From positions 1 to 64,000 of the forward strand of contig SUZW01000007.1 of assembly GCA_015059685.1 (NCBI GenBank): a DNA stretch of 64,000 nucleotides. Direction: 5' to 3'. Below, one piece after another: positions 1 through 64,000 of the stretch. Within the stretch, counting starts at the first letter, position 1. Each line of letters starts with the position of its first letter. The translations under genes were made by a program, and so were the position numbers. The notes beneath the pieces were generated by a model. That model saw nothing but the letters and a program-made list of their open reading frames with translations. It did no database searches and was not told where the DNA came from. The stretch is from Rikenellaceae bacterium (GTDB lineage: Bacteria; Bacteroidota; Bacteroidia; Bacteroidales; Rikenellaceae).

Positions 1-124
1 TATTGTCGTTGTTTTGCGGAGGTTGTTGTTGCTCGGTGCTGTTTGTATTGTCTGAATCTGTTGAGTTTGAACATGCAATGCCGATACAAAAAAGTGTAAC
101 GATAAGAAGTGTAAATTGTTTCAT
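1..124 (-). CDS. Lipoprotein, N-terminal fragment (cut by window edge)
   Basis: The reverse strand from 124 reads MKQFTLLIVTLFCIGIACSN and then a Ser/Asn/Gln/Pro-rich linker before the window ends. The N-terminus is a lysine, a hydrophobic stretch and a lipobox-like end (IGIAC), so Cys18 is the probable lipidation site of an exported lipoprotein. The low-complexity linker is typical of Bacteroidales surface lipoproteins. The functional domain lies outside the window, so no function can be given. Confidence 0.6.
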   Translation of the reverse strand, partial: MKQFTLLIVTLFCIGIACSNSTDSDNTNSTEQQQPPQNNDN

Positions 125-204
125 AGGCAAATCTTGTTTTATGGTTTCTGCCCCATAAATTTAGAAATAATTTTTCATAGTTGCAAAGTTGCGCTAAGAA
201 AATA

Positions 205-303
205 GTGGTTATTAGCGGTGGTTAGGGGTGGTTAAGGGGAGTTAGAGTGGCGCAACTCTAACGGCCTCTAAATACCTCTAACAACCTTTAACAACCTCTA
301 ATG
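205..303. repeat. Decamer tandem repeat forming a large imperfect inverted repeat
   Basis: Units of exactly 10 bp start at 211, 221, 231 and 241 (type GTTAGGGGTG). They are followed by units of the complementary type at 261, 271, 281 and 291 (type ACAACCTCTA). The centre is a perfect stem, GTTAGAGT at 241-248 against ACTCTAAC at 255-262. No gene lies between 125 and 461; this repeat, the next one and a terminator fill the gap. Confidence 0.8.
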
Positions 304-320
304 AAATTGCGCCGCAAAAA

Positions 321-348
321 AGCCAATGGCTAATGGCTAATGGCTAAC
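321..348. repeat. Heptamer tandem repeat, GGCTAAT type
   Basis: Four contiguous 7-bp units: AGCCAAT, GGCTAAT, GGCTAAT, GGCTAAC. The same family recurs at 3724-3758 before clpP and, inverted, at 59442-59469 before proS. Confidence 0.8.
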
Positions 349-411
349 AAAGCTGGGTATCGTTTTCGATACCCGATTTTATATTGCGGTCTTTTTGGCT
401 TGTTTGAGGAC

Positions 412-443
412 AAAAAAATCCGCCTTTCGGGGCGGATTTTTAT
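412..443 (-). terminator. Intrinsic terminator of the Ig-like lipoprotein gene
   Basis: AAAATCCGCC and GGCGGATTTT form a stem closed by a TTTCGG-type loop, flanked by A and T runs. It lies just downstream of the reverse-strand gene ending at 462 and could work in both directions. Confidence 0.85.
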
Positions 444-461
444 TTATACAACTCTTTCCGA

Positions 462-1769
462 TTATGGTATAAGGTTGATAGTGTAGGTCTGGGTGTGTTC
501 GCCACACTTGTAGGTCAGCGTTACCGCTGCAAGGTCGGTAGTGTTCAGGCGCTCAATCTCCCACGATTCGCCGTCTGCGCTCTTTGTCACCTTAACCTTG
601 CTTGGGTCGCTCGAAGTAAGAGTGTATTCTGATGTCGGAATATAATACTCTTTGTAGTATCGAGGCAATGCATTTTCACTTCCAGAAGAACGATAATATG
701 CAATAAATGCCAACTTATTAGATTCTTTGTTATCCCAATTCCACTTGTAATCAAAATCTTCACTCAATGAGTATAGACCATCGTAGTTTATGGCATTTCC
801 AGAGTAACGAAGCAACCACGCAAAAGTTTGGAAATAGACATTTGCCCTTGCAAATACTGTGCTTCCATTACCATAAAACGCACGAACATCAACGCCTCTG
901 ATTCTCGATGTTGGGCTTGGCCAAGTGTAGGTCAATGTCGCCTTATCATCTGTTACATTATATTTCAAGCCATCGGGGTTTGAAGAAGAATTTGGGTCGT
1001 TCCATATCCAAGTAAGTTCCTTTAACGATACTCCCTCCGGGGTGACCTTCGCCTTCAAATCGACCTCCTTACCCCACCAAGTATAGATTTCTTGGTCTGT
1101 TTTGCCGTCGAATGTTACAGAGGTTGGAGCAACTATGTCCTCTTTAACAGTAATAGTACATTCGCGTTCGAAGCCACCTTCGTCGCTTACCGCTTTAATC
1201 GTGCAAGTACCAGGCTTCAAGCCTTTAATGGTATAATCGTCAGCCTGAGGTGCATCTGTATTGGGTCCTTTGTATTTGATAGATAAGACTTCTGGGTTGC
1301 TTAAAGTGATAGTAACATTTCGGTTTGTTGCATCGAGAGGCATAACCAATACGGTGATAAAATCCTCTTCTCCTTCTAGGATTTCAAAAGGATAATTTAT
1401 GCCAACCTTCTCTACCGGCACCTTCTCGGTTACAACCTTTACGGGAATTGTTGCGGTATGACCGCCATCTGCAGTGGTTGCAGTAAGGGTGGTTTCGCCT
1501 ACGGCTACGCCCGTTACTACTCCATTGGCAACGGTGGCTACTGCGGTGTCGGCAATGCTCCACTCAACTGCCTTGTTGGTTGCCTTTTCTGGAGCAATGA
1601 TAGCCTTTACGGTTGCACTCTCGCCAATCTCCAAGCCCACCATTGTCTTATCCAGCGATACGCCCGTAACAGCAACAGGTGCAGATGGGGTGGGTTCTTC
1701 GGTGTTCTTCTTGCAAGCAGTGAAGCACAATGCCACTGCTGCCAATACTAAAAGTAAATAGTTTTTCAT
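462..1769 (-). CDS. Lipoprotein with bacterial Ig-like (Big_2) domains
   Basis: A 435-residue exported protein. The start at 1769 (MKNYLLLVLAAVALCFTAC) gives a clean signal peptide and lipobox with Cys19 as the lipidation site; an in-frame upstream ATG at 1796 would spoil this. A short Thr/Pro linker is followed by a clear Big_2 domain (about residues 33-112, with the pattern VTGVSLDKTMVGLEIGES and a final TATIPVKV). A second Ig-like domain follows (about 118-210) with the same PLDATNR-type turn. The C-terminal half is not recognised. Big_2 domains are common in surface adhesion or scaffold proteins of Bacteroidales; the ligand is unknown. It is transcribed alone, from a promoter at 1976-2007 through a long leader that contains a nine-base homopolymer. 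Confidence 0.85.
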   Translation of the reverse strand: MKNYLLLVLAAVALCFTACKKNTEEPTPSAPVAVTGVSLDKTMVGLEIGESATVKAIIAPEKATNKAVEWSIADTAVATVANGVVTGVAVGETTLTATTADGGHTATIPVKVVTEKVPVEKVGINYPFEILEGEEDFITVLVMPLDATNRNVTITLSNPEVLSIKYKGPNTDAPQADDYTIKGLKPGTCTIKAVSDEGGFERECTITVKEDIVAPTSVTFDGKTDQEIYTWWGKEVDLKAKVTPEGVSLKELTWIWNDPNSSSNPDGLKYNVTDDKATLTYTWPSPTSRIRGVDVRAFYGNGSTVFARANVYFQTFAWLLRYSGNAINYDGLYSLSEDFDYKWNWDNKESNKLAFIAYYRSSGSENALPRYYKEYYIPTSEYTLTSSDPSKVKVTKSADGESWEIERLNTTDLAAVTLTYKCGEHTQTYTINLIP

Positions 1770-1890
1770 AATAGTTAAATATTTGGGATTAAACATCTAT
1801 TGAGCGATACGACAAAAAACAGCAAGGCAGGAGATGCTCTCGGATACCCTCCTGTCTGCAATTTGTAACTATTTGATTTACAACGCTATA

Positions 1891-1899
1891 CCCCCCCCC
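1891..1899. repeat. Homopolymer C9 (G9 on the coding strand) in a 5' leader
   Basis: Nine consecutive C residues lie in the untranslated leader of the Ig-like lipoprotein gene, between its promoter (1976-1983) and start codon (1769). Confidence 0.9.
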
Positions 1900-1975
1900 T
1901 AAAAGAGGCTGTCGAAGCCAACAACGGCAAAGATATGTTGGTGAGGTTACGCATAATATATCATCTTATCTATCA

Positions 1976-2007
1976 CAAATATAGGAAATCCTTTCGGAAA
2001 TTGCAAA
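1976..2007 (-). promoter_or_regulatory. Bacteroidetes-type promoter of the Ig-like lipoprotein
   Basis: On the reverse strand, TTTG (2004-2007) and TATATTTG (1976-1983) are separated by 20 bp, which fits the -33/-7 consensus. The predicted leader is about 200 nt. Confidence 0.75.
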
Positions 2008-2039
2008 TAAATGGAGAGTTTTTTGAGTCGGCAGAAAGA

Positions 2040-2201
2040 AATGGCATTCGCTCACGATGTTCGCTGAATGGCAACGAATGGCATTCGCTCGTTTCACTCG
2101 CTTAATGGCAAGCCGACAAAATTGTTATTCTATGCTATTCAGCACTCTGCAAGAGTGCGCATGCCATTCAGGGCGCAAGCCCGAATGTCATTTAATGCCA
2201 T
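2040..2201. repeat. AATGGCA-box element with interposed mini-hairpins (copy A)
   Basis: AATGGCA boxes lie at 2040, 2067, 2077 and 2104; inverted boxes (TGCCATT or TGCCAT) lie at 2162 and 2196. Between them are small perfect hairpins such as GCACTC-TGCAA-GAGTGC (2142-2158) and GGGC-GCAA-GCCC (2171-2182). The element is noncoding and lies between divergent genes. Confidence 0.75.
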
Positions 2202-2212
2202 AAAACTCAAAG

Positions 2213-2240
2213 TTTTCCGTTTTCCGCTTTCCGTTTTCCG
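2213..2240. repeat. Heptamer tandem repeat, TTTTCCG type
   Basis: Four 7-bp units (TTTTCCG, TTTTCCG, CTTTCCG, TTTTCCG) end 10 bp before the -7 box of the tig promoter, so they occupy its -33 region. Confidence 0.8.
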
Positions 2241-2250
2241 TTTTTATGTT

Positions 2251-2258
2251 TATCTTTG
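2251..2258 (+). promoter_or_regulatory. -7 promoter box for tig
   Basis: TATCTTTG matches TAnnTTTG, about 50 bp before the tig start. No TTTG is found at -33; heptamer repeats occupy that position. Confidence 0.65.
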
Positions 2259-2309
2259 TGCCCGAAATATGTGAAAACGAAAATTCAAACAAATAACATA
2301 TAAAACACT

Positions 2310-3635
2310 ATGAACATTACAAAGGTAGAGAAAGAACAGGGTGCAGCATTGCTTCGCATCGTTGTTGAGGAGGCAGATTATGCAGCCGAGGTAGAGAAGA
2401 TGCTTCGCGACTACAAGCGCAAGGCTAACATTCCGGGATTCCGTCAGGGTATGGTCCCTATGGGCGTTATCAAGAAGATGTACGGCAAGGGCGTAGTTGC
2501 AGAGCAGGCTTATCGCAAGGCTTCAAACGCTGCATTCGAGTATTTGCAGAAGGAGAAGATTGACTATATCGGCGATGTAATTCCTGCCGAGGAGCAGGGC
2601 GACTTCGACTTCGACAACAACACAACTCACGAGTTCGTATTCGAGTATGGTGTAGCTCCAAAGTACGATGTAGCACTCACCGCAAAGGATAAGATTACCT
2701 ACCACAAAATCAAGATCGACAAGAAGATGCACGCATCGTTCCTCGACAACTACCTCCGCCGCTACGGCTCGTTGAAGGATGTAGATAAGGTGAAGAAGGA
2801 CGAGGCATTGAATGTAACTCTCGACAATGGCGATTTGCGTATCGAGGAGGCTTATGTAGGTCTTATCTCGATGTCTGACGAGGAGCGCAAGCCATTTATC
2901 GGCAAGAAGGTCGGCTACAAGACCGAAGTTAATATCAACGAGTTGTACAAGACTCCGTCGCAGCGTGCTGCAATTCTCCAAGTTAAGGAGGATGAGTTGG
3001 AGGGTATCAACCCTAACTTCTCGTTGGAGATTACCAAGATTCGCCAGTTTGCAAACCCAGAGCTCAACGAGGAGTTCTTCAAGATGGCATTCCCAGAGGG
3101 CAATGTTACAAACGAGGAGCAGCTCAACGCATTTATCGACACTCAAATCGAGGCAGAGTTGAAGCGTGAGAGCGACTATATGTTCACCTTCGCAGTGCGT
3201 GACTTCCTCGTGCAGAAGGCTAACCTTGCAATGCCTGTTGAGTTCTTGAAGCGTTGGTTGTACACCATCAACGAGGGCAAGTTCACAATGGAGGATATCG
3301 AGAAGGATTTTGATGCGTTCCTCAAGATGTTCACTTGGAACTATATCCAGCGTCGTGTAATCGAGGCTGAGAAGATTTCGGTTTCGGCTGACGAGGCAAA
3401 GGCAGAGGCAAAGAATTTGGCTGCTGCGCAGTTCGCACAGTACGGTATGCCTAACGCTCCGGAGGATATGCTCGAGAACTTTGCAAAGAATATTCTCGAC
3501 AACAAGGAGCAGAACCAGAAGGTTTACGAGAAGTTGTACGAGCAGAAGGTTGTAGAGTCTGTACGCTCGAAGGTTAAGGTTACCGAGAAGGGTGTTACTG
3601 CCGAGGAGTTTGCGGAGCTTGCAAAGGCATTGTAA
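2310..3635 (+). CDS. tig: Trigger factor, ribosome-associated chaperone
   Basis: A 441-residue protein, normal for the family. Trigger factor binds ribosomal protein L23 at the exit tunnel and shields nascent chains. The N-terminal ribosome-binding domain carries the signature GFRQGMVP at residues 43-50. The central peptidyl-prolyl isomerase segment (about 150-235) is poorly conserved, as is usual in Bacteroidetes. The helical C-terminal arms (about 250-441) are rich in Glu and Lys. The gene has its own promoter and a strong terminator, and clpP and clpX follow, the same neighbourhood as tig-clpP-clpX in proteobacteria. The link is presumably chaperoning and protein quality control. Confidence 0.95.
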   Translation: MNITKVEKEQGAALLRIVVEEADYAAEVEKMLRDYKRKANIPGFRQGMVPMGVIKKMYGKGVVAEQAYRKASNAAFEYLQKEKIDYIGDVIPAEEQGDFDFDNNTTHEFVFEYGVAPKYDVALTAKDKITYHKIKIDKKMHASFLDNYLRRYGSLKDVDKVKKDEALNVTLDNGDLRIEEAYVGLISMSDEERKPFIGKKVGYKTEVNINELYKTPSQRAAILQVKEDELEGINPNFSLEITKIRQFANPELNEEFFKMAFPEGNVTNEEQLNAFIDTQIEAELKRESDYMFTFAVRDFLVQKANLAMPVEFLKRWLYTINEGKFTMEDIEKDFDAFLKMFTWNYIQRRVIEAEKISVSADEAKAEAKNLAAAQFAQYGMPNAPEDMLENFAKNILDNKEQNQKVYEKLYEQKVVESVRSKVKVTEKGVTAEEFAELAKAL

Positions 3636-3664
3636 TAAAAGCCTGATTTAAGGTAATAAAAACG

Positions 3665-3702
3665 AAAACTCTGCAAGTTGGCGCAAGACTTGCAGAGTTT
3701 TT
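3665..3702 (+). terminator. Intrinsic terminator after tig
   Basis: A 14-bp stem, AAAACTCTGCAAGT (3665-3678) against ACTTGCAGAGTTTT (3688-3701), with a T-rich 3' side. It separates tig from clpP transcription. Confidence 0.85.
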
Positions 3703-3723
3703 AATCTTTGAGAAACAAATAAA

Positions 3724-3758
3724 GGCTAATGGCCAATGGCCAATAGCTAATGGCTATA
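3724..3758. repeat. Heptamer tandem repeat abutting the clpP start
   Basis: Five 7-bp units (GGCTAAT, GGCCAAT, GGCCAAT, AGCTAAT, GGCTATA) end five bases before the clpP ATG at 3764, so they occupy the place of a ribosome binding site. Confidence 0.8.
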
Positions 3759-3763
3759 AAACT

Positions 3764-4432
3764 ATGAACGAATTTGAAAAGTTTGCCCACGGGCATTGTG
3801 GTATCTCGTCGCTACGCTTGCACGACTATAAGGCGATGCAGGCATCGTACATAAACCCGATGATACTGGAGGAGCGTCAGCTCAATGTTACACAGCTCGA
3901 TGTCTTCAGCCGCCTGATGATGGAGCGCATCCTCTTTCTCGGTGCACCGATAAATGACGATGTTGCAAATATCATTCAGGCGCAGTTGCTCTTCTTGGAG
4001 TCGGCAGACCCGATGAAGGATATCCAGATATATGTAAACTCTCCGGGCGGAAGTGTCTCGGCAGGTTTGGGTATCTACGATACGATGCAACTCGTGAATT
4101 GCGATGTCGCAACCATCTGTACGGGTATGGCGGCCTCGATGGGTGCTGTGCTTCTCACGGCAGGTGCTGCTGGTAAGCGTCAGGCGTTGCCACACTCCCG
4201 CATTATGATACATCAGCCACTCGGAGGTGTGCAGGGTCAGGCTTCGGATATCGAGATTACGGCTCGTGAGATTGCTCGCACAAAGCGTGAGTTGTACGAG
4301 ATATTATCGCTCCACTCGGGCAAGAGCATTGCCGAGATAGAGCGTGATGCCGACCGTGACTATTGGCTCTCGGCCGAGGAGGCAAAGGAGTATGGTCTGA
4401 TAGACTCTATTCTTACAAAACACACGAAGTAG
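3764..4432 (+). CDS. clpP: ATP-dependent Clp protease proteolytic subunit
   Basis: A 222-residue serine peptidase subunit that forms the tetradecameric chamber and degrades substrates unfolded by ClpX. The catalytic triad is visible: Ser125 in GMAASMG, His150 in RIMIHQP and Asp199 in DRDYW, all offset by 28 from the E. coli numbers. The offset comes from an N-terminal extension of about 30 residues ([17 protein letters not shown]), commonly seen in Bacteroidetes ClpP. The start at 3764 is directly preceded by heptamer repeats rather than a purine-rich ribosome binding site. An imperfect promoter-like TAATCTTTG lies at 3702-3710. clpX starts two bases after the stop, so the pair is one operon. 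Confidence 0.95.
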
Positions 4433-4434
4433 TT

Positions 4435-5706
4435 ATGGCGCAGAAGGGTGGAAATAAGGGCGGACAACGCCGTGAAGATTGTTGCTCGTTTTGTGGTCGT
4501 CGTCGCAACGAGGTCGATATTTTGTTTCAAGGTGTCGATGGTGCGAATATCTGCGGTAGCTGTATCGAGGTGGGCCACAAGTCGCTCTCGGAGGTAGGCT
4601 TGTCGGTGGCGACAGCGAAGGCGAAGCAGGGCGGAGTGTCGATGAACGATGTTCCGAAGCCAAAGGAGATAAAGGAGTTTTTGGACAACTATGTCATCGG
4701 GCAAGATGAGGCCAAACGCTCTATTGCCGTAGCGGTTTACAACCACTACAAGCGACTCTCGGTGGCGCAGGGCGAGCAGGATATCGAGCTCGACAAGTCG
4801 AATATCGTCTTGGTGGGACCTACGGGCACGGGCAAGACCCTGATTGCTCGCAGTATCGCACGACTGCTGAAGGTGCCATTCACGATTGTCGATGCCACGG
4901 TATTGACGCAGGCAGGTTATGTGGGCGAGGATGTCGAGAGTATCCTCTCTCGCCTGTTACAGGCTGCCGATTACGACACGAAGGCGGCCGAGCGAGGCAT
5001 TGTCTTTATCGACGAGATAGATAAGATTGCCCGCAAGGGCGACAACCCGAGCATCACTCGTGATGTGTCGGGTGAGGGTGTGCAGCAGGCTCTCTTGAAA
5101 ATTTTGGAGGGCACGGTGGTGAATGTTCCGCCACAGGGTGGTCGCAAGCACCCCGAGCAGGCCTTTGTGCAGGTTGATACCAAAAATATTCTCTTTATCT
5201 GCGGTGGTGCATTCGATGGTATCGAGAAGCGTATCGCACAGCGACTCAATACCCGAGCAATGGGCTACGGCAGGGTAGATACCGAGAGTATCGACCGAGA
5301 TAATCTGTTGAAGTATGTTCAGCCGCAGGATATTCGCTCGTTCGGTCTTATCCCGGAGTTGGTTGGCCGTATCCCGGTGCTTACGCACCTCGAGCCACTC
5401 TCGAGGGAGGCTCTGCGCTCAATCTTGACCGAGCCGAAGAACGCTATCGTAAGCCAATATAAGGCGATGCTCAAGATGGATGGTGTGGAGTTGGAGTTTG
5501 CGGATGAGGCGTTGGACTATATTGTGGACAAGGCCATAGAGTTCAAACTCGGAGCACGAGGCTTGCGCTCGATTTGCGAGGCGGTGATGAAGGAGTTGAT
5601 GTACGAGGCACCATCGTCGAACGAGGGGCATATCGTCATCACACGAGATTATGCTGCCGAGCGTATTAACCGTGCGCCTGTATCGCAGTTGAATAGGGCT
5701 GTTTAG
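4435..5706 (+). CDS. clpX: ATP-dependent Clp protease ATP-binding subunit ClpX
   Basis: A 423-residue AAA+ unfoldase that recognises substrates and feeds them into ClpP. The start at 4435, two bases after clpP, is preferred over an in-frame ATG inside clpP because it places the zinc-binding domain at the N-terminus. That domain has Cys17, Cys20, Cys40 and Cys43 (CSFC and CGSC). The AAA+ core shows Walker A GPTGTGKT (128-135), pore loop GYVG (161-164), Walker B FIDEID (191-196) and the sensor-2 motif LGARGLRS near the C-terminus. Length and motifs are complete. Translation is probably coupled to clpP. Confidence 0.97.
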
Positions 5707-5725
5707 TCGGCAAGTAGCATAAAAT

Positions 5726-5764
5726 GAAAAAAAGAGTCTTCGAAAATTTTGAAGGCTCTTTTTT
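5726..5764 (+). terminator. Intrinsic terminator after clpX
   Basis: AAAAAGAGTCTTCGAA pairs imperfectly with TTTGAAGGCTCTTTTTT, and a T run follows at 5759-5764. Confidence 0.85.
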
Positions 5765-5770
5765 AATTGT

Positions 5771-5778
5771 TATATTTG
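5771..5778 (+). promoter_or_regulatory. -7 promoter box for transketolase
   Basis: TATATTTG matches TAnnTTTG, 43 bp before the start codon. No clear TTTG element is found 20 bp upstream. Confidence 0.6.
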
Positions 5779-5821
5779 CAGTAAGTTAGTGAAATTTTTG
5801 AAATAAACTATATAAACTACT

Positions 5822-7852
5822 ATGAACACAGATTTGAAGTTGAAGAGGGCGGCCGATAATATTCGTATTTTGGCAGCCTCGATGGTTGAGAAGGCGAAGT
5901 CGGGACACCCCGGTGGAGCAATGGGTGGAGCAGACTTTGTGAGTGTATTGTTTGCGGAGTTTTTGCGCTACGACCCCGATAATATGTTGTATCCGCATCG
6001 TGATAGATTTTTCCTCGATCCGGGACATATGTCACCGATGCTCTACTCGGTGCTCACCTTGGCGGGTCACTACTCGTTGGAAGATTTGCAACATTTCCGT
6101 CAGTGGGGTAGTGTGACACCGGGTCACCCCGAGGTCGATTTCTTGCGAGGTGTGGAGAACACTTCGGGCCCACTCGGACAGGGTCACGCCATGGGTCTCG
6201 GTGCTGCTATAGCAGAGCGCTTCTTGGCGGCTCGTTTTGGCGAGTGGACTGCGCATAAGACCTATATTTATATATCCGATGGTGCTGTGCAGGAGGAGGT
6301 GTCGCAGGGCGTAGGTCGCATTGCGGGTAACCTCGGACTCTCGAACATCATCATGTACTACGACTCGAATAATGTGCAGCTCTCGACCAAGGTCGATGAG
6401 GTTGACGAGGAGGATATCCCTGCAAAGTATCGTGCATGGGGCTGGCAGGTCTTGGAGATTGACGGCCACGATATTGCTCAAATTCGTGAGGCTCTTGTCA
6501 AGGCGAATGCTTCGACCGAGAAGCCTACACTTATCGTTGGCCACACCGTTATGGGCAAGGGCCTCGTTACGGCCGAAGGTGAGTCGTTCGAGGATAAGGT
6601 ATCGACACACGGACAGCCTGTGTCGGCTGCGGGAGCATCGTTGGAGGCTACAATTCGCAACCTCGGCGGTAACCCCGAGGAGCCATTCAAGATATTCTCG
6701 GATGTAGCGGACCTGTTTGAGGGTCGTGCCAATGCGTTGCGTCAGGAGATGGAGAAGCGTAAAGCTGTCGAGGCGGAGTGGCGCAAGGAGAACCCTGTGC
6801 TTGCCCGCAAGATGGATGGCTTTTTCGCAGGTAAGTTGCCTGAGATTGACTACCGCACTATAGGTGTGAAGGCCGGCTCGGCAACTCGTGCTGCATCTTC
6901 GACCGTGTTGGGCGTGTATGGCGAGCAGGTTGAGAATATGATTGTCGCTTCGGCCGACTTGAGCAACTCGGATAAGACCGACGGCTTCTTGAAGAAGACA
7001 CACGCCTTCAAGCGTGGCGACTTTACGGGTCAATTCTTCCAGGCGGGTGTGTCGGAGTTTACGATGGCCTGCGTGATGAATGGTATGGCCTTGCACGGAG
7101 GTGTTATCCCGGCGTGTGGTACATTCTTCGTATTCTCGGACTATATGAAGCCTGTGGTGCGTTTGTCGGCACTTATGGGTCTGCATGTGATATTTATCTG
7201 GACACACGACTCGTTCCGTGTAGGCGAGGATGGCCCTACACACCAGCCTATCGAGCAGGAGGCACAGATACGCCTTATGGAGCATCTCCACAACCACAAG
7301 GGTGAGCGCTCGATGGTGGTACTCCGCCCTGCCGATGCCGAGGAGAGTGTTGCAGCGTGGAAGATAGCACTCGAGGAGCATCGTCCTGTAGGCCTGGTAC
7401 TCTCTCGCCAGGATATCAAGAGCCTCCCAACACTCCACGCAGCCCGTATCGACGAGGCTATGCAGGCACAGAAGGGTGCCTACACCGTGGTTGATGCAGC
7501 CAAGCCGGATGTGGTTATGGTGGCTTCGGGCTCGGAGGTTTCGACCTTGGTTGAGGGCGCAGAGCTCTTGACAAAGGAGGGCATTGCGGTGCGTGTTGTC
7601 AGCGTTCCGAGCGAGGGCTTGTTCCGTGACCAGCCAAAGTCGTACCAGGAGAGCGTTTTGCCTTCGGGCGTGGTGCGCTATGGTATGACCTCGGGTCTGC
7701 CTGTGACACTGCTTGGTCTGGTTGGCTCGATGGAGAATATCCACGGCCTCGACCACTTCGGCCACTCGGCTCCTTACAAGGTCCTCGACAAGGAGTTCGG
7801 CTACAATGGTGAAACCGTATATAACGAGGTTAAGAAGTTGCTCGACAAATAG
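5822..7852 (+). CDS. tkt: Transketolase
   Basis: A 676-residue thiamine diphosphate enzyme of the non-oxidative pentose phosphate pathway that moves two-carbon ketol units between sugar phosphates. Seen in the sequence: the N-terminal KSGHPGGAMGG segment; the cofactor motif written SDGAVQEEVS followed by SNNVQLS (the GDG...NN motif with Ser in place of the first Gly); the invariant STHGQPVS; and the pyrimidine domain motif EFTMACVMNGMALHGG. Full length for the family. It is transcribed from its own promoter and followed 29 bp later by a PHP phosphoesterase gene with a good ribosome binding site, probably as one operon. Confidence 0.95.
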   Translation: MNTDLKLKRAADNIRILAASMVEKAKSGHPGGAMGGADFVSVLFAEFLRYDPDNMLYPHRDRFFLDPGHMSPMLYSVLTLAGHYSLEDLQHFRQWGSVTPGHPEVDFLRGVENTSGPLGQGHAMGLGAAIAERFLAARFGEWTAHKTYIYISDGAVQEEVSQGVGRIAGNLGLSNIIMYYDSNNVQLSTKVDEVDEEDIPAKYRAWGWQVLEIDGHDIAQIREALVKANASTEKPTLIVGHTVMGKGLVTAEGESFEDKVSTHGQPVSAAGASLEATIRNLGGNPEEPFKIFSDVADLFEGRANALRQEMEKRKAVEAEWRKENPVLARKMDGFFAGKLPEIDYRTIGVKAGSATRAASSTVLGVYGEQVENMIVASADLSNSDKTDGFLKKTHAFKRGDFTGQFFQAGVSEFTMACVMNGMALHGGVIPACGTFFVFSDYMKPVVRLSALMGLHVIFIWTHDSFRVGEDGPTHQPIEQEAQIRLMEHLHNHKGERSMVVLRPADAEESVAAWKIALEEHRPVGLVLSRQDIKSLPTLHAARIDEAMQAQKGAYTVVDAAKPDVVMVASGSEVSTLVEGAELLTKEGIAVRVVSVPSEGLFRDQPKSYQESVLPSGVVRYGMTSGLPVTLLGLVGSMENIHGLDHFGHSAPYKVLDKEFGYNGETVYNEVKKLLDK

Positions 7853-7881
7853 GGGTTGTTAATGTTGAAAACAAGGAGATT

Positions 7882-9078
7882 ATGAAGAGAATATTATTGT
7901 TGGTTTTTGGCCTGTTAGCAGGCTTAACAGTGTCGGCGCAGTATTATCAGGATGCTGTAAATAAGGATATGTTGCATATTCGTCAGCCACGAACAGTTCA
8001 GCGTACCGAGATTAAACTGCCTGTAATAGATGGCTATACGCCATACAAGGCAGATTTGCATACTCACACCATCTTCTCGGATGGTCATCTCTCGATGGAG
8101 GCTCGTGTGCGTGAGTTGTGGGTCGATGGCTTGGATGTTATGGCCGTAACCGAGCATCTGGAGTACCGCCCTCACGAGAAGACCCTCGTGAAGTATCTCA
8201 AAGATTACACCAAGGACGGACCGAAGGTTGAGAACACCAACTTTGTGTCGAGTGGTCGCCCCGCATCGGCCGAGGGGATACATGTTGATCTCAACTACCC
8301 CGTGGAGGTGGCTCGCAAGAGTGCCGAGGCGTATGGTGTAACCATTATCCCGGGTATCGAGATTACCCGTAAGGAGGAGGATTGGTATAGCCACTTCAAT
8401 GCGCTCTTTACTACCGACAACAACGCTGTCTATGCACCCGAGACTATCGAGTCTATTCGCAACGCCAAGAAGCAGGGTGCGCTCGTGATGCACAACCATC
8501 CGGGCTGGCGACATGTCGATATGAATATCACCAGTTTCGAGAAGAAGGTCTATGATGCGGGTCTGCTCGATGGTATCGAGATTATGAATGGCACGGAGTT
8601 CTATCCGCGAGCTATTGAAAGAGCGCAGAAGTATAACCTCTTCGTGTCGTCGAATACCGATGCGCACTATCCTTCGGCCGAGCGTTACGAGAGGTATGGA
8701 GCGTTGCGCAACATGACCATAATCTATGCCAAGGACCAGAGCCTGCAGTCGTTGCGTGAGGCTATTGAGGCTCGTCGTACACTCGCCTACTCGTTTGGCA
8801 CGCTGGCGGGCGATGAGGAGTTGCTTCGCAAGTTCTTCGAGGCCTCGATATCGGTCCGTAAGACTGTGGTTAATAGCAAGGGTGTTGCAAGCATTGTCCT
8901 TACAAACAACAGCTCAGTAGATTGGTTGCTTTGTTGTGAGGGTCAGAAGATGTTTGAGTTGAAGGGCAACACATCGGTAGCTCTTAGTTGGGATTTGTCG
9001 AAGCCTGTTATCTATACCGTCTTCAATACCTGGCATGGCGAGAACGAGCATCTTGTCTATGAGTTCAAGGTGAAGTAG
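7882..9078 (+). CDS. Secreted PHP-domain phosphoesterase
   Basis: A 398-residue protein with a signal peptide (MKRILLLVFGLLAGLTVSAQ). The PHP metal-binding motifs are in order: DLHTHTIFSDG (His60, His62, Asp67), VTEHLEY (His92), GIEITR, MHNHPGW and NTDAHYP (Asp-x-His). PHP enzymes are metal-dependent phosphoesterases, usually cytoplasmic; an exported version suggests a role on phosphodiesters or phosphomonoesters in the periplasm. It resembles proteins annotated in Bacteroidales as Sb-PDE family phosphodiesterases, though I recall that only by family. A beta-rich domain follows from about residue 310. AAGGAG precedes the ATG. The substrate is unknown. Confidence 0.75.
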   Translation: MKRILLLVFGLLAGLTVSAQYYQDAVNKDMLHIRQPRTVQRTEIKLPVIDGYTPYKADLHTHTIFSDGHLSMEARVRELWVDGLDVMAVTEHLEYRPHEKTLVKYLKDYTKDGPKVENTNFVSSGRPASAEGIHVDLNYPVEVARKSAEAYGVTIIPGIEITRKEEDWYSHFNALFTTDNNAVYAPETIESIRNAKKQGALVMHNHPGWRHVDMNITSFEKKVYDAGLLDGIEIMNGTEFYPRAIERAQKYNLFVSSNTDAHYPSAERYERYGALRNMTIIYAKDQSLQSLREAIEARRTLAYSFGTLAGDEELLRKFFEASISVRKTVVNSKGVASIVLTNNSSVDWLLCCEGQKMFELKGNTSVALSWDLSKPVIYTVFNTWHGENEHLVYEFKVK

Positions 9079-9100
9079 GGCGTGGCTGCATTAACGCATG

Positions 9101-9139
9101 GAGGGTGTGTTCAGAAAGATGTTGGACACACCCTCTTTT
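9101..9139 (+). terminator. Intrinsic terminator after the PHP gene
   Basis: GAGGGTGTGT (9101-9110) pairs with ACACACCCTC (9126-9135, one bulge), and TTTTG follows. Confidence 0.8.
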
Positions 9140-9203
9140 GTTGGTTTTTGGTCTTTTTATTGCGACTTTTCCGCTTGACATTTTAAGTTTTGTGTTTTTT
9201 GTG

Positions 9204-9211
9204 TATCTTTG
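9204..9211 (+). promoter_or_regulatory. -7 promoter box for the DUF4834-mlaEF operon
   Basis: TATCTTTG lies 28 bp before the start at 9240. TTGACA at 9175-9180 is a possible, slightly distant -33 element. Confidence 0.65.
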
Positions 9212-9239
9212 CGGTTGTAATATGCGTAAATAGGTCCGT

Positions 9240-9590
9240 ATGTTAAATTTTTTGTGGGAGTTCATAAAGCGTAATATCTTTGCGATAGTGCTTGTTGTGA
9301 CTTTGTTGGTTGCAATGCCGTGGCTTGGATATATCATTGCCGTACCGCTTATATTTATGGTGGTGCTGGGTGCTATGGTGTCGTGGAGACTCTATAAACT
9401 GCAGAGCAGGATGCGTGACGAGGCCAATCGTCAGCGTCAGCAATATGGGGGTGGTGCTACCCGTGGCGGCAGCCGCAAGGAGGGTGAGGTTACCATTGTT
9501 CGTACCGAGCCGACCGAGCAGAAGGTGAACGACAATGTCGGCGAATATGTCGATTTCAAGGAGGTCGAAGACGAGGAGCGCAACGGGTAG
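9240..9590 (+). CDS. DUF4834-type small membrane protein
   Basis: A 116-residue protein with an N-terminal membrane region: FLWEFIKRNIFAIVLVVTL and a second hydrophobic stretch, IIAVPLIFMVVLGAMV, to about residue 45. A charged cytoplasmic tail follows, ending in VDFKEVEDEE. The shape and tail match proteins called DUF4834 in Bacteroidales. Function is unknown. It opens an operon with MlaE- and MlaF-like genes; the downstream start (9631) is 40 bases after its stop. The link to lipid transport is by position only. Confidence 0.6.
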   Translation: MLNFLWEFIKRNIFAIVLVVTLLVAMPWLGYIIAVPLIFMVVLGAMVSWRLYKLQSRMRDEANRQRQQYGGGATRGGSRKEGEVTIVRTEPTEQKVNDNVGEYVDFKEVEDEERNG

Positions 9591-9630
9591 TTGCGGCAAG
9601 GCGTTGAGCGAGAGGATAAGCATAGGAGAG

Positions 9631-10383
9631 ATGAATGTTTTTAGCAAATTTTTCGGAGTTGTAGGAAGGTATGTGATGCTGATGGGAAAGGTCTTTTCTC
9701 GTCCCGAGAAGGTCGGCATCTACTATCGTCGTGTCCTGGCCGAGATTGAGGGTCTCGGCATAAACTCCATACCTTTGGTGGCGATTATTTCGGTCTTTAT
9801 AGGTGCCGTTATCGCCTTGCAGATGGCCTTGAGTCTCGAGTCGCCATTTATCCCGAAGTATATGATTGGCTACGCCACACGAGAGACCATGACGCTCGAG
9901 TTCTCATCGACCGTCATCGCCATAATCTTGGCCGGTAAGGTCGGCTCGAATATCGCCTCGGAGATAGGCACGATGCGTATCACGGAGCAGATAGATGCCC
10001 TGGAGATTATGGGCGTGAACTCTGCTTCGTATCTTATATTGCCAAAGATTGTCGCCACAGTTATCTTCTTCCCGCTGTTGGCGATGTTCAGTATGATTGT
10101 CGGCACCATAGGCGGCTACCTTATCGCTGTATTTACGGGTGTGGTGTTGCCTTCGGAGTATGTCGAGGGCTTGCGCTACTGCTTCGTGCTGTGGAATGTC
10201 TTTTATTCGCTGATAAAGATGGCAGTGTTTGCCTTTATCATAACCTCGATATCGGCCTTCTGTGGCTACTATGCCAAGGGTAACTCGTTGGAGGTGGGCC
10301 GTGCTTCGACACGAGCTGTGGTGGCAAGCTCCATCACCATAATGATATTCAACCTTATCTTAACTCAACTGATGCTGACATGA
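9631..10383 (+). CDS. mlaE: MlaE-type ABC transporter permease
   Basis: A 250-residue permease of the Mla family, which moves phospholipids between inner and outer membranes and helps keep outer-membrane asymmetry. The start at 9631 is chosen because AGGAGAG precedes it and the protein begins normally (MNVFSKFFGVVGRYVMLMGK); the frame stays open upstream inside the DUF4834 gene. Family features are the EIEGLGINSIPLVAIISVFIG segment and the conserved ALEIMGVNSASYLILPK loop (Glu and the MGV turn). Five or six hydrophobic segments are visible. The stop overlaps the ATG of the ATPase gene (ATGA at 10380). No mlaD (MCE domain) gene follows, unlike many Mla operons. Confidence 0.88.
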   Translation: MNVFSKFFGVVGRYVMLMGKVFSRPEKVGIYYRRVLAEIEGLGINSIPLVAIISVFIGAVIALQMALSLESPFIPKYMIGYATRETMTLEFSSTVIAIILAGKVGSNIASEIGTMRITEQIDALEIMGVNSASYLILPKIVATVIFFPLLAMFSMIVGTIGGYLIAVFTGVVLPSEYVEGLRYCFVLWNVFYSLIKMAVFAFIITSISAFCGYYAKGNSLEVGRASTRAVVASSITIMIFNLILTQLMLT

Positions 10384-11141
10384 TTAAGTGCGAAAAGATT
10401 TTCAAGTCGTTTGATGGGCGTACCGTCTTGGAGGATATATCCGTTGAGTTCGAGACGGGTAAGACAAATCTTATAATCGGTCGTAGTGGCTCGGGTAAGA
10501 CCGTGCTGCTCAAAACCTTGGTCGGACTGCATCAACCCGACAGCGGTGAGATATACTACGACGACAAGTGCTACACCTCGCTCTCGTTTACCGAGCGCAA
10601 GGCCGTGCGTCGTGATGTAGGTATGATTTTTCAGGGTGGAGCGTTGCTCGATGCCTCGACCGTGTACGAGAATATACGCCTGCCACTCGATATGTTTACC
10701 GAAGGCAGCTCGGCCGAGAAGGATAAACGAGTGAGGGAGTGCTTGGAGCGTGTGGAGCTCTCGCATGCAGGACACCTCTATCCATCGGAGCTTTCGGGTG
10801 GTATGATTAAGCGTGCAGCCATTGCTCGAGCCATAGTGCTGAACCCGAAATACCTCTTCTGCGATGAGCCGAACTCGGGTTTGGATCCGCAGACCTCGAT
10901 AGTTATCGACAATCTGATACACTCGATAACCACCGAGTATAACATCACAACCATAATCAACACTCACGATATGAACTCCGTGATGGAGATAGGCGAGAAG
11001 ATTGTCTATATCCACCAAGGCAAGAAGTGGTGGGAGGGGTCGAAGGATGATATCCTTCAGGCCGAGAACAAGGAGCTCAACGACTTTGTGTTTGCCTCGG
11101 CAATGGCAAAGCGGGCTCGAGGTAATGGCGAGTCGAAATAG
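10380..11141 (+). CDS. mlaF: MlaF-type ABC transporter ATP-binding protein
   Basis: A 253-residue ATPase that should power the adjacent MlaE permease. Walker A is GRSGSGKT (34-41), the Q-loop lies in MIFQGGALLD (typical of the Mla subfamily), the signature is ELSGGMIKRAAIARAI, Walker B is YLFCDEPNSGLDP and the switch histidine is in NTHDM. Its start overlaps the mlaE stop by four bases, indicating translational coupling. adk follows 51 bp after the stop, with no obvious promoter between them. The substrate (phospholipid) is inferred from the family. Confidence 0.9.
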   Translation: MIKCEKIFKSFDGRTVLEDISVEFETGKTNLIIGRSGSGKTVLLKTLVGLHQPDSGEIYYDDKCYTSLSFTERKAVRRDVGMIFQGGALLDASTVYENIRLPLDMFTEGSSAEKDKRVRECLERVELSHAGHLYPSELSGGMIKRAAIARAIVLNPKYLFCDEPNSGLDPQTSIVIDNLIHSITTEYNITTIINTHDMNSVMEIGEKIVYIHQGKKWWEGSKDDILQAENKELNDFVFASAMAKRARGNGESK

Positions 11142-11192
11142 TCGGACAACGCCCTACAAGAGAGAAAAATTGTGACTAAAAAATATATTGCA

Positions 11193-11768
11193 ATGTTGAA
11201 TATTGTACTTTTTGGAGCTCCGGGCTGTGGCAAGGGTACGCAGTCGGAGATTTTGGAGCAGCGTTTCTCGTTGCGCCACATCTCGACAGGAAATGTTATT
11301 CGTCAGCAGATTGCTGCAAAGACCGAGCTCGGATTGCAGATGCAGGCCTGCATCGAGCGTGGAGAGTTGGCTCCCGATCAGTTGGTTATAGATATGGTTG
11401 CCGACTATGTGGCCTCGCACAAGGAGGGTAAAGGGGCGATTTTTGATGGTTTCCCTCGCACCACAGCACAGGCCGAGGCCTTCGACGAGATACTCTCGCA
11501 GCACGGACAGAGCGTGTCGGTGATGATAAATATGGAGGTGCCCGAGGAGGAGCTTGTGAAGCGTATCTTGCTGCGTGGCAAGGAGTCGGGGCGTGCCGAC
11601 GACCAGTCGGAGGATATTATCCGCAACCGCATCAAGGTCTATAACGAGCAGACCGCTGTGGTGGCGGAGTTTTATCGTGCGCAGGGCAAGTTCGAGAGCG
11701 TACCTTCGTTGGGTACAATCGAGGAGGTTGCCGAGCGTATTGCGGAGGTAGTGGAAAAGTATTTGTAA
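11193..11768 (+). CDS. adk: Adenylate kinase
   Basis: A 191-residue nucleotide kinase (2 ADP to ATP + AMP). The start at 11193 (MLNIVLFGAPGCGKGTQ) matches the usual N-terminus; a GTG seven codons upstream (11172) is also open but less likely. The P-loop is GAPGCGKGT (8-16) with Cys instead of the more usual Ser. DGFPRT (AMP site) and the RADDQSEDIIRNR segment are present. The LID region is short, as in Bacteroidetes and other short-type adenylate kinases, with no zinc-binding cysteines. It may be co-transcribed with mlaEF. A 9-bp tandem repeat follows directly. Confidence 0.93.
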   Translation: MLNIVLFGAPGCGKGTQSEILEQRFSLRHISTGNVIRQQIAAKTELGLQMQACIERGELAPDQLVIDMVADYVASHKEGKGAIFDGFPRTTAQAEAFDEILSQHGQSVSVMINMEVPEEELVKRILLRGKESGRADDQSEDIIRNRIKVYNEQTAVVAEFYRAQGKFESVPSLGTIEEVAERIAEVVEKYL

Positions 11769-11780
11769 TTTAATCAGAGT

Positions 11781-11807
11781 CGTTAGGGGCGTTAGAGTCG
11801 TTAGGGA
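11781..11807. repeat. Nonamer tandem repeat, CGTTAGGGG type
   Basis: Three 9-bp units (CGTTAGGGG, CGTTAGAGT, CGTTAGGGA) follow the adk stop. A partial GATTAAGAT continues the phase. Confidence 0.75.
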
Positions 11808-11853
11808 GATTAAGATTTAGATCTTCTGCTCTTGATTTTGCACTCTGCAATTC

Positions 11854-11895
11854 TCTCGTCTCTCGTCTTTCGTCTCTCGTCTTTCGTCTCTCGTC
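11854..11895. repeat. Heptamer tandem repeat abutting the thiL start
   Basis: Six perfectly phased 7-bp units alternate between TCTCGTC and TTTCGTC and end seven bases before the thiL ATG. Two more TCTCGTC units occur at 22258-22271. Confidence 0.85.
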
Positions 11896-11902
11896 TAAAA
11901 GT

Positions 11903-12946
11903 ATGGCAAAGGGTAGAACAGAGATAGCCGAATATGGCGAATTTGGGCTTATAGACCACCTGGCCGAGGGGTTTAAGCCACAGTGTAAATCGACGATATG
12001 TGGCGTTGGTGACGATGCTGCCGTTATCGAGGCGTCGAAGGATAAGGCTATTGTCGTATCGACAGACTCGATGTTGGAGGGGGTAGATTTTGATTTGACC
12101 TATTTCCCGCCAAAACACCTTGGCTACAAGGCTGTGACAAAGGGTATTAGCGATGTCGTGGCGATGAATGCCACGCCCGAGCAGATAACCATAGCACTCG
12201 GTGTGTCGTCGAAGATATCGGTGGAGTTCTTGGAGGATTTCTATGCCGGTGTAGCCTTCGCCTGCAAGGAGGCGGGGGTCGATATGGTCGGTGGTGACAC
12301 CTCGGCTTCGGTCACGGGTTTGACGATAACCGTTACGGCTGTGGGTCGTGCCAAGAGGAGTGACATAGCCTATCGTTCGGGGGCGAAGATGCACGACTTG
12401 ATATGCTTGACGGGCAACCTTGGAGCCTCATATCTCGGTTTGCGACTCTTGGAGCGTGAGCGTTATGTGCTGGAGGGTGTGGATAATCCGCAACCGCAGT
12501 TTGAGGGCTACGAGTATTTGCTGGAGCGATACTTGAAGCCTCGTGCAAGGTACGATGTTGTGGAGTCGCTGCGCAAGGCGAAGATAGTACCTACCTCGAT
12601 GATAGACTTGACCGATGGCCTCGCCTCGGAGGTTATGCAGATATGCAAGGCCTCGAAGTGTGGAGCTCGCATCTACTTGGAGCGTATGCCGTTGGCGAAG
12701 CAGACTACAGCCTTTGCCGAGGAGATAAATATGGATCCTGTGGTGGCTGCCCTGAATGGTGGCGAGGATTACGAGTTGCTCTTCACTGTGCCGCTGGAGC
12801 GTCGTGAGGAGATTATGTCGCTCGGCTGTGTCGATATCATAGGCCATATCACTGCAGAGGAGTCGGGTGCAGCCCTTGTTACTCCTGACGGCAAGGAGAT
12901 AGCGTTGCAGGCACAAGGCTTTGTGCGTGAGCGACACAAGGAGTAG
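11903..12946 (+). CDS. thiL: Thiamine-monophosphate kinase
   Basis: A 347-residue ATP-dependent kinase that makes thiamine diphosphate, the cofactor used by the transketolase in this window. Family motifs are an N-terminal EFGLIDHL, the metal-binding VGDDAAVIE, STDSMLEGVDFDL, GGDTSAS, a DLTDGLASEV segment and LNGGEDYELLFTV. Length is normal for Bacteroidetes ThiL. The ATG at 11903 is preceded by heptamer repeats and then TAAAAGT, so there is no evident Shine-Dalgarno sequence. No other thiamine genes are nearby. Confidence 0.92.
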   Translation: MAKGRTEIAEYGEFGLIDHLAEGFKPQCKSTICGVGDDAAVIEASKDKAIVVSTDSMLEGVDFDLTYFPPKHLGYKAVTKGISDVVAMNATPEQITIALGVSSKISVEFLEDFYAGVAFACKEAGVDMVGGDTSASVTGLTITVTAVGRAKRSDIAYRSGAKMHDLICLTGNLGASYLGLRLLERERYVLEGVDNPQPQFEGYEYLLERYLKPRARYDVVESLRKAKIVPTSMIDLTDGLASEVMQICKASKCGARIYLERMPLAKQTTAFAEEINMDPVVAALNGGEDYELLFTVPLERREEIMSLGCVDIIGHITAEESGAALVTPDGKEIALQAQGFVRERHKE

Positions 12947-12968
12947 AGTCGTTTGTGGGCAGATATAG

Positions 12969-13010
12969 AGTGGGTTGAGGGTCTTTTTGGGCCTTCAACC
13001 CACTTTGTTT
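12969..13010 (+). terminator. Intrinsic terminator after thiL
   Basis: AGTGGGTTGA (12969-12978) pairs with TCAACCCACT (12995-13004); TTGTTTT follows. Confidence 0.8.
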
Positions 13011-13041
13011 TCACAAAAAAAGCGTTCTTTGTGTGAATTGC

Positions 13042-13072
13042 TTTGCGGATTGAGAAAAAAAATGTATCTTTG
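13042..13072 (+). promoter_or_regulatory. Bacteroidetes-type promoter of secDF
   Basis: TTTG (13042-13045) and TATCTTTG (13065-13072) are separated by 19 bp. The leader is about 75 nt. Confidence 0.8.
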
Positions 13073-13152
13073 TACGCTTAAACTGTGCATAAAAATGAAC
13101 AGTTACAGGAAGAGCGAAACGATTAACAATAAATTTATAAAATTTAACTCAA

Positions 13153-16110
13153 ATGCAAAACAAAGGATTGATTAAGTGGACAGCCATCTTATTGGCGTTG
13201 GCTTGTCTTTATCAGCTCTCGTTTACTTGGAAGTCAAGAAGCGTAGAGAAGGCTGCCGTAGAGTATGCACAGTCGTTCCCGGCAGAGGAGCAGGCTTCTA
13301 TGGAGCAGTACTACCTCGATTCCATCGAGAACAAGACAGTTTACAATGTAGGCATCGCACAGTACACCTACAAGCAGTGCAAGGAGAAGGAGATTAACCT
13401 CGGTCTTGACCTGAAGGGTGGTATGAATGTGATGCTCGAAATTCAGGTAGAGGATGTAGTGAAGGCGTTGGCAGGCGAGAGCCAGCACGACCCTAACTTC
13501 ATTGTCGCTATCGAGAAGGCAAACGAGGCTTTGCGCCAGGGTACAGGTGGCTACATCGAGACTTTGGCAGAGGCTTACTCGGAGGCTTCGAATGGCGCAC
13601 CACTCGTAGATTTGTTTATCTCGCCTGACCGCAAGGATATCAAGGCAGGTATGTCTGACGATGAGGTTGTCAAGATTTTGAAGCAGGAGACCGACGATGC
13701 AATCGCCGCTTCGTTCAACATCATCCGCAGCCGTATCGACCACTTCGGTGTTGTTCAGCCAAACATCCAGCGTCTTCCAAACTCGAACCGTATCTTGGTT
13801 GAGTTGCCTGGCGTGAAGGAGCCGGAGCGTGTTCGTAAGCTCTTGCAGGGTACTGCATCGTTGGAGTTCTGGACAACCTACAATGGTCAGGAGCTTCTCC
13901 CATCGTTGCAGCGTGCCGATATGGCGGTTAAGAAGTATCTCGACGAGCATAAGGATGCTGTTGTTGTAGCCGAGGCTGCAACCGAGGCACCTGCTCTCGC
14001 AGCCGAGGTTGCCGAGGAGGCTAAGGCAGAGGCCAAGACAGGCTTCACTCGTGAGCGTAACCCATTGCTTGCACTCCTGAACCCTGCATACGCAGGTGGC
14101 GCAGCTATCGGTGCTGCTACAGCAGCCGACACTGTTGCCATCAACAAATATTTGGCTTTGCCGGAGGCTCGCGACTGCTTCCCAAGCGATGTTCGCTTCA
14201 AGTGGGGTGTTAAGGGTGAGAAGATGGCCGATGGTCAGTTCCTCCTCTACACTATCAAGGTTGAGCGTGCTGACGGTAAGGCTCCACTCGATGGTAGCGC
14301 AATCTCTGACGCTCGTGCAACATACGCACAGACAGGTGCAAATGCCGAGGTTTCGATGGCTATGAACTCGAATGGTATCACCGAGTGGGCACAGCTCACA
14401 GGCGAGAATGTTGGCAAGTGCATCGCTATCGTTTTGGATGGTTATGTATATTCGGCTCCTGTGGTTCGTGGCAAGATTGAGGGTGGTAACTCCTCTATCT
14501 CGGGCGACTTCACAATTCAGGAGGCACAAGACTTGGCAAATGTCTTGAAGTCGGGTAAGGTGCCTGCACCTGCACGCATCATTCAGGATACAGTGGTTGG
14601 TCCATCGCTCGGTCAGGAATCTATCAATGCAGGTTTGTTGTCGTTCCTCTTGGCGTTCGTGCTCGTTCTCATCTATATGGGCTTGTTCTACCGCACAGCA
14701 GGTTGGATGGCAGATATCGCTTTGATTGCCAATGTATTCCTCTTGATGGGTTGCCTCGTATCGTTCGGTGCAGTATTGACCTTGCCTGGTATCGCTGGTA
14801 TCGTTCTGACGATGGGTATGGCCGTGGATGCCAATGTGATTATCTACGAGCGTATCAAGGAGGAGCTCCGTGGTGGCAAGGGTATTCACGCTGCTATCAA
14901 AGATGGTTTCTCGAACGCTTACTCGGCAATTATCGACGGTAACTTGACAACCATCATCACCGGTATCGTTCTCTTCGTATTCGGTAATGGTCCTGTTCAG
15001 GGCTTCGCAACTACTCTCGTTATCGGTATCCTCACTTCGTTGTTCTGCTCGATTTTCATCACTCGTTTGTTGATTGAGGCTATCGTTGCAAAGTGGGGCA
15101 AGATTTCGTTCTCGTACAAGTGGTCGGAGAGCCTTCTTTCGAATGTTCATTTCGACTTCATCGGCAAGCGTAAGTGGGCTTACATCGCTTCGGGTGTAGT
15201 GATTCTCGCAGGTGTTGCTTCGCTCGTATTCCACGGCTTGAACTATGGCGTTGAGTTTACCGGTGGTCGTACATTTGTAGTTCGTTTCGACCAGAATGTA
15301 TCGGCAGAGCAGGTTCGTGGTGCTTTGGAGAATGCCTTTGTTGAGGGCGATGCCGCAACCACATCGTTGGAGGTTAAGCAGTATGGCAAGGAGAACCAGA
15401 TGCGTATCGTTACCCAGTACAAGTTCGATGATACTTCGGAGGCTACTACCGAGGAGGTTGAGACTATCCTCTACAACGCATTGAAGCCTCTCTATGGCTA
15501 TGATATCACCCTCGATGGTTTCCGTAGTACACAGGATGACCAGAACGGTATTATCTCGGCCGATAAGATTGGTCCTGCAATTGCGAAGGATATGACTACG
15601 GGCGCAATATTCTCGGTGCTCTTTGCTCTTATCGCAATCGGTTTGTATATCGCATTCCGTTTCCGCAAGTGGCAGTGGGCAGCAGGTGCAACTATGGCAC
15701 TTATTCACGATGCCTTTATGATTATCGCAATGTTCTCGATGTTCTATTCGGTTATGCCGTTCAACTTGGAGATTAACCAGGCATTTATTGCTGCGATATT
15801 GACCATCATCGGTTACTCTATCAACGATACCGTGGTCATCTTCGACCGTATCCGTGAGTACCTTACACTCTATCCAAAGCGTGATACAGTATCGACTTTG
15901 AATGCTGCACTTTGCTCGACATTGATGCGTACATTGAATACTTCGGGTACAACCCTCGTAACCCTCTTGGCAATCTTCATCTTCGGTGGCGAGACTATCC
16001 GTGGATTTGTATTCGCATTGCTCATTGGTGTTGTTGTGGGTACTTACTCGTCGTTGTTTATTGCGACGCCGCTGGCTTATGACCTTCAGCGCAAGCAGGT
16101 GAAAAAGTAA
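13153..16110 (+). CDS. secDF: SecDF fused protein translocase subunit
   Basis: A 985-residue RND-type membrane protein that uses the proton gradient to help pull exported proteins through SecYEG. SecD and SecF are one polypeptide, the usual Bacteroidetes form. The SecD half has an N-terminal membrane helix, NLGLDLKGGMNVMLEI, a large periplasmic region containing an Ala/Glu-rich insert (about 275-295), AIVLDGYVYSAPVV, and a membrane block with GMAVDANVIIYERIKEE. The SecF half (from about residue 670) has GVEFTGGRTFVVRF and GYSINDTVVIFDRIRE. Single gene with its own promoter and terminator. The composition is strongly codon-biased, as expected for a highly expressed gene. Confidence 0.96.
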   Translation: MQNKGLIKWTAILLALACLYQLSFTWKSRSVEKAAVEYAQSFPAEEQASMEQYYLDSIENKTVYNVGIAQYTYKQCKEKEINLGLDLKGGMNVMLEIQVEDVVKALAGESQHDPNFIVAIEKANEALRQGTGGYIETLAEAYSEASNGAPLVDLFISPDRKDIKAGMSDDEVVKILKQETDDAIAASFNIIRSRIDHFGVVQPNIQRLPNSNRILVELPGVKEPERVRKLLQGTASLEFWTTYNGQELLPSLQRADMAVKKYLDEHKDAVVVAEAATEAPALAAEVAEEAKAEAKTGFTRERNPLLALLNPAYAGGAAIGAATAADTVAINKYLALPEARDCFPSDVRFKWGVKGEKMADGQFLLYTIKVERADGKAPLDGSAISDARATYAQTGANAEVSMAMNSNGITEWAQLTGENVGKCIAIVLDGYVYSAPVVRGKIEGGNSSISGDFTIQEAQDLANVLKSGKVPAPARIIQDTVVGPSLGQESINAGLLSFLLAFVLVLIYMGLFYRTAGWMADIALIANVFLLMGCLVSFGAVLTLPGIAGIVLTMGMAVDANVIIYERIKEELRGGKGIHAAIKDGFSNAYSAIIDGNLTTIITGIVLFVFGNGPVQGFATTLVIGILTSLFCSIFITRLLIEAIVAKWGKISFSYKWSESLLSNVHFDFIGKRKWAYIASGVVILAGVASLVFHGLNYGVEFTGGRTFVVRFDQNVSAEQVRGALENAFVEGDAATTSLEVKQYGKENQMRIVTQYKFDDTSEATTEEVETILYNALKPLYGYDITLDGFRSTQDDQNGIISADKIGPAIAKDMTTGAIFSVLFALIAIGLYIAFRFRKWQWAAGATMALIHDAFMIIAMFSMFYSVMPFNLEINQAFIAAILTIIGYSINDTVVIFDRIREYLTLYPKRDTVSTLNAALCSTLMRTLNTSGTTLVTLLAIFIFGGETIRGFVFALLIGVVVGTYSSLFIATPLAYDLQRKQVKK

Positions 16111-16130
16111 AGATATTTAACTCTACAAGT

Positions 16131-16166
16131 GAGAGCCGATGCTAATAATAGTGTCGGCTCTTTTTT
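16131..16166 (+). terminator. Intrinsic terminator after secDF
   Basis: GAGCCGA (16133-16139) pairs with TCGGCTC (16154-16160); six T residues follow. Confidence 0.85.
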
Positions 16167-16239
16167 ACTTCTAATATTAAGAAATCGTTAAATTTAACAA
16201 TTGCGTTCGTCTATATTCTTCTGACATATTGTTTTTTGC

Positions 16240-16247
16240 TACCTTTG
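16240..16247 (+). promoter_or_regulatory. -7 box almost touching the next start codon
   Basis: TACCTTTG ends four bases before the GTG at 16252. No convincing TTTG is seen at -33. Confidence 0.5.
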
Positions 16248-16251
16248 TGGT

Positions 16252-16611
16252 GTGCTAAGTCGAGTATCCATACTGTCATTTTTCGTAACACTCTCTATTC
16301 TCTTGTTTGGGGAGTGCAGGGCAGAGGGCGCCCGCATAGCGATGGAGTCGTCACCACAACTTATTGAGCTCTCGGCAGTAGAAGCCGATATCTCCACTCC
16401 ATCATCGTTGCTCTCGGGGCAGAACAACTCCGGCTCTACGCTGTCTGCTCGTCGTTGCCTGCAACGCAATGGCTACAAGCGCACAAACTATCTTTTTGTC
16501 GCCACACAGGGCGATATGGGTGTTAATACCTTCTCAATACTACACATAAATATCTTGGGTGGAGTAGTTGCCGAGAGAGCATTCTACTCATTGTGCTGTC
16601 TGCGAATTTGA
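16252..16611 (+). CDS. Small secreted protein of unknown function
   Basis: I do not recognise this 119-residue protein. It would start at GTG 16252, the only plausible in-frame start (a stop lies at 16222). It begins with a typical signal peptide (LSRVSILSFFVTLSILLFGEC) whose Cys could be a lipidation site. The mature part is Ser- and Arg-containing, with RRCLQRNGYKRTNYLFVATQ and a terminal YSLCCLRI. Codon choice (TCG, CTC, GCC) fits the neighbouring genes, which supports real coding. The promoter box lies so close that the mRNA may have little or no leader. A weak alternative is that the region is noncoding. Confidence 0.5.
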   Translation: MLSRVSILSFFVTLSILLFGECRAEGARIAMESSPQLIELSAVEADISTPSSLLSGQNNSGSTLSARRCLQRNGYKRTNYLFVATQGDMGVNTFSILHINILGGVVAERAFYSLCCLRI

Positions 16612-16691
16612 TGATAGTAACGAAAAAAAACGAATTTTGTCGTTACCCTTGTCATCTTATTCATTGTATAAATTCGTAGATAGAAAAAATA

Positions 16692-17645
16692 ATGGAATAT
16701 ATAGTTTTGCTTATTGCGCTTGTCGCAATTATCTGGAGTGCCGACACGCTCGTTGCCGGAGCGGTAGATATCGCTCGTCGTTACAAAGTGTCGAATTTTG
16801 TTATCGGTGCCGTTATTGTCGGTATAGGTACCTCGTGTCCGGAGCTTTTCGTTAGCTCGCTTGGTGCTTTGCGGGGGCAAGTAGATGTTGCCATAGGTAA
16901 TGTCGTAGGCTCAAACATCTTCAATGTCCTCCTTATCCTCGGTCTTACGGCTCTGATTATGCCCGTTGAGGCTCCTCGTGATAATCGTCGCTTCGAGTTG
17001 CCATTCTGTATCGGTGTGTCGGTGGTGCTGACACTCTTGGCGTTCAACTTCTTTGATGGCACAGCTGTGAACATTGGTCGCATAGATGGTCTGGTGCTGC
17101 TGGCTCTCTTTGTGGCGTTTATGTACATCTCGTTCCTTCGTGATCGTCGCAATGGCACATCAGGCGAGGAGGTACAGTCGGTCGAGTCGGGCAAAAAGGT
17201 CAATATGTGGCTTGCTGTGGCAAAGGTCGTAGTCGGCTTGGCTCTGCTTATTACGAGCTGCCACTTCTTTGTCGAGTCGGCAATCTCAATAGCGAAGCAG
17301 TGGGGTGTGAGCGAGGCATTTATCTCTATCACCCTCATAGCCTGCGGAACATCGTTGCCGGAGTTGGCGGCATCGGTTGCTGCGGCCCTGAAGAAGAATA
17401 CACAGCTCGCTCTCGGCAATATTATCGGCTCAAATATCTTCAACATAACCTTCATACTCGGTGTGAGTTCGCAGATATCGCCACTCTCGGGCGGTGGTAT
17501 CACGCTTGTCGATTATGCGGTTATGATTGTGGCTTCGGTTGCTCCTCTGCTGCTTGTCTACAAGGGTCGCCTGACCCGTGTGGCAGGAGCCGTGATGCTG
17601 GCGATGTTCGTGGCATATAATGCCTATCTTATCTCGAATTTATAG
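16692..17645 (+). CDS. Calcium/sodium antiporter, CaCA family
   Basis: A 317-residue inner-membrane exchanger with about ten hydrophobic segments in two inverted halves. Each half carries the alpha-repeat signature: GIGTSCPELFVSSLGA with GNVVGSNIFNVLLILG, and ACGTSLPELAASVAAA with GNIIGSNIFNITFILG. The acidic residues in the PEL motifs form the cation site. It resembles YrbG of E. coli, which in proteobacteria is encoded near the Mla genes. Here mlaEF lies about 6 kb upstream, probably by coincidence. It appears to be a single gene; the gap before it contains no clear promoter. Confidence 0.9.
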   Translation: MEYIVLLIALVAIIWSADTLVAGAVDIARRYKVSNFVIGAVIVGIGTSCPELFVSSLGALRGQVDVAIGNVVGSNIFNVLLILGLTALIMPVEAPRDNRRFELPFCIGVSVVLTLLAFNFFDGTAVNIGRIDGLVLLALFVAFMYISFLRDRRNGTSGEEVQSVESGKKVNMWLAVAKVVVGLALLITSCHFFVESAISIAKQWGVSEAFISITLIACGTSLPELAASVAAALKKNTQLALGNIIGSNIFNITFILGVSSQISPLSGGGITLVDYAVMIVASVAPLLLVYKGRLTRVAGAVMLAMFVAYNAYLISNL

Positions 17646-17704
17646 AGAGAGAAAATAATGGCTCTTTTTATCCGAAAAGATTTTAATCTTTCGATTAAAA
17701 ATGT

Positions 17705-17712
17705 TAACTTTG
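17705..17712 (+). promoter_or_regulatory. -7 promoter box for the methylmalonyl-CoA operon
   Basis: TAACTTTG lies 51 bp before the epimerase start; no clear -33 element is seen. Confidence 0.6.
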
Positions 17713-17763
17713 CGAAGTTTAGTGCAATGAACAAATTTCTTTAACCAAATAAAAACTAAAACT

Positions 17764-18168
17764 ATGAAAGTATCTCACATTGAGCATCTCGGCATCGCAG
17801 TTAAGAGCCTTGATGAGGCGATCCCTTATTGGGAGGGTGCACTTGGATTGAAGTGTTACAAAATCGAAGAGGTTGCAGACCAGAAGGTTCGTACCGCATT
17901 CTTTATGCTTGGTCAGACCAAGATTGAGCTTCTGGAGGCTACTTCGGAGGACTCGCCTGTTGCAAAGTTCGTAGAGAACAAGGGTATCGGTATCCACCAT
18001 ATGGCACTCGCCGTTGAGGGTATCGAGGAGCAGTTGGCTGACGCTGAGGCTCAGGGTATCCGTCTTATCGACAAGACTCCACGCAAGGGTGCTGACGGTA
18101 TGACTATCGCCTTTTTGCATCCGAAATCAACTCAGGGAATTCTCACCGAGCTCTGCGAGAAAAAATAA
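17764..18168 (+). CDS. mce: Methylmalonyl-CoA epimerase
   Basis: A 134-residue vicinal-oxygen-chelate enzyme that interconverts (R)- and (S)-methylmalonyl-CoA. It links methylmalonyl-CoA mutase to the decarboxylase encoded next. Candidate metal ligands are His8 in HIEHLGIAV, Glu55 in IELLEA, His79 in GIHHMAL and Glu129 in ILTELCE. Length and motif order are those of the family. It opens the decarboxylase operon, but a 169-bp structured gap separates it from the next gene, so the later genes could be expressed at a different level. Confidence 0.93.
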   Translation: MKVSHIEHLGIAVKSLDEAIPYWEGALGLKCYKIEEVADQKVRTAFFMLGQTKIELLEATSEDSPVAKFVENKGIGIHHMALAVEGIEEQLADAEAQGIRLIDKTPRKGADGMTIAFLHPKSTQGILTELCEKK

Positions 18169-18203
18169 AAAACCGTTCTGATTGGCTCTTTTTGCACGAG
18201 TGT

Positions 18204-18296
18204 GTCGGACGCCAAAATGCTCACATAGGTTTACTATGCTGCGCTTTTGTCGCCTAACATCGCACAAAAAATAGCTCAATCATCTACGATTTTTTG
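18204..18296. repeat. Structured repeat between mce and mmdA
   Basis: A 25-nt imperfect inverted repeat (18204-18228 against 18234-18258; the apical CATAG/CTATG stem is perfect, loop GTTTA) is followed by CGCACAAAA...CTCAATCATCT..GATTTT (18261-18296). The latter recurs at 22130-22162, after the operon. Confidence 0.7.
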
Positions 18297-18337
18297 GAAA
18301 TTGGATAATCGTTTACAAAAAAATAAGAAAAATAGCT

Positions 18338-19900
18338 ATGAGCGAAATTCAAAACAAAATCAACAAACTCATCGAGAACCGTGAAACGGCTCGTATGGGT
18401 GGTGGCGAGAAGGCTATCGCAAAGCAGCACGAGAAGGGCAAGTTCACTGCTCGTGAGCGTATTCAGATGTTGCTCGACGAGGGCAGCTTCGAGGAGTTCG
18501 ATATGTTCGTTACTCACCGTTGCTACGACTTCGGTATGGAGAAGAAGCACACCTTTGGTGATGGCGTGGTAACAGGTTATGGTACTATCGATGGTCGCCT
18601 CGTCTATGTCTTTGCACAGGACTTCACCGTAACAGCGGGTTCGTTGTCGTTGGCTTTGGCCGACAAGATCTGCAAGGTTATGGATATGGCAATGCGCAAT
18701 GGGGCCCCTTGCATCGGCCTCAACGACTCGGGTGGTGCCCGTATTCAGGAGGGCGTAAATGCTTTGGCAGGTTATGCCAACATCTTCCAGCGCAATGTGA
18801 TGTCTTCGGGTGTTATTCCGCAGATTTCGGCTATCTTCGGTCCTTGCGCAGGTGGTGCAGTTTATTCGCCTGCTTTGACCGACTTCATTATCATGAAGAA
18901 GAACACCTCAAATATGTTCTTGACAGGTCCAAAGGTTGTTAAGACCGTAACAGGTGAGGATGTAACACAGGAGCAGTTGGGTGGCGCAGTAGTTCACACC
19001 ACAAAGTCGGGTGTTGCACAGTTCGCAGTTGATACCGAGGAGGAGGGTATTGCCTTGATCCGCAAGCTCATCTCTTACATGCCGCAGAACAATATGGAGG
19101 ATGCTCCATTGGCAATGTGCACCGATAATATCGCTCGCTTGGAGGATTCGCTCAACGAGATTATCCCTGACAACCCTAACCAGGCATACGATATGTACGA
19201 TGTTATCAAGGCTATCGTCGATAATGGCGACTACTTGGAGTCGGCTGCTTCGTACGCAAAGAATATCATCACCTGCTTCGCTCGTTTCAATGGTCAGTCG
19301 GTAGGTATCATCGCCAACCAGCCTAAGTTTATGGCGGGTGTGCTCGATATCAACGCTTCGCGCAAGGCTGCTCGTTTCGTTCGTTTCTGCGATGCATTCA
19401 ACATTCCACTCGTAACCCTCGTAGATGTTCCTGGCTTCTTGCCTGGTACAACACAGGAGTATGGTGGCGTTATCACTCACGGTGCAAAGCTCTTGTTCGC
19501 ATACTGCGAGGCTACTGTGCCAAAGGTAACCGTTACATTGCGTAAGGCTTATGGTGGCGCATATATCGTGATGTCGTCGAAGCATATCCGTGGTGATATC
19601 AACTACGCTTGGCCATCGGCAGAGATTGCTGTTATGGGTGCATCGGGCGCAGTTGAGGTGTTGCACGCAAAGGCTTTGGCAGAGTTCACTGATCCTGCCG
19701 AGAAGGCAAAGTTTGTAGCCGAGAAGGAGCAGGAGTACAAGGATTTGTTCTCGAACCCTTACAACGCAGCTCGCTATGGCTACATCGACGATGTAATCGA
19801 GCCTCGCAACACTCGTTTCCGTATCATCCGTGCTTTGCAGTCATTGGCAACCAAGCGTTTGCAGAACCCTGCTCGTAAGCACTCGAATATTCCATTGTAG
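18338..19900 (+). CDS. mmdA: Methylmalonyl-CoA decarboxylase alpha subunit (carboxyltransferase)
   Basis: A 520-residue carboxyltransferase that removes CO2 from (S)-methylmalonyl-CoA onto biotin, giving propionyl-CoA. The acyl-CoA carboxylase beta family signs are clear: [28 protein letters not shown], the oxyanion segment [52 protein letters not shown] and a C-terminal [11 protein letters not shown]. Propionyl-CoA carboxylase beta is almost identical in sequence; the OadG and OadB genes next to it argue for the Na+-pumping decarboxylase. The ATG follows an AT-rich leader (AAGAAAAATAGCT). Confidence 0.93.
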
Positions 19901-19926
19901 TCCAAACCGTAAAACAAATTTGAACT

Positions 19927-20283
19927 ATGGATAATTTTGCAAATGTAGGCTGGTCCGAGATGTTGCTAATGGCGGCTCTTGGTTTCTCGGTGGTATTTGC
20001 CGTACTCGTGCTTCTTATCTTTATAATGAAGGCTATGGGTTGGGTATTTACTCGTCAGAAGAAGGCTGCGAAGGTTGCTGTACAGGGTGCAGTAGCTGCC
20101 GAGGAGCACGACGCAATGAGCGACCAGGAGATTGCTGCGGCTATCATCACAGCCCTCAAACTCTACAAGAGCAACTTGCACGACCAGGAGTCGGAGATGT
20201 TGACCATCAACCGCATCGCTCGTGCATACTCGCCTTGGAACTCGAAAATTCACGGATTGACTCAGGTACCTGAGCATAAATAA
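19927..20283 (+). CDS. Sodium-pump decarboxylase gamma subunit (OadG family)
   Basis: A 118-residue protein with one transmembrane helix (about residues 12-40, MAALGFSVVFAVLVLLIFIM) and a cytoplasmic tail with a helical segment (EIAAAIITALKLYKSN). It corresponds to the gamma/delta subunit that anchors the carboxyltransferase to the membrane beta subunit. Sequence conservation in this family is low. The call rests on the single N-terminal helix, size, and position between the alpha subunit and the biotin carrier. Confidence 0.85.
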   Translation: MDNFANVGWSEMLLMAALGFSVVFAVLVLLIFIMKAMGWVFTRQKKAAKVAVQGAVAAEEHDAMSDQEIAAAIITALKLYKSNLHDQESEMLTINRIARAYSPWNSKIHGLTQVPEHK

Positions 20284-20301
20284 TTTAGACTTTAGAAGGA
20301 G

Positions 20302-20763
20302 ATGAAAAAGTATTCATTGAAAATCAACGGCAACTCTTACGAGGTTAAGATTGACGATATTAACGATGCCTCGACCTTGGCACATGTCACAGTCAATGGC
20401 ACAAAGTACAATGTAGAGATTGAGGGTGGTAAGGCTGCAGTTGTTGCAAAGCCACAGGTTGTTGCTGTTCCGCAGGCTGCTACCGATATCTCGGTAACTC
20501 CAAAGACCCCTATCGCAACCAAGCCTGCTGCTGCGGCTCCTGTTGCCGGTGGCTTGAAGGTAGCTTGTCCGCTTCCTGGTACCGTTCTTACAATCAATGT
20601 TAAGGAGGGTGACACCGTAGCGGCTGGTCAGACTCTCCTCGTATTGGAGGCTATGAAGATGGAGAACAATATCGACGCAGAGCGTGGCGGTGTTGTTAAG
20701 CAGGTACTTGTACAGGCAGGTGCAACTGTAATGGAGGGTGATGTTTTACTTGTAATTGAGTAG
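20302..20763 (+). CDS. mmdC: Biotin carboxyl carrier subunit of methylmalonyl-CoA decarboxylase
   Basis: A 153-residue biotinyl protein. The C-terminal biotinyl domain (about 85-153) carries EAMKMEN, with Lys119 as the biotin attachment site. An Ala/Pro/Thr-rich flexible linker (about 50-83) precedes it, and an N-terminal strand domain is of the kind seen in the gamma subunit of oxaloacetate and methylmalonyl-CoA decarboxylases. It shuttles the carboxyl group from the alpha subunit to the membrane beta subunit. A GAAGGAG ribosome binding site precedes the ATG; the beta subunit starts six bases after its stop. Confidence 0.93.
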
Positions 20764-20768
20764 GCGTT

Positions 20769-21974
20769 ATGATTTCACTATTGCAGTCTGATTTCCTTCT
20801 CGACAGCGTTATGAAGTTTGTCGAGACTTCGGGATTCGGAGCCTTCTTTGCACCGGGTGGCTGGAAGTTTGCCGTTATGATTGGCATCGCATGCTTCCTC
20901 CTCTACCTTGCAATCAAGAAGCAGTTTGAACCACTGCTTTTGCTCCCTATTGCATTTGGTATGTTGCTTACAAACCTCCCCGGAGCAGAGATGTTCCACT
21001 CGGAGTTGTTTGCAGGCGGTCATGTTCATTGGGATATCTTCGTGGATAATGCAGGCCTTATCGACTACCTCTACCTCGGTGTTAAGCTCGGTATCTATCC
21101 TTGCTTGATTTTCGTGGGTGTAGGTGCGATGACCGACTTCGGTCCACTTATCGCTAACCCTAAGAGCTTCTTGCTTGGTGCTGCTGCACAGCTCGGTATC
21201 TTCGCTACATTCTTGGGTGCATACGCTTTGGGCTTTGCTCCTAACGAGTGCGGTTCGATTGGTATTATTGGTGGTGCTGATGGCCCTACCTCAATCTTCT
21301 TGACGGCTCGTCTTGCTCCAGATTTGTTGGGTCCTATCGCTATTGCGGCTTATTCGTATATGGCTCTTGTGCCGGTAATTCAGCCGCCAATTATGAAGGC
21401 TCTCACTACCAAGAAGGAGCGTATGATTAAGATGTCGCAGTTGCGCCAGGTGTCGAAGACCGAGAAGATTATCTTCCCTGTTATCATCACTATCATCATC
21501 TCGTTGCTCTTGCCATCGGCTGCACCACTCGTTGGTTGCTTGATGCTCGGTAACTTGATGAAGGAGTGTGGTGTTGTAGATCGTTTGTCGAAGACTGTTC
21601 AGAACGAGTTGATGAATATCGTGGTTATCTTCCTCGGTATCTCGGTAGGTGCTACCGCAACGGCTGATTCGTTCCTCAACTTCAAGACTCTCGGTATTCT
21701 CACACTCGGTATCCTCGCATTCAGCTGTGGTACTGCAGGTGGTTTGTTGCTTGCGAAGTTTATGAATCTCTTCTTGCCGGAGGGTAAGAAGATTAACCCA
21801 CTTATCGGTTCGGCAGGTGTATCGGCAGTGCCTATGGCAGCCCGTGTATCGCAGACCGTAGGTCAGAAGGAGAATCCATCGAACTTCCTCCTTATGCACG
21901 CTATGGGACCGAATGTAGCGGGTGTAGTGGGCTCGGCGGTAGCAGCCGGTATTTTGCTTGCCTTCTTGAGCTAA
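20769..21974 (+). CDS. mmdB: Na+-pumping decarboxylase beta subunit (OadB/MmdB family)
   Basis: A 401-residue inner-membrane protein with about nine to eleven hydrophobic segments. It decarboxylates carboxybiotin and exports Na+, so propionate formation contributes to the ion gradient. Family hallmarks are an N-terminal [19 protein letters not shown] region, the [13 protein letters not shown] motif with the essential Asp, [28 protein letters not shown] and [11 protein letters not shown] with [14 protein letters not shown] near the end. It completes the operon; a strong terminator follows. Confidence 0.95.
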
Positions 21975-22010
21975 AAATTGTTTTAAGGGGCATTTGCTTC
22001 CTTATCTTCA

Positions 22011-22062
22011 AAAAAAATGAGATGGTTACATACGCCTTAGTATGCGCCCATCTCATTTTTCT
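22011..22062 (+). terminator. Strong two-part hairpin terminator after mmdB
   Basis: The outer stem is AATGAGATGG (22016-22025) with CCATCTCATT (22048-22057); the inner stem is CATAC (22029-22033) with GTATG (22040-22044). It is flanked by an A run and a T run. Confidence 0.8.
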
Positions 22063-22068
22063 TTGATA

Positions 22069-22224
22069 GCGTTGCAACTACCTTCTTAAAAGCAATTTTA
22101 GGTTGCGCTGCGGGGCGATTTTTCTATTTCGCACAAAATACCCTCAATCATCTCTGATTTTGAATGGATTGTCATGTTGCGTTGCAACTACCTCCTTAAA
22201 AGCAATTTTAGGTTGCGCTGCGGG
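22069..22224. repeat. 46-bp direct repeat pair enclosing the CGCACAAAA module
   Basis: 22069-22114 and 22179-22224 match at 45 of 46 positions (both begin GCGTTGCAACTACC) at a 110-bp offset. Between them, 22130-22162 repeats the CGCACAAAA...CTCAATCATCT..GATTTT segment found at 18261. The gap from 21975 to 22347 has no gene. Confidence 0.8.
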
Positions 22225-22243
22225 CTCGCTTTCTTGTACGCCT

Positions 22244-22343
22244 TATATTTGCCTCACTCTCGTCTCTCGTCTGATACTACAATAACTTGTTGAAAACCCG
22301 CTCGTTTTGCTATTGCATATCTCGAAGATTTTGCATATATTTG
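22244..22343 (+). promoter_or_regulatory. Two candidate promoter boxes for malQ
   Basis: TATATTTG occurs at 22244-22251 and again at 22336-22343. The second has TTG at 22313-22315 (20-bp spacer) but ends four bases before the ATG at 22348. Two TCTCGTC heptamers (22258-22271) lie between them. Confidence 0.55.
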
Positions 22344-22347
22344 AGAT

Positions 22348-24762
22348 ATGAAAGCAAAATTCACTCTTCACTATCGTGCTGCCGAGGGTACACGATTGCA
22401 GATTGTTGGCGAGGGTATGAACCCCCTCGATATGTATTGTGATGCAGACGATATCTGGTCTGCGATGCTCGATATCCCACGAGGCAGGCTCTTTAGCTAC
22501 TCCTATCGTGTGATGCGGGGGCGTACGCCTATTCGCACGGAGTGGGGCGAGGGTCACACCCTGCCCGAGATTATGGATAGTGCGGTGGTGTCGGTGGCCG
22601 ACCATTGGCACGAGGAGCCTCGGGAGCGACTATTTCACACATCGCTATTCAAGTCGAACATCTTTAATCGCACCCCCGAGCGTGCGCCACTGATGCTTGG
22701 TGCACACCACTACATCGAGGTTGAGGCGGTGCTGCAGCCGAATGAACGCCTTGCCATTGTGGGTGCAGATGATGCTCTCGGAGCGTGGGAGCCAACCAAG
22801 GCGTGTGCTATGACCTACCTCGGCTCGTATCGCTGGTGCGTGGCTCTTGGCGAGGGCGTGTCGGGTGAGTACAAGTTTATCGTTACCGATAGCGATGGCG
22901 GTTTGTTGCGCTGGGAGAGTGGCGAAAACAGAGTGTTGCCAAGTGTAGATGAGCTTCAATTGACGCTTGGTCTGCGTCTGCGTGATAGCGTGATGTGGCG
23001 TGGTGCGGGTGTTGCCGTGCCGTTGTTCTCGTTGCGTTCGAAGGATAGCTTCGGTGTCGGAGAATTTGCCGACCTGCGCCTCTTGGCAGATTGGTGTGTG
23101 GCGAGTGGTCAGCGCATCGTGCAGCTGCTGCCTATAAACGATACGACGACAACGCTGTCGTGGAGTGACTCCTACCCATACAACGCCCTGTCGAGCTTTG
23201 CTCTCCATCCGCTCTACCTCCGTTTGAGCGATGTGGGCTATCTGCGTGGCGAGGTGGAGCGTGCCGAGATGGAGGCGTTGCAGACGGAGCTGAATGCACT
23301 GCAGGAGCTCGACTACGAGCGTGTCGTAAATGCCAAGATGAAGTACCTCCGCCTGCTCTACAAGCAGTTAGGCGCACGCTGCATGGATAGCAAGTCGTTC
23401 CGTGACTTCGAGAAGCGCAATCGTGCGTGGCTGATGCCGTATGCTGTGTTCTGCACGCTGCGTGACAAGTACAAGACTGCAGAGTTCAATTCGTGGGATA
23501 CATTCTCGAAGTTCAACGAGAAGCGTTGTGCCGCCTATGCCGAGCGCAATAGCGAGGAGGTGGGCTTCTACTACTATATGCAGTATCATCTCGACCACCA
23601 GCTGCGCAAGGTGCGTGACTACATCCACTCGAAGGGCGTGGTGCTGAAGGGGGATATCCCTATCGGTGTGTCGCCAACGAGCGTGGATGCTTGGCAATAT
23701 CCCGAGCTCTTTAAGACAACCTCTTCGGCAGGTGCACCACCCGATGACTTCTCGGTAGAGGGGCAGAATTGGGGCTTTCCGATATACAATTGGGAGAAGA
23801 TGGCCGAGGACGACTACGCTTGGTGGCGTGCTCGTCTTGCCAAGATGTCGGAGTACTTTGATGCCTACCGCATAGACCATATCTTGGGTTTCTTCCGTAT
23901 CTGGGCTGTTCCGCAAGGGGCAAAGAGTGCACTCCTTGGAGCCTTCGAGCCTTCGTTGCCGTACTCGGCAACCGAAATTCGAGGCGAGGGCTTCGATTTT
24001 GATGAGGAGCGTGATGTGGCACGCAGCGTAGATGACGATGATGTGTTGTGGTTGGCAAATGGCAACGGCTTCGTGCCTCGAGTGTCGCCATTTGCGACCG
24101 AGCGATTTAAGGCCTTGTCAAAGGTGCAGCAGGAGGCCTTTGTGCGTCTGCACGACAACTTCTACTACCACCGCCACAACGCCTATTGGGGTATGGTGGG
24201 AGCCGAGCGATTATCTATGTTGGTGCGCTCAAATGGTATGTTGGCCTGTGGCGAGGATTTGGGTATGATACCCGAGTGCGTACCGCAGGTTATGGGTAAG
24301 GAGCAAATCTTGTCGCTCGAAATTGAGCGTATGCCGAAGGAGTATGGAGTGCGTGTGGGTGATGTGTTGCGTAGCCCGTACCTCTCGGTCTGCTCGACCT
24401 CGACACACGATATGTCGCCACTGCGCTTGTGGTGGCGTGATGAGGCGGAGCGCCAATACTACTTCGAGAAGGTCTTGGGCGAGGAGGGCGAAGCACCCGC
24501 AGAGGCTACGGCGGAGTTGTGCGAGAAGATTGTGGCACGACACCTTGCATCGCCTTCGATGCTTACGATTTTACCGCTGCAAGATTGGTTGTCGTTGTCG
24601 GAGGAGCTGCGCAGCAGCGATATCGAGCGTGAGCGCATAAATATCCCTGCCGTGGCACACCACTATTGGCGTTACCGTATGCACCTGCCATTAGAGAAGT
24701 TGCTCTCGGCAAGCGACTATAATGAGAGGGTAGCAAAGTTGATAAAGGAAGGCAATAGATAA
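22348..24762 (+). CDS. malQ: 4-alpha-glucanotransferase (amylomaltase, GH77) with N-terminal starch-binding domains
   Basis: An 804-residue enzyme that transfers alpha-1,4-glucan segments and so processes maltodextrins or glycogen in the cytoplasm. The first 220 residues look like two CBM20-type domains (ending around LGAWEPTKACAMTYLGSYRW). The GH77 barrel follows, from VPLFSLRSKDSFGVGEF. Catalytic residues are recognisable: Asp510 in YRIDHILG (nucleophile) and Glu636 in CGEDLGMIP (acid/base), plus STHDMSPLRLWW. No signal peptide. The large CBM20-bearing form is common in Bacteroidetes and in plant DPE2. It is a single gene; the nearest promoter box almost touches the start. Confidence 0.93.
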   Translation: MKAKFTLHYRAAEGTRLQIVGEGMNPLDMYCDADDIWSAMLDIPRGRLFSYSYRVMRGRTPIRTEWGEGHTLPEIMDSAVVSVADHWHEEPRERLFHTSLFKSNIFNRTPERAPLMLGAHHYIEVEAVLQPNERLAIVGADDALGAWEPTKACAMTYLGSYRWCVALGEGVSGEYKFIVTDSDGGLLRWESGENRVLPSVDELQLTLGLRLRDSVMWRGAGVAVPLFSLRSKDSFGVGEFADLRLLADWCVASGQRIVQLLPINDTTTTLSWSDSYPYNALSSFALHPLYLRLSDVGYLRGEVERAEMEALQTELNALQELDYERVVNAKMKYLRLLYKQLGARCMDSKSFRDFEKRNRAWLMPYAVFCTLRDKYKTAEFNSWDTFSKFNEKRCAAYAERNSEEVGFYYYMQYHLDHQLRKVRDYIHSKGVVLKGDIPIGVSPTSVDAWQYPELFKTTSSAGAPPDDFSVEGQNWGFPIYNWEKMAEDDYAWWRARLAKMSEYFDAYRIDHILGFFRIWAVPQGAKSALLGAFEPSLPYSATEIRGEGFDFDEERDVARSVDDDDVLWLANGNGFVPRVSPFATERFKALSKVQQEAFVRLHDNFYYHRHNAYWGMVGAERLSMLVRSNGMLACGEDLGMIPECVPQVMGKEQILSLEIERMPKEYGVRVGDVLRSPYLSVCSTSTHDMSPLRLWWRDEAERQYYFEKVLGEEGEAPAEATAELCEKIVARHLASPSMLTILPLQDWLSLSEELRSSDIERERINIPAVAHHYWRYRMHLPLEKLLSASDYNERVAKLIKEGNR

Positions 24763-24794
24763 AAACTGAAAGCGGAAAACTGACAATTAAAAGT

Positions 24795-24820
24795 AGAAGC
24801 GATGAGCTATCATCGCTTCT
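24795..24820. terminator. Hairpin between convergent malQ and PH-like gene
   Basis: A 10-bp perfect stem, AGAAGCGATG against CATCGCTTCT, with a six-base loop. The T run is weak on the forward side and ACTTTT lies on the reverse side. Confidence 0.65.
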
Positions 24821-24834
24821 GTTATTATGCAAAT

Positions 24835-24869
24835 AACTGTCAATTATCAATTGTCAATTGTCAATTAGA
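24835..24869. repeat. Heptamer tandem repeat, AATTGTC type
   Basis: Five phased 7-bp units: AACTGTC, AATTATC, AATTGTC, AATTGTC, AATTAGA. They end next to the stop codon of the PH-like gene. Confidence 0.8.
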
Positions 24870-24872
24870 AAA

Positions 24873-25394
24873 TTAGATGTTTTCTTGCGTGTCGTGGGGT
24901 TTTATGAACTCTTCGACATGCTTGATTATATCGCTGCGCTCCTCGCACGAGAAGTAGTATTTGTCACCATCGCAGTCGGTAATCTCGACAAACTTGTCCC
25001 AGCGTGAGGCGTAGATATGCACAAACTCCATGGTGCGAAGATTGAGAAAACGACCATAGTGCCCGAAGAAGCCCACAGCACCGAATATTGGCAGGCAAGC
25101 CTTCATCTCCTTGCGCTCCACGGGGCGTATGGATGCGATATCGGCATACTCGAGTAGGGTGTAGTCCGAGATGCAGTGTATCTCGATGCCGTCATCGGCA
25201 AGGACAACCTTGCGTGGTATGGAGAGCACCATCAACGCAAGCACGGCAAGGATAAGCGATATGAACCATGCCGAGATATAGCCCCCTTCGTATATAAAGC
25301 CCAACAATACCGATACTCCGACAAAGAGCAGCAGATAGATTACAGAGGTGTATATTACTCTGCATCCTAACTTGTATTTATAGATCTTAACCAT
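24873..25394 (-). CDS. PH-domain-like membrane protein
   Basis: A 173-residue protein with two N-terminal transmembrane helices (about residues 12-33 and 38-58). A soluble beta-rich domain follows, with VVLADDGIEIHC and LEYADIASIRPVE, which resembles bacterial PH domains, and a helical C-terminus. Function is unknown. It is the last gene of a four-gene reverse-strand operon and overlaps ispD by eight bases, so translation is probably coupled. I see no direct connection with isoprenoid synthesis. Confidence 0.65.
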   Translation of the reverse strand: MVKIYKYKLGCRVIYTSVIYLLLFVGVSVLLGFIYEGGYISAWFISLILAVLALMVLSIPRKVVLADDGIEIHCISDYTLLEYADIASIRPVERKEMKACLPIFGAVGFFGHYGRFLNLRTMEFVHIYASRWDKFVEITDCDGDKYYFSCEERSDIIKHVEEFIKPHDTQENI

Positions 25395-26073
25395 GGTTTT
25401 CCATCGCTGCTATTGCCTCTGCAATCACTAAATCTGCAGGTGTGGTGATTTTGATATTTGTTCGCTCTCCATCGCATAATGTAACCTTCTCGCCCGAGTA
25501 CTCGACAACCGAGGCATCGTCGGTGAAGTCGCTGCGGAACTCGGTGTCGTAGGCTGCACGAACTATCGGGGCGGCAAAAATCTGTGGTGTCTGCACGGCA
25601 CGCAGGCTGCTGCGTGAGATGATGTGCGAGCCGTTGTCGTCAATCTGTCGGAACGAGTCTATTGCCTCCACAACGGGTATTGCCGAGCCGCTTTTTGCGG
25701 CACACTCGACAGCTCGCTCTATCATCGCCTTTGAGGCGAATGGGCGCACACCATCGTGTATGGCAATCAAATCGACAGCATCACTCAACGCCTCGATGCC
25801 GTTGCGTACCGAGTGGAAACGCTCTGCGCCACCCTCGACAATGGAGTGCTTGGCGACCTCGAAGCGTGAGGAGTAGTTGCGCCAGAAATCTATCTGCTCT
25901 GCGGGCAACACCACGACGATGCGTGATGCGGGCAGTGCCTCGTGAAGGGCATTTATGGTGCGTACAAGTATCGGCTTGCCCCCAACAAGAGCAAACTGCT
26001 TGGGGAGTGAGCCTCCCATACGCTTTCCGCTACCTCCGGCAACGATTATGATACCTACTTTTGGCTGTTCCAT
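25387..26073 (-). CDS. ispD: 2-C-methyl-D-erythritol 4-phosphate cytidylyltransferase
   Basis: A 228-residue enzyme of the non-mevalonate isoprenoid pathway that joins MEP and CTP. Diagnostic motifs are the nucleotide-binding GGSGKRMGGSLPKQF near the N-terminus, EGGAERFHSVRNGIE, AIHDGVRPF and AVQTPQIF, with DDASVVEYSG later. Full length. It overlaps the YhbP-like gene upstream by 19 bases and the PH-like gene downstream by eight, indicating a compact operon. Confidence 0.95.
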   Translation of the reverse strand: MEQPKVGIIIVAGGSGKRMGGSLPKQFALVGGKPILVRTINALHEALPASRIVVVLPAEQIDFWRNYSSRFEVAKHSIVEGGAERFHSVRNGIEALSDAVDLIAIHDGVRPFASKAMIERAVECAAKSGSAIPVVEAIDSFRQIDDNGSHIISRSSLRAVQTPQIFAAPIVRAAYDTEFRSDFTDDASVVEYSGEKVTLCDGERTNIKITTPADLVIAEAIAAMENHG

Positions 26074-26474
26074 ACGAGTTTCTTTCCAAAACCGAGTGTG
26101 TTGTCGGTCAATTTTATAAACGAAGGCTCAATGGCCCATATTGTGAGCGGTGCTACAGCTGCGTAGGGGAAACGCTTGATGTAGCACGCCTTGTCCTCCT
26201 CGTCGCCTCGTTCGGCACGACCGCAAATCTGCGCACCCTGCACCTTGCCTACGATGCGTGTCTCGAGTGTTATGGCACAGGCCACCTCGGGGTGTGCCTC
26301 CATCTCACGGGCGTGGCGTGTGGTGTCGTCGGAGGTGAAGATAAGGTGGTTTCGCTCTGCATCGTATGCGTAGAAGCAGGCTGCGCAGTAGGGTACGCCC
26401 TCATCCGACACCGTTGCAAGGTTGAGTACATGGTGTCGCTTCAAAAATCGTATTATGCGCTCATCGACCATCAT
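26055..26474 (-). CDS. Pyridoxamine 5'-phosphate oxidase-fold protein, YhbP (UPF0306) like
   Basis: A 139-residue protein. The terminal LTDNTLGFGKKLVW is nearly that of E. coli YhbP, and CAACFYAYDAERNHLIFTSDDTTRHA fits the flavin-binding split-barrel fold. A flavin-linked redox role is likely but the substrate is unknown. The ATG overlaps the stop of the M23 lipoprotein gene by four bases (ATGA), so the two are translationally coupled. It lies in the ispD operon. Confidence 0.8.
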   Translation of the reverse strand: MMVDERIIRFLKRHHVLNLATVSDEGVPYCAACFYAYDAERNHLIFTSDDTTRHAREMEAHPEVACAITLETRIVGKVQGAQICGRAERGDEEDKACYIKRFPYAAVAPLTIWAIEPSFIKLTDNTLGFGKKLVWNSQK

Positions 26475-27706
26475 AACCCCTCCAGACTTGTGAGTTTTAC
26501 CGAGTCGGCAACATCTCCCTCCAACTCCGCAATAACACGGCTGCGCACCCTCTCGAAACTCTCCCGATTATCCTTCGATATAGGCTCTGTTGGCCTCTGC
26601 GGAATGTTGAGTGGGTTGATGGCTCGGCCACCCTTCCAGATGCGGAAGTCGAGGTGTGGCCCTGTCGAGCGACCTGTGCTGCCAACATAACCGATAACCT
26701 GCCCTTGCGATACACGGGCACCAACCTTTATACCCTTGGCGAAGCCTCGCAGATGGAGATAGCCCGACTGTAGGTTGCCCGGGTGTTTAATTTTAAGCAT
26801 ATTGCCTGCCGCACCATTGTAGCCCTTGTAGGTCACCGTGCCATCGGCCACGGCACGCACAGGCGTACCTGTCGGTGCAGCGTAATCGACACCGTGGTGT
26901 GGGCGGTACTTCTTGAGTACGGGGTGAAGTCGTGCGTGTGAGAACTTCGAGGATATGCGTGTAAATTTCAGCGGAGCCTTCAAAAGTTGCTTGCGCAGTG
27001 AGCCTCCATCCTCCTCCCAATATTGGAGTTTGCCACCCTGCACGAATGGTATGGCGTAGATATCTTTGCCCTTGTGGGTGAATTTTGCGCCCCAGATGCG
27101 CCCAATACCGACCGAGAGGGTGTCGATAAACTTCTCGTCGTAGATTACCGTGAAGCGGTCACCCGACTGAATGCCGAAGAAATCGACGGTCCATTGGTAT
27201 ATATCCTCCATCTCCGAGGCGAGGGCGTAAGGAAGCTCTGCCGCCATAATTGCACCCCAGAGCGAACTCTCGATTGTAGCCGACGACTTTTTGCGACGCC
27301 GCTCGACCTCTCGCTGACCTGTGCGTACCGCCACCGAGTCGCCAACGAAGGAGAAGACCACATAGTCGGTGATACTCTTCTCGTAAACCATATAGGCGAG
27401 GTGGGTGTTGGTCGAGTCCTTGTGCGTGAAGGCTGTGTAGTAGTTGTCGGCACGAATGGAACGCAGCGGACACACCTTCTTGGTGAGTTGGTCGAGGCGT
27501 ATAATCTTCTGCGATGTAATGCCGTAGGAGTCCAAAATCTTGCTCCACGACTCTCCCGACTTAACCCTCTTGCGCTCGATATTGTATGGCTCGGTCTCGA
27601 TGCCGAATAGCCGGTTGCGCTCCTTCTCCTTGCTCTTTTCGTCGGTACAAGAGGCCGCAAAGAGCGAAAGTAACGCTATGGTAAGTATTATAATTGTCCG
27701 TTTCAT
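26471..27706 (-). CDS. M23-family metallopeptidase lipoprotein
   Basis: A 411-residue cell-envelope protein. The start at 27706 gives a signal peptide with lipobox LSLFAASC (Cys20 lipidated); the frame is open further upstream, but that would bury the signal peptide. The C-terminal LytM/M23 domain has HHGVDYAAPTGTPV, YLHL and HLDFRIW, the zinc-binding HxxxD and HxH pattern of active peptidoglycan endopeptidases. An N-terminal region (about 50-110) resembles the OapA/LysM-like part of YebA/MepM-type proteins (GESWSKILDSYGIT). It probably cleaves peptidoglycan cross-links. It heads the operon; the promoter is so close that the mRNA may be leaderless. Confidence 0.9.
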   Translation of the reverse strand: MKRTIIILTIALLSLFAASCTDEKSKEKERNRLFGIETEPYNIERKRVKSGESWSKILDSYGITSQKIIRLDQLTKKVCPLRSIRADNYYTAFTHKDSTNTHLAYMVYEKSITDYVVFSFVGDSVAVRTGQREVERRRKKSSATIESSLWGAIMAAELPYALASEMEDIYQWTVDFFGIQSGDRFTVIYDEKFIDTLSVGIGRIWGAKFTHKGKDIYAIPFVQGGKLQYWEEDGGSLRKQLLKAPLKFTRISSKFSHARLHPVLKKYRPHHGVDYAAPTGTPVRAVADGTVTYKGYNGAAGNMLKIKHPGNLQSGYLHLRGFAKGIKVGARVSQGQVIGYVGSTGRSTGPHLDFRIWKGGRAINPLNIPQRPTEPISKDNRESFERVRSRVIAELEGDVADSVKLTSLEGL

Positions 27707-27711
27707 ACGGA

Positions 27712-27742
27712 CAAAGTTATGCAAAAAAAGTGTAATCTCAAA
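27712..27742 (-). promoter_or_regulatory. Promoter of the M23-ispD operon
   Basis: On the reverse strand, TTTG (27739-27742), a 19-bp spacer, then TAACTTTG (27712-27719). The box ends five bases before the ATG. Confidence 0.75.
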
Positions 27743-27765
27743 CTTTTTGCCCTCGACACATGGGG

Positions 27766-27797
27766 TTTGCATAAGTGACCGATTATTTATACCTTTG
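27766..27797 (+). promoter_or_regulatory. Promoter of the GNAT gene
   Basis: TTTG (27766-27769), a 20-bp spacer, then TACCTTTG (27790-27797). It is divergent from the M23 promoter. Confidence 0.75.
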
Positions 27798-27856
27798 TCT
27801 TGCAGTGCCGCCAAGGTTTGTGGGGCGGGCTGTCGCAACAGACTATACAGCAGATT

Positions 27857-28309
27857 ATGAAGATAGAGATTTGTCGTGTCAGAGAGTGTAGCAGCAACCT
27901 TATTGCTGCATTTGAGAGGTTGCTGCCGCAGCTATCATCGTCGGCTGCAACACCTTCGCAGGAGTATGTCGAAGGGCTCCTTGCATCGGACAATATGCAC
28001 CTCTTTGTAGCAAAGATGGAGGATGGAGCTATTGTCGGGATGTTGAGCCTTGTGGTGGTCGATATTCCTACGGGGCGCAAGGCGTGGATCGAGGATGTCG
28101 TGACCGACTCCTCGTGTCGTGGTTGTGGCGTTGGTAAGATGTTGGTAGAGAGGGCTATAGAAGAGGCTCGCAACGCCTCCGTAAAGCGTATCTACCTCAC
28201 CTCGAACCCATCACGCTTGGCTGCACACGCACTCTATCGCAAGTGTGGCTTCGAGAGCTACGATACAACGGTTTTTCGTCGATTTGTAGGTTGCGATAGC
28301 GTAGTATAA
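27857..28309 (+). CDS. GNAT-family N-acetyltransferase
   Basis: A 150-residue acetyl-CoA-dependent acyltransferase. The start at 27857 (MKIEICRV) fits the fold and the promoter position. Acetyl-CoA binding motif A is visible as VVTDSSCRGCGVGKMLVERAIEEA (the usual R/Q-G-x-G/A with Cys interspersed). Motif B, LYRKCGFESYDTTVFR, follows. It ends in a small Cys-containing tail. The acceptor substrate cannot be told; the gene stands alone, divergent from the M23 lipoprotein operon. Confidence 0.85.
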   Translation: MKIEICRVRECSSNLIAAFERLLPQLSSSAATPSQEYVEGLLASDNMHLFVAKMEDGAIVGMLSLVVVDIPTGRKAWIEDVVTDSSCRGCGVGKMLVERAIEEARNASVKRIYLTSNPSRLAAHALYRKCGFESYDTTVFRRFVGCDSVV

Positions 28310-28383
28310 AGCGCTAATTGACAATATTCTTAAAAATTGTAAAAAATATCGGGCAAAATGATATTATTTTGAAAAATAATGCT

Positions 28384-28391
28384 TATCTTTG
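28384..28391 (+). promoter_or_regulatory. -7 promoter box for lpxK
   Basis: TATCTTTG lies 26 bp before the start codon in an AT-rich region. Confidence 0.65.
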
Positions 28392-28417
28392 GTTGAATTA
28401 TATAGTAAAGGCTGATA

Positions 28418-29485
28418 ATGAAGGAGATTCTGTTGAAAATAGCATCCATCCTGTATGGTGTGGCGATTAAATTTCGTCACCTGCTGTTCGATGCAGGTAT
28501 CCTTCATAGCGAGAGCTTCGACCTTCCGATAATCTGTGTCGGAAATATAACGGCCGGAGGTACAGGCAAGACACCAACGGTGGAGATGCTTGTCGAGCAC
28601 TACTCGAAGGAGTGCAATCTGGCTGTCTTATCACGGGGCTATGGTCGCAAAACCAAGGGTAGCTATCGCGAGGTGCAGGTCGATGATGCCTATCGAGTTG
28701 TGGGCGATGAGCCTCTGCAGATGAAGCGTAAGTTCCCGAATGTCAAGGTTGTGGTGTGCGCCAATCGTGCCTTTGCGATACACCGCATAATGGAGGAGTC
28801 GCCCGAAATAGATATGATAATCATGGACGATGGTTTCCAACATCGCTATGTCAAGGCGCTCACGAACATCATCATCGTAGATTACACCCGTCCTGTGCAT
28901 CACGACCATCTATTGCCATACGGACAGCTGCGTGACACGATGGACTCGCTCAATCGTGCCAACTACTACATCGTTACAAAGTGTAGTGACGATATGAATG
29001 CTGCCGATATGCTTGTGATGCGCAAGAGCTTGATAAATAAGGCTTCGCAAGATATCTTCTTCTCGCGAATGGCCCCCGAGACTCCTTGCCCGGTTTTTGC
29101 AGAGGTTGAGGGTACTGTGCCGCACGGAGCCGAGGTTATTGCAATGTCGGGTATCGGCAACAGCGAGGCCTTCAACGAGGGGCTGACTAAGCGCTATAAG
29201 GTGGTTGAAACACTCGACTTGGAGGATCACCACTCCTATCGTATGAACGACTTGGTGCGTATGCAGCAGTTGTTGGCGAAGTATCCGAATGCGGTGATTA
29301 TGACCACCGAGAAGGATGCCGTAAAGCTCTATAACAGTGCCGCAATACCTCTCGAGGTGCGTCGTCGTATGTTCTTCGAGCGCATATCACTCGATATGCT
29401 CAATGGAGGCAAGCGTGTGCTGTTGGAGAAGATAGACAAGGATATTAAAAACCGAAAAAATGAAACACATATTAAAGGCTTCTGA
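28418..29485 (+). CDS. lpxK: Tetraacyldisaccharide 4'-kinase
   Basis: A 355-residue membrane-associated kinase that phosphorylates the lipid A disaccharide at the 4' position. It begins with a hydrophobic helix and has the P-loop GNITAGGTGKTP (GGTGKT at 47-52), the RGYGRKTKG segment, the catalytic acidic motif MDDGFQHR and a conserved DHHSY. In many Bacteroidetes the 4'-phosphate is later removed. The C-terminus overlaps the next gene (purine nucleoside phosphorylase) by 26 bases in another frame, so the two are co-transcribed. Confidence 0.95.
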   Translation: MKEILLKIASILYGVAIKFRHLLFDAGILHSESFDLPIICVGNITAGGTGKTPTVEMLVEHYSKECNLAVLSRGYGRKTKGSYREVQVDDAYRVVGDEPLQMKRKFPNVKVVVCANRAFAIHRIMEESPEIDMIIMDDGFQHRYVKALTNIIIVDYTRPVHHDHLLPYGQLRDTMDSLNRANYYIVTKCSDDMNAADMLVMRKSLINKASQDIFFSRMAPETPCPVFAEVEGTVPHGAEVIAMSGIGNSEAFNEGLTKRYKVVETLDLEDHHSYRMNDLVRMQQLLAKYPNAVIMTTEKDAVKLYNSAAIPLEVRRRMFFERISLDMLNGGKRVLLEKIDKDIKNRKNETHIKGF

Positions 29486-30263
29486 TGCTATTCGTGAAGC
29501 GACGAATAACTTTAAGCCCGAGGTTGGTATAATTCTCGGTACGGGACTTGGAGGTTTTGCCGACTCGATAGATGTGGAGTATCGCTTGGAGTATAAGGAT
29601 ATTCCGAATATGCCGGTATCGACCGTTGAGGGACACAAAGGTTGCCTTATCTTTGGTAAGATTGCAGGCAAAAATGTTGTGGCCATGCAGGGTCGCTTTC
29701 ACTACTACGAGGGATACACGATGCAGCAGGTTACCTTCCCCGTGCGAGTTATGGCGTTGCTTGGCATCAAGTTCTTGTTTGTGTCGAACGCTGCGGGCGG
29801 TGTGAATACATCGTTCTGCGTTGGCGATTTGATGGTTATCACGGACCATATAAATCTCCTTCCAAACCCGCTTATCGGCCCAAATATGGCGGAGTTTGGT
29901 CCTCGTTTCCCAGATATGCACGACTGCTATAACCACGCCACCATCGCCAAGGCTACGGCCATTGCCGAGCGTGAGCACATAAAGTTGCAGTATGGCGTAT
30001 ATGTTGGTACTACAGGCCCTACATTCGAGACACAGGCCGAGTATCGCTACTTCAAGGCTATAGGTGCCGATGCTGTAGGTATGTCCACCGTGCCGGAGGT
30101 TATCGTGGCTCGCCACATGGGTGTTCCGTGCTTCGGTATGTCGGTGATTACGAACTGCGGTTTGAGTGACGAGAAGGGCGACCACGAGGATGTGCAGCTG
30201 CAGGGCAAGAAGGCAGGAGAGCGTATGGCTCGCCTCTTCGTGAACCTTATCAAGGAGTTGTAA
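29460..30263 (+). CDS. Purine nucleoside phosphorylase
   Basis: A 267-residue phosphorylase of the trimeric PNP family that splits purine nucleosides with phosphate into base and (deoxy)ribose 1-phosphate. Motifs in order: ILGTGLGGFAD (phosphate loop), VEGHKG, QGRFHYYEGY, SNAAGGVN (base and ribose site), GTTGPTFETQAEYR and VGMSTVPEVIVARH. Full length. It starts within the end of lpxK; ssb follows 18 bases after its stop, making a mixed-function operon. Confidence 0.94.
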   Translation: MKHILKASDAIREATNNFKPEVGIILGTGLGGFADSIDVEYRLEYKDIPNMPVSTVEGHKGCLIFGKIAGKNVVAMQGRFHYYEGYTMQQVTFPVRVMALLGIKFLFVSNAAGGVNTSFCVGDLMVITDHINLLPNPLIGPNMAEFGPRFPDMHDCYNHATIAKATAIAEREHIKLQYGVYVGTTGPTFETQAEYRYFKAIGADAVGMSTVPEVIVARHMGVPCFGMSVITNCGLSDEKGDHEDVQLQGKKAGERMARLFVNLIKEL

Positions 30264-30281
30264 ATAAGTAATAAAGTAGTT

Positions 30282-30782
30282 ATGATAAACAAAGTTATTT
30301 TAGTAGGAAATGTGGGTATGGATCCCGAGGTGCGTGCCTTGGATTCGGGTGTTAAGGTTGCACGAGTGCGTTTGGCGACAACCGAGCGCTATACCGACCG
30401 CCAAACAAACGAGGTGAAGGAGCAGACCGAGTGGCACACAGTAACGCTGTGGCGTAACTTGGCGGATATTGCCGACAAGTATGTCCGCAAAGGTAGCCAG
30501 CTCTATATCGAGGGTTCGTTGCGTACCCGAGAGTGGACCGATCGTGATAATCAGAAGCGTTACACCACCGAAGTTGTGGCTACGGATATGAAGTTGCTTG
30601 GCCGTCGCAGTGATGCACCGCAGCAGGCCGCAGCACCACAAGAGTATGCTCAACCTGTAGCAGCTCAACCTGCCGTGGCTCCTCAAGCGGCACCGCAGGC
30701 GTATGCACAACCTACGCCTACTCCGGCACCAGTTGCGGCACCCGTGCCACCTGCAGATAGTGCAGACGACCTTCCATTCTAA
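30282..30782 (+). CDS. ssb: Single-stranded DNA-binding protein
   Basis: A 166-residue protein. The N-terminal OB fold (about 1-105) has NKVILVGNVGMDPEVR, TEWHTVTLW and GSQLYIEGSLRTREW. An Ala/Gln/Pro-rich disordered linker follows, and the conserved acidic tip ADDLPF at the C-terminus recruits replication and repair partners. Normal length and architecture. It is the last gene of the lpxK-pnp-ssb group. A perfect inverted repeat downstream ends the transcript. Confidence 0.97.
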   Translation: MINKVILVGNVGMDPEVRALDSGVKVARVRLATTERYTDRQTNEVKEQTEWHTVTLWRNLADIADKYVRKGSQLYIEGSLRTREWTDRDNQKRYTTEVVATDMKLLGRRSDAPQQAAAPQEYAQPVAAQPAVAPQAAPQAYAQPTPTPAPVAAPVPPADSADDLPF

Positions 30783-30803
30783 TCGGGGGGGGCGAATAAT
30801 AAT

Positions 30804-30838
30804 ATAGAGAGGGGGCTTACAATAAGCCCCCTCTCTAT
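30804..30838. terminator. Perfect inverted repeat between convergent ssb and lipoprotein gene
   Basis: A 16-bp stem beginning ATAGAGAGGGGGCTTA with a three-base loop. Both transcripts end here. It lacks a long T run; an eight-G run lies just upstream (30785-30792). Confidence 0.75.
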
Positions 30839-30856
30839 GTGTGTAGTGTAATAAGC

Positions 30857-31342
30857 CTACAAGAACCTCTCGAGTGTCACCGAACGAACATTTGTAGCCT
30901 CGGTGCAATCCTCGATAACGCTATCAGGTATCGTTGTCGAGGAGTATATCGAGACATCCTTGCTGCTCTCGACATTTGTGAGTCGTATGCGTAGCGGCTC
31001 GTCGGAGTAGGCGATATTGTAGTCGGCACTCCAAGGTTCACCATCGGAATATATGCCCTTGAGAACAGAACCATTCAGAGTGAAAGTGCCCGTATAGTGC
31101 ACCCATATAGCCGAATAGATACGCTGATACATATCGAAGGTGTCGTTCTCGTTGAAACGCAAATAGACCTTCATTGCGTTATCCGACGACTCGTTCCACT
31201 CGGTGAGCTCCCACTCACCTATGAGTTGCCCTGTTGTGTTCCACTCGTGGCGCTCGTCACCACCGTTGCCACCGCCATTGTCGGGCTTGCAACCTCCGGC
31301 AAGGAGCATAGCCAACATCAAAACTATCTTTGTAATCTTCAT
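30857..31342 (-). CDS. Small lipoprotein, lipocalin-like
   Basis: A 161-residue exported lipoprotein (lipobox MLLAGGC, Cys18). GGAG stands six bases before the ATG at 31342, which is why this start is preferred over the ATG two codons upstream. After a Gly/Asn-rich linker, the domain begins QLIGEWELTEWNES, typical of lipocalin-like domains of Bacteroidales, with alternating strands ending in RSVTLERFL. It follows the S8 protease gene by 12 bases, the last gene of the SusCD locus. Ligand unknown. Confidence 0.7.
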   Translation of the reverse strand: MKITKIVLMLAMLLAGGCKPDNGGGNGGDERHEWNTTGQLIGEWELTEWNESSDNAMKVYLRFNENDTFDMYQRIYSAIWVHYTGTFTLNGSVLKGIYSDGEPWSADYNIAYSDEPLRIRLTNVESSKDVSIYSSTTIPDSVIEDCTEATNVRSVTLERFL

Positions 31343-31354
31343 AATCATCTCCGT

Positions 31355-33295
31355 TTATAACCAACCACCATTATCGGAAAAATCATCACGCACGATTAGG
31401 GCAAAGCGCTTTGTTACCACGATGCCGCCCTTCTCCGAGTCGTTGCCCGCTGTCGTGTTACCCGCCACGAAGCTTATCTCGACAACACCCGAGCCAATAT
31501 TGTTGCAGGTGATGAGGAATTTGCTGCCGAATAGACGAGGAGCGCTCTCGATGCCGAGTCGAGTGGCAACATCCGCAGGAACAACCATATCCAAAGGTTT
31601 ATATATGAGTTCTCCATCTGCAAGGTATGGGGTGAGGTCTATCGAATAGTTGCTCTTGCCTCGAGGTACCGAGATGCAGGTGATGCCCTCGACATTCATC
31701 AACATCTTGAAGGCATCAACACGGCCTGTACCCATATTCTCGAGATACTTGTTGTAGCTGTCATTCGAGGCGATATACTGATTTACATCATTTACCGAGA
31801 GCAACAACATAGCCTTAAACTCCTCGAGCGAGAATTTCTTGCCGAGTTGCTGTGCATACGATAGTCCCAATGCTGCAACACCCGAGACATGAGGACATGC
31901 CATCGAGGTACCCTGCATAAATGCGTAGCTATCCGAAGGGTAGGTTGAGAGTACGCCACCCGAAGAACTGCGTGATTGGTCACCTCCCGGAGCTGCGATA
32001 TTTGTGCCGGGACCGAAGTTGGTGTAGCTTGCAGGCATACCACTCGGACCCAACGATGTGACGCTTATGAAGTTACGGTACGCACCAGGATAGCCCGCCT
32101 CGGGGTAATCCTCGTTGCCCGCAGCAAATATCGCCAAACCGCCATCTATAACTTGGCCTTCACGCTTCTTGCTAATGAAGTATCCTATACCGGCATACTC
32201 TACGCCATACGCCTGCGAGTATTCGGCATCGTTTGATGGTGCCCCCTTCTTGTTAGGATCGATACCGAAGGAGCATTGTGCTATGAGCGCACCATTGTTA
32301 GCTGCATACTGAAAGGCCTTGGCCGTCACACTTGCAGATCCCGAGCCCTCATGTTTGCCCGAAAATATCTGCGCCGACATAAGTCGCACGCCATTGCCCG
32401 AGCCATCGCCACCGGCAATGCCACATACGCCCGTGCCGTTATTGTTCGTGGCCGAGACCGTACCGCCAACATGGGTGCCGTGACCCGAGTCACCGGTAAG
32501 GTTCCAGGTTATAGGACCATCATCCACGAAGTTGAAGCCGTGAACATCGTCAATCAAACCATTGTTGTCGTCATCTATGCCGTTGCCTGCAATCTCGCCA
32601 CGATTAACCCACATATTATCCTTCAAATCCTCGTGCGTGTAATCCACGCCCTCGTCGATTATGGCAACGATAATATCTTTGTGGCCCGTGCAGTAACGCC
32701 ACGCATCGGCAACATTTATATCCATGCCCGCTACAGCTCCCGAGGTCTGATTTCCTGTGTTTTCGTAGTGCCACTGTCGGTCATAGTAAGGGTCGTCGAA
32801 AGTTGCCGCTGATGAGCGTGTTGCCGCTGACGATGCCTTCGTAGCCTTCACGGTCGGATTGGAGTATAAGGTGTTGTACTGTATATGCTCTACTTCGCCA
32901 ATCTTGCAGAGGCGTTTTGCTGCTGCCTCCACATCTACCTCGTTGTCGAACTCCACGATATACCAGCGGTGCAGACCCATAGCTCGAGCCTCCTCCTCGT
33001 GACGAGGTACCTCGGCAAAAACTCGCTCAATCTTCGTTGCACGAATATCGCAGAGGATGTTGTTGAGCGGCTCGATGTTGGAACGAGTGACACTCGTGCC
33101 ACGACTCCTCTCAAAAGAGGCCACAGCCTCATCACTCAAATAGAGTATAAGTGAGCCCGTAGAGGCCGAATTGCTGCTGTTGATAATCTTTGTTGCGGAG
33201 ACCTCATCCATCTCTCCAACAGAGATATCTTCCATGTGCGAAACGCAACCCGATAACGCAAGTAGCGCAAAAAGTAGTATATATAGCTGTTTCAT
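31355..33295 (-). CDS. Subtilisin-like (S8) serine protease lipoprotein
   Basis: A 646-residue protease anchored by a lipid at Cys17 (lipobox ALSGC). An N-terminal region of about 140 residues resembles an inhibitory prodomain (WYIVEFDNEVDVEAAAKRL). The S8 catalytic domain has Asp214 (AIIDEGVDYTHEDL), His272 (SGHGTHVGGTVS), the oxyanion Asn394 (FAAGNEDYPEA) and Ser464 (QGTSMACPHVSG), so the triad is intact. An acidic DDDNNGLIDD segment (241-250) may bind calcium. A C-terminal beta domain follows. It lies in the SusCD operon and probably cuts proteins at the cell surface to yield peptides for import. A two-hairpin gap precedes it. Confidence 0.92.
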   Translation of the reverse strand: MKQLYILLFALLALSGCVSHMEDISVGEMDEVSATKIINSSNSASTGSLILYLSDEAVASFERSRGTSVTRSNIEPLNNILCDIRATKIERVFAEVPRHEEEARAMGLHRWYIVEFDNEVDVEAAAKRLCKIGEVEHIQYNTLYSNPTVKATKASSAATRSSAATFDDPYYDRQWHYENTGNQTSGAVAGMDINVADAWRYCTGHKDIIVAIIDEGVDYTHEDLKDNMWVNRGEIAGNGIDDDNNGLIDDVHGFNFVDDGPITWNLTGDSGHGTHVGGTVSATNNNGTGVCGIAGGDGSGNGVRLMSAQIFSGKHEGSGSASVTAKAFQYAANNGALIAQCSFGIDPNKKGAPSNDAEYSQAYGVEYAGIGYFISKKREGQVIDGGLAIFAAGNEDYPEAGYPGAYRNFISVTSLGPSGMPASYTNFGPGTNIAAPGGDQSRSSSGGVLSTYPSDSYAFMQGTSMACPHVSGVAALGLSYAQQLGKKFSLEEFKAMLLLSVNDVNQYIASNDSYNKYLENMGTGRVDAFKMLMNVEGITCISVPRGKSNYSIDLTPYLADGELIYKPLDMVVPADVATRLGIESAPRLFGSKFLITCNNIGSGVVEISFVAGNTTAGNDSEKGGIVVTKRFALIVRDDFSDNGGWL

Positions 33296-33350
33296 AGTAG
33301 TATATATCAGAGGGCAGTCGTACCCTCACAATTTTGTGGTTTAGACCATT

Positions 33351-33434
33351 CAAGCCGATTGTTGTTATGCAATCGGCTTGAGCGGTGTGTGTGGCGTAGC
33401 CGAATAAATGTTGTTCACACCTCTTCGGCTACGC
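33351..33434 (-). promoter_or_regulatory. Two consecutive hairpins inside the SusCD operon
   Basis: Stem 1 is CAAGCCGATTG (33351-33361) with CAATCGGCTTG (33370-33380). Stem 2 is GGCGTAGCCGA (33393-33403) with TCGGCTACGCC (33424-33434). Both are 11-bp perfect stems without T runs, between the large lipoprotein gene and the protease gene. Confidence 0.75.
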
Positions 33435-33445
33435 CGATAGTGTTC

Positions 33446-35758
33446 TTATCGAGCAACGACCTCCGCCTTAACACTGCGGAAAGGCATTGCACCCGAGATG
33501 TTCTTTACGAAGTGGTTGCGGGTCGAGTTCTGAACGCTCATTGAGCTGAACGGAACAACCGAAGCCTTGCTTACTGTCGCCTCATCATCGTCATTTTCAA
33601 CAACAGGTGCAATGACTACACTCTGTGTGAAGTTGAAGTAGTTGAGCAGACGCCTTACGGTCGAGATACCACCAGTCTGGAGGTCAAGCAAGTGCATACG
33701 GAGGAACTTGCTGTCTGCGCCAGTCAACGCCTTAGTCTCAGCATCTACGGTGAAGACAAATGGGTCGGTACCCTGTACCTGATCCTCAGCATCCTCGTTG
33801 TTGTCGATAGAGTAGAATGCGTAGCCATATGTCAAGCCCTCAACCTCTACCAAACCGAGCTGCTTGGTGAATGAACTTGCACCCTCTGCGCCACGACGCA
33901 CACCCGACAAGGTGAGAGTACCAGCCGTAGCATCGTAGGTTGCATACCACTGGTTACCATCCTCGTAGCAGAAGTCCTCAACGAAGAACTCTGTGGTGCT
34001 ACCTGCTCGGTGCTTCAAGGTGAAGGTGTTGTACGAGTTCTGCTTCTCGCAAGTGAGGCTGTACTTGCCGAGCTTCAACTCACCTGTGTAAGGCTCGATG
34101 TCGGCAGTCTTGTGTACCAACTTCACGAGCTTGCCCTGATCGTAGTCGTTCACTGCGTAGATAGCCACTGTGTACTCGATATTCTCCCAAGCCGACATAA
34201 TCTCGGTCCAACCCTCTGCAGAGTTGAGAGTTACAATATCATCCACAAGGCTTGTACCATTAGCCTTCACATAGTCGATAAGTGCAGCATCCTCCTTTGG
34301 CAAGAAACGGTTCTGCGAGATAACCATCCATACATCCTTGAGCTCCTCGCCCTGGATGTGGCATACATAGTTAGCATGGTCTGGGTACTCAGCCGAGAGC
34401 TCTGCATTGTGCTCGCTTACGCTCTTAACCCAAGCATTGAGATTGCAAGAGTGGTCAGGAAGCACGCCAAGGCCCGAGAAGTAGAACGACTTAACAATAA
34501 GGCTCTTCTCGTTCAAGTTACCTGCAACATTCTTTGGTGCTGCAATCATAGTGTAGAGACCTTCTGGCAAGGTTGTCTTTACAACCATCTCCTTGCCACC
34601 CTTGCTGAAGCCCTGAACATCAACAATGTTAGGGTCTGTGCCTGCGAAGAGTGCCTCTACAGCAGCCTCTGAATTGCGCTCAACATTACCCGCTGCGATG
34701 AGGTACTTGATACCCGTAACATCATCACCATAGGTAAACTTGAACTTTGCAGTGGCCTCGGTGCTACCAACACCTATCTCCATACCCTCGTATGCAAATG
34801 CAAGAGAGTAGTCGGTAACCTGCGAGCCAGGCATCACAACACGGAACAAACTGTTTGCATTACCGTTCCATGCAACACCATTCTTGGTTTTAACATTGAA
34901 TACCAAAGCATTCTTTGGGAATGTGATAACGCCCTCGAACATCTCACCTGCTGCGGTTGCATCATCGGTAGGGTACTTCGATACAAGCTTCATCTCGCCA
35001 TTCTCCTTGTGATTTGCTACAAGCTGTTCCTCGATAAATACCTTCTTAGGGTCTGCGCAGTTGATAACGAGGTTCGAGCCCGTGAACTCTACATTCGCAA
35101 ACTCTGCAGCTGCGGCCGCAACGCTGCTCAAGCTCTCGAAACAACTTGTGATAATCTCCTCCCAAGGGTTCTCGAACATATAGACGCCCTCCTGCAACTT
35201 GTGCTCGTAGGCCTTAACCTCGATCTCCATATTTGGATCGATATAGTCCTTCCAGAAACCTGTCAGAGCGTCACCTACACGAACCTTTGCCTTCTTGGTG
35301 TCATTGAGCAAAACCCAAGGGTTCAACTTGAACTTCACGGTCAACTTATCAAGACCATAAGGTGTTGTAACCTTCGAGTCAGGAATGAGGAACTCCACAG
35401 GATACTCCTTCGTGTCGTCCATAAGGTCGATATTAACCACTACGGTAAGTTTTGCACTATTCTCACCGTCGGCAAACACAACCGACTCCGGAATTACGAA
35501 GCAGGCAGCGTTATCACCGCAGTCCGACAAAACAGCCACCTCGAGCTCACCCTCGGTTACCACACGATTGAGTTCGATATCGAATGTCTTATCACCCTCA
35601 CCGTCGATGGCAATTAAAGCAACATCTTCGGTCTCCGAGTTGAAGCATACCTGCGGACCGGAAGGAACCTCTCCCGGCTGAAACTCCTGTGTACAGGATA
35701 CGAAAGCTCCTGCAACGAGAGTAAGCAATGCAGTAAATAAAGTTTTCAAATTTTTCAT
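33446..35758 (-). CDS. Large surface lipoprotein of the SusCD locus, Calx-beta-like N-terminus
   Basis: A 770-residue exported lipoprotein (signal ends LVAGAFVSC, Cys22). Residues about 35-150 look like a Calx-beta-type domain (SVVFADGENSAKLTVVVN, then a LDKLTVKFKL strand). The remainder is beta-rich with repeated Ig/FN3-like stretches (SLIVKSFYFSGLGVLP; YTVAIYAVNDYD) and no catalytic motif I recognise. The position after SusD suggests a surface binding protein comparable to SusE/SusF. The C-terminus ends in basic residues (RSVKAEVVAR) and lacks a type IX sorting domain. It begins 31 bases after the susD stop. Ligand unknown. Confidence 0.75.
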   Translation of the reverse strand: MKNLKTLFTALLTLVAGAFVSCTQEFQPGEVPSGPQVCFNSETEDVALIAIDGEGDKTFDIELNRVVTEGELEVAVLSDCGDNAACFVIPESVVFADGENSAKLTVVVNIDLMDDTKEYPVEFLIPDSKVTTPYGLDKLTVKFKLNPWVLLNDTKKAKVRVGDALTGFWKDYIDPNMEIEVKAYEHKLQEGVYMFENPWEEIITSCFESLSSVAAAAAEFANVEFTGSNLVINCADPKKVFIEEQLVANHKENGEMKLVSKYPTDDATAAGEMFEGVITFPKNALVFNVKTKNGVAWNGNANSLFRVVMPGSQVTDYSLAFAYEGMEIGVGSTEATAKFKFTYGDDVTGIKYLIAAGNVERNSEAAVEALFAGTDPNIVDVQGFSKGGKEMVVKTTLPEGLYTMIAAPKNVAGNLNEKSLIVKSFYFSGLGVLPDHSCNLNAWVKSVSEHNAELSAEYPDHANYVCHIQGEELKDVWMVISQNRFLPKEDAALIDYVKANGTSLVDDIVTLNSAEGWTEIMSAWENIEYTVAIYAVNDYDQGKLVKLVHKTADIEPYTGELKLGKYSLTCEKQNSYNTFTLKHRAGSTTEFFVEDFCYEDGNQWYATYDATAGTLTLSGVRRGAEGASSFTKQLGLVEVEGLTYGYAFYSIDNNEDAEDQVQGTDPFVFTVDAETKALTGADSKFLRMHLLDLQTGGISTVRRLLNYFNFTQSVVIAPVVENDDDEATVSKASVVPFSSMSVQNSTRNHFVKNISGAMPFRSVKAEVVAR

Positions 35759-35789
35759 ATACTCGTTTTTTACTAATTAACACCTATCA

Positions 35790-37526
35790 TTATTTGCGTA
35801 CTACCGAGCAACGCAAAGCTCCCGGAACAGCGTTTGTTACCGACTCAGGCATTGAGCTGTGAGCCTTCAATGTGCTCGAAGGGTCAGGGTTGTTCAAGCC
35901 CTTGAGAGCGACATTCTGCTGAACCTCGGCAAGTGGAATACAGTAGTTCCAACCTGGGCAACGACCCTTGGTCTCGAAGTCTGCACCTGCAGGAGCGTTT
36001 GTGCCATCGTATGCGTTGTGAATACCCATATCCAAACGCTTGAAGTCGAAGAACATGATACCCTCGCCCCAGAACTCGCAACGCTTCTGGAAGATAATCT
36101 CCTCCACGAGGTCGCCACTTGCGGGGATTGAGTAGCGTGGGTCACGATACGAAGTCATAAACGAAGTGATCTTCTCACGAGCCTCAGCCTCGCTGTAGTG
36201 AGCCATAGCCTCTGCCTCGATGAAGTACATCTCCTCGACACGCATCAACGGAATATCAACCACATTTGCAATAGAGTAGTTTGTCAACTCACCCGAGTTT
36301 GTGCGGAACTTGAAGTGTGCATATACACGAGCACCCTTCTTCTCCTCGCTGAATATAGTCCAGCGGCTCTCAGGGATGTTGGTGATATCCTTCATATCGG
36401 CATAGGTCTTCTCCGGACCATAAACCAAACGCTTACGGAAGTCGGTGTCCGACATACGCTCGTACGACGCACGACGCATAGCAGGCTGTGTCATTGCACC
36501 ATAACCATACTCTGCCTCGCAGCACTGGTGTGCAGCCCAAGAGAGCAAGTTGTTCAATACGGTGTCGCTCGACTGCATCATAGCCCACATCCAAGCGTTG
36601 TTTACCTTGTTAAAGCCATTCTTTGGATCTACCCACTGTGCCTCGGTCAATGGAGTGCAACCCGAAGCCTCGATAGCCATACGGGCATACTTTGCAGCCT
36701 CCTTGTAGGCAGCGGTGCCTGTGAGAAGACCCTCATAGGTCTCGGTGAAGCCACCCAACCAGAGGTATGTACGAGCCATCAAGCCATATACTACAGCCAA
36801 CGAAGGGACATTCTTTGCGGTTGGAGCATAATCTGCCAAACAAGTCTTGGCATCGTTGAGGTCACTCAAGATGAAGCGGAACATCTCGTCACGAGGTACT
36901 CGTGGGTTGTTCTGTGCAATCTCCTCGGTGATGTGCTCATCAACGATAGGCACTGTCAAGCCCTCGACATCCTCCAAAGCCACCGTATAACGAGGCTTCT
37001 CCTCAGACTCTGCGTAGAGTGGGTCGTAAAGACGAGCCAAATCGAGATAGAAGAGTGCACGGAACGCCTTTGCAACACCACGCTGCTCGGCAAGAGCCTC
37101 GTTTTCGCCACAAACCAAGATGAGGTCGTTAGCACTCTTGATGAACTGGTAGTAGTTGTACCACAAGAACGACGAAGCCAAAGTGTTGCTTGGGCCCAAG
37201 CCGATATGGTACATAAATACCTGGAAACGGTCGTAGTATTGGTTACCACCGCTGTATGCGTTCGACGGGAAGACCTCACCGATAGCACGGTCCAACGATG
37301 CAAGGATACCCGGGTATCCGAAGTCGTAGTGCTCGCCAATACCGATGTAGTTGGTAATCATCGAAGCGGGTGCCGCAGCAATCATACCATCGGCTGCAAA
37401 CGAAGAGTCCTCGATCTGGTCCTTCGTTGCGGAGCTACCATAAGGGAACTCCTCCTGAATACAGCTTGTTGCAAAGAACGATGCTCCAAGCAGTACAAGT
37501 GCGAATATATATAATCTGTTTTTCAT
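35790..37526 (-). CDS. SusD/RagB-family outer-membrane nutrient-binding lipoprotein
   Basis: A 578-residue lipoprotein (lipobox SFFATSC, Cys22) that forms the lid of the SusC transporter and captures ligand at the cell surface. The helical TPR-like N-terminal part has GVAKAFRALFYLDLARLYDPLY, characteristic of the family. The C-terminal part has VEEMYFIEAEAMAH and FFDFKRLDMGIHN. Full length. It lies 25 bases downstream of susC. The neighbouring protease and the lack of glycosidases suggest a peptide or protein ligand, but sequence alone cannot decide this. Confidence 0.93.
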   Translation of the reverse strand: MKNRLYIFALVLLGASFFATSCIQEEFPYGSSATKDQIEDSSFAADGMIAAAPASMITNYIGIGEHYDFGYPGILASLDRAIGEVFPSNAYSGGNQYYDRFQVFMYHIGLGPSNTLASSFLWYNYYQFIKSANDLILVCGENEALAEQRGVAKAFRALFYLDLARLYDPLYAESEEKPRYTVALEDVEGLTVPIVDEHITEEIAQNNPRVPRDEMFRFILSDLNDAKTCLADYAPTAKNVPSLAVVYGLMARTYLWLGGFTETYEGLLTGTAAYKEAAKYARMAIEASGCTPLTEAQWVDPKNGFNKVNNAWMWAMMQSSDTVLNNLLSWAAHQCCEAEYGYGAMTQPAMRRASYERMSDTDFRKRLVYGPEKTYADMKDITNIPESRWTIFSEEKKGARVYAHFKFRTNSGELTNYSIANVVDIPLMRVEEMYFIEAEAMAHYSEAEAREKITSFMTSYRDPRYSIPASGDLVEEIIFQKRCEFWGEGIMFFDFKRLDMGIHNAYDGTNAPAGADFETKGRCPGWNYCIPLAEVQQNVALKGLNNPDPSSTLKAHSSMPESVTNAVPGALRCSVVRK

Positions 37527-37551
37527 AATCTATATCTCCTTTCCTTATAAA

Positions 37552-40500
37552 TTAGAATGTAATCGACACACCACCCGATATTGTACGAACCGGAGCGTAG
37601 TAGTATGGGTTAGTGGCACCACTGAACGACTGGCGAGGGTCGAGACCCTTACGCTGCGACCAGTACCATACATTGTCACATACAACATATACTCGGAGCG
37701 ACTGAACCAAGAACTTGCGTGTAATACGCTGTGGAAGAGTGTAGCCCACGGTAATGTTCTGAATGTTGAGATACGAAGCATCGGTCAAGAAGCGGCTCGA
37801 AGTAGCATTCGTATATTCGTCAGAGTAGTAGAAACGAGGAATATTCGAAGATGTGTTCTCCGGAGTCCAAGCATCCCACAAATCACGGTGAAGGGCGAAA
37901 CCTACACTTGTAGTCATTGGCGAGCCCATCATCGAAGCGTAACCGCTATCGTATGCCTGACCACCAATCTGGTAGGTGAAGTTAGCCGAGATATCTACAC
38001 CGTAGAACATAAATGCAGTGTTGAAACCACCATATACATCTGGCGTTGCACGGCCCTGAAGCTCACGACCATACTGGTTTGCATCGTTCCAGTCGGTTGT
38101 GGTTGTACGGGTTACCTTGCCGTTGCTCTCCTCGTAGGTGTACCACATAGACTCACCCTTCTCGTTCACGCCTGCGTATGTAGGTATGTACCATGTATAT
38201 ATAGAGTTGCCCTCGGCGAGGAAGTTCGAACCCGACTGACGACCTATCAAAGTACCGTCGGCAGTGGTGTTGTTCTTATACTCGTCTGGAAGGCGGGTAA
38301 TCTTGTTCTGGAAGTGGGTCATATTGAGGCCGAAGCTCCATACAAAATTCTTTGAACGGATAAGGTCTGCGTTCAACACGAGCTCAACACCCTGGTTGAC
38401 CATATCACCAATGTTGGTGTAGTAACCGCTATAACCGAGTGATGGTGCTACAGGGAGGTAGAACAACATATCCGAAGTCTTACGGTGGAAGTACTCTACG
38501 CTACCCGAAAGACGGCTCTGCCAGAAACCGAACTCGACACCGACATTGAGGTTGGTGTTGGTCTCCCAGGTGATATCAGGGTTACCCTTCTGTGCGAAGA
38601 TGGTTGCGATACCGCCCTGACCATCATTCGAAATCTGGTAGAGGTCGGTGTAGAGGAACGAGCCGATGCTATCGTTACCCTGCGAACCATACGAAGCCTT
38701 AACCTTCAACATATCAATCCAGCTCACATCAAACCACTTCTCCTTGTTGAGCAACCAAGCGGCACTCACCGACCAGAAGTTACCCCAACGATGGTCTGGG
38801 TGGAACTTCGACGAAGCGTCGAGACGGTACGATGCCGATGCAAATACACGGCTGTCAAAGTCGTACTGCGCACGGAGGAAGAAACCCTCGTTGTTGTACG
38901 AGCCATACGACGAAGAGGCCTGCTGGTTATCTACAACCAAACCATTGAGCTCATCGTTGTCGTAAGAGAACATCTTTGACTTACCACCACTCAAGCTGTA
39001 GCTCTTGATGGCATACATCTCGTGACCGAGCAAGATGTCAATGTTGTGCTGTGTGCCAAAGGTGTGAGTGTAGTTGAGCAACTGCTGCAAGTTGTAGTCG
39101 AGCGAGCGACTGTGCGACTTCGATACGACACCACCCGATGTTGCAAACTGACCATAGTAAGGGTTGAGCAAAGTTGTCGAACGAGTCTCGTCGATAACGA
39201 CACCACCGTTGATGGTGAGCTTCAAATCACGATAGAAGCGGATGTCAACGAAACCATTTGCCGAGAATGCGTTACCCTCGCTGTTGTACTTGTTGAGCTG
39301 GATATCCTGCAACTCATTCGACGAACCACCTGTAGTTCTGCGGGCGCCACCATTACGGCCGTCACCGGTATCGAAGAGAGGGAAGCCCCACTTGTCGTAG
39401 ATGTGGTTGCCGTGTGCGTCACGGATATAGATAGGGTAGATAGGGGCAGTCTGTACTGCTGTAGCAAATACATTACCACCATCGCTCTCACCCTCGCTAT
39501 TCTCACCGCTCTGCCAATCGAAGTGAGTGTAAGAGAAGTTACCACCAATCTTCAACCACTTCTTTGCCTGGTAGTCGGCACGCAAACGAGCTGTGTAACG
39601 CTCCATGCGCGAGCCATCGACGATACCGTTGTTGTCCAAGTAACCAAACGAAGCGAAGAAGTTGGTCTTGTCACCGGCTGCCGATGCGTTGATGTTGTAC
39701 TCCTGACGGAACGAGTTCTTGTAGAGAGCATCCAACCAATCGTCAGGCTGCAACCAATACTGCTTGCCATCCTCGTCTGTAATCAAACGACCAGGGGTAG
39801 CGTGTGGGTTCAAACGACCATTCGAGCCGATGAGGTTCTGACCTGCAGGTACGGTCATCACATTGTAACCCAGACCTCCCGGGTCGTTCGATGTGAGCAA
39901 CGCACTTGCTGCCTGATAGGCTGCATCCTTGTCGTAGTTGTTGCCACGGTAGTAGTCGTAGAGTGAGCGATAGTGCAACTCGTAGTACTCACCGGGATCA
40001 TTAACATAGTCGTAAGTCTGCAAAGCACGCTGGTTTACACCCCACTTTGCATCGAAGTTGATGCTTGCATCGCCGGCCTTTGCACGCTTTGTGGTGACCA
40101 TAATCACACCGTTAGCACCACGAGCACCATAGAGGGCGTTCGAAGCGGCATCCTTCAATACCGAGATAGACTCGATATCGGCGGTGTTGATGTTGTTGAT
40201 ATCGCCCGAATAAGGGATACCATCGACAACCCACAAAGGCTCGGTACCTGCGTTCATCGAACCGATACCACGCACCATAATGCTTGGGCTGCTGCCTGGG
40301 CGACCCGAAGCCGAAGCGGTCTGCATACCGGCAACTTTACCTACGAGGGCGTTTGCGACATTCGAAGACTGCGTCTTGGCCAGGTCGTCGGAGTTGATAA
40401 CCGAAGCCGAACCTGTGAAGGCCTCCTTCTTGGCCTCACCGAAGGCTACGACGATGATGTCGTCGATGGCCTTTGATGCCTCCTTCAACGAGACATTGAG

Positions 40501-40767
40501 GAGGGTCTTGCCGGCAATCTCCAATTTGGCATCTTCGTAACCGATAAACGACACCACCAACGAGCCGTTGGCCGGAGCCTCCAAGGTGTATTTACCTTGC
40601 AAATCGGTCGAAGTACCGATTGTGGTACCCTCTACCACTACGGTTGCACCGACTACCGGTGATCCGTCCGGACCGGTAACGGTACCCGTAATCTGCTTAT
40701 TCTGTGCAAACAACGCAGTGCAAGCGAACAGAACAGCAGCAACTGATAGTACAATTTTTTTAACCAT
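37552..40767 (-). CDS. SusC/RagA-family TonB-dependent outer-membrane transporter
   Basis: A 1071-residue outer-membrane porin-like transporter driven by TonB. The start at 40767 (MVKKIVLSVAAVLFACTALFAQ) gives a proper signal peptide; the frame is open further upstream but without a signal. After cleavage comes a carboxypeptidase-regulatory-like domain (ITGTVTGPDGSPVVGATVVV to about residue 95), the TonB-box region (IDDIIVVAFGEAKKEAFTGS), and the plug with SSPSIMVRGIGSMNAGTEPLWVVDG. The large barrel ends in GGVSITF with a terminal Phe. It leads the locus and has a strong promoter with a short leader. There is no adjacent ECF or hybrid two-component regulator. Confidence 0.95.
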   Translation of the reverse strand: MVKKIVLSVAAVLFACTALFAQNKQITGTVTGPDGSPVVGATVVVEGTTIGTSTDLQGKYTLEAPANGSLVVSFIGYEDAKLEIAGKTLLNVSLKEASKAIDDIIVVAFGEAKKEAFTGSASVINSDDLAKTQSSNVANALVGKVAGMQTASASGRPGSSPSIMVRGIGSMNAGTEPLWVVDGIPYSGDINNINTADIESISVLKDAASNALYGARGANGVIMVTTKRAKAGDASINFDAKWGVNQRALQTYDYVNDPGEYYELHYRSLYDYYRGNNYDKDAAYQAASALLTSNDPGGLGYNVMTVPAGQNLIGSNGRLNPHATPGRLITDEDGKQYWLQPDDWLDALYKNSFRQEYNINASAAGDKTNFFASFGYLDNNGIVDGSRMERYTARLRADYQAKKWLKIGGNFSYTHFDWQSGENSEGESDGGNVFATAVQTAPIYPIYIRDAHGNHIYDKWGFPLFDTGDGRNGGARRTTGGSSNELQDIQLNKYNSEGNAFSANGFVDIRFYRDLKLTINGGVVIDETRSTTLLNPYYGQFATSGGVVSKSHSRSLDYNLQQLLNYTHTFGTQHNIDILLGHEMYAIKSYSLSGGKSKMFSYDNDELNGLVVDNQQASSSYGSYNNEGFFLRAQYDFDSRVFASASYRLDASSKFHPDHRWGNFWSVSAAWLLNKEKWFDVSWIDMLKVKASYGSQGNDSIGSFLYTDLYQISNDGQGGIATIFAQKGNPDITWETNTNLNVGVEFGFWQSRLSGSVEYFHRKTSDMLFYLPVAPSLGYSGYYTNIGDMVNQGVELVLNADLIRSKNFVWSFGLNMTHFQNKITRLPDEYKNNTTADGTLIGRQSGSNFLAEGNSIYTWYIPTYAGVNEKGESMWYTYEESNGKVTRTTTTDWNDANQYGRELQGRATPDVYGGFNTAFMFYGVDISANFTYQIGGQAYDSGYASMMGSPMTTSVGFALHRDLWDAWTPENTSSNIPRFYYSDEYTNATSSRFLTDASYLNIQNITVGYTLPQRITRKFLVQSLRVYVVCDNVWYWSQRKGLDPRQSFSGATNPYYYAPVRTISGGVSITF

Positions 40768-40820
40768 AAGCATAAATTTTATTGTAAATAAATTTATAAA
40801 TAAATTCAAGCAATTTTGCG

Positions 40821-40852
40821 CAAAGATAATGATTGTAAGTGTGAGTGCCAAA
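40821..40852 (-). promoter_or_regulatory. Promoter of the SusCD locus
   Basis: On the reverse strand, TTTG (40849-40852), a 20-bp spacer and TATCTTTG (40821-40828), about 54 bp before the susC start. Confidence 0.8.
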
Positions 40853-40867
40853 TATTTTATGGATAAA

Positions 40868-41268
40868 AATGCGCCATAATGACAATTGTTTAGTAAATTT
40901 TGTTAATTTGCTTACAATCTGTAACCAAAATAGATGTAAGTTATTACAATTAAAATGTAAATTTTTTAATAATTGGTCCGATTTTTGGAACTTTGAGGGG
41001 CTGAAAATGCCTTTCTATGGCCGTTAGAGTGGCGAAATTGCCAATTTTGAAACAGCTATATCTGATGTAATGACCGCTACTTGAAAATTTTATTGTCGCA
41101 GGGGGTCGATTTGGCAATGGCATGGTAAATGTTATCAAATTTGGTCGAAAATAGGGTGGATAACTTCGCAGCTTACCCCCGACTGTAAGGTGATGCTTTG
41201 TGAATTTTTACACCCTGTTTCCAAATCGATATGGAATAAATATGTAATTATGCGAATTAGTATGTAAA
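40868..41268. other. AT-rich intergenic region with TGTAA/TTACA inverted repeats
   Basis: About 460 bp between divergent susC and the patatin gene contain no credible gene. Palindromic TTACA-ATC-TGTAA (40912-40924) and TGTAA-GTTA-TTACA (40935-40948), plus single TGTAA at 40834 and 40955, lie 60-110 bp upstream of the susC -33 element. They may be operator sites. Nothing else is recognised. Confidence 0.5.
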
Positions 41269-41300
41269 TTTGTGCATATCCGCAAAAAATATTATCTTTG
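41269..41300 (+). promoter_or_regulatory. Promoter of the patatin-like gene
   Basis: TTTG (41269-41272), a 20-bp spacer, then TATCTTTG (41293-41300). Confidence 0.8.
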
Positions 41301-41328
41301 CTTTGTAGTTTGATGAAAGGAGCGAGTT

Positions 41329-42366
41329 ATGATGTTCGATAAAATCATACGGAAGCGTCGCAAGAGTGTCGCTTTGGCCTTGTCGAGTGGCGGCCCGAGG
41401 GGTTTTGCCTATATAGGAGCGTTGGAGGAGCTGGAGGCTCGAGGTTATCGTGTAACATCGATAGCCGGCACCTCGGTAGGTTCACTCGTAGGCGGAGTTT
41501 ATGCAGCGGGAGGGTTGTCGCAATTCAAGGAGTGGCTCTTCACGCTCGACACTTGGAAGGTGGTGTCGTTGATGGATATATCCTTGTCGCTCAACTCCTT
41601 TGTTAAGGGCGACCGCATTATCGAGGCGATGAAGGAGGTGGTACCCGATGTGCTTATCGAGGAGCTGCCCATCCCATATTGTGCCATAGCGACCGACTTG
41701 AACACGGGCGAGGAGGTGGTCTTCGATAAGGGCAACCTTTTTGATGCTATCCGAGCCTCGATGTCGATACCTTCGATGTTTCGACCCGTGCAGCGTGGTC
41801 GTCAGTTGCTCGTCGATGGGCACTCGTCGAATTGTCTGCCTCTAAATCGTGTGAAGCGCACGAAGCGAGATATCTTGGTCGGTTTTGATGTAAATGAGAT
41901 GGATGCCGAGGCGGTAAATCGCACTTTCGATAACATTGCCCGTACAACCTCCGACTACGAGCAGCTGCGCACGGCAAAGCGTGATGAGGTGCGCTCGTTG
42001 GCAGCGGAGATAAATCGGGATGAGACGAAGTCGTTGCTCGACAAGATAAAGGTGCTCGGTGCGAGTGGCTGGGCTGCGTGGCGTGAGGTTTCGGCCTATC
42101 GTGAGGCGCATATCGACACCCTGCCCGAGACGAATTGGGGTGACAATGCCTACGGCTTGATGGATAGGGTATTTTCGATTATGAACTACCACAACTCCCG
42201 CTTGATGATTGAGCTGTGCAAGCCCGATATCTTGGTGAGGATGCCGTTTGATGCCTATGGCGATATCTCGGATTATGCGTTGGCTCGTGATATCTCGGAA
42301 TTCGGTCGTGAGCTTATGTCGAAGGCTCTTGACGAGTACGAGGGTGTAGGCCAAAAAACGAAGTAA
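41329..42366 (+). CDS. Patatin-like phospholipase family protein
   Basis: A 345-residue lipid acyl hydrolase candidate. The Ser-Asp dyad is visible: Ser49 in GTSVG and Asp163 in LLVDGHSS (most relatives have DGG). The oxyanion loop is SGGPRGFAYIG (20-30). No signal peptide, so it is cytoplasmic and similar to the RssA/YchK class. AAGGAG lies six bases before the ATG. The C-terminal 130 residues are helical and family-specific. It has its own promoter and converges with the AraC regulator gene. Substrate unknown. Confidence 0.88.
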   Translation: MMFDKIIRKRRKSVALALSSGGPRGFAYIGALEELEARGYRVTSIAGTSVGSLVGGVYAAGGLSQFKEWLFTLDTWKVVSLMDISLSLNSFVKGDRIIEAMKEVVPDVLIEELPIPYCAIATDLNTGEEVVFDKGNLFDAIRASMSIPSMFRPVQRGRQLLVDGHSSNCLPLNRVKRTKRDILVGFDVNEMDAEAVNRTFDNIARTTSDYEQLRTAKRDEVRSLAAEINRDETKSLLDKIKVLGASGWAAWREVSAYREAHIDTLPETNWGDNAYGLMDRVFSIMNYHNSRLMIELCKPDILVRMPFDAYGDISDYALARDISEFGRELMSKALDEYEGVGQKTK

Positions 42367-42393
42367 AGCCCCTTTTATCCCACTCTTTTTGTT

Positions 42394-43263
42394 CTACTTG
42401 CTGCGGAAGTGCGAGGGCGACATCCCGACTCTTCGCTTGAAGAGTGTGGCGAAGTATTCGGGGCTCTCGAAGTGTAGCTCGTAGGCAATCTCCTTGATAG
42501 GTATATTGCTACTGCGCAGAAGCTCTTTTGCACGGTGTATCTTCAGATTTATAAAGTAGTCGGCAGGTGCAAGACCTGTGTATCGCTTGAAGATATGGCG
42601 AAATGTCGAGTAGCTGATATTGAAGTGTCGGGCTACATCGGGCATTGTTATGTCGGATGTTATGGAGCGTTGCATATATTGTCGAGCGAGTTCTATAATA
42701 TTTGGCATATCGCTGTTTGGCAGCAAGTTACGGTTTGCTTCGGTCATAAACATAAGGCCGAGCAGGTGGTTTACTATGCCGGCTAAAAGTTGCTGGAAGA
42801 ATGGCCGTTGTGCCACGGCAACATCCGTGGCTTCACGATAGAGGCTCTCGATGGTGTCGTTTGTGCCGATATGGTAGAGTGGCTGTTTGCGTGAGAAGAA
42901 GCCTGCAGCGACACGATTGTCTATGTTCTCCCCTTTGAAGCCTATCCAATGCTCACGCCAGCCCGTTTCGGGGTTGGGGTGGTAGGTGTGCCATTCGGAG
43001 GGGAAAATCAGGAACATATCGCCCGCTTTGACCGTGTGGCGACCTGCGCTGCGGGTTTCGAGCGTGCCCTCTCCTTCGGAGATGTAGAGGAGTTGGTACT
43101 CCTGCAGGGTGCGCCCTTTGCGCCAGTCGAAGGTGTATTCGGCATTGTGGCCTTGTGGCGGATACTCTTCGTGTGGTGCTACACGCTGACGACCTGCCGA
43201 GCAGACAATAAGCCCCCAGCGGTGGTCATTTTCATTCTCGGTGATATACTTTATCTGCTCCAT
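42394..43263 (-). CDS. AraC-family transcriptional regulator, likely for rhamnose genes
   Basis: A 289-residue regulator. The start at 43263 (MEQIKYITENEN) is preceded by GGAG; an upstream in-frame ATG at 43314 is less likely. The N-terminal cupin-like sensing domain (QLLYISEGEGTLETRS; AGDMFLIFPSEWHTYHPNP) is followed by a C-terminal double helix-turn-helix (ITMPDVARHFNISYSTFRHIFKRY and IKEIAYELHFESPEYFATLFKRR). It is divergent from rhaB with 154 bp between the starts, so control of the rhamnose operon by this protein is the natural inference. Confidence 0.9.
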   Translation of the reverse strand: MEQIKYITENENDHRWGLIVCSAGRQRVAPHEEYPPQGHNAEYTFDWRKGRTLQEYQLLYISEGEGTLETRSAGRHTVKAGDMFLIFPSEWHTYHPNPETGWREHWIGFKGENIDNRVAAGFFSRKQPLYHIGTNDTIESLYREATDVAVAQRPFFQQLLAGIVNHLLGLMFMTEANRNLLPNSDMPNIIELARQYMQRSITSDITMPDVARHFNISYSTFRHIFKRYTGLAPADYFINLKIHRAKELLRSSNIPIKEIAYELHFESPEYFATLFKRRVGMSPSHFRSK

Positions 43264-43280
43264 AACTCCAATCTGCACTC

Positions 43281-43288
43281 CAAAAGTA
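43281..43288 (-). promoter_or_regulatory. -7 promoter box for the AraC regulator
   Basis: TACTTTTG on the reverse strand, 17 bp before the start at 43263. Confidence 0.5.
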
Positions 43289-43353
43289 CAATATTTTTTC
43301 TCCCTCTGCAACAAAAATAGACAAATTGTGCAGTTGAAAGGACAAAAAACAAA

Positions 43354-43384
43354 GGTTGCAACCGCAAAAATAGTCTTAACTTTG
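43354..43384 (+). promoter_or_regulatory. rhaB promoter with overlapping palindrome
   Basis: The perfect 10-bp palindrome GGTTGCAACC (43354-43363) covers the -33 position; TAACTTTG (43377-43384) is the -7 box. It is a candidate operator for the divergent AraC regulator. Confidence 0.6.
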
Positions 43385-43417
43385 CTAAAAATATGGACTT
43401 AAAACTCTTATAAAGTA

Positions 43418-44893
43418 ATGAAAATCAAGAATTGCCTTACAATCGACCTCGGAGCGACAAGTGGCCGTGCTATTGTTGCCACTTTTGATGGTGCGAAGGT
43501 CTCGATGCGTGAGATTGCACGCTTCGACAATCCGATGATACCACTCGGGGGTCATCTATTTTGGGATCTGCCCGCCCTATATAATAATATAGTGTCGGCA
43601 CTGCGTACCGTTGCAAGTGAGGCTCTCGATATTAGCTCGATGGCTATCGACACCTGGGGTTGCGACTTTGCGATGTTTGGTGCCGACGGACAGCTTCTGT
43701 CGTTGCCATACTGCTATCGTGACAGCCACACCGAGGGTGCTATGGAGCGACTCTTCGAGCGTATGCCGAAGGAGGAGGTCTATGGTCGCACGGGTATTCA
43801 GTTTATGGAGTTTAACTCGTTGTTCCAGCTCGATACGCTGCGTCGCAACAACTGCACGGCCTTGCAGTCGGCCGACAAGATACTCTTCATCCCCGATGCC
43901 CTTGGCTATATGCTTACGGGCGAGGCGGTGATGGAGTACACGGTGGCCTCGACTTCGCAGATTGTGAATGCCGAGAAGGGCGACCTCGATGAGGATTTGC
44001 TACGCACGATAGGTCTGCGCAGAGAGCAGTTTGGCCGCTTGGTACAGCCCGGAACGGTGATTGGCCGTTTGTGTGAGCAGGTGCAGAGGGCTACGGGTGT
44101 TGGAGCGATAGAGGTTGTTGCCGTGGCGGGTCACGATACGGCTTCGGCTGTGGTGGCCGTGCCTACCGATACTACCGACTACGCCTACTTGAGCTGCGGT
44201 ACTTGGTCGTTGCTTGGCGTGGAGTCGCCACGACCTATAATCTCGGAGCAGAGCTACAACCTCAACTTCACGAACGAGGGTGGCACCGACCATTCGATAC
44301 GCTTCCTGAAGAATATATGCGGTATGTGGCTCTTCGAGCAGAGCCGCAAGGCGTGGAGCAATGCTCCGCAGAGCGTTGCCGAGTTGGTTGCGCTGTGCGA
44401 AACCACGCAGTTTGCCTCGTTGATAGACCCCGATGCCCCTTGCTTCGTGCATCCCGAGTCGATGGTCGAGGCTATTGCGGAGTATTGCCGCAAGACGGGG
44501 CAGGAGGAGCCTCGCACGGCTGCGGAGTATTGCCGTTGCATCTTCCGCAGCTTGGCTATGCGCTATCGCCAGGTTGTCGATATGTTGGAGGAGATTACGC
44601 CTGTGCGTGTGTCGCAACTCAATGTTATCGGTGGCGGCTCCCGCAACGAGTATCTGATGCGCTACACCGCTTCGGCACTTGGTCGCAAGGTTGTGGCAGG
44701 CCCTGCCGAGTGTACGGCATTGGGTAATGCGTTGGTGCAGCTGCGTGCTTTGGGCGATGTTGCTACATTGGCCGAGATGCGTGCCATATCGGCCGCTTCG
44801 TGCGACACCAAGAGCTTCGAGCCGACCGATACGGAGGCTTGGCAGCGTGAGTACGAGAAATTCTTGGAGATACAAAAGAGATACAACAACTAA
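43418..44893 (+). CDS. rhaB: Rhamnulokinase
   Basis: A 491-residue FGGY-family kinase that converts L-rhamnulose to L-rhamnulose 1-phosphate. Features: an N-terminal ATPase fold with TIDLGATSGRAIVATFDG, STWGCDFAMFG-like MAIDTWGCDFAMFG, the rhamnulokinase-typical LPYCYRD, AGHDTASAVVAVP, YLSCGTWSLLGVE and the C-terminal VIGGGSRNEYLMRYTA. Full length. First gene of the rhamnose operon; rhaA follows 24 bases later. Confidence 0.95.
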   Translation: MKIKNCLTIDLGATSGRAIVATFDGAKVSMREIARFDNPMIPLGGHLFWDLPALYNNIVSALRTVASEALDISSMAIDTWGCDFAMFGADGQLLSLPYCYRDSHTEGAMERLFERMPKEEVYGRTGIQFMEFNSLFQLDTLRRNNCTALQSADKILFIPDALGYMLTGEAVMEYTVASTSQIVNAEKGDLDEDLLRTIGLRREQFGRLVQPGTVIGRLCEQVQRATGVGAIEVVAVAGHDTASAVVAVPTDTTDYAYLSCGTWSLLGVESPRPIISEQSYNLNFTNEGGTDHSIRFLKNICGMWLFEQSRKAWSNAPQSVAELVALCETTQFASLIDPDAPCFVHPESMVEAIAEYCRKTGQEEPRTAAEYCRCIFRSLAMRYRQVVDMLEEITPVRVSQLNVIGGGSRNEYLMRYTASALGRKVVAGPAECTALGNALVQLRALGDVATLAEMRAISAASCDTKSFEPTDTEAWQREYEKFLEIQKRYNN

Positions 44894-44917
44894 TTTATAA
44901 CTTAACAAACTACAATT

Positions 44918-46171
44918 ATGAAACAGGAACTTATTGAGAAGGCTTACGAGGTGGCTCGTGAGCGTTACGCTGCCTACGGTATCGACACCGAGGCTGTGTT
45001 GGATCTATTGCAGCGTGTGCCGCTGTCGTTGCACTGCTGGCAGGCAGACGATGTTACGGGCTTTGAGTCGGCAGGAGAGCTGACAGGCGGTATTCAGGCT
45101 ACGGGTAACTATCCGGGCAAGGCTCGCAATATCGATGAGTTGCGCCAGGATATTCTCAAGGCAGCATCGCTCATTCCGGGTAAGCATCGCTTGAATATCC
45201 ACGAGATTTATGGTGAGTTTGGCGGCAAGAAGGTTGATCGTGACGAGGTTGGTGTGGAGCACTTCGAGGGTTGGATGCAGTGGAGCAAGGAGCACGGTAT
45301 GCCACTCGACTTCAACACTACATCGTTCTCGCATCCGAAGTCGGGCGACTTGTCGTTGTCAAATCCCGACAAGGAGATCCGTGACTTCTGGATTGAGCAC
45401 TCGAAGCGTTGCCGTGCTATTGCCGAGGAGATGGGTCGTCGTCAGGGTACCCCTTGTATCATGAACTTGTGGGTGCACGATGGTAGCAAGGATATCACCG
45501 TAAACCGCAAGCTCTATCGTGAGTTGTTGAAGGACTCGCTCGACCAGATTTTTGCCGAGAAGTACGACAATATGCGTGACTGCATCGAGTCGAAGGTCTT
45601 TGGTATCGGCTTGGAGAGCTACACCGTAGGCTCTAACGACTTCTATATCGGTTATGGCGTGCAGAACAACAAGATTGTAACCCTCGACACGGGTCACTTC
45701 CACCCAACCGAGAGCGTAGCCGACAAGCTCTCGTCGTTGCTCCTGTATGTTCCGGAAGTTATGCTCCATGTGAGTCGTCCTGTTCGTTGGGACTCCGACC
45801 ATGTGACCATCATGAACGATGAGACACTCGATTTGATGCACGAGATTGTGCGTTGCGACGCTCTCGACAGAGTCCATATCGGCCTCGACTACTTCGATGC
45901 TTCGATTAACCGTATCGGTGCCTATGTTGTCGGCTCGCGTGCTACGCAGAAGTCGTTGTTGCAGGCGTTGTTGGAGCCACTTGCACAGCTTCGCAAGTAT
46001 GAGGCTGCGGGTCAGGGCTTCGAGCGTTTGGCTCTCCTGGAGGAGGCAAAGACGCTGCCTTGGAACGCTGTGTGGGATATGTTCTGTCTGCGCAATGGTG
46101 TGCCTGTAGGCGACGAGTTTATTGCCGAGGTGGAGCAGTATGAGAGAGATGTAACTTCAAAACGCAACTAA
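44918..46171 (+). CDS. rhaA: L-rhamnose isomerase
   Basis: A 417-residue metal-dependent isomerase that converts L-rhamnose to L-rhamnulose, the first step of the pathway. Recognised from SLHCWQADDVTGFE, GIQATGNYPGKARN, HEIYGEFGGKKVDRDEV, LDFNTTSFSHPKS, LDTGHFHPTESVADK and DSDHVTIMNDETLDLMHEIVR. These segments include the His and Asp metal ligands. Complete length. fucO follows after only two bases. Confidence 0.97.
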   Translation: MKQELIEKAYEVARERYAAYGIDTEAVLDLLQRVPLSLHCWQADDVTGFESAGELTGGIQATGNYPGKARNIDELRQDILKAASLIPGKHRLNIHEIYGEFGGKKVDRDEVGVEHFEGWMQWSKEHGMPLDFNTTSFSHPKSGDLSLSNPDKEIRDFWIEHSKRCRAIAEEMGRRQGTPCIMNLWVHDGSKDITVNRKLYRELLKDSLDQIFAEKYDNMRDCIESKVFGIGLESYTVGSNDFYIGYGVQNNKIVTLDTGHFHPTESVADKLSSLLLYVPEVMLHVSRPVRWDSDHVTIMNDETLDLMHEIVRCDALDRVHIGLDYFDASINRIGAYVVGSRATQKSLLQALLEPLAQLRKYEAAGQGFERLALLEEAKTLPWNAVWDMFCLRNGVPVGDEFIAEVEQYERDVTSKRN

Positions 46172-46173
46172 TT

Positions 46174-47331
46174 ATGTATCGTATAGTTCTTAACGAGACA
46201 TCGTATTTCGGTGCAGGCTGCCGCTCGGTGATTGCCGAGGAGGTGGCAAAGCCTGGTTTTAAGAAGGCCTTTTTCGTGACCGACAAAGATCTTATCAAGT
46301 TCGGTGTTGCCGAGAAGATTGAGGAGGTGCTGAAGGGTGCCGCTATCCCTTACGAGATTTATAGCGATGTGAAGGCAAACCCTACAATCGCAAATGTTCA
46401 GAATGGCGTGAAGGCTTACAAGGCTTCGGGTGCCGACTTTATCATCGCCCTCGGTGGCGGCTCGTCGATAGATACGGCCAAGGCTGTGGGTATCATCGTC
46501 AATAACCCCGAGTTTGCGGATGTTCGCTCGTTGGAGGGCGTAGCACCTACGAAGCATCGTGCCGTGCCTACATTCGCTATCCCTACAACCGCAGGAACGG
46601 CTGCCGAGGTGACCATCAACTATGTTATCACCGATGAGGAGGCAAAGAAGAAGATGGTTTGTGTGGACCCTAACGATATCCCTATGTGTTCGATTATCGA
46701 CTGCGAGTTGATGTACTCGATGCCGAAGGGTTTGACCGCAGCTACGGGTATGGATGCGCTGACTCACGCTATCGAGAGCTTTATCACACCGGGTGCGTGG
46801 ACTATGAGCGATATGTTCGAGTCGAAGGCTATCGAATTGGTGGCAAAGCACCTGAAAAATGCTGTCGAGAATGGCAAAGACGAGGTTGCTCGCTCGGGTA
46901 TGGCCGAGGCGCAGTATATCGCAGGTATGGGCTTCTCGAATGTTGGCTTGGGTATCGTTCACTCGATGGCTCACCCTCTCGGAGCATTCTACGACACTCC
47001 GCACGGTGTGGCGAATGCACTGCTCTTGCCCTATGTTATGGAGTACAATGCCGACTCTCCGTCGCGCGCCAAGTATCTCGATATCGCCAAGGCTATGGGC
47101 GTAGATACCGAGGGTATGAGCGTGGATGAGGGTGTCGAGGCTGCTATCAACGCAGTGCGTGCGCTCTCGCTCTCGATTGGTATTCCGCAGCACTTGTGCG
47201 AGATTGGTGTCAAGAAGGAGGATATTCCAGAGTTGGCAGTTGCAGCATTCAACGATGTCTGCACAGGTGGCAACCCTCGCCCGACATCGGTTGAGGATAT
47301 TGCAAAGTTGTACGAAATTGCTTACGAATAA
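46174..47331 (+). CDS. fucO: Lactaldehyde reductase (iron-dependent alcohol dehydrogenase)
   Basis: A 385-residue group III alcohol dehydrogenase. In rhamnose and fucose breakdown it reduces L-lactaldehyde, released by the aldolase, to propane-1,2-diol with NADH. Markers are the nucleotide-binding GGGSSIDTAKA, the TTAGTAAEVT motif, GMDALTHAIES (iron ligands Asp and His), HSMAHPLGAFYDTPHG and CTGGNPRPTS. It starts two bases after rhaA and ends nine bases before rhaT, and the context supports the lactaldehyde role. Confidence 0.93.
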   Translation: MYRIVLNETSYFGAGCRSVIAEEVAKPGFKKAFFVTDKDLIKFGVAEKIEEVLKGAAIPYEIYSDVKANPTIANVQNGVKAYKASGADFIIALGGGSSIDTAKAVGIIVNNPEFADVRSLEGVAPTKHRAVPTFAIPTTAGTAAEVTINYVITDEEAKKKMVCVDPNDIPMCSIIDCELMYSMPKGLTAATGMDALTHAIESFITPGAWTMSDMFESKAIELVAKHLKNAVENGKDEVARSGMAEAQYIAGMGFSNVGLGIVHSMAHPLGAFYDTPHGVANALLLPYVMEYNADSPSRAKYLDIAKAMGVDTEGMSVDEGVEAAINAVRALSLSIGIPQHLCEIGVKKEDIPELAVAAFNDVCTGGNPRPTSVEDIAKLYEIAYE

Positions 47332-47340
47332 TATCTCGCT

Positions 47341-48378
47341 ATGGATATCTTAATTGGTCTTTTGATTATTGCGGTGGGTGCATTCTGTCAATCGAGTTGC
47401 TATGTGCCTATCAACAAGATTAAGGGTTGGAGCTGGGAGTCGTATTGGCTCGTGCAGGGTGTTTTTGCATGGCTCGTATTTCCGCTGCTTGGTGCGTTGT
47501 TGGCTGTACCTGCAGGACACTCGCTCGGTGAGCTCTTCGTAGCGGGCAATGGCTTCAATGTCGCTATGACCGTACTCTTTGGCGTGTTGTGGGGCGTTGG
47601 TGGCTTGACCTTCGGCCTCTCGATGCGTTACCTCGGTGTGGCACTCGGCCAGAGCATCGCTCTCGGTACTTGTGCTGCGGGTGGTACTCTCTTGGGGCCA
47701 CTCTTGCTCAACCTCTTCTTCCCCGAAATGGGAGCGTTGGAGTCGCTCACATTTGCAGTTATCTCGGGCGTTGTGGTTACACTGCTCGGTATAGCCGTTA
47801 TCGGAGTTGCGGGTATGATGAAGGCAAACTCGCTGCCCGAGGAGCAGAAAAAGGCGGCCGTTAAGGAGTTCAACTTTCCGAAGGGTATCGCCATCGCCCT
47901 CTTGGCTGGTGTGATGTCGGGTTGTTTCAATGTAGGTTTGGAGTTTGGCAAGGATATAAACTTCGGCGAATTGACCGACCCGATGTTCAAGACCCTGCCT
48001 GCTACGCTGCTTGTGACCTTGGGAGGCTTCTTAACAAACGCTGTGTACTGCCTCTACCAGAATTTTAAGAATAAGAGCTTTGGCGACTATGCGCAGGGCA
48101 AGTTGTGGGCAAATAATGCTCTCTTCTGTGCCTTGGCAGGAGCGTTGTGGTACAGCCAATTCTTTGGCTTGAGCCTCGGTAAGGGCTTCCTCACCGAGTC
48201 GCCAACGCTTATGACCTTGTCGTTCTGCATCCTGATGGCACTGAATGTCACATTCGCAAATGTTTGGGGCATAGTGCTTAAGGAGTGGAAGGGCTGCTCG
48301 AGAAAGACAATCGCAGTGCTTGTGTTGGGTATCTGCATCTTGGTTGCAAGCTCGTTCTTGCCTGAATTGTTAAAATAA
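47341..48378 (+). CDS. rhaT: L-rhamnose/proton symporter
   Basis: A 345-residue inner-membrane transporter with about ten transmembrane segments. RhaT-family features are an N-terminal GAFCQSSCYVPINKIKGWSWE, LRYLGVALGQ-like MRYLGVALGQSIALG, MSGCFNVGLEFG and WYSQFFGLSLGKG. It brings rhamnose into the cytoplasm for RhaA. It is encoded in the middle of the operon between fucO and rhaD with short spacers. Confidence 0.95.
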   Translation: MDILIGLLIIAVGAFCQSSCYVPINKIKGWSWESYWLVQGVFAWLVFPLLGALLAVPAGHSLGELFVAGNGFNVAMTVLFGVLWGVGGLTFGLSMRYLGVALGQSIALGTCAAGGTLLGPLLLNLFFPEMGALESLTFAVISGVVVTLLGIAVIGVAGMMKANSLPEEQKKAAVKEFNFPKGIAIALLAGVMSGCFNVGLEFGKDINFGELTDPMFKTLPATLLVTLGGFLTNAVYCLYQNFKNKSFGDYAQGKLWANNALFCALAGALWYSQFFGLSLGKGFLTESPTLMTLSFCILMALNVTFANVWGIVLKEWKGCSRKTIAVLVLGICILVASSFLPELLK

Positions 48379-48390
48379 AGAGTGAAGATT

Positions 48391-49203
48391 ATGAAATCAG
48401 TATTGGAAAATCGCCCTGCACTCGCTGCCGAGGTCGAGAAGGTTGCCGAAGTGGCAGGTTACCTCTGGCAGAAGGGTTGGGCAGAGCGTAATGGTGGTAA
48501 TATCACCGTTAATATCACGGAGTTTGTGGATGATGAGATAAAGGCACTGCCTGCAATCAGCGAGGTCTATCCTATTGGTGCGGAGCTGCCGCACTTGAAG
48601 GGTTGCTACTTCTACTGCAAGGGCACAAATATGCGTATGCGTGACTTGGCTCGTCGCCCTATGGAGAACGGCTCGATTATCCGTATCCTCGACGACTGCG
48701 CCTCGTATGTTATCATTGCCGACAACCCCGTAAAACCTACTTCGGAGCTTCCGTCGCACTTGAGCGTACACAACTACCTCCTGGCAAAGGGCTCTCCATA
48801 TCGTGCCTCGGTGCATACCCACCCGATAGAGCTGGTGGCTATGACACACACCAAGAAGTTTATGGAGAAGGATGTGGCAACACGCCTCTTGTGGTCGATG
48901 ATACCCGAGACCAAGGCCTTCTGTCCTCGTGGTTTGGGTATGGTGCCATACCTTATGCCAAGCAGCGTAGAGCTGGGCGAGCAGACTATCGCCACCATAG
49001 ACGACAACTACGATGTTGTGATGTGGGAGAAGCACGGAGTCTTCGCTGTCGATACCGATGTTATGGCGGCCTTCGACCAGATAGATGTGCTCAATAAGGC
49101 GGCTCAAATCTATATCTCGGCAAAGAATATGGGCTTCGAGCCTGACGGTATGAGCGACGAGCAGATGAGGGAGCTGAGTGTTACATTCGGCCTGCCTAAA
49201 TAG
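48391..49203 (+). CDS. rhaD: Rhamnulose-1-phosphate aldolase
   Basis: A 270-residue class II aldolase that splits L-rhamnulose 1-phosphate into dihydroxyacetone phosphate and L-lactaldehyde. Visible are KGWAERNGGNITVN, FYCKGTNMRMRDLA, LPSHLSVHNYLL, the zinc-site motif VHTHPIELVAMTH, WSMIPETKAFCPRGLGMVPYL and MWEKHGVFAV. The ATG at 48391 is preferred; a GTG three codons upstream (48382) is possible. It is the last enzyme of the rhamnose operon; a strong hairpin follows at 49233. Confidence 0.95.
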   Translation: MKSVLENRPALAAEVEKVAEVAGYLWQKGWAERNGGNITVNITEFVDDEIKALPAISEVYPIGAELPHLKGCYFYCKGTNMRMRDLARRPMENGSIIRILDDCASYVIIADNPVKPTSELPSHLSVHNYLLAKGSPYRASVHTHPIELVAMTHTKKFMEKDVATRLLWSMIPETKAFCPRGLGMVPYLMPSSVELGEQTIATIDDNYDVVMWEKHGVFAVDTDVMAAFDQIDVLNKAAQIYISAKNMGFEPDGMSDEQMRELSVTFGLPK

Positions 49204-49232
49204 CGTAGTGCCCGTCGTGGCGTAATATTTGA

Positions 49233-49260
49233 GCAGGGGTTCCAAATATGGGACCCCTGC
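49233..49260 (+). promoter_or_regulatory. 11-bp hairpin covering the EamA start codon
   Basis: Left arm 49233-49243 (GCAGGGGTTCC) pairs with right arm 49250-49260 (GGGACCCCTGC), with one T-G wobble. The loop is AAATAT. The ATG at 49248-49250 straddles the loop and the stem top. No T run follows. Confidence 0.75.
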
Positions 49261-50168
49261 GTTATAATATAGCCCTCGTGGTGGCGAATATCCTCTTTGG
49301 AGCCTCCTTCTCGGTCTATGTGTCACTGCTCGATACGGCTCTCGGCTTCGGGGAGCTGTTTGTGATGCAGATTGTATGTTCGGCTGTGATATTTGTGCCG
49401 ATAGCAGTGTGTAACCCCCGGTTTTGGAGGCTCTCGTTGGAGGATTTCGGTACGATATTTATCGTCGCCCTGCTCGTTGTGTTCGGGTGGTGGTATATGC
49501 TGTTGTGGGGTGCATCCTACACCAACCCTATAGATGCCTCGACGCTCTCGACCGTAGGCCCTGCCTTCACTCTCCTTGCCGCTATGGCGGTGCGGTCACA
49601 AGGCGTGGAGCGCAACGATGTGGCGGGCGTTGTGGTGGCTCTGTCGGGCGCAGCCGTACTGCTCTTTGATAGGGGTAGCCGACTCTTTGGCGAGGGCGGT
49701 GAGGGATATGGCAATGCGTTGGTGGTATGTGCTGTGATGTCGATAGCGATAAATACGGTTATCATAGCCCCCGTGCTGCGGAGGTATGGTACTGTGGTGG
49801 TTATGGGGTGGTACTACATAATAGGCGCAGTGTTGGCCTTGCCGCTTGTTGTTGAGCTCTTGCCTACGATAGATATTGCGCACCTCACGCCCCTCGAGCG
49901 TGGCGAGCTTGTCTATATACTGCTTTTCGGTACGGCACTGCCGATGTATCTGCTATATGTTGGTAGCGAGCATCTTACGGCAGTGCATACGGCACTCTAT
50001 CGCTACCTGCAACCCGTTGTGGCGACCACACTTGCCGTGGTGCGAGGACAAAGCAACATCGACCGAGCCAATGTGGTCGGTGCTGCTTTGATATTTTTGG
50101 GGATATTGTTTGTGGTGCTCTCTACTCTCGCAAAATCTTCACCTCGCCACGCTCGCCAAAGGCGATGA
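49248..50168 (+). CDS. EamA/DMT-family membrane transporter
   Basis: A 306-residue inner-membrane protein with about ten hydrophobic segments in two EamA repeats (ALVVANILFGASFSVYVSLL; GASYTNPIDASTLSTVGPAFTLLAAM; and in the second half GTALPMYLLYVGSEHLTAVHTALYRYLQPVVATTLAVV). These carriers export or import amino acids, nucleosides or other metabolites; the substrate is unknown. It starts 45 bases after rhaD and may be read from the rhamnose operon, but its start codon sits in a strong hairpin. The 3' end overlaps the convergent tsaC-type gene by 47 bases. Confidence 0.85.
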   Translation: MGPLRYNIALVVANILFGASFSVYVSLLDTALGFGELFVMQIVCSAVIFVPIAVCNPRFWRLSLEDFGTIFIVALLVVFGWWYMLLWGASYTNPIDASTLSTVGPAFTLLAAMAVRSQGVERNDVAGVVVALSGAAVLLFDRGSRLFGEGGEGYGNALVVCAVMSIAINTVIIAPVLRRYGTVVVMGWYYIIGAVLALPLVVELLPTIDIAHLTPLERGELVYILLFGTALPMYLLYVGSEHLTAVHTALYRYLQPVVATTLAVVRGQSNIDRANVVGAALIFLGILFVVLSTLAKSSPRHARQRR

Positions 50169-50685
50169 TGGAGCTTGGTTGCCCTGTCGGTCTGCCCTGG
50201 AAACGGGGATTAACCATAAAATCGACCCCCTCGATAATCTCTTTGGCGATGTCACGCACACTGCGAGGTGTCGCCTCGCCCGAGATGTTTGCCGAGGTCG
50301 ATACTATCGGCTTGCCGAACTTGTAGAGCAACTTCTGACAAAACTCGTGGTCGGGAACTCGCACGCCCAAAGTCTTTGTCTCGGGGATGAGGTTTGCCGC
50401 TACGCCCGAAGCACCCGGGAGTATGAGCGTGAGAGGCTTGGTCGCCATCTCCATAACCTCGAAGGCGATGCCCGGAGCCTTATCGACATAGCGTACCACC
50501 ATATCGGCATCACGGCACAAGACAAGCATCGAGTGTTTCTCCTCGCTACGCTTCAAGGCGTAAATCTTTGCCACGGCCTCTGCGTTTGTGGCGTCACAAC
50601 CTATGCCCCATACCGTGTCGGTGGGGTAGAGTATTATGCCCCCTTTGCGGAGGACCTCGATGGCAAGTTGTATCTCTCTATCCAT
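50122..50685 (-). CDS. L-threonylcarbamoyladenylate synthase (Sua5/YciO/YrdC family)
   Basis: A 187-residue protein that makes threonylcarbamoyl-AMP from threonine, bicarbonate and ATP, the first step of t6A modification of tRNAs reading ANN codons. Family motifs are GGIILYPTDTVWGIGCDATN near the N-terminus, LKRSEEKHSMLVLC, KPLTLILPG, GVRVPDHEFC and PIVSTSANISGE. It is the short form without the Sua5 C-terminal domain. It lies three bases after the VOC gene, forming a two-gene operon, and its 3' end overlaps the EamA gene. Confidence 0.93.
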   Translation of the reverse strand: MDREIQLAIEVLRKGGIILYPTDTVWGIGCDATNAEAVAKIYALKRSEEKHSMLVLCRDADMVVRYVDKAPGIAFEVMEMATKPLTLILPGASGVAANLIPETKTLGVRVPDHEFCQKLLYKFGKPIVSTSANISGEATPRSVRDIAKEIIEGVDFMVNPRFQGRPTGQPSSIIAFGERGEVKILRE

Positions 50686-50688
50686 TGC

Positions 50689-51066
50689 CTACTTTTTAGG
50701 GAGTACCTCAATCCAATAGTCGTCGGGGTCGTTGATGAAGTAGAGTCCCATTTTATGGTTCTCGTAGCAGATGCAGCCCATCTCACGGTGGTACTCACGA
50801 ATGGCGTCGTAGTCGCCCTCCAAACGCAGGCAGAGGTGTGTTTCGTTGTCACCGAGTTCGTATGCACCCTCCTTGTCACGAAGCCAGGTAAGCTCCAGGA
50901 AGAAGTGGCCGCTGTCGTCGCCCAGATAGACCAAGATGAACGAGCCGTCGGAAGCCTCCTTGCGCTTTACCTCCTTGAGGCCGAGGGCCTTGTCGTAGAA
51001 TGCGAGGCTGCGCTCCAAGTCGGTGACATTTATGTTCATGTGGTCGAATGTGCTTTTAATCTCCAT
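50689..51066 (-). CDS. Glyoxalase I-like VOC-family protein
   Basis: A 125-residue vicinal-oxygen-chelate protein resembling lactoylglutathione lyase, which detoxifies methylglyoxal. Candidate metal ligands are His in STFDHMNINV, Glu in HFFLELTW, His in ETHLCLR and Glu in DYWIEVLP, the H/E/H/E set of glyoxalase I. The start at 51066 (MEIKSTFDHMN) fits the domain; the open frame continues upstream across the promoter. The true thiol co-substrate is unknown, because Bacteroidetes generally lack glutathione. Confidence 0.83.
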   Translation of the reverse strand: MEIKSTFDHMNINVTDLERSLAFYDKALGLKEVKRKEASDGSFILVYLGDDSGHFFLELTWLRDKEGAYELGDNETHLCLRLEGDYDAIREYHREMGCICYENHKMGLYFINDPDDYWIEVLPKK

Positions 51067-51100
51067 AGTAAAAAAACAGTTGTTAGTATTGTTATCTGCA

Positions 51101-51108
51101 CAAAGGTA
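51101..51108 (-). promoter_or_regulatory. -7 promoter box for the VOC-tsaC-type pair
   Basis: TACCTTTG on the reverse strand, 34 bp before the start at 51066. Confidence 0.65.
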
Positions 51109-51152
51109 AGAAAAAACTTTGTTTTTTGATTGACAATTTCGACAAAAAGTTA

Positions 51153-51160
51153 TAATTTTG
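51153..51160 (+). promoter_or_regulatory. -7 promoter box for yebC
   Basis: TAATTTTG matches TAnnTTTG, 72 bp before the ATG at 51233. TTTG at 51125-51128 lies 24 bp upstream. It is divergent from the VOC promoter. Confidence 0.6.
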
Positions 51161-51232
51161 TGGGTTGTAATGGTAAATAGGGTGATTGTGCCCGATAGCA
51201 TAGAGTCAATAAATCAAAAATATAATAGAACA

Positions 51233-51949
51233 ATGGGAAGAGCTTTTGAGTATCGCAAAGCGCGAAAGATGAAGAGATGGGGCCACATGGCTCGTGTCTT
51301 TACGAAGATTGGTAAGGAGATTGAAATCGCAGTTAAGGCGGGTGGTAGCGATCCGTCGGCAAATACTCGTCTGCGTATCTTGATGCAGAACGCCAAGGCC
51401 GAGAATATGCCGAAGGAGAATGTCGAGCGTGCCATCAAGCGTGCGACCGAGAAGGATGCAGCCGACTACAAGGAGGTGGTATATGAGGGATATGGCCCTC
51501 ACGGTGTAGCCTTCCTCGTGGAGACTGCGACCGACAACACAAACCGCACCGTAGCAAATATCCGTATGTACTTCAATAAGTGCGGTGGCGCACTCGGTAA
51601 CTCGGGCTCGGTGGGCTTTATGTTCGAGCATAAGTGCGTATTCAAGTTCAAGGCCGAGGGCGTAGATCCCGAGGAGCTCGAGCTCGAGATGATTGACCTC
51701 GGTGTAGATGAGTTCTATGTTGAGGAGGATGGTATCAGCGTATATGCAGCGTACGAGTCGTTTGGTGCAATTCAGAAGTGGCTCGATGAGCAGGGTTACG
51801 AGATTGTATCGGGTGAGTCGGTGCGTATCCCTACCGACACGAAGGAACTTGATGCCGAGGGCAGAGAGTCTGTCGAGCGACTTGTCGAGAAGCTCGAGGA
51901 GGATGACGATGTGGTGAATGTTTACCACACAATGGCCGAGGAGGAGTAG
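51233..51949 (+). CDS. YebC/PmpR-family DNA-binding or translation-associated protein
   Basis: A 238-residue protein. The start at 51233 (MGRAFEYRKARKMKRWGHMARVF) is the canonical YebC N-terminus; an open frame upstream is not part of it. Further markers are GGSDPSANTRLRILMQNAKAENMPKE, EGYGPHGVAFLVE, TDNTNRTVANIR and GGALGNSGSVGFMF. YebC proteins have been described as transcription regulators and more recently as factors that help ribosomes at proline-rich stretches; the sequence does not tell which applies here. Single gene with its own promoter. Confidence 0.93.
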   Translation: MGRAFEYRKARKMKRWGHMARVFTKIGKEIEIAVKAGGSDPSANTRLRILMQNAKAENMPKENVERAIKRATEKDAADYKEVVYEGYGPHGVAFLVETATDNTNRTVANIRMYFNKCGGALGNSGSVGFMFEHKCVFKFKAEGVDPEELELEMIDLGVDEFYVEEDGISVYAAYESFGAIQKWLDEQGYEIVSGESVRIPTDTKELDAEGRESVERLVEKLEEDDDVVNVYHTMAEEE

Positions 51950-51998
51950 TGTTTCGGTGACTTTGAAGACTAAAACCAACAAAAAAATATAAACCATT

Positions 51999-53912
51999 AT
52001 GAACAGTAAATATGCTTTGCCAAAGGATGGTGGCTTGATAGCAGATGTTGCGCTACAGGAGCTTACACAGCGTTTCGAGAGAATAGCAACACGAGTTTAC
52101 GAGAACGAGTATGATGGTGTGAACTATGTTGCCGACAACATTGTTGCAGCAATCGGTGCGCACAAGGCCGATAGACCTTTTGCTCTCGGTTTGACTACAG
52201 GTAAGACACCGCTTGGACTCTATCGTGAGTTGGTACGACGCTACAACAAGGGCGAGGTGAGCTTTGCAAATGTGGCAGTCTATAGCCTCGACGAGTTCTA
52301 CCCTATAACCCCTGCCGAGGCGCAGAGCCGCAACTATCGTATCCACGAGGAGTTGCTCGACCATGTCGATATCCGCCCCGAGAATATCAACTTCCCTGAT
52401 GGCACGCTCCCACGCGAGCAGCTGTCAAAGTTCTGTGCTGCCTATGGTCACAACAAAATCGACTTGATGATTGTAGGTGTTGGTGAGGATGGTCAGGTGG
52501 GCTTCAATGAGATTGGCTCGCACGCCAACTCGAAGACTCGCCTTGTTCAGCTCTCGTATCAGTCCCGCAAGGTGCAGTCGGGTGCCTTTGGAGGTTTGGA
52601 GAACACTCCGAAGATGGCTATCACGATGGGTATCCACACCATTATGAAGGCTGACCGTGTTATAATGATGGCCTGGGGTGAGGACAAGGCGAAGATTATG
52701 AGCCGTGTTATCGAGGGCGAGGTTACATCGCAGGTTCCAGCATCGTACTTGCAGAACCACTCGGATATCGAGGTGGTAATTGACGAGGGTGCAGCATCGC
52801 AGCTCACTCGTGTGCAGACCCCTTGGTTGGTTGGCCCTTGTCAGTGGACACCAAAGTTTACCCGCAAGGCTGTGGTATGGCTCTGCGGTGTGGTAAAGAA
52901 GCCTATCTTGAAGCTCACATATCAGGACTACCTCGAGAACTCTCTTGGTGAGCTCTTGGAGCAGGGTCGCACCTACGACCAGATAAATATCGATGTCTTC
53001 AACGACTTGCAGCACACTATCACGGGTTGGCCGGGTGGTAAGCCAAACGCTGATGACTCGACACGCCCTGTGAAGTCCACTCCGTTCCCAAAGAATGTGA
53101 TTGTCTTCTCGCCACACCCAGACGATGATGTTATCTCGATGGGTGGTACATTTATCCGACTCGTGCAGCAGGGACACAATGTCCATGTGGCCTACGAGAC
53201 CTCGGGTAATGTGGCCGTACACGACGATGTGGTGTTGCAGCACATGGATGCAGCACACGAGCTTGGCTTTGCCGATGAGTTTGCCAAGGTCGAGGAGATC
53301 GTCAAGAGCAAGAAGGCCGGAGAGCCTGAGCCACGAGCATTGCTCAACTTGAAGGGTGCAATTCGTCGTGCCGAGGCTCGTTCAGCGGTGCGTTCGTTTG
53401 GCTTGAACCCCGACACCAACGCCCACTTCTTGAACTTGCCGTTCTACGAGAGTGGAGGCATCCGCAAGAACCCATTTACACAGGCCGATATCGATATCGT
53501 AGTGAAGCTGTTGCGTGATGTTAAACCTCATCAGATATACGCAGCGGGTGACCTTTCGGACCCACACGGCACACACCGCACCTGTATCGAGATTGTCTTG
53601 GAGGCTATCGAGGTGGTGAAGGGCGACGAGTGGTTCAAGGATTGCCACCTGTGGCTCTATCGTGGTGCTTGGATGGAGTGGGATCTCGGCTCGGTGGATA
53701 TGGCAGTGCCATTGTCGCCAAACGAGATTATCGTGAAGCGTCATGCCATCTATCGTCACCTCTCGCAGAAGGATATCGTGCCATTCCCTGGCGACGACCC
53801 ACGCGAGTTCTGGCAGCGTAGCGAGGACCGTACGCAGACCACTGCAAAGCAGTATAATGACCTCGGTATGGCCGAGTATCAGGCTATTGAGGTATTTGTA
53901 AGAATGTTTTAA
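51999..53912 (+). CDS. NagB-like domain fused to PIG-L (LmbE) deacetylase domain
   Basis: A 637-residue two-domain protein. Residues about 20-290 are a glucosamine-6-phosphate deaminase-like domain (LGLTTGKTPLGLYRELV; YSLDEFYPITP with Asp98). Residues about 365-600 are a PIG-L deacetylase domain with the metal motif SPHPDDDVISMGGT (His373, Asp375, Asp376) and DPHGTHRTC. In true NagB the catalytic loop reads DGH...E; here it is GEDGQVGFNE, so the catalytic His is Gln166. The NagB half may therefore be catalytically altered. Such fusions are usual in Bacteroidetes and are annotated as NagB. nagB proper follows 19 bases later, and amino-sugar metabolism is the likely setting. Confidence 0.88.
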   Translation: MNSKYALPKDGGLIADVALQELTQRFERIATRVYENEYDGVNYVADNIVAAIGAHKADRPFALGLTTGKTPLGLYRELVRRYNKGEVSFANVAVYSLDEFYPITPAEAQSRNYRIHEELLDHVDIRPENINFPDGTLPREQLSKFCAAYGHNKIDLMIVGVGEDGQVGFNEIGSHANSKTRLVQLSYQSRKVQSGAFGGLENTPKMAITMGIHTIMKADRVIMMAWGEDKAKIMSRVIEGEVTSQVPASYLQNHSDIEVVIDEGAASQLTRVQTPWLVGPCQWTPKFTRKAVVWLCGVVKKPILKLTYQDYLENSLGELLEQGRTYDQINIDVFNDLQHTITGWPGGKPNADDSTRPVKSTPFPKNVIVFSPHPDDDVISMGGTFIRLVQQGHNVHVAYETSGNVAVHDDVVLQHMDAAHELGFADEFAKVEEIVKSKKAGEPEPRALLNLKGAIRRAEARSAVRSFGLNPDTNAHFLNLPFYESGGIRKNPFTQADIDIVVKLLRDVKPHQIYAAGDLSDPHGTHRTCIEIVLEAIEVVKGDEWFKDCHLWLYRGAWMEWDLGSVDMAVPLSPNEIIVKRHAIYRHLSQKDIVPFPGDDPREFWQRSEDRTQTTAKQYNDLGMAEYQAIEVFVRMF

Positions 53913-53931
53913 CACCAAAAAATAGAGAATT

Positions 53932-54720
53932 ATGAGACTTATTATTCAGGACAATCAGAAAGATGCAGGCCGTTGGGCTGCGGAGTACATCGTAAAGCGT
54001 ATCAACGAGAAGGAGGCTGCAGGTGGTCGTTTCGTGCTTGGCTTGCCTACAGGCTCGACACCTCTTACAACCTACGCTCGCCTTATCGAGCTCTACAAGG
54101 AGGGTAAGGTGTCGTTCAAGAATGTCGTAACATTCAATATGGACGAGTATGTTGGTCTTCCAGAGGAGCACCCAGAGAGCTACCACTCGTTTATGCACAA
54201 CACCTTCTTCAAGCATGTGGATATCAACCCTGCAAATGTGAACATCCTCAATGGCAACGCACCTGACCTTGCAAAGGAGTGCGAGGAGTACGAGGCAAAG
54301 ATGGTTGCTGCGGGCGGTATCGACCTCTTCTTGGGTGGTATCGGTGAGGACGGACACTTGGCTTTCAACGAGCCATTCTCGTCGCTCAACTCGCGCACTC
54401 GCGTTAAGACCTTGACCTACGACACACTGCTCGTGAACTCTCGTTTCTTCGACAACGATGTAAACAAGGTGCCAAAGCAGGCTATGTCGGTTGGTGTTGC
54501 TACCGTATTGGCTGCCAAGGAGGTTATCATCCTCGCATTCGGTCACAAGAAGGCGCAGGCGTTGCACCACTGCATCGAGGGTGCCTACTCGCATGTATAT
54601 ACCGCTTCGGCTATCCAGACTCACCCACACGGTATCGTAGTCTGCGACGAGGAGGCAACCGTAGAGTTGAAGGTCGGTACCTACCGCTACTTCAAGGATA
54701 TCGAGAAGGATAACTTGTAG
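53932..54720 (+). CDS. nagB: Glucosamine-6-phosphate deaminase
   Basis: A 262-residue enzyme that turns glucosamine 6-phosphate into fructose 6-phosphate and ammonia, linking amino-sugar catabolism to glycolysis. All catalytic residues of the E. coli enzyme have counterparts: Asp71 in NMDEYVGL, and Asp140, His142 and Glu147 in [30 protein letters not shown] near the C-terminus is also typical. It lies in an operon with the NagB/PIG-L fusion; comparison of the two shows that the fusion has lost the catalytic His. A strong terminator follows. Confidence 0.96.
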
Positions 54721-54742
54721 TATTTGACTCTAAAGATAATGC

Positions 54743-54775
54743 AAGGGGCTGTTCCGCAACGGAACGGCCCCTTTT
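54743..54775 (+). terminator. Intrinsic terminator after nagB
   Basis: AAGGGGC-T-GTTCCG pairs with CGGAAC-G-GCCCCTT around a CAA loop; TTTT follows. Confidence 0.9.
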
Positions 54776-54816
54776 GGTTGGTGGGGACTCTGACCATCAT
54801 CACGGCGCCAAGAAAG

Positions 54817-54966
54817 ATGGCATTTAATGGCAGCGCAGTCTGCGACTGCTTAATGGCAAAGCGCAGAAAGCTGCAACAAAAAAGCGTAAACGCCTGCCAT
54901 TCAGCGACCAACGGGAGCGATTGCCATTCAGTGAGCGTTAGCGAACGCCTGCCATTCAATGCCATT
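54817..54966. repeat. AATGGCA-box element with mini-hairpins (copy B)
   Basis: Forward boxes lie at 54817, 54826 and 54852; inverted TGCCATT boxes at 54895, 54922, 54950 and 54960. Hairpins between boxes include GCAGT-CTGCG-ACTGC (54835-54849) and GCGTT-AGCG-AACGC (54935-54948). It occupies the noncoding gap after nagB. Confidence 0.75.
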
Positions 54967-55003
54967 ACCCCTGCGCCTTGACCACCTCAAGAGTCACCCC
55001 CAA

Positions 55004-55031
55004 ACAAAAAAGGGTTGCCGAAGCAACCCTC
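55004..55031 (-). terminator. Intrinsic terminator of the sigma factor/small protein transcript
   Basis: On the reverse strand, AGGGTTGC-TTCG-GCAACCCT is followed by TTTTTTG. Confidence 0.85.
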
Positions 55032-55047
55032 CCACAAATTAACCCTC

Positions 55048-55182
55048 TTATGCCTCTGACCGCAGGACTGTACTTAATACCGAGTCCAAATAGAGCAACT
55101 CTGCGTCACCGCAAATCACATGCTCGATAAACAGATCCTCGTCAAAGACATTCGTTAATACCCGATTGTCGATATTCTCCAT
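55048..55182 (-). CDS. Small protein of 44 residues downstream of the sigma factor
   Basis: The reverse strand from 55182 encodes MENIDNRVLTNVFDEDLFIE, continues through a hydrophobic/acidic stretch (HVICGDAELLYLDSVL) and ends in RSEA at 55048. Codon use is like that of the neighbours (GAG, GAC, ATC). It begins 68 bases after the sigma factor stop and ends just before an intrinsic terminator, so it is the last gene of that transcript. It has no transmembrane helix and is acidic. I know of no function; a small antagonist or partner of the sigma factor is speculation. No strong ribosome binding site is seen. Confidence 0.5.
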   Translation of the reverse strand: MENIDNRVLTNVFDEDLFIEHVICGDAELLYLDSVLSTVLRSEA

Positions 55183-55250
55183 AGGCAGACATCTTTTAGT
55201 TAGAACTTCCGACTACTAAACGAACATCGCAGGTATTTTATTGTCGAAAT

Positions 55251-55835
55251 TTAGCACAAAACTAAATTTTTCTCCTTAACCATTCGCCGAATGTTTATCA
55301 GCGCATAACGCATACGCCCAAGGGCAGTGTTGATGCTGACATCGGTATGCTCGGCAATCTCCTTAAAACTCTTACCCTCGAAGTAACGCATCTTCACAAC
55401 CTCACGCTGCTCCTCGGGCAACATCTCGACCAACGCCCGCACCTCGGCGGCTGTTTGGTCAGATATTATGCCATCTTCGACAGACTGCTCCGCAAAATTG
55501 GTTGTTCCCAAGATGTCGTAGCCCGCACTTGCCTCGGTTATGGTCCGTACCTGTTTCTGCGCACGGAAGTAGTCCAATACCCGGTTGCGTGCTATTCGCA
55601 TCAGCCATGGGAGAAAACGACCTTTGTCGGTGTAACGACCCTCGTCTATAACCTTCACAACCTTAATCAACACCTCCTGCAAGAGGTCGTCGGCCACATC
55701 ATTGTCCTTGACCATCATACGGATATAATCCCTTATGCGACGGTGGTGGCGCTCCAAAAGTTGAGAAATAGCTTCACGATTGCCCTGCTGGTAACGCTCC
55801 AACAAAGCTTGGTCGCTTAACATCTTGTTGTTCAT
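55251..55835 (-). CDS. ECF-type RNA polymerase sigma factor
   Basis: A 194-residue sigma factor with regions 2 and 4 only. Region 2: RYQQGNREAISQLLERHHRRIRDYI with DVADDLLQEVLIKVVKVI and FLPWLMRIARNRVLDYFR. Region 4: MLPEEQREVVKMRYFEGKSF and KEIAEHTDVSINTALGRMRYALINIR (helix-turn-helix). GGAG stands ten bases before the ATG. No anti-sigma factor gene is adjacent; only the 44-residue reading frame follows. The housekeeping-like operon setting and lack of a SusCD partner set it apart from the FecI-type sigma factors common in this phylum. Confidence 0.92.
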   Translation of the reverse strand: MNNKMLSDQALLERYQQGNREAISQLLERHHRRIRDYIRMMVKDNDVADDLLQEVLIKVVKVIDEGRYTDKGRFLPWLMRIARNRVLDYFRAQKQVRTITEASAGYDILGTTNFAEQSVEDGIISDQTAAEVRALVEMLPEEQREVVKMRYFEGKSFKEIAEHTDVSINTALGRMRYALINIRRMVKEKNLVLC

Positions 55836-55958
55836 ACTCTTCTCCTTTCTAAAATGTAGTTCAAAGAGTAGAAGTTCTGTCGATAGGCAATAAATTTTTA
55901 GTTAAACATTTTGCTCATTTTGTGAAAACAGAACCGTCAGGAACTACTTTCACGACTG

Positions 55959-55989
55959 CAAGATACGCAGTTTTATTCAAAATCCCAAA
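55959..55989 (-). promoter_or_regulatory. Possible promoter of the sigma factor gene
   Basis: On the reverse strand, TTTG (55986-55989), a 20-bp spacer and TATCTTG (55959-55965), one T short of the -7 consensus. Nothing else is recognised in the 55836-56151 gap. Confidence 0.4.
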
Positions 55990-56151
55990 TCGCTACAACT
56001 ACTCTGCGCATATTACATATCGTCGAAAAATATGCAAGAATAGTGCCTAAATTGCGTTTTAGGGGCGATTTTCTGTAAAAATACGGATGTATATGCGGTG
56101 GCGAATTGACCAAACAAGGCGGTGAAATAACCACTTTCTACGCAATATTAG

Positions 56152-57042
56152 CTACTTCATCGGTTCGATATGTATGGCCACGGCAGTCTGTTGGCCAAAT
56201 CGGTTGCGTAGGCGTTGCTCTATATCTCGGGATATCTCGTGCGAGGCGTGTACTGTCATCGAGCCATCGACACGGATATGCACCTCGATAGCGATATTTG
56301 AACCAATGCTGCGAGTGCGTAGGTTGTGCGGTTTATGCACATTCGGTGTTGCCGAGATTATGGCGAGTATCTCCTCCTCGACCTCTGCGGGCAGGCTCTT
56401 CTCGAGAAGCTCGGCTATGGCAGTACGGCACAAGTTTATGGCCACCTTCATGATAAGTGCCGCCACAACAATGGCCGCTATAGGGTCGGCAATGCGCCAC
56501 TTCTCGCCAAGGAAGTAGGCACACCCGATACCGAGCAGTGCCCCAATCGAGGAGAGGGCGTCGCTGCGGTGGTGCCACGCATTGGCTATAACCGAAGGGC
56601 TATCGAGTTTGCGGCCTACACGCATGGAGTATTGGTAGAGAGCCTCCTTTGCTACGATGGATACTGCAGCTGCGATGATGGCGATGATGCCCGGTCGAGG
56701 CAACACCTCGCCTGCAACTACAGCCGATATCTTTTCGACACTCTCGACCAAAAGCTCTACACCTACGGCAAGTAACACCACGCCTATAATCAGCGAGGCG
56801 AGGGTTTCGTACTTGCCGTGGCCCCAATCGTGGTCGTCGTCACGGGGCTTGGCACTGATGCGGACAAAGAGCAGAACAACGATGTCGGTGGCGAAGTCCG
56901 ATGCCGAGTGCACAGCGTCGGCAACCATAGCTCCGCTTCGCCCCACAATACCCGCTACGAGCTTGAAGACAAAGAGTACTATGTTCAAAAACATACCGAG
57001 TAGTGTTACTCGGTATATTGTGTGTGTTCGTTGGTCTGCCAT
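56152..57042 (-). CDS. Cation diffusion facilitator (CDF) metal transporter
   Basis: A 296-residue inner-membrane metal exporter of the zinc/iron/manganese class, working as a dimer. About five or six hydrophobic segments are visible. The metal sites are DAVHSASDFATD in helix 2 (His and Asp) and NAWHHRSDALSS in helix 5 (HxxxD). A C-terminal cytoplasmic domain follows, with VHKPHNLRTRSIGSNIAIEVHIRVDG. It lies 15 bases after the SGNH hydrolase gene in the proS operon, and no metal-responsive regulator is nearby. Confidence 0.92.
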   Translation of the reverse strand: MADQRTHTIYRVTLLGMFLNIVLFVFKLVAGIVGRSGAMVADAVHSASDFATDIVVLLFVRISAKPRDDDHDWGHGKYETLASLIIGVVLLAVGVELLVESVEKISAVVAGEVLPRPGIIAIIAAAVSIVAKEALYQYSMRVGRKLDSPSVIANAWHHRSDALSSIGALLGIGCAYFLGEKWRIADPIAAIVVAALIMKVAINLCRTAIAELLEKSLPAEVEEEILAIISATPNVHKPHNLRTRSIGSNIAIEVHIRVDGSMTVHASHEISRDIEQRLRNRFGQQTAVAIHIEPMK

Positions 57043-57057
57043 ACTATATTATATATA

Positions 57058-57921
57058 TTAGTCAAACTTTGCGGGATACCCCAACAATTGGTATGCCAAC
57101 GCCTGTGCCATGCGTAGATGACCTGCGCTATTCGGGTGCAGTCGGTCTATTCGCTTGCCACCCGTCTTCTTGCTCCTCTCGAGAGATGGTCTGCGCCAAT
57201 ATGGCTTGCTTGCATCCGACAACGGATAGAGTCCGCAGATGGAGTTCAAATCTATAACGGGTACAGCCCACACGCTTCCCGCCTCCTTCACCACATCGAC
57301 ATAGGCATCTATATACTCGCCTGCGCCATTGGCGTAGAGCTCGTTGGGCTGGATGTTTCTATCGCTCAAAAAGGCGTCGCCACGATGTATCGGTGTGAGC
57401 AGGATAATCTGCTTGGTAGGGTAGGCCTCCTTCAGCTTCGACATTGCGATGTTGATGCGGCCACGCACCGTCTTGTTGTCCATCAAAATCGTGCGCCTCT
57501 TGCGCTGTGCCACGACGCTCGACTTCGAGCCCTTGGGGCCTGTAACCTCGACCTCGACAACCTTCTCCGAGAACCACTCTCCGAGGGGAACACTTGCGTT
57601 GTAGTCGTTGGTGCCGATAAATATCATTATCGCATCGACCTCCTGACCGTGCTCCTTGATAAGCTTGTCGGTCTGCCCAGGTATCTGACTCCACTTGTGG
57701 CCACTGATGCCATAGACAAACGACTCTATGCCAAGTATCTCCTCGAGGTACGACCAATAGGTCTCGTTCTGCCCCTTCTCGACCTGGCGTTTGTCGGTTA
57801 TCGAGTCACCGAGGTAGGCCACACGGGCACCACGCCACTGACTCTTAATCTCCGCCTTTGGCTTTGCCTCGGTGGCAAAGGTCAGACACAACAACGCTAC
57901 AACTATCGCAAGACGCTTCAT
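57058..57921 (-). CDS. Secreted SGNH/GDSL-family hydrolase
   Basis: A 287-residue exported esterase-type protein with an N-terminal signal peptide (MKRLAIVVALLCLTFATEA). The four SGNH blocks are visible: VAYLGDSITD (Ser40 nucleophile), GISGHKW (Gly), FIGTNDYNA (Asn) and DRLHPNSAGH (Asp and His). Such enzymes remove acetyl or other acyl groups from carbohydrates or lipids; the substrate is unknown. It follows proS by 12 bases and precedes the CDF gene by 15, so the operon mixes unrelated functions. Confidence 0.88.
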   Translation of the reverse strand: MKRLAIVVALLCLTFATEAKPKAEIKSQWRGARVAYLGDSITDKRQVEKGQNETYWSYLEEILGIESFVYGISGHKWSQIPGQTDKLIKEHGQEVDAIMIFIGTNDYNASVPLGEWFSEKVVEVEVTGPKGSKSSVVAQRKRRTILMDNKTVRGRINIAMSKLKEAYPTKQIILLTPIHRGDAFLSDRNIQPNELYANGAGEYIDAYVDVVKEAGSVWAVPVIDLNSICGLYPLSDASKPYWRRPSLERSKKTGGKRIDRLHPNSAGHLRMAQALAYQLLGYPAKFD

Positions 57922-57933
57922 AGTAGCAATCTT

Positions 57934-59418
57934 TTAGTAACTCTTTGCGAACAATACTCGATATGGCGACGGCTTGCCCGTGAAGATGCACTTGCCCTCC
58001 TCAGGCTCAACATCGAGAGGGATACAACGGATAGTAGCCTTCGTAGCATCCTTGATGGCCTGCTCGGTCTCCGGAGTTCCATCCCAATGTGCCGAGATAA
58101 AGCCGCCCTTGGTGTTCAGTACCTCGACGAACTCGTCCCAAGTATCGACCTTGGTAATCATCGAGTTGCGATAGTCGAGTGCCTTCTGGAAGATGTTTTT
58201 CTGCTGCTCGTCGAGCAAGTTTACGATATAATCTACGATACCCTCCTGCGATACGGTCTCCTTGGTCAAGGTGTCACGACGAGCCAACTCGATAGTGCCA
58301 TTTGCGAGGTCACGCTGACCGAGTGCAAGGCGTACAGGCACTCCCTTCAACTCATACTCGGCAAACTTGAAGCCCGCACGGACATTATCTCTGTCATCGA
58401 CCTTCACACGCACGCCCTTTGCCTTCAGTGCGTCGGCAATCTCGTTCATCTTCACTCGTGCTGCGGCCAACTGCTCCTCGCCCTTGTAGATAGGAACGAT
58501 AACGACCTGTGTCGGAGCCAACTTCGGAGGCAATACCAAACCGTTGTTATCCGAGTGAGCCATAATCAAAGCACCCATCAAACGAGTTGAAACGCCCCAC
58601 GATGTAGCCCATACATACTCCAACTTACCCTCACGGTTAGCATACTTTACATCGAAAGCCTTTGCGAAGTTCTGACCGAGGAAGTGCGAAGTACCACTCT
58701 GCAGAGCCTTACCGTCCTGCATCAACGCCTCGATAGTGAGTGTATCCTCGGCACCTGCAAAACGCTCGTTTGGCGACTTGTGGCCAACGATAACAGGCAA
58801 GCACAACCACTCTTCGGCAAACTTCTGATAGACCTTAATCATCTTGAGTGCCTCCTCTTGAGCCTCCTCACGAGTCTCGTGTGCGGTGTGTCCCTCCTGC
58901 CACAAGAACTCTGCGGTACGCAGGAACAAGCGGGTACGCATCTCCCAACGCACAACATTTGCCCACTGGTTGCAGAGAATTGGAAGGTCACGGTAGGAGT
59001 TAATCCAGTTCTTGTAGGTGTTCCAGATGATTGTCTCCGATGTAGGGCGGACAATCAACTCCTCCTCCAAGCGGGCTGCGGGATCTACGACGATACCCTT
59101 GCCGTTCTCGTCGTTCTTGAGGCGGTAGTGGGTAACCACAGCGCACTCCTTGGCGAAGCCCTCAACATGGCTCGCCTCCTTCGAGAAGAACGATTTTGGG
59201 ATAAAGAGTGGGAAGTAGGCGTTCTGCACACCTGTCTCCTTGAACATACCGTCAAGCACCTCGTGCATCTTCTCCCAAATAGCGTATCCGTAAGGTTTGA
59301 TAACCATACAGCCACGCACAGCCGAGTTCTCGGCCAAACCTGCCTTCATTACAAGGTCGTTGTACCATTGCGAGTAGTTCTCCTCGCTCTTGGTCAAATC
59401 TTTCAATTCTACTGCCAT
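57934..59418 (-). CDS. proS: Prolyl-tRNA synthetase
   Basis: A 494-residue class II synthetase of the short, archaeal/eukaryotic-like type without the editing domain found in the long bacterial form. Markers are [26 protein letters not shown], the motif-2 region [16 protein letters not shown] with [35 protein letters not shown], and the anticodon-binding domain ([11 protein letters not shown] to [14 protein letters not shown]). It leads the proS-SGNH-CDF operon from a promoter at 59490. The leader contains inverted GGCTAAT-type heptamers. Confidence 0.96.
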
Positions 59419-59441
59419 ATATTTTGTATTTTTGTTTTTTT

Positions 59442-59469
59442 GCCATTAGCTATTGGCCATTAGCCATTA
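59442..59469. repeat. Heptamer tandem repeat in the proS leader
   Basis: Four 7-bp units (GCCATTA, GCTATTG, GCCATTA, GCCATTA) are the complement of the GGCTAAT family seen at 321 and 3724. They lie between the proS promoter and start. Confidence 0.75.
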
Positions 59470-59489
59470 GCTCTTTGTCGCACGAACTG

Positions 59490-59497
59490 CAAAGGTA
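59490..59497 (-). promoter_or_regulatory. -7 promoter box for proS
   Basis: TACCTTTG on the reverse strand, 71 bp before the start. A T run, not TTTG, lies upstream. Confidence 0.65.
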
Positions 59498-59529
59498 GTA
59501 AAAAAAGTCGAATAGCTGTATATCTCCGC

Positions 59530-61425
59530 CTACTTTTTGCTTCGCAACCACTCCGAGGCTATCGCATCTGACGGCATACGCAGGTCGCCTCGTGGCGAGA
59601 GCGATACGCTTACGACCTTCGGTCCATCGGGTGCTGCCGAGCGTTTGAACTGCTGCGAGAAGAAGCGACGCAGAAATACCTCCAACCAGTGCGCTATCTC
59701 CTCCTTTGAAAACTCTCCGCAGAAGGCACGACACGCCAGGAACTCAATCTTCGTAGGCGAGAAGCCGTTGGCGAGGAAGTTGTAGATAAAGAAGTCGTGC
59801 AGTGCGTAAGGGCCAACCAAATCCTCGGTCTTTTGCGCTATATTGCCCTCGTTGTCGGCAGGCAACAACTCCGGACTTACGGGTGTAGCTACAATATCGT
59901 GTAGAGTTGTGCGCACCTGTGCGTTGGTGTCGTTTTCGGCGCACCACTCAACAATTTTGCGCACCAAAGTCTTTGGTATCGAGCAGTTTACATTGTACAT
60001 CGACATCGAGTCGCCATTGTAGGTCGCCCAGCCGAGTGCCGCTTCGCTCAAATCGCCCGTACCGATGACGATGCCGTTCTCCTTGTTTGCCAGGTCCATA
60101 AGTATCTGCGTACGCTCACGAGCTTGCGCATTTTCGTATGCTGCACCTCGCTCGTTAGGGTTCAAACCGATATCGGCAAAGTGCTGTTCGCAAGCCTTGC
60201 GGATAGATATCTCTCGTGTTGTGATACCCAACTCACGCATCAGAGTTAGCGCATTTTGGTAGGTGCGGTCGGTGGTGCCGAAGCCCGGCATCGTAACACC
60301 GATAATGCCCTTACGGTCGAGTCCGAGCGTGTCGAAAGTAGCCGCTGTTACCAACAACGCCAAGGTCGAGTCCAAACCGCCCGAAATGCCGATAACTGCG
60401 CACTTGCAGTTGATGCTCGAAAGGCGTTGAGCCAAGCCTGCACACTGAATTGTGAACGCCTCACAGCAACCCTCCGAGAGGTCGGCAGGGATAAATGGTG
60501 CAGGGTTAATTTTGCGCTCCAACTCGCTCTCGGGTTGTGCGATATCAATCTTTACGACATCGAAACGATTGTCGAGGTTGATAAACGATGTATGACGGCG
60601 GCGCTCGTTGAAGATATGCTCAACATCGATATCTGCAACGGTCAATCGCGCTTCACGCACAAATCGCTCACGCGCAGCGATGATTGTGCCATTCTCGGCA
60701 ATGATGCCGTTACCCGTAAATACGAGGTCAGTTGATGATTCTCCTACACCTGCCGAGCAGTAGATATATCCGCACAATGCTCGTGCCGACTGCTGCTTGA
60801 TAAGCGAACGCAAGTAGTTGTGCTTACCCAAAATCTCGGGCGTTGCCGAGAGGTTGAAGATAAGCGTTGCACCTGCTAATGCCATATCCGATGATGGTGG
60901 TGCAGGAACCCATAAATCCTCGCAAATCTCCACTCCGAAGCGTGTGCCGTGAACATCAAACAAGAGGTCTGTGCCGAAGCGCACTCGCTGACCGCAGATT
61001 GTAATCTCGGCATTGCGGATATCGCGACCTTCCGAAAACCAGCGGCTCTCGTAGAACTCCGAGTAGTTCGGGATATAGCTCTTTGGAACTATACCGCAGA
61101 TTTTGCCGTTGGCAATCACTACGGCGCAGTTGTAGAGGTTGTTTTTGTAGTATATCGGCATACCGATAATCGACACAATAGGTCGTGGCGTAGCGAGTAA
61201 CTGCGCCAAAGCCTCATCGCCAGCCTCGATAATTCTCGACTGCAGGAACAGGTCGCCACAAGTGTAACCCGTAAGCGAGAGCTCGGGGAAGACCACCACA
61301 CTCGCACCTCGCTCCACCGCCTCGGCAGTCATCTTGTCAATCGCCTCGGCATTGGCGTGGCAGTCGGCAATCTTCACCAGCGGTGTCGCCGCTGCAACCT
61401 TAACAAATCCATATCTATTGTTCAT
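59530..61425 (-). CDS. nadE: Glutamine-dependent NAD+ synthetase
   Basis: A 631-residue two-domain enzyme for the last step of NAD synthesis. The N-terminal nitrilase-like glutaminase domain has the catalytic triad Glu48 (VFPELSLTGY), Lys115 (VPKSYIPNY) and Cys168 (GVEICEDLW), so ammonia can come from glutamine. The C-terminal synthetase domain has the ATP pyrophosphatase loop GISGGLDSTLALL, MPGFGTTDRTYQNA and GTGDLSEAALGWATYNGD. Complete. It appears to be a single gene; an AATGGCA-box repeat lies directly upstream, with no clear promoter box. Confidence 0.96.
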   Translation of the reverse strand: MNNRYGFVKVAAATPLVKIADCHANAEAIDKMTAEAVERGASVVVFPELSLTGYTCGDLFLQSRIIEAGDEALAQLLATPRPIVSIIGMPIYYKNNLYNCAVVIANGKICGIVPKSYIPNYSEFYESRWFSEGRDIRNAEITICGQRVRFGTDLLFDVHGTRFGVEICEDLWVPAPPSSDMALAGATLIFNLSATPEILGKHNYLRSLIKQQSARALCGYIYCSAGVGESSTDLVFTGNGIIAENGTIIAARERFVREARLTVADIDVEHIFNERRRHTSFINLDNRFDVVKIDIAQPESELERKINPAPFIPADLSEGCCEAFTIQCAGLAQRLSSINCKCAVIGISGGLDSTLALLVTAATFDTLGLDRKGIIGVTMPGFGTTDRTYQNALTLMRELGITTREISIRKACEQHFADIGLNPNERGAAYENAQARERTQILMDLANKENGIVIGTGDLSEAALGWATYNGDSMSMYNVNCSIPKTLVRKIVEWCAENDTNAQVRTTLHDIVATPVSPELLPADNEGNIAQKTEDLVGPYALHDFFIYNFLANGFSPTKIEFLACRAFCGEFSKEEIAHWLEVFLRRFFSQQFKRSAAPDGPKVVSVSLSPRGDLRMPSDAIASEWLRSKK

Positions 61426-61439
61426 ACCTTGTATGTTTT

Positions 61440-61518
61440 AATGGCATTCAATGGCATTCAGGCTTTCAGCCCTTAATGGCATGCGCAATCATAGATTGCT
61501 GAATGGCATTGAATGGCA
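61440..61518. repeat. AATGGCA-box element with mini-hairpins (copy C)
   Basis: Boxes lie at 61440, 61450, 61475, 61502 and 61512 (10-bp phase within the pairs). The hairpins between are GGCT-TTC-AGCC (61461-61471) and GCAAT-CATAG-ATTGC (61485-61499). It lies between nadE and the four-helix-bundle gene. Confidence 0.8.
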
Positions 61519-61524
61519 AAAATA

Positions 61525-62073
61525 CTACTTTTTCTTCTTTTTGTCAATACGAGCCTTTGTTAAGGACTCTTTGAAACCGCCTTCATCAACAAAGCGCTTG
61601 ATTTGTTTCTCGATATGCTTGCGCAATAGCACATCCTCCTGGTATAGCAATACAATCGCCATATTTGCAATTACTTCGTCGTTTCTCGTCTCGGCTAACT
61701 CCAAAAAGAATTTTGAGTCACGATGCTTTATGCCAAGTTCTCGCATAGCCTCGACCTCTTTCGATTCTGTCTCCCATATTCGCAAATTGCGAGTTCGTAG
61801 ATAGTCGATATAGTCTTCCAGCAACTCTTGAAAACTATACCTCGCCACGCCCAACAACTTTAAGTGCGTTTCGGCAGATGTTAGCGACGCAGCCTTTCCC
61901 TCGACAATATTCTGCTTACCTGAACGAGCGGCCTGTATCATTTGGTCTTTGGTTCGGTCGCCTATGGAGATAAATCTCTCGCAGAAATGGTAGGTTAAAT
62001 CGTAGATAACCACCGCCTTGCGATAGGCAATAAGATTGCGATACAAATTGTTATTTTGCCTTGTTATATCCAT
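61525..62073 (-). CDS. Four-helix-bundle protein (23S rRNA intervening-sequence protein family)
   Basis: A 182-residue helical protein. The start at 62073 (MDITRQNNNLYRNLIAYRKA) is the first ATG. Family features are LIAYRKAVVIYDLTYHF, QMIQAARSGKQNIVEGKAA and SAETHLKLLGVARYSFQELLEDYIDYL, and a Lys-rich tail ends it. This family is found in intervening sequences of some 23S rRNA genes, and a relative is the Avd accessory protein of diversity-generating retroelements. No reverse transcriptase, template repeat or rRNA gene is nearby, so its role is unknown. Box repeats flank it on both sides. Confidence 0.85.
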   Translation of the reverse strand: MDITRQNNNLYRNLIAYRKAVVIYDLTYHFCERFISIGDRTKDQMIQAARSGKQNIVEGKAASLTSAETHLKLLGVARYSFQELLEDYIDYLRTRNLRIWETESKEVEAMRELGIKHRDSKFFLELAETRNDEVIANMAIVLLYQEDVLLRKHIEKQIKRFVDEGGFKESLTKARIDKKKKK

Positions 62074-62083
62074 CTTCAAAATC

Positions 62084-62148
62084 TGCCATTAAATGCCATT
62101 CAGTGAGCGTAAGCGAACGCCTGCCATTCGTTGCCATTCTATGCCATT
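62084..62148. repeat. TGCCATT-box element (copy D)
   Basis: Boxes lie at 62084, 62094, 62122, 62132 and 62142 in strict 10-bp phase within each run. GCGT-AAGCGA-ACGC (62107-62120) lies between the runs. The segment CAGTGAGCGT.AGCGAACGCC is shared with copy B. Confidence 0.8.
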
Positions 62149-62168
62149 GATTGTTACTACCTTTCCGT

Positions 62169-63386
62169 TTATTTCGCCCAGAGTTGGCAGAGGTTGATAA
62201 TAACCTTTACCGCCTTCTCCATAGTGTTCAGTGAGCAGTACTCGAATTTGCCGTGGAAGTTCATTCCGCCTGCAAAGATATTAGGGCAAGGCAAACCCAT
62301 AAACGAGAGGCGTGCGCCATCTGTTCCGCCACGAATAGGCTTTACGATTGGCGTTACATCTGCCTCGACCATCGCCTCCTTCGCCAACTCGATAACCTGC
62401 GGATGCGGCTCAACCATCTTGCGCATATTGTAGTATTGGTCTTTGAGGGTAAGTTTTAGCACCCCCTCGCCATACTTGTTGTTGAGGATACCCACGATAT
62501 TGTGCATCCACACCTTCTTTGCCTCGAACTTGTCGGCATCGTGGTCACGAATGATATAAGAGATTGTAGCCTCCTCGACACTACCCGTGATACCTACGCA
62601 GTGGTAGAAGCCCTCGTAACCCTCGGTATATTGTGGTCGCTCCACAGCAGGAACAAGCGAGTTCAACTCGCACGCCACATCGATAGCGTTAATCATCTTA
62701 TTTTTGGCATATCCGGGGTGGACATTGCGACCTTGAATGGCAATTTTTGCCGATGCAGCGTTGAAGTTCTCATACTCCAACTCGCCCTCGTAGCTACCGT
62801 CCATCGTGTAGGCGAAATCTGCGCCAAACGCCTTTACATCGAAGAAATCTACACCACGACCAATCTCCTCGTCAGGGGTAAAGCCGATACGGATCTTGCC
62901 GTGCTCCACCTCTGGGTGCGACATCAAGTACTCCGCAGCAGTCATAATCTCTGCTACGCCCGCCTTGTCGTCAGCTCCGAGCAGCGTTGTGCCGTCAGTG
63001 TGGATAAGAGTATGACCAATAAAGCGGCTCAACTCGGGGAACTCCGCTACACGCATCGTGAGCGAAGGGTTTAAGACGATATCCTTGCCGTCATACTCCT
63101 CGATAATGCGTGGGCGAACATCCTTGCCACTCATATCGGGCGAAGTATCGACATGGGCGAGGAAGCCGATTACAGGGGCATTCTCCTTGCCTTTGGTCGC
63201 AGGGATAGTACCCATAGCGTAGCCGTACTTGTCGATGCTTACATCCTCCAAGCCGAGTGCCTTCATCTCCTCGACCAAGAGGTTTAACAAATCCCACTCC
63301 TTCGCTGACGAAGGGAATGTTTCGCTATTCTCGTCTGATTGCGTATCTATCGCAACATACTTCAAAAATCTATCTTTCAGTTCCAT
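62169..63386 (-). CDS. pepT: Peptidase T (tripeptide aminopeptidase)
   Basis: A 405-residue M20B metallopeptidase that removes the N-terminal residue from tripeptides in the cytoplasm. Two-zinc site motifs are GFLAHVDTSPDMSG, LLGADDKAGVAEIM, GFTPDEEIGRG and AYTMDGSYEGELE, with a late GGTDGARLSFMGLPCPNIFAGG. Full length. It lies downstream of an OPT-family peptide transporter gene on the same strand, separated by a repeat region. Import of small peptides followed by trimming is a reasonable joint role. Confidence 0.95.
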   Translation of the reverse strand: MELKDRFLKYVAIDTQSDENSETFPSSAKEWDLLNLLVEEMKALGLEDVSIDKYGYAMGTIPATKGKENAPVIGFLAHVDTSPDMSGKDVRPRIIEEYDGKDIVLNPSLTMRVAEFPELSRFIGHTLIHTDGTTLLGADDKAGVAEIMTAAEYLMSHPEVEHGKIRIGFTPDEEIGRGVDFFDVKAFGADFAYTMDGSYEGELEYENFNAASAKIAIQGRNVHPGYAKNKMINAIDVACELNSLVPAVERPQYTEGYEGFYHCVGITGSVEEATISYIIRDHDADKFEAKKVWMHNIVGILNNKYGEGVLKLTLKDQYYNMRKMVEPHPQVIELAKEAMVEADVTPIVKPIRGGTDGARLSFMGLPCPNIFAGGMNFHGKFEYCSLNTMEKAVKVIINLCQLWAK

Positions 63387-63400
63387 AGTATTTTAATTTT

Positions 63401-63496
63401 TTAAGGGTTGTTAAAGGTGGTTAAGGGTAGTTAGAGGTTGTTAATGTTTTTCTTTTCTAACCCTAACGACCCTAACGCCGCTAACGCCTCTAATCG
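63401..63496. repeat. Decamer and nonamer tandem repeats between the OPT gene and pepT
   Basis: Four 10-bp units (TTAAGGGTTG, TTAAAGGTGG, TTAAGGGTAG, TTAGAGGTTG) occupy 63401-63440. Four 9-bp units of the complementary type (CCCTAACGA, CCCTAACGC, CGCTAACGC, CTCTAATCG) occupy 63461-63496. The two blocks could fold on each other. Confidence 0.8.
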
Positions 63497-63497
63497 T

Positions 63498-64000
63498 TTA
63501 TTCCTCCTTCTTTGCTTTGAGTGTGTGAACGGTAAAGTATATTGCCAAAGCGATATACATCGCCAATGCCAACCACTCGGCTGCGCTCGATGCTGCCCAC
63601 TCGGTCATATACAAATCAACGCCCACGAACTTCAAAACGGCTGCCACAACGCCCATCAACGCACCACCTGCGATAAAGCCCGATGCGAGGAGCGTACCAC
63701 GGTCGAAGCGAGCCTTGTTCAACGCCTCGTCCTTCGAGCGATTAGATACAAACCAAGCGATAGCACCTCCTGCTACAAGCGGAGCATTGAGCGACATGGG
63801 GATAAACATACCGAGCGAGAATGCCAAGGCAGGAACGCCTATCCAATTCAGCACGAGTGCCAACACTGCACCTGCAAAGTAGAGCACCCACGGTGTCTCG
63901 CCTCCCTCCATCAACGGCTTGATAACTGCCGCCATTGCGTTTGCCTGCGGAGCAGTCAGTGCGTTCTCTCCCACGAAGCCGTAGGTCTTGTTGAGGATAA
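63498..64000 (-). CDS. OPT-family oligopeptide transporter, C-terminal part
   Basis: The frame is open to the window edge; about 166 C-terminal residues are present, beginning ILNKTYGFVGENALTAPQAN. Hydrophobic segments (WVLYFAGAVLALVLNWIGVPALAFSLGMF; GFIAGGALMGVVAAVLKF; WLALAMYIALAIYFTVH) and the FSLGMFIPMSLNAPLVAGG loop match the OPT/YSL family, whose members import peptides or metal chelates. It ends in a Lys/Glu tail. The placement upstream of pepT suggests peptide uptake, but the substrate is not determined by sequence. Confidence 0.85.
   Translation of the reverse strand, partial: ILNKTYGFVGENALTAPQANAMAAVIKPLMEGGETPWVLYFAGAVLALVLNWIGVPALAFSLGMFIPMSLNAPLVAGGAIAWFVSNRSKDEALNKARFDRGTLLASGFIAGGALMGVVAAVLKFVGVDLYMTEWAASSAAEWLALAMYIALAIYFTVHTLKAKKEE

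Follow-up and report, generated by a model that had tools for sequence, protein, structure and literature searches.

Arrays of AATGGCA boxes as candidate ends and gene-less relatives of a mobile element carrying a four-helix-bundle protein gene

We analysed a stretch of 64,000 nucleotides of a Rikenellaceae genome, hereafter the window, and propose that one mobile element accounts for its arrays of AATGGCA boxes, some of which would be the ends of the element and others relatives without the gene; the encoded protein is predicted to recognise the boxes. We put the probability of this reading at roughly 0.55. The genome holds three copies of a gene for a four-helix-bundle protein, each lying between AATGGCA arrays; the two copies other than that described here are 96% identical to it. 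Since arrays of this kind surround all three gene copies and recur without a gene at about 40 places, mostly in one order, they are likely to represent a single mobile element. A sequence-only reading of the window had described AATGGCA/TGCCATT boxes in four gaps (2040-2201, 54817-54966, 61440-61518 and 62084-62148), and the boxes are present in all of them. The four gaps are not separate, however: the last two are the arms of one element around one gene, which had been overlooked (Table 1). The element is likely a selfish one, the protein of which would recognise its own array and serve copies lacking the gene in trans; here we infer both the binding and the movement.

Table 1 Features of the window discussed in the text
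Feature	Position	Strand	Remarks
Period-7 array, AATGGCT units	318..349	.	Same heptamer flanks the short-class gene on contig C3
Gene-less element	2040..2201	.	Spacer order B, B, centre, C, D
Period-7 array, AATGGCT family	3720..3756	.	From array scan
Gene-less element, commonest subfamily	54817..54966	.	Typed A, B, centre, C
Period-7 array, AGCCATT (AATGGCT) family	59440..59475	.	Seen by eye, absent from scan list; similar stretches in relatives
NAD synthase gene (nadE), one neighbour of the insertion site	59530..61425	-	
Array arm at gene 3' end	61440..61518	+	Five AATGGCA boxes, some 10-bp steps; D spacer GGCT..AGCC, C spacer GCAATC..GATTGC
Four-helix-bundle protein gene, 184 aa	61525..62079	-	TIGR04258 suffix 61.9 bits (cut-off 40); TIGR02436 25.7 (cut-off 24); PF05635 22.8 (gathering score 33.8)
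Array arm at gene 5' end	62084..62148	-	Five AATGGCA boxes, some 10-bp steps; A spacer GCGTTCGCTTACGC
Peptidase T gene (pepT), other neighbour of the insertion site	62169..63386	-	

We counted 40 occurrences of AATGGCA in the window, where 9.9 are expected and 100 shuffles gave a maximum of 17. Across the 1.8-Mb genome, the pair AATGGCA-N3..30-AATGGCA was found 93 times in the forward and 91 times in the reverse orientation, as compared with 0 and 1 for the reversed pattern, and the boxes make up about 40 dispersed elements. The gaps between boxes are bimodal, being either 3 nt (104 cases, which bears out the 10-bp phase noticed earlier) or 15–22 nt (140 cases).

We characterized the product of the gene by profile and structure comparisons. 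It belongs to the TIGR04258 suffix family, as do all 24 of the 24 proteins in alignment A1 (E<=0.001), and to the S23 four-helix fold; with the two profiles for proteins of 23S rRNA intervening sequences, it scores above the cut-off of TIGR02436 and below the gathering score of PF05635 (Table 1). Foldseek alone gave no significant fold match for the product. A second aligner ranked 2gsc and 2rld first, and 2gsc was the sole match in a sequence search of the PDB (E 0.028); both are solved S23/IVP-type helix-bundle structures, labelled unknown or hypothetical. In the profile search, the helix-bundle gene, the only gene of the element, matched no transposase, nuclease or polymerase family. The closest named relatives (87–90% protein identity, among the best 80 of 562) are metagenome-assembled genomes labelled Alistipes from the guts of water buffalo, goat and cattle. 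In the available part of a paper on Flavobacterium columnare (PMC5524665), the gene appears merely in a table.

We then compared the sequences between the boxes, using 41 stretches of the genome at box clusters (47 clusters were catalogued) together with the three sites of the window. We could sort the long spacers into four types that recur in one constant order, A and B on one side of a centre and C and D on the other, with 8 of the 80 different spacers falling outside these types. Representative sequences are GCGTTCGCTAACGCTCAC for type A, CGCTCCCGTTGGTCGC for B, GCAGTC..GACTGC for C and GGGC..GCCC for D. A/B and C/D occupied opposite arms in 39 of the 44 stretches, C lay inside D in 28 of 28 cases, and A lay outside B in 21 of 23. 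All three elements with a gene read A, gene, C, D, an order common to the gene-less ones. A stand-alone palindrome repeat is thus ruled out, as those 39 of 44 stretches keep their arms in the manner of the gene-bearing elements.

The sequence-only reading had stated that the spacers form hairpins whose sequences differ each time, and had named as its test a genome-wide comparison of their stem-forming potential with that of shuffled spacers. As a set, the spacers were indeed more self-complementary, and the claim survives in this respect: the 80 different sequences among 145 long spacers had a mean RNA folding energy of -4.67, against -1.85 for shuffles, with -2.33 as the lowest mean of 200 shuffled sets, and 39 of the 80 individually reached p<=0.05. 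This excess is almost wholly due to types C and D, in which 18 of 18 and 20 of 20 different sequences, respectively, folded at p<=0.05, as opposed to 0 of 13 for A and 0 of 21 for B. The GCGTT..AACGC example, an A spacer, is a genuine inverted repeat and folds no better than shuffles. Pairing is kept while the sequence varies, as had been said, but the variation is among four recurring types of which only C and D are hairpins.

The two arms of the spacers covary. Pair 4 of type C was G-C in 10, C-G in 5 and A-T in 3 of 18 sequences, and the inner two pairs of type B were GT/AC in 10, CC/GG in 6, AC/GT in 3, CT/GG in 1 and GC/AC in 1. The Watson–Crick fraction was 0.98 for C (0.88 when arms were re-dealt), 0.95 for D (0.84) and 0.95 for the inner pairs of B (0.45), each with p<0.001, where pairs were scored at fixed positions and, the copies being related, the counts are of non-independent events. 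The persistence of pairing through sequence change had been taken to require some process that preserves it, and one could imagine a special process that writes fresh palindromes between fixed boxes. We regard such a process as very improbable, because the spacers are of four types at fixed places, two of them hairpin-forming, so that compensatory change suffices. Each hairpin occupies a set place within a dispersed element, so that the hairpins call for no dedicated process; they look like the outcome of compensatory change within that element.

The hairpins also seem to be a local elaboration. Perfect stems in suffix-class flanks numbered 8.4 per kb, against 4.1 in shuffles and 5.9 at 800 bp; the corresponding densities were 6.6, 5.4 and 7.4 for short-class flanks and 5.3, 4.9 and 3.2 for plasmids. 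On these densities, we rejected hairpins as a family-wide trait. By eye, a gene in another genome of the genus (L107) is surrounded by a different box, CCCTTTA, which alternates with hairpins of differing sequence and so parallels the AATGGCA arrays.

At the level of the whole element, folding of 2040-2201 as single-stranded DNA gave a z of -2.66. Beyond their box arms, gene-less elements of the commonest subfamily carry a second, longer set of inverted repeats, and the RNA fold of one such element with its flanks pairs boxes of opposite arms (z -4.23). In this subfamily (L056, L070, L073, L075 and similar), the region about 60–90 bases from the AATGGCA arms has these outer repeats and, beyond them, 9-bp arrays of the GTTAGGGGC type, which gives the look of nested elements.

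The step of the array goes with the class of the protein. We called an array significant at p<=0.02 against 100–200 shuffles within 50-base blocks. In 350-bp flanks of suffix-class genes (the best 80 of 562 confirmed relatives, mostly from metagenome assemblies and sharing descent), a 9/10-bp array was present at 55 of 80 loci and a 7-bp array at 2 of 80; when the flanks were shifted by 800 or 1500 bp, 7 and 3 of the 80 had an array (lags 8–11). By contrast, among 30 short-class loci, a control set fetched from a longer list and chosen by high TIGR02436 score alone, 25 had a 7-bp array and 1 a 9/10-bp array, and 2 had a 7-bp array after a shift of 800 bp. A significant array at the step of the class was absent from 25 of the best 80 of 562 suffix loci and from 5 of the 30 short-class loci. 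Additional suffix loci from relatives were significant in 21 of 27 cases, at least 8 of the 27 being the same DNA as named loci. The contrast persisted when intergenic gaps adjacent to the gene were compared with other gaps of the same loci: arrays occurred in 68 of 120 versus 12 of 181 for the suffix class, 30 of 38 versus 6 of 27 for the short class, and 10 of 11 versus 2 of 14 for plasmids.

The short-class genes of plasmids, found by tblastn, behaved likewise. We fetched 13 of 25 matches, mostly one per organism and chosen before their flanks were inspected, and 12 of the 13 had a 7-bp array; the exception was the Monoglobus gene, with no significant 7-bp array. The 12 come from Treponema, Bernardetia, Chlorohelix and nine cyanobacteria, that is, from Spirochaetota, Bacteroidota, Chloroflexota and Cyanobacteriota, mostly phyla other than that of the host. 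The sole suffix gene found on a plasmid (Prevotella nigrescens) has a 9-bp step. Within the suffix class, steps 9 and 10 cluster on the protein tree, with 8 changes against a shuffled mean of 12.6 (0 and 1 of 500 shuffles as low), a result aided by the near-copies included; the tree, from the best 80 of 562, has 42 loci of step 9, 14 of step 10 and 23 with none, and omits L149, which has a stop. The arms at suffix loci were inverted in 26 cases, direct in 39 and tied in 14. We therefore rejected a general inversion of the boxes across the gene, although the AATGGCA arms are inverted. These data bear on an alternative in which the arrays would be selfish or slippage-born repeats in their own right, with the helix-bundle genes landing in or next to them as passengers and their protein inactive on the array: landing would not sort genes by step, and would not repeat this sorting on plasmids, mostly of other phyla.

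The boxes are specific to lineages. Of 101 genomes (the own genome, G000, and 100 relatives), the gene is present whole or in part in 30, and the flanking boxes vary, including AATGACA in a 77%-identical relative, CCTGGGAA, CTTAAGG, TTAGGGA and others, many at 9- or 10-bp steps. CCTGGGAA at a 10-bp step was present in 1 of the 101 genomes (G056), with 20 matches beside its gene and 11 at four other places. A threefold AGTTCTC was present in 2 of 101; 16 of the 17 matches are in G005, the short-class gene of which carries this box, and 1 is in G057. For these two tested boxes, dispersal thus tracks the genome of the cognate gene, which again counts against passengers. AATGGCA itself is not confined to a single genome, with 12–52 pairs in 6 of 60 same-genus relatives and at most 3 in the other 54; certain larger genomes from other families contain as many as 22 pairs, and their listed places look scattered. 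The two relatives G030 (98% complete) and G058 (86%) have 52 and 37 pairs, and the lone suffix gene found in each has different boxes. These two tell against a strict rule that an array requires a cognate gene in its genome, and arrays for which no cognate gene was found count in favour of passengers.

The own genome also has three short-class genes, each with its own flanking heptamer (AACTCTC, ACTACTC and AGCCATT). Besides the period-7 arrays of Table 1, the window has a TTTTCCG array at 2211-2245, within a stretch (about 2202-2259) that matches very many places in relatives, and an AATTGTC array at 24835-24868, the heptamer of which is carried by none of the three short-class genes examined.

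Comparison of orthologous sites showed filled and empty states. The nadE-pepT site holds a gene-bearing element in G000 and G057, a decayed one with internal stops in G031 and a gene-less array in G030; the element is absent from G047, with 36 bases between the flanks, and from G058, where the flanks abut. At a second site, between genes named by eye as aminotransferase and rarA, G000 and G005 have a short-class gene with arrays, the upstream stop codon in G057 is followed almost directly by the downstream start, G047 has a gene-less array of a different heptamer, and G058 is without the gene. Neither site showed a clean target-site duplication, the relatives being too diverged at both. Adjoining the orthologous element of G057 (L207, G057:C30:12980-14397) is an extra stretch of about 1.4 kb.

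These site comparisons speak to a further alternative, a host regulatory network in which the protein would regulate by binding RNA and the arrays dispersed next to host genes would be its sites. A point in its favour is the good folding of the element as RNA. Nevertheless, whether an orthologous site has a gene-bearing copy varies between genomes, a single genome contains three short-class genes whose heptamers differ, and one gene copy has decayed (G031). This turnover, coexistence and decay look more selfish than regulatory, and we consider the regulatory network the less likely of the two alternatives that we regard as unlikely.

The arrays also vary in their units. At the aminotransferase-rarA site, the units read GAGAGTT in G000 and GAGAACT in G005, with site and gene corresponding, and the innermost unit in G000 is still GAGAACT, an indication of unit replacement along the array. 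Between two Planktothrix strains, the number of units differs by complete 7-nt units, as slippage would give, and the gene-less array of another heptamer family at the rarA junction of G047 can also be read in favour of genes as passengers. Weighed against the sorting by step, its repetition on plasmids and the dispersal of the two tested boxes, however, the passenger explanation is improbable, if somewhat less so than the regulatory one, and the simplest account of the association of gene and array, the step tied to protein class, the box tied to lineage, the scattered gene-less arrays and the variable sites is a selfish element whose protein would recognise its own array.

For such an element, we propose the following mechanism. 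The gene would give rise to a small protein of the S23/IVP fold, possibly oligomeric like its relatives, among which Xcc0516 and Avd form oligomers. An oligomer of this kind would read successive short boxes, each subunit taking one, and the step would depend on the class of the protein, being 7 nt in the short class and 9–10 nt in the longer suffix class. A turn of double-stranded DNA is 10.5 bp; since steps of 7 and 9 are off this helical turn, the target is more likely a single strand, of either RNA or DNA. In this genus, the hairpins between boxes may fold away the extra sequence, and the two arms would pair together. The folded strand, bound by the protein, could then be copied or carried to new sites with the help of host enzymes. 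This would serve the gene-bearing form and, in trans, the gene-less arrays. Box and protein would change together, leaving each lineage with a box of its own.

Several known systems share features with this element. REP elements with a RAYT transposase have a protein gene between palindromic repeats and many gene-less copies served in trans. The element resembles them in both respects and differs in encoding a helix bundle, not a Y1 transposase; as its gene matches helix-bundle families only and lacks the Y1 (HUH) transposase, we rejected REP/RAYT. A CRISPR array, which has longer repeats and unique spacers of even length, is ruled out by the 7-nt boxes and by recurrent spacers of mostly 3 or 15–22 nt. 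A scan of the window with Rfam gave no family at gathering score, and we rejected a known RNA family on this ground. Intervening sequences of 23S rRNA with an S23 protein, such as the Coxiella IVS, are alike in protein fold family, in a gene within complementary stem-forming ends and in being called selfish, according to the available part of PMC4990558. By contrast, the element here lies between protein genes, ends in arrays of short boxes and has dispersed gene-less copies, and that part of the paper mentions no array. Its position between nadE and pepT rules out a 23S rRNA intervening sequence. Like MITEs, the element has terminal inverted repeats, namely its inverted box arms and, in the commonest subfamily, the longer outer repeats as well. 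BrickBuilt, a MITE of Porphyromonas gingivalis, is likewise from Bacteroidota and intergenic, with small tandem units inside an inverted-repeat element, but its units are of 23 nt without spacers, and the abstract names no protein (PMC4596501). Finally, PF05635 resembles Avd of diversity-generating retroelements, which works with nucleic acid, as described in excerpts of PMC10053308.

The arrays beside most of the tested short-class genes are of the same kind as known heptamer repeats. Cyanobacteria have heptamers known as STRR. Repeats of this dispersed kind have long been on record with no partner protein assigned. Families such as TAACTGA (PMC4679880), GGGAATC in Xanthomonas and GGGGA(C/T)T in Nostoc (PMC4692102) are, in the portions of these papers at hand, dispersed, largely intergenic, lineage-specific tandem 7-nt units. 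The AATGGCA arrays differ from them in their 10-bp step and hairpins and lack a 7-nt period, which sister short-class genes do have at 25 of 30 loci. MacGregor (2015) suggested that TAACTGA heptamers are sites of an unidentified binding protein beside host genes, and named identification of the repeat-binding protein as a test of a mobile-protein model (PMC4679880, as available in part). Neither PMC4679880 nor PMC4692102, when searched, gave a mention of S23, four helix or intervening. Among the open-licence papers covered, we found none linking repeat arrays to helix-bundle genes, and one outside them may exist.

Across samples from several phyla, array step corresponds to protein class, a link that connects the puzzle of the heptamer repeats with that of the S23 proteins. 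We tentatively suggest, as a possibility with odds against it, a cross-phylum class of selfish elements in which an enzyme-less helix-bundle protein would count along one strand at a constant interval (7 nt in the short and 9–10 nt in the suffix class), recognising, spreading and homogenising its own lineage-specific box; the heptamers of cyanobacteria, Beggiatoaceae and Xanthomonas would then be dispersed remains of such elements.

As for the neighbours of short-class genes elsewhere, on plasmids of different phyla (L256, L264, L260 and L252) the gene follows a helicase gene and precedes a gene for a DNA methylase or for restriction-modification, an additional gene intervening in L252; the helicase is DrmD of DISARM in Planktothrix. 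In Monoglobus (L255), the gene is unannotated and has restriction subunit S on one side and HsdR on the other; it adjoins cas1 in Pseudanabaena and sits between cas2 and cas1 in Anabaena (L261, L262).
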